Assembly: GCA_934247125.1 (NCBI GenBank)
Contig: CAKQIZ010000031.1
Coordinates: forward strand, 1 to 20,227
Direction of reading: 5' to 3'
Length of the DNA stretch: 20,227 bases
From: an uncultured Clostridia bacterium
Lineage (GTDB): Bacteria > Bacillota > Clostridia > Peptostreptococcales > Anaerovoracaceae
Shown: in pieces, positions 1 to 20,227 of the stretch
Position numbering within the stretch: position 1 is the first letter of the stretch
Layout of the letters: each line of letters begins with the position of its first letter
Notes under the pieces: generated by a model
Seen by the model: only the letters and a program-made list of their open reading frames with translations
Told to the model about the DNA's origin: nothing
The model's database searches: none
Made by a program: the position numbers and the translations under genes

Positions 1-112
1 CCGGGCCACTTTTGCTGTTTGATATGTAAATCTGCAAGCTTCCGGTTTCCGGGGCGTCCGCCTGCCGGCTTTTTTCGAGAGGTGCTCGCCTGCCGGAGAG
101 CGGCAGTGCGCT

Positions 113-1825
113 TTACAGTATCCTGTTTCCCCTGAAGTAAACTTCTTTCGCGCAGATGCTGTCCAGATCCTCCGGATCTGTATCTGTGATGCGCTGATCG
201 AGTATCACGAAATCTGCAGATTTGCCTTTTTCCAGGCTTCCGGTCACATCCTCGAAGAACGTCTGGTAGGCTGCGCCGATCGAGTACATCTCGATCATGT
301 CTTCCAGAGTGACAGCCTCGCTGAGAGGATCTTCTGCGAGACCGAGCGGTGAATCCTTGTAGAGCTCGTATTCCGGATGCGCCTTGTTCACCGTTCGCGT
401 CGTTCCTATCTTGAATCCGAGGAACGGACTTGGCGGCAGTATCACAGGGAAATCAGTTCCTGCAGCCATCTTCACACCGGCTTTCTTGAAACTGCCGAGC
501 GGATATTGCGCGCGGGCTCTTTTGTCGCCGATCATATCAGTGATGATATTTTCTGTCATGCTGTAGTAGCAGCCCCATATCGGCTGTACGTTTGCAATGA
601 CGCCGAGCTCTGCCATTCTGACCTTGTCTTCATCGCGGATCGCCATGAAGTGAGCGATGGTGTTGCGCATCTTTTCCACTTCGATACCCTGCGCCTTTGC
701 ATTCTCGATAGCGTCCAGAGTCAATCTGGATGCGCCGTCACCCATGCAGTGCACGTGTACCGGCATTCCCGCGCCGTTGGCTTTCACAAAGATCTCAGTC
801 AGCTCCTCCCCGGTCCACTGCGGATAGCCGCGATAGCCTTCCTCCATGCCGATGCTCCTGAGGTACTCGGCTTCGTACGGTTCATCCATGTAGATCGAGA
901 GTCCGGTACCGTCAACGAAGACTTTGACCGTATCGCGGTGGAAAATGTCGCCGATATCGTCTGTGCCTTTGCGGCTGATGATATCGTCCATCTGAGAAGT
1001 CGGTTTTGTCGGATCCGTCACATAGACTGCTGTAACGCGCATGTTCAGCTCGTCGCGCTCAGCCAGGTTCTTGTAAGCCGTGATCGCGTTTTCGGTCGCA
1101 AGTGCATCCATTATCAGCGTGGTGCCGTAAGCAGTGCCGAAATTTTTCTGGTAGTGCATGATGCCGGCCTCGTATTCCTTGACAGTGTAGTCGCCGTAAG
1201 GCACGCGGTCGAGGACAAGATCGATCGCCGTGTTTTCCTGGAAGATGCCTGTCGGATTCCCCTCGTCGTCACGCCAGATGACTCCGTTTCTGGGAGTCGG
1301 AGTGTCCTTGGTGATACCGGAGTCGCGAAGCACGCGGCTGTTCACCAGGACGTAATGGTGGTCGTAGGAGCGGAGGATCACAGGTATGTCGCTGCACACC
1401 TCGTCGATATCTGCTGCGGTCGGCATCGTCTTAGGATCCTGCATGAAATATCCGGGATCCCAGCCGGTGCCCCTCAGTACTGTGGCACTGCCGTCCTTTG
1501 CAGCATTTTCTTCGATGATCTTTTTGTAGATGTCCATCGCATCTTTCGGCTCGGCGTCGTATGCGAGTCCTATGTTGTACATGTCGAAGCTGAAAAGAAG
1601 CTCGCATGTGCTGGATGCGTGAAGGTGCGCGTCTCCGAGTCCGGGGAGCACGGTCTTTCCTTCGAGATCGATGCATTCGGTGCTGTCGCCTTTTAAGGTC
1701 ATGGCAGTTTCGCAGTCGCCTGTGTAAACCAGCCGGTCGCCTGACACGGCAAACGCTTCACAGATCTGTCCGCAGGGATCCATTGTGAATACCTGCCCGT
1801 TGTAAAAAATTTTGTCTGCTGCCAT
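113..1825 (-). CDS. Amidohydrolase family protein (YtcJ/Amidohydrolase_3 type)
   Basis: Predicted metal-dependent hydrolase of 570 residues, close to the usual 530-570 for YtcJ-like members of the amidohydrolase superfamily. Visible family features are the N-terminal beta-sandwich strand ending in PGLGDAHLHA (metal ligands H67 and H69), the strand KVFVDGTG (K301), HVHCMGDGA (H357 and H359), TIAHF (H392) and AAGTDFPV (D458). The C-terminal segment GSLEKGKSADFVILD is typical of the family. Substrates of this group are mostly unknown (cyclic amides, N-acyl or imide compounds), so no specific reaction is assigned. There is no signal peptide, so it is probably cytoplasmic. The ATG at 1825 is preceded on the minus strand by AGGAG at good spacing. 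It is divergent from the AraC-type regulator at 2220, which may control it. The family call is firm; the substrate is unknown. Confidence 0.9.
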   Translation of the reverse strand: MAADKIFYNGQVFTMDPCGQICEAFAVSGDRLVYTGDCETAMTLKGDSTECIDLEGKTVLPGLGDAHLHASSTCELLFSFDMYNIGLAYDAEPKDAMDIYKKIIEENAAKDGSATVLRGTGWDPGYFMQDPKTMPTAADIDEVCSDIPVILRSYDHHYVLVNSRVLRDSGITKDTPTPRNGVIWRDDEGNPTGIFQENTAIDLVLDRVPYGDYTVKEYEAGIMHYQKNFGTAYGTTLIMDALATENAITAYKNLAERDELNMRVTAVYVTDPTKPTSQMDDIISRKGTDDIGDIFHRDTVKVFVDGTGLSIYMDEPYEAEYLRSIGMEEGYRGYPQWTGEELTEIFVKANGAGMPVHVHCMGDGASRLTLDAIENAKAQGIEVEKMRNTIAHFMAIRDEDKVRMAELGVIANVQPIWGCYYSMTENIITDMIGDKRARAQYPLGSFKKAGVKMAAGTDFPVILPPSPFLGFKIGTTRTVNKAHPEYELYKDSPLGLAEDPLSEAVTLEDMIEMYSIGAAYQTFFEDVTGSLEKGKSADFVILDQRITDTDPEDLDSICAKEVYFRGNRIL

Positions 1826-2219
1826 AATATCTCCTTTCTGAGTTTAGTAGTTTCGTTTGACCGGCGTGCCTCGGGTCGCGATCCCCGGGATATGTCCGGC
1901 AGTCTTACAGCAGGTTGCTGTCTGTGATGTCCGTACAGTCCGCCGGGTGTGTGCACCCTGGGTTTGACGTATCAGTGCGCTGCTGCAGGTCTGATCAGCC
2001 GGTCAGATCTGCGTGCTCCGTGATGAACGCCGGTATTTGCGAAGAGATCTTTTCGTTAGTGAAAGTATATTTCTAATTGTCTGAAAATTCCACTGTTTTT
2101 TTGTCGAGATTCAGGATAAAAAGCGCTAAATTATTAAAAGTTTAAAAAATGGTAATAGCAATATTTATTCGTTTTTGATAAAATTATTCCATAAAAGTGC
2201 GGAAAAAGGTGGTGATTTT
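1826..2219. other. Divergent intergenic region, no gene seen
   Basis: 394 bp separate the divergently read amidohydrolase and AraC genes. The left two thirds is GC-rich, with short inverted repeats such as GGGTG-TGTG-CACCC near 1944-1957. The right third (about 2060-2219) is AT-rich and should hold the promoters. On the minus strand a TATACT hexamer lies near 2065-2070 without a convincing -35 box, which would give a 5' leader of over 200 nt for the amidohydrolase. I see no riboswitch that I recognise and no credible small ORF. Confidence 0.5.
2156..2184 (+). promoter_or_regulatory. Candidate promoter of the AraC-type gene
   Basis: An extended -10 element TGATAAAAT (2176-2184) lies in AT-rich DNA, 17 bp after a weak -35 TAGCAA (2156-2161). 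Transcription would start near 2191, which fits a GTG start at 2220 and excludes the TTG at 2175. The -35 match is poor, so the call is tentative. Confidence 0.3.
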
Positions 2220-4283
2220 GTGAAAGAAACCAGAAATTACAGCAGGTATGAGATAGTGTCAGTATCGATATACGACAATATCGAATATCCGATGCATTAT
2301 CATCCGGATCCGGAGATGATATTCGTGCTCGAAGGCGCAGCGCGGATCCATACCAGTTATTACACGATAGACAGGATGGAAGAAAACGAATTCCTGTTCA
2401 TAAACAGGAGCACGGTCCACAATATAGAGAAGATCAGATCGGAACCGTGCAGGATAATGAGTATACATTTTCATATGGAAGATATCGCGGAACTGTTCAG
2501 TCTGCCGGAACTTACGGCTTTCAGCATTGCCAGCTTCGATGAATACTGTCCGTCAAATATAACCGCGCAGCTGCGCAAATATCTTGTAGACATCGCAAGC
2601 GCATATTTTTCGCTGCCCGCCGCAAAGGAAAGCGAGCTCTCCGACAAGGTCATGGAATGCTATGTTTATATGGTGAATAATTTCCAGTGGTTTTACTACG
2701 AGGATTATATACTGAGGAATTATCCGCAGAGGATGCCGCTGGCGCAGATCACGAGGGCGGAGGAGATCATCAATTATGTCCAGGAGCATTACAGCGACAG
2801 GCTCACACTGGCCGATGTGGCGGATGCATTTTATCTGAACAAGTATTACCTTTCGCATCTGCTCAAGGATTCGCTCGGCATGAACTTCCAGGATATCGTG
2901 AATGCGATCAGGCTCAACATCGCGCTTTTTCCGCTGCTGGATTCGCAGAAATCGATCGACGACATCGCGGAGGAATGCGGGTTCTCGTCGGCGGCGTATT
3001 TCAGGAAAGCGTTCGCGAAACAGGCAAAGGTGCCGCTCAGTCGTTACCGCAAGACTTATGCAAAGCGCACGCTGACGAATCGTCAGCCGGAGATAAAGGA
3101 GTACAGCGAGGAGGAGCAGCAGCGCCTGCTTACGGAATACAAGCGGAAATATTTTCCGGGCGAGTTTTTTGCTACCGGGGTGAAGCGGGTCCCGGTTCGC
3201 GTGGAGCTTAAAACGCCGCCGTACAGGCGGCGCCTGCCGGCAGAATTCAGAGCGGTAAGGCTGACGCCTCAGGCTTTGCTGTCGCTTGATCAGCTGAAGA
3301 ACCTGCTGGGCGAGCGCAGGGTCGAGACAGTTGTTGCTCTCGAGTCGGATTTTGTAAAGATGCGGGCTGCCTGCGGGGCGCGGGATGTTCTCGCGGCAGC
3401 GAGTTTGTCAGAGCCGCAGGCTGTTTTGGAGCCGGGAGACGGTCTTGAGTCCTGGGATCGTTTCGGGGCAGGATATGTTACCGGGTCATGGGATATTTTT
3501 GAGCCGGTGGACGATCTGTGCCGCGGAGCGGGGATCGAGATGAGGCTCCGCAGGATCTGCGGATCCATAGGAGTTGAGGAAGCTGCTGCTGGTGATGGAG
3601 GCAGTGTGACGGATCAGAAGTCGGATCAGGAGTTAGATCAGGAGTCAGGCGTGAAATCGGCTCGGAGAACGGAACGAAACGCGGTTCAGGATGAAAGGCC
3701 GGTGCCGGCGCTGATCCGCAGGCTCAGATGTCAGCGTGGCAGTGGATCAGCGATCGGCGCGTCTGCCGTCGATCTGATCCCCGCAGTCAGCGGGACCGAG
3801 TTTTCGATGTATGGCCGCAAAGGACTGCGCACTCGATGGTATTACCTGTATTTCCTGCTAGATCAGATATACGATGAAGTGATCTTCGAAAATGACAGCT
3901 GTACGATAACGCGGGACGGCAGCGAGCTGGGTATACTGCTTTACAATATACCGGATGCCCCGGACGGCATGGGCGAACCGTCAGAACCCGAAGCAGAGCG
4001 AAAAGAGATTTTCCTTCATCTTGAGGATATCGAGTTCAACTATACGATAATTTCGTATACTTTCGACTTCTTCTCGGAAAGCGAGGAGGATGTGTGGCGT
4101 GCCATCGGCGCGCCGGAAGACATGGACAGTGCAGTCCGGGAGACGATCAGAAGCGGATGTTTCCCGGAGGTGGCGTATGCGCGCTCGACTTCTCAGTATG
4201 ATCTCCTCAGGGAGATCGCGCTTGAGCCGGGCGAGCTGAAACTTCTCAGACTGATCCCGGAACGCGGCAGCGAAGTGAGATAG
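2220..4283 (+). CDS. AraC-family regulator with C-terminal GH39-derived region
   Basis: Transcription regulator of 687 residues. The N-terminal cupin-like sensor spans about residues 20-90 (HYHPDPEMIFVLEGA), and an AraC double helix-turn-helix spans about 183-282 (LTLADVADAFYLNKYYLSHL, then IDDIAEECGFSSAAYFRKAF). About 400 residues follow, whereas ordinary AraC proteins end after the helix-turn-helix. Residues about 528-680 (GRKGLRTRWYYLYFLL, DEVIFENDSCTITRDG, ILLYNIPD, FLHLEDIE, WRAIGAPEDM, LEPGELKLLRLIP) resemble the beta-rich C-terminal part of GH39 xylosidase-like proteins that are fused to AraC domains in clostridia. The segment in between, where a TIM barrel belongs, is short and contains a low-complexity acidic linker (about 450-490), so catalysis is unlikely. 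I chose GTG 2220 because AAAGGTGG lies at good spacing upstream; the in-frame TTG 2175 lacks one. The target may be the divergent amidohydrolase gene (inference). Confidence 0.85.
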   Translation: MKETRNYSRYEIVSVSIYDNIEYPMHYHPDPEMIFVLEGAARIHTSYYTIDRMEENEFLFINRSTVHNIEKIRSEPCRIMSIHFHMEDIAELFSLPELTAFSIASFDEYCPSNITAQLRKYLVDIASAYFSLPAAKESELSDKVMECYVYMVNNFQWFYYEDYILRNYPQRMPLAQITRAEEIINYVQEHYSDRLTLADVADAFYLNKYYLSHLLKDSLGMNFQDIVNAIRLNIALFPLLDSQKSIDDIAEECGFSSAAYFRKAFAKQAKVPLSRYRKTYAKRTLTNRQPEIKEYSEEEQQRLLTEYKRKYFPGEFFATGVKRVPVRVELKTPPYRRRLPAEFRAVRLTPQALLSLDQLKNLLGERRVETVVALESDFVKMRAACGARDVLAAASLSEPQAVLEPGDGLESWDRFGAGYVTGSWDIFEPVDDLCRGAGIEMRLRRICGSIGVEEAAAGDGGSVTDQKSDQELDQESGVKSARRTERNAVQDERPVPALIRRLRCQRGSGSAIGASAVDLIPAVSGTEFSMYGRKGLRTRWYYLYFLLDQIYDEVIFENDSCTITRDGSELGILLYNIPDAPDGMGEPSEPEAERKEIFLHLEDIEFNYTIISYTFDFFSESEEDVWRAIGAPEDMDSAVRETIRSGCFPEVAYARSTSQYDLLREIALEPGELKLLRLIPERGSEVR

Positions 4284-4315
4284 CACATGGCGAGTACAGG
4301 CAGGCCGAGGCATGT

Positions 4316-4361
4316 CTGCCTGCCCTTCATATCCTGTCCTGCCTGCCCTTCATATCCTGCC
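4316..4361. repeat. 23-bp tandem duplication
   Basis: Two adjacent 23-bp copies (4316-4338 and 4339-4361) beginning CTGCCTGCCCTTCATATCCT differ at one base. They lie just after the AraC gene. A 7-bp inverted repeat CAGGCAG/CTGCCTG overlaps the first copy, but there is no T-tract to make it a terminator. Confidence 0.8.
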
Positions 4362-4378
4362 TTGTCTTATGTGGCGAA

Positions 4379-4633
4379 AACCAAAAACCATTTGCCGGAT
4401 AGCGGCTGTTGGTAAAAACTGCTCTTTTCCGGCTCTTTTTCTTATGCCGGATACCAAAAATCAGAAACCGATTTCTGATTTTTGGTATTTTAAACGCATA
4501 AAAAGCCATATCCACGAAGAATTTTACCAAATAACTATAGGTGAGTTTGGATTCTTGGTAATCGCCATTCTGGAAGGGCATGATTTTTCAGGGATTTTGC
4601 TAAAGAAGACAGCAGGAAGATGCGATTTTGGTA
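4379..4633. repeat. Element A: four ~73-bp units with TACCAA/TTGGTA box pairs
   Basis: Within the 630-bp gap 4284-4913, inverted boxes occur at 4379 (AACCAA), 4409 (TTGGTA), 4452 (TACCAA), 4482 (TTGGTA), 4525 (TACCAA), 4555 (TTGGTA), 4598 (TGCTAA, degenerate) and 4628 (TTGGTA). The intervals are 30, 43, 30, 43, 30, 43 and 30 bp, an exact 73-bp period. Each unit is a 36-bp segment bounded by the inverted pair, followed by 37 bp. The 36-bp interiors differ from each other, so this is not a CRISPR array or a simple tandem repeat. The same element occurs in inverted orientation at 8811-9066. No expected fifth box is found on either side. The rest of the gap (4638-4824) holds only short GC-rich hairpins, such as GCAGGC-GCA-GCCTGC at 4684-4698. 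Function is unknown; an array of sites for an oligomeric DNA-binding protein is my inference. Confidence 0.8.
4451..4488. repeat. Perfect 17-bp inverted repeat (second unit of element A)
   Basis: Arms 4451-4467 (ATACCAAAAATCAGAAA) and 4472-4488 are exact reverse complements around a CCGA loop. It is the second 36-bp unit of element A. The sequence after it (TTAAACGC) has no T-tract, so a terminator role is not obvious. Confidence 0.9.
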
Positions 4634-4824
4634 ATCGAGGATCCATATGCTGCAGTGATATAAGAGATAATCGATACAGCAGGGCAGGCGCAGCCTGCGA
4701 CCCACATACGCGCGTCAGCGCGCAGTCGACCGGCAGCATGAAAATCTCCGCACGACTCAGCATAGTCTATGAGAGTGATGCGAGCGGCGACCTGCAAAAC
4801 TTTACATAATACACCGAATACTTT

Positions 4825-4855
4825 TTGGCAATAAAATGAGAAAATGTGATATAAT
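4825..4855 (+). promoter_or_regulatory. Promoter of the cytidylate kinase-like gene
   Basis: TTGGCA (4825-4830) and a consensus TATAAT (4850-4855) are separated by 19 bp. The -10 is extended by TGA directly upstream, which can compensate for the long spacer. Transcription would start near 4862, giving a leader of about 50 nt before the ATG at 4914. Confidence 0.65.
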
Positions 4856-4913
4856 TAAAACAACTGTATTTGCAGTATAGATAAACGAGTGTTGGCCTAA
4901 GGAGGGATCCGTT

Positions 4914-5534
4914 ATGAATGATAAAAAGAAGATAATAACTATAAGCCGTGAATTCGGAAGCGGCGGCAGACTGATAGGCAAACGTCTTGCGGAGAAGCTG
5001 GATGTTCCGTATTATGACAAGGAGCTGCTGGACAGGATTGCTGAGGAATCGGGATTCTGCAAGGAGATGATGGAGGATGCGGAGAAGAAGGCGAAGAACA
5101 GTTTTCTTTACAGCCTGGCATCAGCGATGGGAACTGCGGAGGCGGGACCTGAGAGTCTTTCGCTCAACGAGAGGTTTTTCCTGGCTCAGTTCGATACGAT
5201 AAGGAGGATCGCTGACGAGGGTTCGTGCGTCATCGTTGGACGTTGTGCAGACTATATCCTGCGCGGGATCCCTGAGGCGACGAATGTGTTCATCTATGCC
5301 GAGGAGCAGGATAAGATCAAGAGGGCTGTCGAAGAGTACGGCGTGCCGCAGGATATGGTGAAGAAGATGATGAAGGACACTGACAAGGCGAGAGCTAACT
5401 ATTACTCGTATCACACGGGTCAGAAGTGGGGAGAGTCTGTCAACTATCATCTTTCGATAGACAGCGGATATCTTGAGATCGAGGACATCGTAGACCTCAT
5501 CATAAAATATACGGACGTCAAGCTTTACAGGTGA
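4914..5534 (+). CDS. Cytidylate kinase-like family protein
   Basis: A 206-residue P-loop NTPase of the cytidylate kinase-like family. The start ITISREFGSGGRLIGKRLA gives the phosphate-binding loop (about residues 10-20). Next come YYDKELL, a long helical region with NERFFLAQFDTIRRIA, then CVIVGRCADYIL (about 102-113) and the RAVEEYGV / DTDKARANYYSYHTGQKWG segment, which holds the lid-type arginines. This group is widespread in Clostridia and distinct from the canonical cmk product, so phosphorylation of CMP cannot be assumed. ATG 4914 is preceded by a near-perfect AAGGAGG (4899-4905) at 8 nt. It appears to be a single-gene unit with its own promoter and a hairpin downstream. It is soluble and cytoplasmic by sequence. 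Confidence 0.85.
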   Translation: MNDKKKIITISREFGSGGRLIGKRLAEKLDVPYYDKELLDRIAEESGFCKEMMEDAEKKAKNSFLYSLASAMGTAEAGPESLSLNERFFLAQFDTIRRIADEGSCVIVGRCADYILRGIPEATNVFIYAEEQDKIKRAVEEYGVPQDMVKKMMKDTDKARANYYSYHTGQKWGESVNYHLSIDSGYLEIEDIVDLIIKYTDVKLYR

Positions 5535-5535
5535 T

Positions 5536-5566
5536 CCGGCGGCAGACCGCCGGCGATCGGGTTTTT
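5536..5566 (+). terminator. Possible terminator after the cytidylate kinase-like gene
   Basis: CCGGCGG (5536-5542) and CCGCCGG (5547-5553) form a 7-bp GC stem with a 4-nt loop directly after the stop codon. A run of five T follows only at 5562-5566, eight bases past the stem, so the terminator is imperfect. Confidence 0.4.
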
Positions 5567-5599
5567 GTCCGGATGCGCCTGCCGTGACCGGGCTTTGAC

Positions 5600-5628
5600 T
5601 TGATGCGCCTGCCGCATCAGCATATAAA
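5600..5628 (+). promoter_or_regulatory. Promoter of metG with an inverted repeat in the spacer
   Basis: TTGATG (5600-5605) and TATAAA (5623-5628) are separated by exactly 17 bp. The inverted repeat TGATGCG-CCTGC-CGCATCA (5601-5619) overlaps the -35 box and fills most of the spacer, a position suited to an operator. The left arm is part of a GATGCGCCTGCCG sequence that also occurs around 5572. No T-box elements are seen in the short leader. Confidence 0.55.
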
Positions 5629-5677
5629 ATTTGCCGTGTCTCATTCGACGCGGAGATGAAAGGAATGATCAGTTAAA

Positions 5678-7612
5678 ATGACAAAAAACAAAGGAACTTA
5701 TTACATTACCACGCCTATCTACTATCCGAGCTCGAATCTTCACATCGGGCACACTTACTGCACTGTCATGGCGGATGCGATGGCGAGATTCAAGAGACTT
5801 TCGGGATACGATGTGCGTTTCCTGACGGGAACTGACGAGCACGGTCAGAAGATCCAGACGATCGCTGAGGAAAAGGGCATGAAGCCGCAGGAATACGTGG
5901 ATCAGGTCGTTGCGGGCATAAAGGATCTGTGGAAGACGATGGAGATCTCATACGATGATTTCATCAGGACTACTGAGCCGAGGCACGTTAAGAGAGTCCA
6001 GGCGCTGTTCATGAAGCTTTATGAGAACGGCGACATCTACAAGGGCGAGTATGAGGGCCTTTACTGCACTCCGTGCGAATCGTTCTGGACGGAGAGCCAG
6101 CTGGTGGACGGCAAGTGTCCGGACTGCGGCAGACCGGTGCAGAAAGCCAAGGAAGAAGCGTATTTCTTCAGGCTTTCGAAGTATCAGGACAAGCTGCTGG
6201 AACTGTTTGAGACGAATCCGGATTTCCTTAAGCCGGATTCCAGAAGAAATGAAATGATCGCGTTCGTGAAGCAGGGGCTCGAGGATCTCTGCATTTCCAG
6301 ATCGACATTTGACTGGGGCATACCGGTGCCTATCAATGACAAGCACGTTATGTACGTGTGGCTGGATGCGCTTTCGAACTATATCACGGCGCTGGGCTGG
6401 CCGGACGAGCCGGAACTTTACGAGAAGTACTGGCCGGTGAACGTTCATCTGGTGGGCAAGGAGATCGTGAGATTCCACACTGTCATCTGGCCTGCTATGC
6501 TGATGAGTGCGGGTCTTCCGCTGCCTAAGCAGGTGCTCGGTCACGGATGGCTGCTGCTGGAGGGCGGCAAGATGTCAAAGTCCAAGGGCAACGTGGTCGA
6601 TCCGGTGAAGCTGATCGACAGATACGGCATCGACGCGCTGAAATATTTCCTGCTGAGGGAGTACACGTTCGGTCAGGACGGCGTGTTCACTAACGAGGTG
6701 ATGCTCAAGAGGATGAATTACGATCTCGCTAACGACCTGGGAAATCTGGTGTCGCGAACGGTTTCGATGATAGAGAAATACAACGGCGGCATAGTTCCGG
6801 AGCTTACTGATGCAAAGGATGCAGTCGACGATGATCTCAGGGCTGTCGCTGTCGGCGCGGCTGACAAGGTCGAGGCAAACATGGACAAATTCGCGTTCAA
6901 CATGGCTCTCGAGGAGATCTGGGTAGTCGTTAGACGTGCAAATAAATATATAGACGAAACGATGCCGTGGGTCCTCGCAAAGGATGAAGCCCAGAAGCCT
7001 AGACTTGACAATGTGCTTCACAACCTGGCAGAGGCGATCAGGATCATATCGGTGCTGATCCATCCGTTCATGCACACGACTTCGGATGCTATCAGAAAGC
7101 AGCTGGGTCTGTGGTACGCTGATGTCGCATGGGAAGATGCGTACGAGTTTGAGATGATGAACGGTGAGCAGGTGAAGAAAGGCGATCCGATCTTCCCTCG
7201 TCTCGATATCGAAAAGGAGCTGGCTGAGCTGGAGGCTATGAACGGCAGCAATGAGCCGGAAAACATCCCGCTTGAGCTGAAGCCTGAGATCGAATACGAT
7301 GATTTCGACAAGATCGATTTCAGAGTCGGCACTATCCTTTCGGCTGAGAAGCATCCGAAGGCTGACAAGCTGCTGGTGTTCCAGGTGCAGATGGGTACGG
7401 AAAAGCGCCAGATAATATCAGGTGTTGCGAATTACTTCAAGCCTGAGGAGTGCGTCGGCAGGAAGGTCGTAGTCGTTGCCAACCTCAAGCCTAGAAAGCT
7501 CAGAGGTCTTGAGTCGAAGGGCATGATAATGTTTGCGGACAATATCGTTGACGGCAAGGAGCGAGTTGAGTTCGTGTCGACGATCGCAGACGATGGAAAT
7601 CCGGTGACTTAG
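5678..7612 (+). CDS. metG: Methionine--tRNA ligase
   Basis: Charges tRNA-Met with methionine using ATP, in the cytoplasm. It is 644 residues, the normal length for the form with a C-terminal tRNA-binding domain. The class I signature is LHIGHTY (HIGH at 22-25). A single four-cysteine zinc knuckle is visible (C130, C133, C147, C150 in CTPC and CPDC). [12 protein letters not shown] carries KMSKS at 298-302, followed by a helical anticodon-binding domain (about 345-500). Residues about 540-644 ([23 protein letters not shown]) form the EMAPII/Trbp111-like tRNA-binding domain used for dimerisation. The ATG at 5678 has AAAGGA upstream at a slightly long spacing of about 13 nt. It is followed by tatD, a common order in Firmicutes. 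Nothing essential is missing. Confidence 0.98.
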
Positions 7613-7635
7613 TGGTTTAGTTGATGATATGAGGG

Positions 7636-7670
7636 AGGCACAGCGGGGCGCTGTGCCTTCTGTGGTTTTA
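7636..7670 (+). terminator. Hairpin terminator after metG
   Basis: A perfect 10-bp stem AGGCACAGCG (7636-7645) / CGCTGTGCCT (7649-7658) with a GGG loop lies 23 bp after the metG stop. It is followed by TCTGTGGTTTTAG, a weak T-tract. It may act as a leaky terminator between metG and tatD. Confidence 0.5.
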
Positions 7671-7697
7671 GCGAAGCCGCCGCATGGGCGGCTTCGC
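7671..7697. repeat. Second perfect hairpin downstream of metG
   Basis: GCGAAGCCGCC (7671-7681) and GGCGGCTTCGC (7687-7697) are perfect 11-bp complements around GCATG. It follows the metG hairpin directly but has no T-tract, so it may instead stabilise the transcript's 3' end. Confidence 0.7.
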
Positions 7698-7705
7698 AGC
7701 CCGGC

Positions 7706-7852
7706 AACCCGATGCCGGAACCCCCAGACCCGGTGTCAGGACCTCACAACCCGGTGCAGGAAACCTCGGAACCGGTGTCGGAATCCCCGCAACCCGATGC
7801 CGGAATCCCGGAACCCGGTGCCGGAAATCCCGGAACCCCCGGAACCCGGCGA
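7706..7852. repeat. 21-bp GC-rich minisatellite between metG and tatD
   Basis: About 6.5 imperfect units with consensus AACCCGGTGCCGGAAACCCCG start at 7706, 7727, 7748, 7769, 7791, 7812 and 7834, with a truncated unit at 7843. The period is 21-22 bp. Each unit contains a small palindromic core of the CCGGTGCCGG type. Because 21 is a multiple of three, all frames look like 7-residue proline-rich repeats, but no start with a ribosome binding site supports translation. Confidence 0.85.
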
Positions 7853-7896
7853 TTTTGCGATTTACATACCAATAATAAACGAAAAGAGGCAAAAAT

Positions 7897-8745
7897 ATGT
7901 TTTTTGATTCACACGCACATTTGAACAATGAGATGTCGGACGAAGCGAGAGCGGCGATGGTCAAGGCTATCGAGGACTCGGAGCTCGATTATGTAATGGA
8001 TATCGGCTTTGACCTGCCTAGCTCGAAGCTCGCAGTCGATCATGCGGCGAAATATCCGTGGTGCTATGCTGCAGTCGGCTGCCATCCTCATGATACCGAC
8101 AGCATGGATGACATGCAGCTGGCGCTGATAAAAGGTCTGGCAAAAAAGAAAAAAGTAATGGCCATCGGTGAGATCGGTCTTGATTTTCATTACGATCATT
8201 CGCCGCGCGACGTTCAGCGCGAATGGTTCAGGAGGCAGATCCGTCTGGCGAACGAACTGAAAATGCCGATCGTTATCCACTCGAGAGAAGCTGATCAGGA
8301 AGTGCTTGACATCCTCAAGGAAGAAGGCGCATTTTCCGACGAGCGAAAAAGCTGGTTCCCGGAAAGGCCGGACACGACCGGATATGTGCTTAAGCAGCCA
8401 GGTACATGCAAAGATGCACGCGTGCTTCTGCACTGCTTTTCGGGAAGTGCCGAGCTGGGCAGTCAGTACGTGAAGCTCGGCGCGACGATCTCGATCGCAG
8501 GTCCTGTGACATACAAAAACAACAGAAAGACCGTGGGTGTGGTCGCAGAACTGCCGCTGGACTTCCTGCTTGTCGAGACAGATTCGCCGTACCTGACGCC
8601 GGAGCCTTTCCGCGGCAGGAAAAACGATCCTTCCAAGGTGGAGTACACTGCGAGAAAAGTCGCAGAGATCAAAGGCCTGAGCCTGGAAGAAGTAGCAGCG
8701 AAAACAAAGGAAAACGCGATGCGCTTTTACGGTATGACCGAATAA
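7897..8745 (+). CDS. tatD: TatD family metal-dependent deoxyribonuclease
   Basis: Cytoplasmic TIM-barrel hydrolase of 282 residues (family usually 255-280). TatD enzymes are 3'-5' exonucleases and deoxyribonucleases linked to DNA repair and RNA quality control. The metal-binding residues are all present: H6 and H8 (DSHAHLN), E92 (IGEIGLDFHYD), H128 (VIHSREA), H179 (LLHCFSGS) and D229 (VETDSPYLTPEPFRG). About 25 extra residues at about 148-172, before the HCFSG strand, make the protein slightly long. The ATG at 7897 has AGAGG about 9 nt upstream. It follows metG, the usual metG-tatD order, but is separated from it by two hairpins and a minisatellite, so co-transcription is uncertain. No clear promoter of its own is visible. 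Confidence 0.95.
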   Translation: MFFDSHAHLNNEMSDEARAAMVKAIEDSELDYVMDIGFDLPSSKLAVDHAAKYPWCYAAVGCHPHDTDSMDDMQLALIKGLAKKKKVMAIGEIGLDFHYDHSPRDVQREWFRRQIRLANELKMPIVIHSREADQEVLDILKEEGAFSDERKSWFPERPDTTGYVLKQPGTCKDARVLLHCFSGSAELGSQYVKLGATISIAGPVTYKNNRKTVGVVAELPLDFLLVETDSPYLTPEPFRGRKNDPSKVEYTARKVAEIKGLSLEEVAAKTKENAMRFYGMTE

Positions 8746-8759
8746 CGGGTGATATGGGA

Positions 8760-8786
8760 GCCGGGCAGCCTGGAAGCCGGGCAGCC
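8760..8786. repeat. Short direct repeat after tatD
   Basis: GCCGGGCAGCC occurs at 8760-8770 and again at 8776-8786, a 16-bp period, just after the tatD stop and before element B. It is GC-rich without a T-tract, so it is not a convincing terminator. Confidence 0.6.
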
Positions 8787-8810
8787 GGTCGCTTGGGCAG
8801 GGTCGGCGGT

Positions 8811-9066
8811 TACCAAAATCAGCCTGCAACATCATAATATTTAGCAAAAACGCTGTAATATCACCTTCTTCAAAGAGTCTGTTTACCAAGAAGTTGATTG
8901 CCCCTATGATTTTTTGGTAACTTTTCAGTGAAAATCTCCGATATTTTCGCATGAAAATACCAAGGGACAACCATCGGTTTTCTATTTTTGGTATTCACCA
9001 TCAAAAAAACAATCGAAGGATAGCTGTTTTTACCAACAACAGCTATCCGGCAAACGATTCTTGGTT
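8811..9066. repeat. Element B: inverted second copy of the four-unit TACCAA/TTGGTA array
   Basis: Lies in the 478-bp gap 8746-9223. Read on the minus strand, its boxes begin at 9066 (AACCAA), 9036 (TTGGTA), 8993 (TACCAA), 8963 (TTGGTA), 8919 (TACCAA), 8889 (TTGGTA), 8846 (TGCTAA) and 8816 (TTGGTA). The intervals are 30, 43, 30, 44, 30, 43 and 30 bp, the same as element A with one extra base. Even the degenerate seventh box TGCTAA is shared. By hand alignment, unit 1 matches element A at 31 of 36 positions, unit 2 at 26, unit 3 at 25 and unit 4 at 19; the 37-bp segments between units match less. The copies are inverted relative to each other and 4.2 kb apart. No flanking target-site duplication is obvious. 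Between 9070 and the promoter at 9162 I see nothing further. Confidence 0.8.
9018..9048. repeat. Perfect 11-bp inverted repeat inside element B
   Basis: GGATAGCTGTT (9018-9028) and AACAGCTATCC (9038-9048) are exact complements, with a TACCAA box in the 9-nt loop. Element A keeps the GGATAGC half but not the full palindrome. Confidence 0.85.
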
Positions 9067-9161
9067 TTCACGCAAGTTCGCAACACGCCATCTGAAATCG
9101 CCGCACCGATCTCCGTCATCAAAACAAAAAATCACCAAACCTTCACCAGAGAACAGGGGTT

Positions 9162-9195
9162 TTGACAAAATTCGATGAGGGACAGGCGGTATAAT
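9162..9195 (+). promoter_or_regulatory. Spo0A-type promoter of the SpoIIE gene (22-bp spacer)
   Basis: Consensus TTGACA (9162-9167) and consensus TATAAT (9190-9195) are separated by 22 bp, too far for ordinary sigma-A initiation. In Bacillus subtilis the Spo0A-activated promoters spoIIG and spoIIE have the same peculiarity (22 and 21 bp). Two 0A-box-like heptamers lie 10 bp apart: TTTGACA at 9161 (one mismatch from TTCGACA) and TTCGATG at 9171 (two mismatches). Activation by phosphorylated Spo0A is inferred by analogy. Confidence 0.6.
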
Positions 9196-9223
9196 GCACC
9201 TGTATTGGGAATGGAGATTTTTT

Positions 9224-11338
9224 ATGGAAAACACGACTAAAGCAAGAGCTTTTGATTTTAGTAAAAAAAGTCGGATCAAAATCAGGACGAGACTGGCTCG
9301 AGGGCTGGTGATCATGGCGTTAGCGCTCGTTGTGAGCCACGGTATGGTGATGGATGGATATTTTCCGGCTGCAGTGGCGCTGACTGCTTATCTTGCTGCA
9401 AAGAAACCGCTGAATGCACTGGCTGCATTTCCGGCTGCAGCGGCGATAGCTCCGTACCTGTTGAAAGGCTACGATCCGTGGGGCGACATGGCAGCAGTAC
9501 TGGTATGTGCACTGTTCTTTCCAGTTGCGGGGAAAGCGCGTTTCAGAGTCTGGCAGGTCGGCCTGATCGCAGCGTCGGCGGGCATCGTATGCATTAGTCT
9601 GAGCAGGATCGCGACGTCGACGGTCTATAAGATAAGTCCGGAAAAACTGCTGATTTACGGTGCGCTGATATTCGCGATCGTGATCATTGCGGACGTGGTC
9701 TGCAGTATGATCGGAGAGATTCGGACGAGTGTTTCGGGAGCGGGAAACAGCACGGTATCGCGTGGCCCGGCTCAGCACGATTTTACATCGTACGGTTCGG
9801 AATGGCAGAACAGGGGCGCAGCGCATAGTGTGCAGCAGGGCAGCGGCACGTATCACAGCGTATCGGATATAGGCGATGCCGATTCGTGCGCCTTAGCTTC
9901 GCAAAGCATGGGATCGTGCGCCTCAGCGTCGCAAAGCACGGGATCGTGCGATCGGATCCCCCGATCCCTGACGCTCCTGGCCGACGGCAAATATGAAAAA
10001 GAGCTTCGGATCGCAGCAGTGATATCCGCAGTATTTATGATCGTGAACGGTGCAGGTCTGAGTTTTCTCGTATGGCCGATGATCCTTTTCATGGCGATGG
10101 CAGCGCTTGACAGCACCGGCGCAGGCGCCCCGTTCATCGTGATCGCGACAGGCGGGATCTGGGCTGCACTCATGGGGCAGAGCCAGTGGGGCCTGCTGGC
10201 GACCGCTGTGATCGGAGCCGCAGCTGCAGTCTTTGCAAAGCGTTTCGGTATTTTGATCCGTACAGCGACGTTCATCGCAGTGTGCTGGACTATGGGATTC
10301 ATGGAAAGCGGCACGGTACTGGGAGTCGACGGCTACTGTATTTTTGTGGCGGCAGCGATTTTTGCAGTGGTCAGCTGGAAGTTCAGGTCTGGTGTAAAGC
10401 GCCTGATCGCAGCGATCGAAGGAAACTCTGAGACTGCCGGAGAAACTTCGGCAGTCAGGGCAGCTGCGCTTTTGCAGAGCAAGTCCGATGACATGCAGGA
10501 ACTTGCAGAGCTTTACGCGACCTATGTGGACAGCCGTTCAGCGCTGGCCAGTCAGTTCAATATGACGAAGCAGATAATGGATGACGTGAGATACAGGATA
10601 AACCGCCGTCCGGGCGCGGCACGAAGCGGCCACGGCGGGTACAGCGACATCAGCAGGTGGGCGAAAACGAGGCGTGAAAAGCTGGCGGTAGACATTTCGG
10701 CATCGCAGTATGCAGCATCGGGAACGATAAACGGTGACTGCTGCGGCTGGCAGGATATAGGCGACGGACGCACTGTCATGGTTGTCAGCGATGGCATGGG
10801 AAAGGGCAAGAAAGCAGCTGCAGAAAGCCTGCTGGTGACGAAGACGCTGATATCGCTGCTCAAGGCCGGTGTCACACCGGACCTTGCACTCAAGATGATA
10901 AATACCGTGATGCTGATGAAAGACGATGAAGAATCATACGCTACTGTGGATCTGGCCATAATAGACCGGATAAGCGGAAAAGTGAAATTTTACAAGATAG
11001 GAGCAGCCCCGACGCTGATACGGCACCGCGAGACGGTCGAGGAAGTGAAGCTCTCCGCTGTCCCGCTCGGGATCGTGAACGGGCTGAAGATACGATATAT
11101 GGAAACTGAGCTGAAAAAAGACGACTGGATCATCATGATGTCGGACGGGGTCAGCGACGGCGGGACAAGCGGGAGCACGGGATGCGACGCTTTTATCGAC
11201 ACCCTCAAAAGCATTGTGGCGAAAGTGCGCTCGGCAGATCCCAAAATGATGAGCATGCTGCTGATCGATCAGGCAGCGGACAGCTATATAGGGCGGGAGC
11301 GCGATGATCTGACGGTGCTCGCAGCGTATATCAGCTGA
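9224..11338 (+). CDS. spoIIE: Stage II sporulation protein E-like membrane PP2C phosphatase
   Basis: A 704-residue protein. SpoIIE dephosphorylates the anti-anti-sigma factor SpoIIAA to activate sigma-F in the forespore, and its membrane part localises to the division septum. Residues about 25-165 form a first block of hydrophobic helices. About 165-258 is a cytosolic low-complexity linker, about 262-388 a second membrane block, 410-460 a helical linker, and 485-704 the PP2C-type domain. Catalytic metal ligands are visible in VVSDGMGKGK (D523), IMMSDGV (D641) and RDDLTVLAAYI (D694/D695). It is shorter than Bacillus subtilis SpoIIE (about 827). I chose ATG 9224: GGAG lies at 9213-9216, whereas the in-frame ATG 9194 overlaps the -10 box. 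The downstream tilS-ftsH context supports true SpoIIE rather than a generic stress phosphatase. Confidence 0.9.
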   Translation: MENTTKARAFDFSKKSRIKIRTRLARGLVIMALALVVSHGMVMDGYFPAAVALTAYLAAKKPLNALAAFPAAAAIAPYLLKGYDPWGDMAAVLVCALFFPVAGKARFRVWQVGLIAASAGIVCISLSRIATSTVYKISPEKLLIYGALIFAIVIIADVVCSMIGEIRTSVSGAGNSTVSRGPAQHDFTSYGSEWQNRGAAHSVQQGSGTYHSVSDIGDADSCALASQSMGSCASASQSTGSCDRIPRSLTLLADGKYEKELRIAAVISAVFMIVNGAGLSFLVWPMILFMAMAALDSTGAGAPFIVIATGGIWAALMGQSQWGLLATAVIGAAAAVFAKRFGILIRTATFIAVCWTMGFMESGTVLGVDGYCIFVAAAIFAVVSWKFRSGVKRLIAAIEGNSETAGETSAVRAAALLQSKSDDMQELAELYATYVDSRSALASQFNMTKQIMDDVRYRINRRPGAARSGHGGYSDISRWAKTRREKLAVDISASQYAASGTINGDCCGWQDIGDGRTVMVVSDGMGKGKKAAAESLLVTKTLISLLKAGVTPDLALKMINTVMLMKDDEESYATVDLAIIDRISGKVKFYKIGAAPTLIRHRETVEEVKLSAVPLGIVNGLKIRYMETELKKDDWIIMMSDGVSDGGTSGSTGCDAFIDTLKSIVAKVRSADPKMMSMLLIDQAADSYIGRERDDLTVLAAYIS
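9884..9950 (+). repeat. 30-bp direct repeat in the SpoIIE linker
   Basis: Two 30-bp copies (9884-9913, 9914-9943) plus a 7-bp partial copy encode SCALASQSMG, SCASASQSTG and SC. They fall in the cytosolic linker between the two membrane blocks. The length of 30 bp keeps the frame. Confidence 0.85.
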
Positions 11339-11520
11339 TGCCGGGAGGTTCGGCGTATTTACATGCGTTGAAGTGATGCTGTCTCAAACTTCTTCTGCGC
11401 GTTTTCCGGGTGTTTCTGCCGCATGCGCCTTGTTCCTGCACGCGTTTTATCTTCTGCACATTTTTGTCTTCCGCGCACCTCGTGAGCCGCCGTTTCCGGG
11501 TGGCTGGAAACCGCTGTTTG

Positions 11521-11529
11521 TGGTACAAT
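11521..11529 (+). promoter_or_regulatory. Candidate extended -10 promoter for tilS
   Basis: TGGTACAAT (11521-11529) matches an extended -10 element. The base-pair position for a -35 (TGGCTG, 11501-11506, 17-bp spacer) is a weak match. It sits in the 249-bp gap after spoIIE, which otherwise shows no gene and no clear terminator. Confidence 0.45.
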
Positions 11530-11587
11530 AACTGCAGATACGTGCAAATGCAGGTGATAATAATAACGAGGAGTTTTGTGACAGATA

Positions 11588-12760
11588 ATGATGTTGATCG
11601 AGCAAGTCAGAAAAACCATAAACGAACATAATTTGATACAGCAAAAGCAGCATATCGTACTGGGGCTGTCGGGCGGCCCTGATTCGGTATGCCTTTTTCA
11701 TGTGCTGATGACACTGAGCGGGCAGCTCGGCATAACGGTGCATCCGGTGCATATAAACCACAAGCTGAGGCCGGGAGCCGCAGAACGCGACCAGCGGTAC
11801 GCAGAACAGCTCTGCGAGAGAATGGGCGTGAAATGCAGCGTCTTCACGGTCGACTGCAATAAGATGGCGCGCGAGCTTTCGCTGACGAGTGAGGAGGCCG
11901 GCAGGATAGCGCGGTATGACGCTTTCCATGAGACTGCAGAAAAAATCGCGGCAGAACTTCAGAATAGGGGTCTCGATGAAGACGCGGCGCGCAGCAGTGT
12001 AAAGATCGCAGTCGCGCACAATGCCGGCGATCAGGCGGAGACCATACTTTTCCGGCTGCTCAGGGGCACCGGTACCGACGGGCTGGCAGGCATCGCCTAT
12101 GAGCGTAAAGAGCGGGGCTTCTCAGTGGTCAGACCGATACTGGACGTGAGCAGGACAGAGATCGAGGAATACTGCGAGAGAAACGGACTGGAACCCGTGA
12201 CAGACCACACCAACAGCGAAGCGATCTACGCAAGGAACAAGATCAGACTCGAGCTTATACCTCTGCTCGAAAGTGAGTACAATGAAAACATAAAGGCAAG
12301 CCTTGTACGCCTCGGCCGCATAGCGTCAGAGGACAAGGACTACCTGTGGCAGCAGACGGAGCAGGCATACCGGGAATTCGCGGAAAGCGTGCCGGCAGCA
12401 GATGTGCAGGGCTTTATGCAAAGGCTGCAGCAGAGTGTTTGCAAGACTTCTATGGAAAGCTGCCGGCCTGCGGATTCGCAGTGCCGCAAGGCCAGTCAGC
12501 AGCCGCCGCAGAATGCACAGACAGCTGCGGGCATGATCGTGATGGACAGAGAGAAACTCGCGGCCGCCCACCCGGCCGTAAGACATCGGCTGATAATGAG
12601 AGCGTTCGCGCAGATCGGGCTCGAAAAAGACATCTCAGAAGAACGTATAAAGTCTGCAGATGCGATAATATCAAAGAAGCAGGGAGCAAAAACAGTAGAA
12701 TTCCCGCACTGCTACAGACTCAAGGTCGAGAAAGGGAAAGTGATGTTTTTCAGAGATTGA
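11588..12760 (+). CDS. tilS: tRNA(Ile)-lysidine synthase
   Basis: Modifies C34 of the CAU-anticodon tRNA-Ile with lysine so that it reads AUA. It is a 390-residue cytoplasmic PP-loop ATPase. The pyrophosphatase loop is LGLSGGPDSVCLF (SGGPDS at 28-33). Other family segments are PVHINHKLRPGAAERD, SLTSEEAGRIARY, VAHNAGDQAETILFRLLRGTGTDGLAGI and the NKIRLELIPLLE motif. The C-terminal part is short (bacterial forms run to about 430-470), ending in VEFPHCYRLKVEKGKVMFFRD, which looks like a reduced C-terminal domain. A Q/A-rich stretch (about 270-315) lies in the linker. ATG 11588 is followed directly by a second ATG; GAGGAG at 11568-11573 is rather far from either (about 14 nt), and an in-frame TGA at 11579 rules out upstream starts. 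It lies between spoIIE and ftsH, as expected. Confidence 0.95.
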   Translation: MMLIEQVRKTINEHNLIQQKQHIVLGLSGGPDSVCLFHVLMTLSGQLGITVHPVHINHKLRPGAAERDQRYAEQLCERMGVKCSVFTVDCNKMARELSLTSEEAGRIARYDAFHETAEKIAAELQNRGLDEDAARSSVKIAVAHNAGDQAETILFRLLRGTGTDGLAGIAYERKERGFSVVRPILDVSRTEIEEYCERNGLEPVTDHTNSEAIYARNKIRLELIPLLESEYNENIKASLVRLGRIASEDKDYLWQQTEQAYREFAESVPAADVQGFMQRLQQSVCKTSMESCRPADSQCRKASQQPPQNAQTAAGMIVMDREKLAAAHPAVRHRLIMRAFAQIGLEKDISEERIKSADAIISKKQGAKTVEFPHCYRLKVEKGKVMFFRD

Positions 12761-12799
12761 AATTTATGTGAAATTATCTGAAAAAAGCAGCGGCTTCTA

Positions 12800-12828
12800 T
12801 TGCTGATACTTGGTTTACATGATAAAAT
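12800..12828 (+). promoter_or_regulatory. Candidate promoter of ftsH
   Basis: TTGCTG (12800-12805) and TAAAAT (12823-12828) are 17 bp apart, and the -10 is extended by TGA. A second, consensus TATAAT lies at 12846-12851 without a recognisable -35 box and may be an alternative start. Both precede the TTG start at 12895. Confidence 0.45.
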
Positions 12829-12894
12829 AAAACGATAACTTTGTATATAATAACCAAAAAATCAGCTGACAAAACATTACCGGGAGGATATAAA

Positions 12895-15225
12895 TTGAAA
12901 AGGGCTAAAAATATTGGAATTTATGCGGTCATATTCGGGCTCGTGCTGGCAATGGTCTGGTTTTACAACAGTGGGACCAAGGAGGATCAGAAAGAAGTAA
13001 AGACTTCCACGATGATCAAGTACCTGAAGGAAGATGAAGTCGAGAACATCAACGTGACGGAGACAAAGCTCACTGCAAAACTCAGATCAGGAGACAAAGT
13101 ATATGCTTATGTGAACAGCGCAGTCGATCTGAGCTATATATACGATTCATATATAATGCCGCAGGTGGATGAGGGCAAGCTCAAGCTGGAGAGCGACGAG
13201 CCGAAGAAGGAGTCGATCTGGCTCAGCCTGCTGCCGACACTGATAATGATCGGCATCATGGTCGTGTTCTTCATACTGATCATGAACCAGAGCGGAGGCG
13301 GAGGCAAGGCGATGTCGTTCGGAAAGAGCCGCGCCAAGCTTCAGAAAGACAGCGATCTCAAGAAGATAACATTCAAGGACGTTGCAGGACTTGAGGAGGA
13401 AAAGGAAGAACTCGAAGAAATAGTCGACTTCCTGAAACATCCTGCCAAATACAACAATCTTGGTGCGAGGATACCTAAGGGCATACTGCTCGTAGGCCCT
13501 CCGGGAACAGGTAAGACCTATATTTCCAGAGCGACAGCCGGAGAAGCCGGCGTGCCGTTCTTTACGATAAGCGGTTCGGATTTTGTGGAAATGTTCGTAG
13601 GTGTAGGTGCGTCCAGAGTAAGAGACCTGTTCGAACAGGCAAAGAAAAACGCGCCGTGCATCGTTTTCATCGATGAGATCGATGCAGTGGGACGTAAGAG
13701 AGGCGCAGGCCTCGGCGGCGGCCACGACGAAAGAGAACAGACACTGAACCAGCTGCTGGTAGAGATGGACGGTTTTGCGGAAAACGCAGGTATCATTATC
13801 CTCGCTGCGACCAACAGACCTGACGTTCTCGACCCTGCACTGCTCAGACCTGGCAGATTCGACAGACAGATCGTAATAGGGATCCCTGATATCAAGGGCA
13901 GAGAAGAGATATTCAGAGTGCATTCGAGGAACAAGCCTCTCGCAGAAGGCGTGGATCCGAAGGTACTTGCGAGAAGAACGCCGGGATTTTCCCCTGCGGA
14001 CATAGAGAACATGCTCAATGAAGCGGCATTGCTTGCTGCGAGAAGAAACGGCATGAAGATAAGGATGGACGAGATCGAGGAAGCTATAACCAAGGTCATC
14101 GCAGGTCCGGAAAAGAAGAGCAGAGTCATCAGCGAGGAAGAGCGAAAGCTCACGGCATATCACGAGGCCGGCCACGCTGTTGTGGCACATGTGCTGCCTA
14201 AGACAGACCCTGTTCATCAGATCACGATAATACCTAGAGGCAGAGCAGGCGGATTCACGATGATCCTGCCTAAGGAAGATAAATACTACGGAACAAAAGA
14301 GACGATGAGAGAGCAGATCATCCATCTTCTCGGCGGTCGTGTTGCGGAAATGCTCACGCTTGACGATGTTAGCACGGGTGCAAGCAACGACATCCAGAGA
14401 GCTACGGATATCGCAAAGGAAATGGTCACAAAATACGGATTCAGCGAAAAGCTGGGCCCTGTGAACTACAGCTCATCTGACGAAGTGTTCCTTGGTAAGG
14501 ATTTTTCGACGAGACAGAATTACTCAGAGGAGACTGCTTCGGAGATAGACGAGGAAGTGAAGGCGATCATCGAAGAAGCATACGAAGCTGCGAAGACGAT
14601 ACTCAGCGAGCACATGGAGCAGCTGACGGCCGTGGCAGAGGGACTGCTTGCAGTCGAAACGCTCGACAACCAGCAGTTTGAGAGACTGTATGACAGAGAA
14701 GTGACTCCGGAAGAGCTTGCGGAAGAGCTCAGGATCGAAATGGAAAAGAAAAAGGCAGTAAACGAGAAAGAGGCGGCACAGTCTGCAAGAAAGCGCAAGA
14801 AAGAGGCGGCGCTCGAGAAGCAGAGACTCGAAGAAGCGGCAAGAGCACTTGAGGAACAGACGAAGAATTCAAAGTTCAAGCCGAGCATCATGATCTACAA
14901 TGAAGAGACGAAGACTGCTGAGCCGTTCAACCCGACAAATCTGTCAAAGCCGGGTGACAGCGTGCCTGGCGGAGATATGCCGCAGGACGATGATTTCGAG
15001 ACACCGCAAGAGCCTGAAATGCACGAGGACTTTGGTTCGGACGATGATTTTGAAGGAGCATCCGGCGATGACGATATGCCTAGCGAAGAGGAGCTGGCAG
15101 TTTACGATACAGACTATCTCAATGCGGACGATGACGACGACATGGACGACGAGGACAGCATAGATGTGTTCGCAGCAGATGACGGATCTGACCCGGATGA
15201 TGAAAACAGGAAGAAGGGCGAATAA
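12895..15225 (+). CDS. ftsH: ATP-dependent zinc metalloprotease FtsH with long acidic tail
   Basis: Membrane-anchored AAA+ protease that degrades unneeded or damaged membrane and soluble proteins. It is 776 residues, against about 640 in Escherichia coli and Bacillus subtilis. In order: TM1 (about 8-24), small extracytoplasmic domain, TM2 (about 113-130), Walker A GPPGTGKT (201-208), pore loop MFVG (233-236), Walker B IVFIDEID (256-263), second region of homology (about 306-325), zinc site HEAGH (423-427) with the third ligand in SNDIQRAT (D499). After the protease domain comes a charged helical segment (about 615-660) and an extra tail (about 690-776) very rich in D and E. I chose TTG 12895: GGGAGG lies 7 nt upstream and the protein then begins with the usual KRAKNIGIY. 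The upstream in-frame TTG 12841 overlaps the possible -10 TATAAT. The stop overlaps the next start (TAATG). Confidence 0.97.
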
Positions 15226-16793
15226 TGAGAGTTACAGTTGCAGACTGTCTGGATCTGGACGCTTTCAGAGGAGCAGAGGTAGTTGCGGGCAAGATCAATC
15301 TGACGAATGATGTCAAGGCTGTATCAGTCCTTGATGCCTGCAGCAGCGCAGACCTTGAATTTTACAAACCGGATAAAACCGAAATATTGCTGACGGGATT
15401 CCTCGGCATAAAAGATGATATCGACAGGCAGTGCGAGCTGATCCGTGCCGTGTCAAGACGCGGATGTGCCGCGCTGGCGGTCTGTTATGTGGGACGTGCT
15501 ATGGAAGAACTGGATGAAAAAGTGATAGAGGCAGCGGAGCGAGAGCTTATGCCTCTCATTTTAATGCCGTCAGATGCGGAGTATGTCGATGTGATCACAG
15601 AGGTGATGGACAAGGTCCTCTACGGCGACAATTTCAGCAACAGCCTGATAAACAACACCGTATTCCATCTTCTCAATTTTGAAAAACACAGCAATTTCCA
15701 GTCGGCGGTCAGAGAAGCTGCGATAAACAACGATTTCCAGCTCATAATACTCAGCGAAGATTTCAACCCGATCCTCACGGTGGAGACGCGACACAAGGCG
15801 ACGATATCAGATGCGATCAAGCTCGGCAAGGAGCGCAACGTGGAGAGCAATTCAAAGGTCTACACGATGATCGATGTGAACGGTGTACTGACGTACTGGG
15901 GACCGGTAACGATAAACAATGAGAAATATTACATGTTCATCGTGGACAACGAAGACTCGTATACGGCAGGCGAGATAACGAAGCTCGCCGAGATCATCGA
16001 GCTGGCGATGGGTATGTGGAAATACACGCCTGAGCGAGATGCGAAAGCTGAGTTCATCAAGGCGCTGATAAGAGGAAACAAGAGCCTTGCGTACACTCTC
16101 AAGGACGAGGCGAAGATCAGCGGTGACGATATCCTGAGCGTATTTTTCTCCAAAGGCATAGGCTATGACATAGAGAGTCAGGTCTTTGCAGAATTTGAAA
16201 AAGAAGAAGACCTGAACATCATGAAGATCACCGAAGGCGACGAGACCTACGGCATGATACTGACATTCGATGAAGACGGCGCGAACTCGGCAAGCAAGAA
16301 CAGCTGCGTGCAGCTTTTCAATAAACTCAAAGGCAACAAGAAGGCAAGGATCTTCCACGTGACAGGTCTGAACGGTATCGAAGGCGCAGGAGACGCATAC
16401 AGACTCATAAGCGAAAGCTGGTCGTTCGTGCAGAACGTTTTCCCGTACAAGCGCGTGTTCACGAAGTATGAGCTGACGCTTGTCAGCAACTGCATAAACA
16501 TCCAGATACAGGGCGGCTTTGTAAAGAAAAACTATATAGAGCTGCTTGAGCCGTTCAAGGAGGCGAGCGAGAACAAGAGCAGGCAGCTGCTCGACACGCT
16601 GGAGACTTTTGTGCTGGATGCAGGCATGAACAGCAGCAAGACCGCGGAATTCATGGGCATCCATACGAACACGGTGCAGTACAGGCTCAAGAAGATCAAT
16701 GAGATGCTCGGTGTGGAAATCACGGGAAACCGGATCATCCCGGGACTTACGATGGCACTGGCACTCAAGCGGCTCGAAAGAGTCGTGAGTTAG
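15225..16793 (+). CDS. PucR-family transcription regulator
   Basis: A 522-residue cytoplasmic regulator. Residues 1-130 ([11 protein letters not shown], then ILLTGFLGIKDDIDRQ, REL MPLILMPSDAEYVDVI region) match the PucR N-terminal ligand-sensing domain first known from purine catabolism regulators. The centre (about 140-440) is the GGDEF-like CdaR/PucR linker region. The last 70 residues hold the PucR C-terminal helix-turn-helix (LLDTLETFVLDAGMNSSKTA, then MGIHTNTVQYRLKKINEMLG). The ATG at 15225 shares its A with the ftsH TAA, so it is probably translated by coupling, with GAAGGG upstream as a weak site. It lies just before glyA and the decarboxylase genes, which are the likely targets. Ligand unknown. 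Confidence 0.88.
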   Translation: MRVTVADCLDLDAFRGAEVVAGKINLTNDVKAVSVLDACSSADLEFYKPDKTEILLTGFLGIKDDIDRQCELIRAVSRRGCAALAVCYVGRAMEELDEKVIEAAERELMPLILMPSDAEYVDVITEVMDKVLYGDNFSNSLINNTVFHLLNFEKHSNFQSAVREAAINNDFQLIILSEDFNPILTVETRHKATISDAIKLGKERNVESNSKVYTMIDVNGVLTYWGPVTINNEKYYMFIVDNEDSYTAGEITKLAEIIELAMGMWKYTPERDAKAEFIKALIRGNKSLAYTLKDEAKISGDDILSVFFSKGIGYDIESQVFAEFEKEEDLNIMKITEGDETYGMILTFDEDGANSASKNSCVQLFNKLKGNKKARIFHVTGLNGIEGAGDAYRLISESWSFVQNVFPYKRVFTKYELTLVSNCINIQIQGGFVKKNYIELLEPFKEASENKSRQLLDTLETFVLDAGMNSSKTAEFMGIHTNTVQYRLKKINEMLGVEITGNRIIPGLTMALALKRLERVVS

Positions 16794-16937
16794 CGAGCTC
16801 TGGCGATCACAGCCGGATGCCGGGTGATACGGTGCGGTGCAGATGTGCGGCTGACCGGCAGACATGACCGGCATGAGAAAGTATAAATTTTAGTTTCACA
16901 TATCAAAGCAAGAGTAAAAAAGGACAAGGAGATTAAC

Positions 16938-18191
16938 ATGTATTTCAACTATTTAGAGAAAGCAGATCCGGAGATAGCAGCATCTATCAAAAGAGAGATC
17001 AACCGTCAGGAGACGAAGATCGAGATGATCGCCTCGGAGAATTTCGTGAACTACGAGATCATGGAAGCCTCAGGCAGCGCACTGACGAACAAATATGCAG
17101 AAGGATATCCGGGAAGGAGATATTACGGCGGATGTGAATTCGTCGACGAAGTCGAAACTCTCGCTATCGAAAGAGCGAAGAAGATCTTCGGTGCAGATCA
17201 TGCAAACGTGCAGGCTCACTCAGGAGCAAATGCAAACACTGCAGTTTACCAGGCAGTGCTCGATTATGGTGATACAGTGCTCGGCATGGATCTGTCAAAC
17301 GGCGGACACCTTTCGCACGGATCCCCTGTGAACATTTCAGGAAAGTCATATAACTTCGTGTCATACGGACTCGATCCTGAAACAGAAATGATAGATTTCG
17401 ACAATGTAAGGGAGCTGGCTCTGAAGCATAGGCCTAAACTGATCGTGGCAGGCGCTTCGGCTTATCCCAGAACTATATATGCAGACAAATTCAAAGAGAT
17501 CGCAGACGAAGTCGGTGCTATGCTGATGGTAGACATGGCACATATCGCAGGACTTGTTGCAGTCGGACTCCATCCAAATCCGATGGAATATGCAGATATC
17601 GTCACAAGTACGACGCATAAGACACTCCGTGGTCCGAGAGGCGGGCTGATCCTTTGCAAAGAAAAATATGCGAAGGCTATCGACAAGGCTATCTTCCCGG
17701 GAACTCAGGGTGGTCCGCTCATGCACATAATCGCAGCGAAAGCTGTATGCTTCAAGGAAGCGATGGAGCCGGAATTCAAGGTTTATCAGCAGCAGGTGAT
17801 CGATAATGCAAAGGCGCTGGCAGAGGCTCTCAACGAAAAAGGCTTCGACCTCGTTTCAGGAGGCACTGACAATCACCTCGTTCTCGTGAAACTCGTGAAC
17901 AAGGGAGTTACAGGAAAGCTGGCAGAGCATCTCCTCGACGAAGCCAACATCACGACGAACAAGAATGCGATCCCGAACGATCCGCAGAGCCCGTTCGTTA
18001 CGAGCGGCCTGAGACTCGGAACGCCTGCGATGACGAGCAGAGGCTTCAGGGAAGACGACGTGAGGAAGACAGTAGAGGCGATCGCACTCGTGATCGACAA
18101 TCCTGAAGATCCGGCAGCTATGGAAAAGGCAAAAGCGATAGTCAGGGAGCTTACGGACAAGTACCCTCTCCACAAGAAGTTCAGAGGATAG
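16938..18191 (+). CDS. glyA: Serine hydroxymethyltransferase
   Basis: Interconverts serine and glycine with tetrahydrofolate, feeding one-carbon metabolism. It is a PLP enzyme of 417 residues, typical length. Diagnostic segments are [57 protein letters not shown] (D199 and H202 around the cofactor) and [13 protein letters not shown] with the PLP lysine K228. The C-terminal [15 protein letters not shown] is also diagnostic. ATG 16938 has AAGGAG about 7 nt upstream. A TATAAA at 16882-16887 in the 144-bp gap could be a -10 box, but no good -35 is seen. Only 28 bp separate it from the carboxyltransferase gene, so the two are surely in one transcript. Confidence 0.98.
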
Positions 18192-18219
18192 ACTGAGAGT
18201 TTTTAAGGAGGCAGCACAG

Positions 18220-19767
18220 ATGGACAAGCTGGAAAAACTTCGCCGGGCCAGAGCGCACATCTCGCAGGGCGGCGGCGAAAAGAGGATCCAGGCACAGCAT
18301 TCAAAAGGAAAGCTCACAGCCAGAGAACGGCTTGATATCCTTTTTGACGAAAACAGCTTCGTTGAGATAGATGCTTTCGTAAAGCACAGGTGCACTAATT
18401 TCGATATGGCGGGCAAAGATCTGCCGGGTGACGGTGTAGTTACAGGATACGGGCAGATCGAAGGCAGACTCGTGTTCGCGTTTGCACAGGATTTCACGGT
18501 CAGCGGAGGCTCGCTGGGCGAGTATCATGCGGAAAAGATCGTAAAGGTGCAGGAAATGGCACTCAGGATGGGAGCGCCTGTCGTGGGACTGCAGGATTCA
18601 GGCGGAGCAAGAGTCGAGGAAGGCGTTGCTGCGCTTTCGGGATTCGGCAAGATATTCCGCAACAATACGATATCATCAGGAGTGATCCCGCAGATATCAG
18701 TGATAATGGGACCGTGCGCGGGCGGCGCGGTGTATTCGCCGGCGATAACGGACTTCGTGTTCATGGTGGACAAGACGAGCCAGATGTTCATAACGGGTCC
18801 TGAAGTCATCAAGACGGTCACAGGCGAGGCAGTGACAGCCGAACAGCTCGGCGGAGCCATGACACACAACACGGTCAGCGGTGTCGCACACTTCATAGGA
18901 AACAATGACGAGGAGACATTGCTGTCTGTCAGAGAACTGCTGAGCTACATGCCTTCGAACAACATGGAAACAGCTCCTGTATATGCGTGTGACGACGATA
19001 TAAACAGGATGATCCCGGAACTCAACGAGATCATCCCGGACAACCCGAACAAAGCTTACAATATGTACGATGTGATATACAAGATCGCGGATGACGGCAG
19101 GATCTACGATGTTATGCCTCATTATGCAAAGAATATCATCACGTGCTTCATCAGGATGGATGGAGCGACAGTGGGCGTCATAGCCAACCAGCCTAATTTC
19201 GGGGCAGGTTGTCTGGATATAAACGCATCAGACAAGGCGGCGAGATTCATCAGAAGGTGCGACGCTTTCAATATCCCGTTGCTCACGATAGAAGACGTGC
19301 CGGGGTTCCTTCCGGGCACGGATCAGGAATACGGCGGTATCATCAGACACGGTGCGAAGATGCTTTACGCATACTGTGAGGCCACAGTGCCTAAGATCAC
19401 GCTGATACTCAGAAAAGCGTACGGCGGTGCATATATAGGCATGTGCAACAAAGAGCTCGGCGCAGACATGGTAATGGCGTGGCCGTCGGCTCAGATCGCC
19501 GTGATGGGCGCATCGGGAGCAGTCAACATCATCTCGTCGGTAAAGCGCGAGATCAGGAGCGCTGACGATCCGGCTCAGGTCAGAGCGGAGAAGATCGCGG
19601 AATATGAGGAGACATTCAACAATCCTTATGTTGCAGCAAGTCTGGGATATGTGGACGATATCATAGAGCCTGCATCGACCAGACAGCGCGTGATAAGCGC
19701 ACTCGATATGCTTAGTACGAAGCGTGAATCTCTTCCTGCAAAGAAGCACGGCAACATCCCGCTCTAG
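18220..19767 (+). CDS. mmdA: Acyl-CoA carboxyltransferase alpha subunit (methylmalonyl-CoA decarboxylase type)
   Basis: A 515-residue carboxyltransferase of the MmdA/PccB family. It transfers CO2 between an acyl-CoA and biotin on a partner carrier protein. N-terminal half: KGKLTARERLDILFDENSF, GDGVVTGYGQIEGR, AQDFTVSGGSLGE and LQDSGGARVEEGVAALSGF (oxyanion glycines near 128-129). C-terminal half: VIANQPNFGAGCLDINASDKA, VPGFLPGTDQEYGGIIRHGA, KAYGGAYIGM and MGASGAVNI. The following OadG-like gene points to a sodium-pumping decarboxylase rather than a propionyl-CoA carboxylase, but the substrate (methylmalonyl-CoA or glutaconyl-CoA) cannot be settled from this window. The family resemblance favours methylmalonyl-CoA. 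AAGGAGG lies 8 nt before the ATG. It sits 28 bp after glyA. Confidence 0.9.
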   Translation: MDKLEKLRRARAHISQGGGEKRIQAQHSKGKLTARERLDILFDENSFVEIDAFVKHRCTNFDMAGKDLPGDGVVTGYGQIEGRLVFAFAQDFTVSGGSLGEYHAEKIVKVQEMALRMGAPVVGLQDSGGARVEEGVAALSGFGKIFRNNTISSGVIPQISVIMGPCAGGAVYSPAITDFVFMVDKTSQMFITGPEVIKTVTGEAVTAEQLGGAMTHNTVSGVAHFIGNNDEETLLSVRELLSYMPSNNMETAPVYACDDDINRMIPELNEIIPDNPNKAYNMYDVIYKIADDGRIYDVMPHYAKNIITCFIRMDGATVGVIANQPNFGAGCLDINASDKAARFIRRCDAFNIPLLTIEDVPGFLPGTDQEYGGIIRHGAKMLYAYCEATVPKITLILRKAYGGAYIGMCNKELGADMVMAWPSAQIAVMGASGAVNIISSVKREIRSADDPAQVRAEKIAEYEETFNNPYVAASLGYVDDIIEPASTRQRVISALDMLSTKRESLPAKKHGNIPL

Positions 19768-19835
19768 CCGTTACGGTGCGCGGGTGCGGAGTGCTGGCAC
19801 TTTGCACGGAGATCTTAAATGATTTAGGAGGAAAA

Positions 19836-20227
19836 ATGCTGGGATCTGTAGTCACTATGCTCATAGGTATGGGCTTGACTTTCTGCATCCTGCTGCTCAT
19901 ATGGGTGATCGTGTCATTCATAAGCAGGCGGATGAATATAAAGAAAAAGAACAACAATGCAACAGATGACGATTTTGACAGTGTACCGTATCTGCCGTTT
20001 GACGGACAGGAGGCAGCCGGACGGACGGGAACTGACAGCGGTGCAGCTGTAAACGCCGGAGAAGCCGGATGCGGTGCAGATACGTGTACAGCTGCAGCGG
20101 CACCGGGGAATGACGACGGCGGGCCCGGCGGCATCAGTCCGGAAGTAATAGCAGTCATAACGGCGGCGATCGAAGCTTTTCGTGAGGAAGAAGGCTCCGG
20201 GCGTCTGATCGTGAGGAAGATCAGGAG
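19836..20227 (+). CDS. OadG-like decarboxylase gamma subunit (partial, runs off the window)
   Basis: The reading frame is open from ATG 19836 to the window edge, 130 codons without a stop. It starts with one membrane helix (about residues 5-28: MLIGMGLTFCILLLIWVIVS) followed by SRRMNIKKK, the usual form of OadG/MmdD small subunits, which assemble the decarboxylase on the membrane. A low-complexity Ala/Gly/Asp linker containing two cysteines (about 55-103) leads to SPEVIAVITAAIEAFREEEG and RLIVRKIR, the conserved C-terminal part of sodium pump decarboxylase gamma subunits. AGGAGG lies about 6 nt upstream. A biotin carrier and a membrane beta subunit are expected to the right. The short length and truncation make the family call likely, not certain. 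Confidence 0.8.
   Translation, partial: MLGSVVTMLIGMGLTFCILLLIWVIVSFISRRMNIKKKNNNATDDDFDSVPYLPFDGQEAAGRTGTDSGAAVNAGEAGCGADTCTAAAAPGNDDGGPGGISPEVIAVITAAIEAFREEEGSGRLIVRKIR

Follow-up and report, generated by a model that had tools for sequence, protein, structure and literature searches.

What kind of element is the array of short boxes that lies between an AraC-type regulator gene (2175..4283, + strand) and a cytidylate kinase-like gene (4914..5534, +) in the window (the whole 20,227-nt stretch of DNA that was analysed)? The boxes start at positions 4379, 4409, 4452, 4482, 4525, 4555, 4598, and 4628, at intervals of 30-43-30-43-30-43-30 bp, and every start and the 30/43 spacing reported in the initial annotation were confirmed. 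That annotation described eight TACCAA/TTGGTA boxes of alternating orientation; the alternation stands, but the exact letters are present at only six of the eight. Boxes on the + strand read AACCAA (4379..4384, a variant), TACCAA (4452..4457 and 4525..4530), and TGCTAA (4598..4603, a variant), and the four on the − strand appear as TTGGTA on the + strand (4409..4414, 4482..4487, 4555..4560, and 4628..4633). The repeat unit is an inverted half-site pair, TACCAA-N24-TTGGTA, present four times per copy with a period of 73 bp.

A second copy of the array (copy 2; 8811..9066, + strand, 256 bp), which had been overlooked, was found about 4.2 kb away in the opposite orientation using the pair pattern, repeat finding, and alignment. 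It lies between a TatD-family DNase gene (7897..8745, +) and a gene with a SpoIIE phosphatase domain (9194..11338, +; the true start may be slightly further in). Because copy 2 is reverse-complementary to the array described above, that array is one copy (copy 1; 4379..4633, 255 bp, assigned to the − strand to give both copies the same reading direction) of a dispersed repeat. Copy 1 was delimited by alignment and by two inverted repeats from repeat finding: I1, in which 4376-4491 pairs with 8954-9069 (116 nt, 76% complementary), and I23, in which 4624-4644 pairs with 8800-8820 (21 nt, 81%). The same eight boxes, variants included, occur in copy 2 at intervals of 30-43-30-44-30-43-30 bp, i.e., with one extra base: TACCAA (8811..8816, +), the variant TTAGCA (8841..8846, −; the counterpart of TGCTAA at 4598), TACCAA (8884..8889, +), TTGGTA (8914..8919, −), TACCAA (8958..8963, +; 44 bp past the preceding box), TTGGTA (8988..8993, −), TACCAA (9031..9036, +), and the variant TTGGTT (9061..9066, −; the counterpart of AACCAA at 4379). 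One inner and one terminal variant box are thus retained in both copies. The alignment of the copies spans the entire element (173 of 273 columns identical, including 10-base flanks), and the sequence outside the repeat differs between the two sites.

The array of copy 1 is real and not a product of chance. The pattern TACCAA-N20-30-TTGGTA occurs four times in the window, with two matches in copy 1 and two in copy 2 (within 8884-8993), against an average of 0.01 over 100 shuffles. In a look-elsewhere test across the whole window, which left the hexamer free as well as both spacings (each 15–60 bp), the longest exact alternating chain comprised five boxes (TACCAA, starting at 4409), and removal of copy 1 left one of four (TACCAA, copy 2); 60 whole-window shuffles gave a chain of three in 56 cases and a shorter one in four. 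The best 30/43 lattice of copy 1 holds six exact boxes, versus a maximum of two in 2000 dinucleotide shuffles. Copy 2 has a strict-lattice score of just 3, because the one-base insertion splits its lattice, versus a maximum of 1 in 2000 shuffles. The initial annotation had made its reading depend on there being further copies and on shuffled sequence being less regular than the array; copy 2 lies in the same window, more copies are implied by open reading frames in databases (see below), and no shuffled version of copy 1 exceeded two lattice boxes against the six observed.

Other repeats and box-like sequences were noticed in the window. A 23-bp perfect tandem duplication (4316-4359) is located just 3′ of the AraC-type gene, adjoining copy 1. 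An imperfect GC-rich 21/43-bp tandem repeat (7700-7838) lies between metG and tatD, with a TACCAA at 7867 just beyond it, and a 30-bp tandem repeat (2.2 copies, 9884-9950) is found within the SpoIIE-domain gene. Between the tilS-like and ftsH genes (12810-12857), TTGGTT and AACCAAAAAATC are situated 42 bp apart and resemble two terminal-type boxes; this site, which did not emerge when the window was searched with a profile at E 50, is possibly a degenerate repeat fragment, or chance.

Comparison of the two copies showed where the repeat has changed. With one hand-placed gap, 48/48 box bases are identical, compared to 115/207 other bases, and an alignment with free gaps gave a similar picture (47/47 box bases vs 124/206 elsewhere, Fisher p = 9e-10). 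Box intervals are equal at six of seven places, and the seventh differs by a single base (44 vs 43). The initial annotation had stated that interiors differ between units, which is true within one copy, but each unit of one copy is homologous to its counterpart in the other: identities of successive interiors and linkers are 7/24, 21/37, 13/24, 17/37, 14/24, 24/37, and 19/24. The last of these (interior 7/8) is the best conserved and shows that constraint reaches beyond the boxes, which counts against a model in which a protein reads only the boxes. The base immediately flanking the box is identical at all eight boxes, and two of the next are kept too (7/8 at distance 3), so the recognised site may be somewhat longer than a hexamer. 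As judged from these alignments, the repeat is diverged and dispersed, with its boxes held constant.

Related copies were sought by searching a protein database with alignments of accidental reading frames across the repeat, an approach that detects copies solely where a frame is open, and is therefore biased toward unbroken spacing. A two-row alignment recovered four proteins among 12 candidates and a six-row alignment six among 115. One of these (P0042) gave a 96% match to copy 1 and was accepted as its orthologue. Three 49-aa frames that share one end (P0043, P0044, and P0045) may be strain versions of a single site, which could be the orthologue of copy 1, or they may lie at new sites; because orthology with copy 1 is possible, they do not count as independent evidence. 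The frame of P0046 continues, by eye, into an apparent ribosome site and signal peptide, and this downstream gene fits neither site in the window, implying a third site. P0047 is a weak match (E 2.8, 35% of the query), yet its tail matches sequence that precedes the SpoIIE-domain gene, so it is probably an orthologue of copy 2. These frames are confined to the right half of the repeat, and their boxes are deduced from amino acids. Within P0043–P0046 (the count excludes P0042 and P0047), 16/16 box sites can be back-translated to the copy 1 box in the same place, versus 119/280 non-box hexamers. Across six sequences, codons with at least two box bases are invariant in 7/8 cases, compared to 6/27 for those with none (p = 0.0017); the comparison omits four codons that contain a single box base.

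The distribution of the repeat may be narrow. Its database copies come only from sources labelled ena and lgn, and the closest relatives of the AraC protein in the window (86–97%) occur in ena only, consistent with restriction to a narrow lineage. In viral contigs, the double-pair pattern matched three stretches, none of them a copy; a three-box pattern matched 30 stretches, none with a fourth lattice box by eye; three element-specific patterns gave 0, 0, and 0 matches; a terminal-unit pattern gave one match that reads as ordinary coding-like sequence; and a translated-repeat search returned 105 stretches with 0 confirmed. In genome contigs from 84,980 species, the exact double-pair pattern matched four stretches and no copy was recognised among them; this absence is limited to that pattern, because it overlooks a box with one changed base or another spacing. 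These four stretches were judged to be chance matches, being without further lattice boxes and without a profile match better than E 0.1. The profile of both copies found nothing better than E 0.1 across 39 loci, and a blastn search of phage and plasmid records with copy 2 only gave no match at E 1. There was no description of such an element among the matches listed in a literature search.

Because the boxes are constant while the remainder drifts, the repeat resembles a docking array for a putative DNA-binding protein. The reading that we favour, and to which we give an even chance of being correct, is that this repeat, which is dispersed, noncoding, intergenic, and about 255 bp long, carries a phased array of inverted half-sites for such a protein. 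Constancy of boxes and spacing together with drifting interiors is the pattern expected of a phased protein-binding array, and it is the pattern found here. An invariant hexamer at the lattice points with changing sequence in between is best explained by a protein half-site, since a helix-forming RNA would tolerate paired changes. A sequence-specific protein would take TACCAA as its half-site and a dimer would probably span each 30-bp pair; with pairs every seven helical turns, roughly on one face, up to four dimers could assemble side by side, bridging or bending the DNA. Every copy of the repeat would then act as a docking platform, most likely serving chromosome organisation or the expression of neighbouring genes, by analogy with the proposals made for BIMEs.

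The initial annotation had proposed this protein array, with all boxes on one face of a helix that makes seven turns per unit. At 10.5 bp per turn, 73 bp corresponds to 6.95 turns, but 30 bp (2.86 turns) and 43 bp (4.10 turns) make a single face approximate; the 2.86 turns and the one 44-bp interval in copy 2 indicate loose phasing. The protein-array idea itself appears to be the best fit to the kept boxes and spacing and the drifting interiors, although helical spacing alone is no proof of it. The inconstant orientation relative to the next gene (copy 1 reversed, copy 2 forward) counts against it. We suggest, more tentatively, that the repeat belongs to a lineage-restricted chromosome-organising system in which a putative protein polymerises or bridges on dispersed 255-bp platforms, each occupied by four dimers in helical phase, and in which only the box lattice is under selection; this would be a BIME analogue built from half-sites and not from palindromes. 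Should a protein dock at the boxes, the repeat would amount to a natural ruler, with evenly phased sites dispersed among the genes, and would provide a direct handle on chromosome organisation, or on the co-regulation of unlinked genes, in an uncultured lineage. The box lattice can serve as an exact pattern for searches (TACCAA-N24-TTGGTA-N37) and as bait with which to find the protein. The minimum result is a dispersed repeat family for which the literature search found no description.

The main rival, which we regard as fairly unlikely, is a MITE-like non-autonomous miniature element, whose boxes would be sites or ends for a transposase encoded elsewhere and whose array would serve transposition. 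The two copies are <5 kb apart in opposite orientations, they are AT-rich (38–39% G+C) inside a window of 52% G+C, and the P0046 copy occupies a site of a third kind. Both ends of the repeat fall on mutually inverted boxes, TTACCAAAATC at one end and GATTYTTGGTTTTC at the other; mutual inversion, however, is shared by all its boxes, and these run along the whole length and are not confined to the ends. The 173/273 identical columns indicate old copies and no fresh burst, no convincing target-site duplication was seen by eye in the flanks, whose boundaries are uncertain (TCG on both sides of copy 1, nothing obvious at copy 2), and no transposase gene was noticed in the window.

The repeat is unlikely to be a transcribed structured RNA, or a hairpin element of single-stranded DNA, with four hairpins formed by pairing of TACCAA with TTGGTA. 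The fold energies of both copies on both strands lie below all 200 shuffles each (z −4.33 to −5.48), and, with boxes fixed and interiors shuffled, z is still −3.37 to −4.09. The interiors therefore add to the fold beyond the boxes, an excess that a pure protein-site model does not predict and that counts against it. Strong local palindromes are found at 4452-4487 (z −6.70; a nearly perfect 36-bp palindrome in copy 1 only) and at 8914-8963 (z −3.45), but these are non-corresponding segments of the two copies and the remaining 12 of 14 box-to-box segments range from z −2.56 to +1.37. One possible cause of such palindromes would be template switching between inverted boxes, which makes the adjoining sequence palindromic. 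A hairpin with an 11-bp stem (GGATAGCTGTT...AACAGCTATCC) also surrounds the box at 9031 in copy 2 (9018-9048) and is far weaker in copy 1. Joint folding, a weak test because it rests on two DNA copies, gave z −2.27 against column shuffles in the orientation of copy 2, with seven pairs changed on both sides, but just −0.99 in the opposite one, and in each case the real energy was undercut by the lowest-energy shuffle among 100 column shuffles. There is at best a weak indication of a fold common to the two copies. Stems would permit compensating changes in the boxes, yet 0/48 box bases changed. Rfam gave 0 matches at gathering score in the window; sub-threshold matches (six for one copy's region and three for the other's; the best, at E 0.032, scored 25.3 bits where the cut-off is 83) were taken as chance.

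An operator or promoter array that controls the neighbouring genes, either as part of a regulator's regulon or through a promoter carried in the second unit, is very unlikely. Copy 2 sits about 130–160 bp upstream of the SpoIIE-domain gene, and the P0046 copy lies, by eye, ~120 nt upstream of a secreted-protein-like start, but copy 1 is directed away from its downstream gene and the neighbouring genes have no function evidently in common. Promoter-like hexamers occur at the corresponding unit of both copies (4561-4534, minus strand, in copy 1; 8883-8910, plus strand, in copy 2), and four promoter-like sites were counted in the copy 2 region, compared to 1.0 (sd 0.9) in shuffles; the copy 1 region has two against 1.2 expected, and matching a consensus is no proof of a promoter. 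That the repeat is the remnant of a protein-coding gene, or chance, is scarcely credible: copy 1 has open frames running across it on each strand, and relatives have predicted ORFs of 49 aa, but the 29 differences between the copies in 117 nt are split 5/11/13 by codon position, the reading frames are not the same in the two copies, and P0043, P0042, and a 165-aa frame have no Pfam family, so that a coding function is not supported, and the pair-pattern, chain, and lattice shuffles fall below the real counts.

Among known systems, CRISPR arrays share with this repeat a period of tens of bases and varying interiors, whereas here the conserved parts are hexamers of alternating orientation, without any conserved direct repeat as long as those of CRISPRs, which are identical and about 23–47 nt in length. 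The 20 largest of the 59 direct-repeat families in the list include only a chance-like one of 26 nt that falls in the array, and TRF listed no tandem array at the repeat; these two results agree with the exclusion of a CRISPR and of ordinary tandem duplication in the initial annotation. Operators with widely spaced inverted half-sites, such as those of BirA, consist of short half-sites separated by a fixed spacer and bound by a dimer, and they are single sites at target promoters. The repeat likewise has short inverted half-sites at a fixed spacing but joins four pairs into one dispersed element. With MITEs and REPINs it has in common being a small, noncoding, dispersed repeat with inverted ends; it differs in having no demonstrated mobility or clear target duplication and in having boxes throughout its length.

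The closest resemblance is to BIMEs, which are described (PMC2817692) as extragenic, with regularly spaced units of alternating orientation, binding several proteins, and with proposed roles in chromosome organisation and transcription termination. The remark in the initial annotation that no described element of this form was known thus needs qualifying, given that BIMEs of other bacteria are also regularly spaced and alternating (PMC2817692). The REP units listed in that source start with GTAG or GTGG and have a conserved palindrome of about 20–35 nt (PMC2817692). Copies 1 and 2 contain GTAG 0 and 0 times and GTGG once and 0 times (CTAC 0/0, CCAC 1/0). When oriented, the units of the repeat share only the hexamer and a short A-run, with no interior palindrome; its palindromes vary by copy and its interiors differ between units. 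Because the REP motif and the conserved palindrome, as given in that source, are absent, we do not file the repeat as a BIME. It is, like BIMEs, dispersed, extragenic, regularly spaced, and alternating in orientation, and by this analogy it would best be read as a BIME-like intergenic repeat, for which the BIME is the nearest known architecture.
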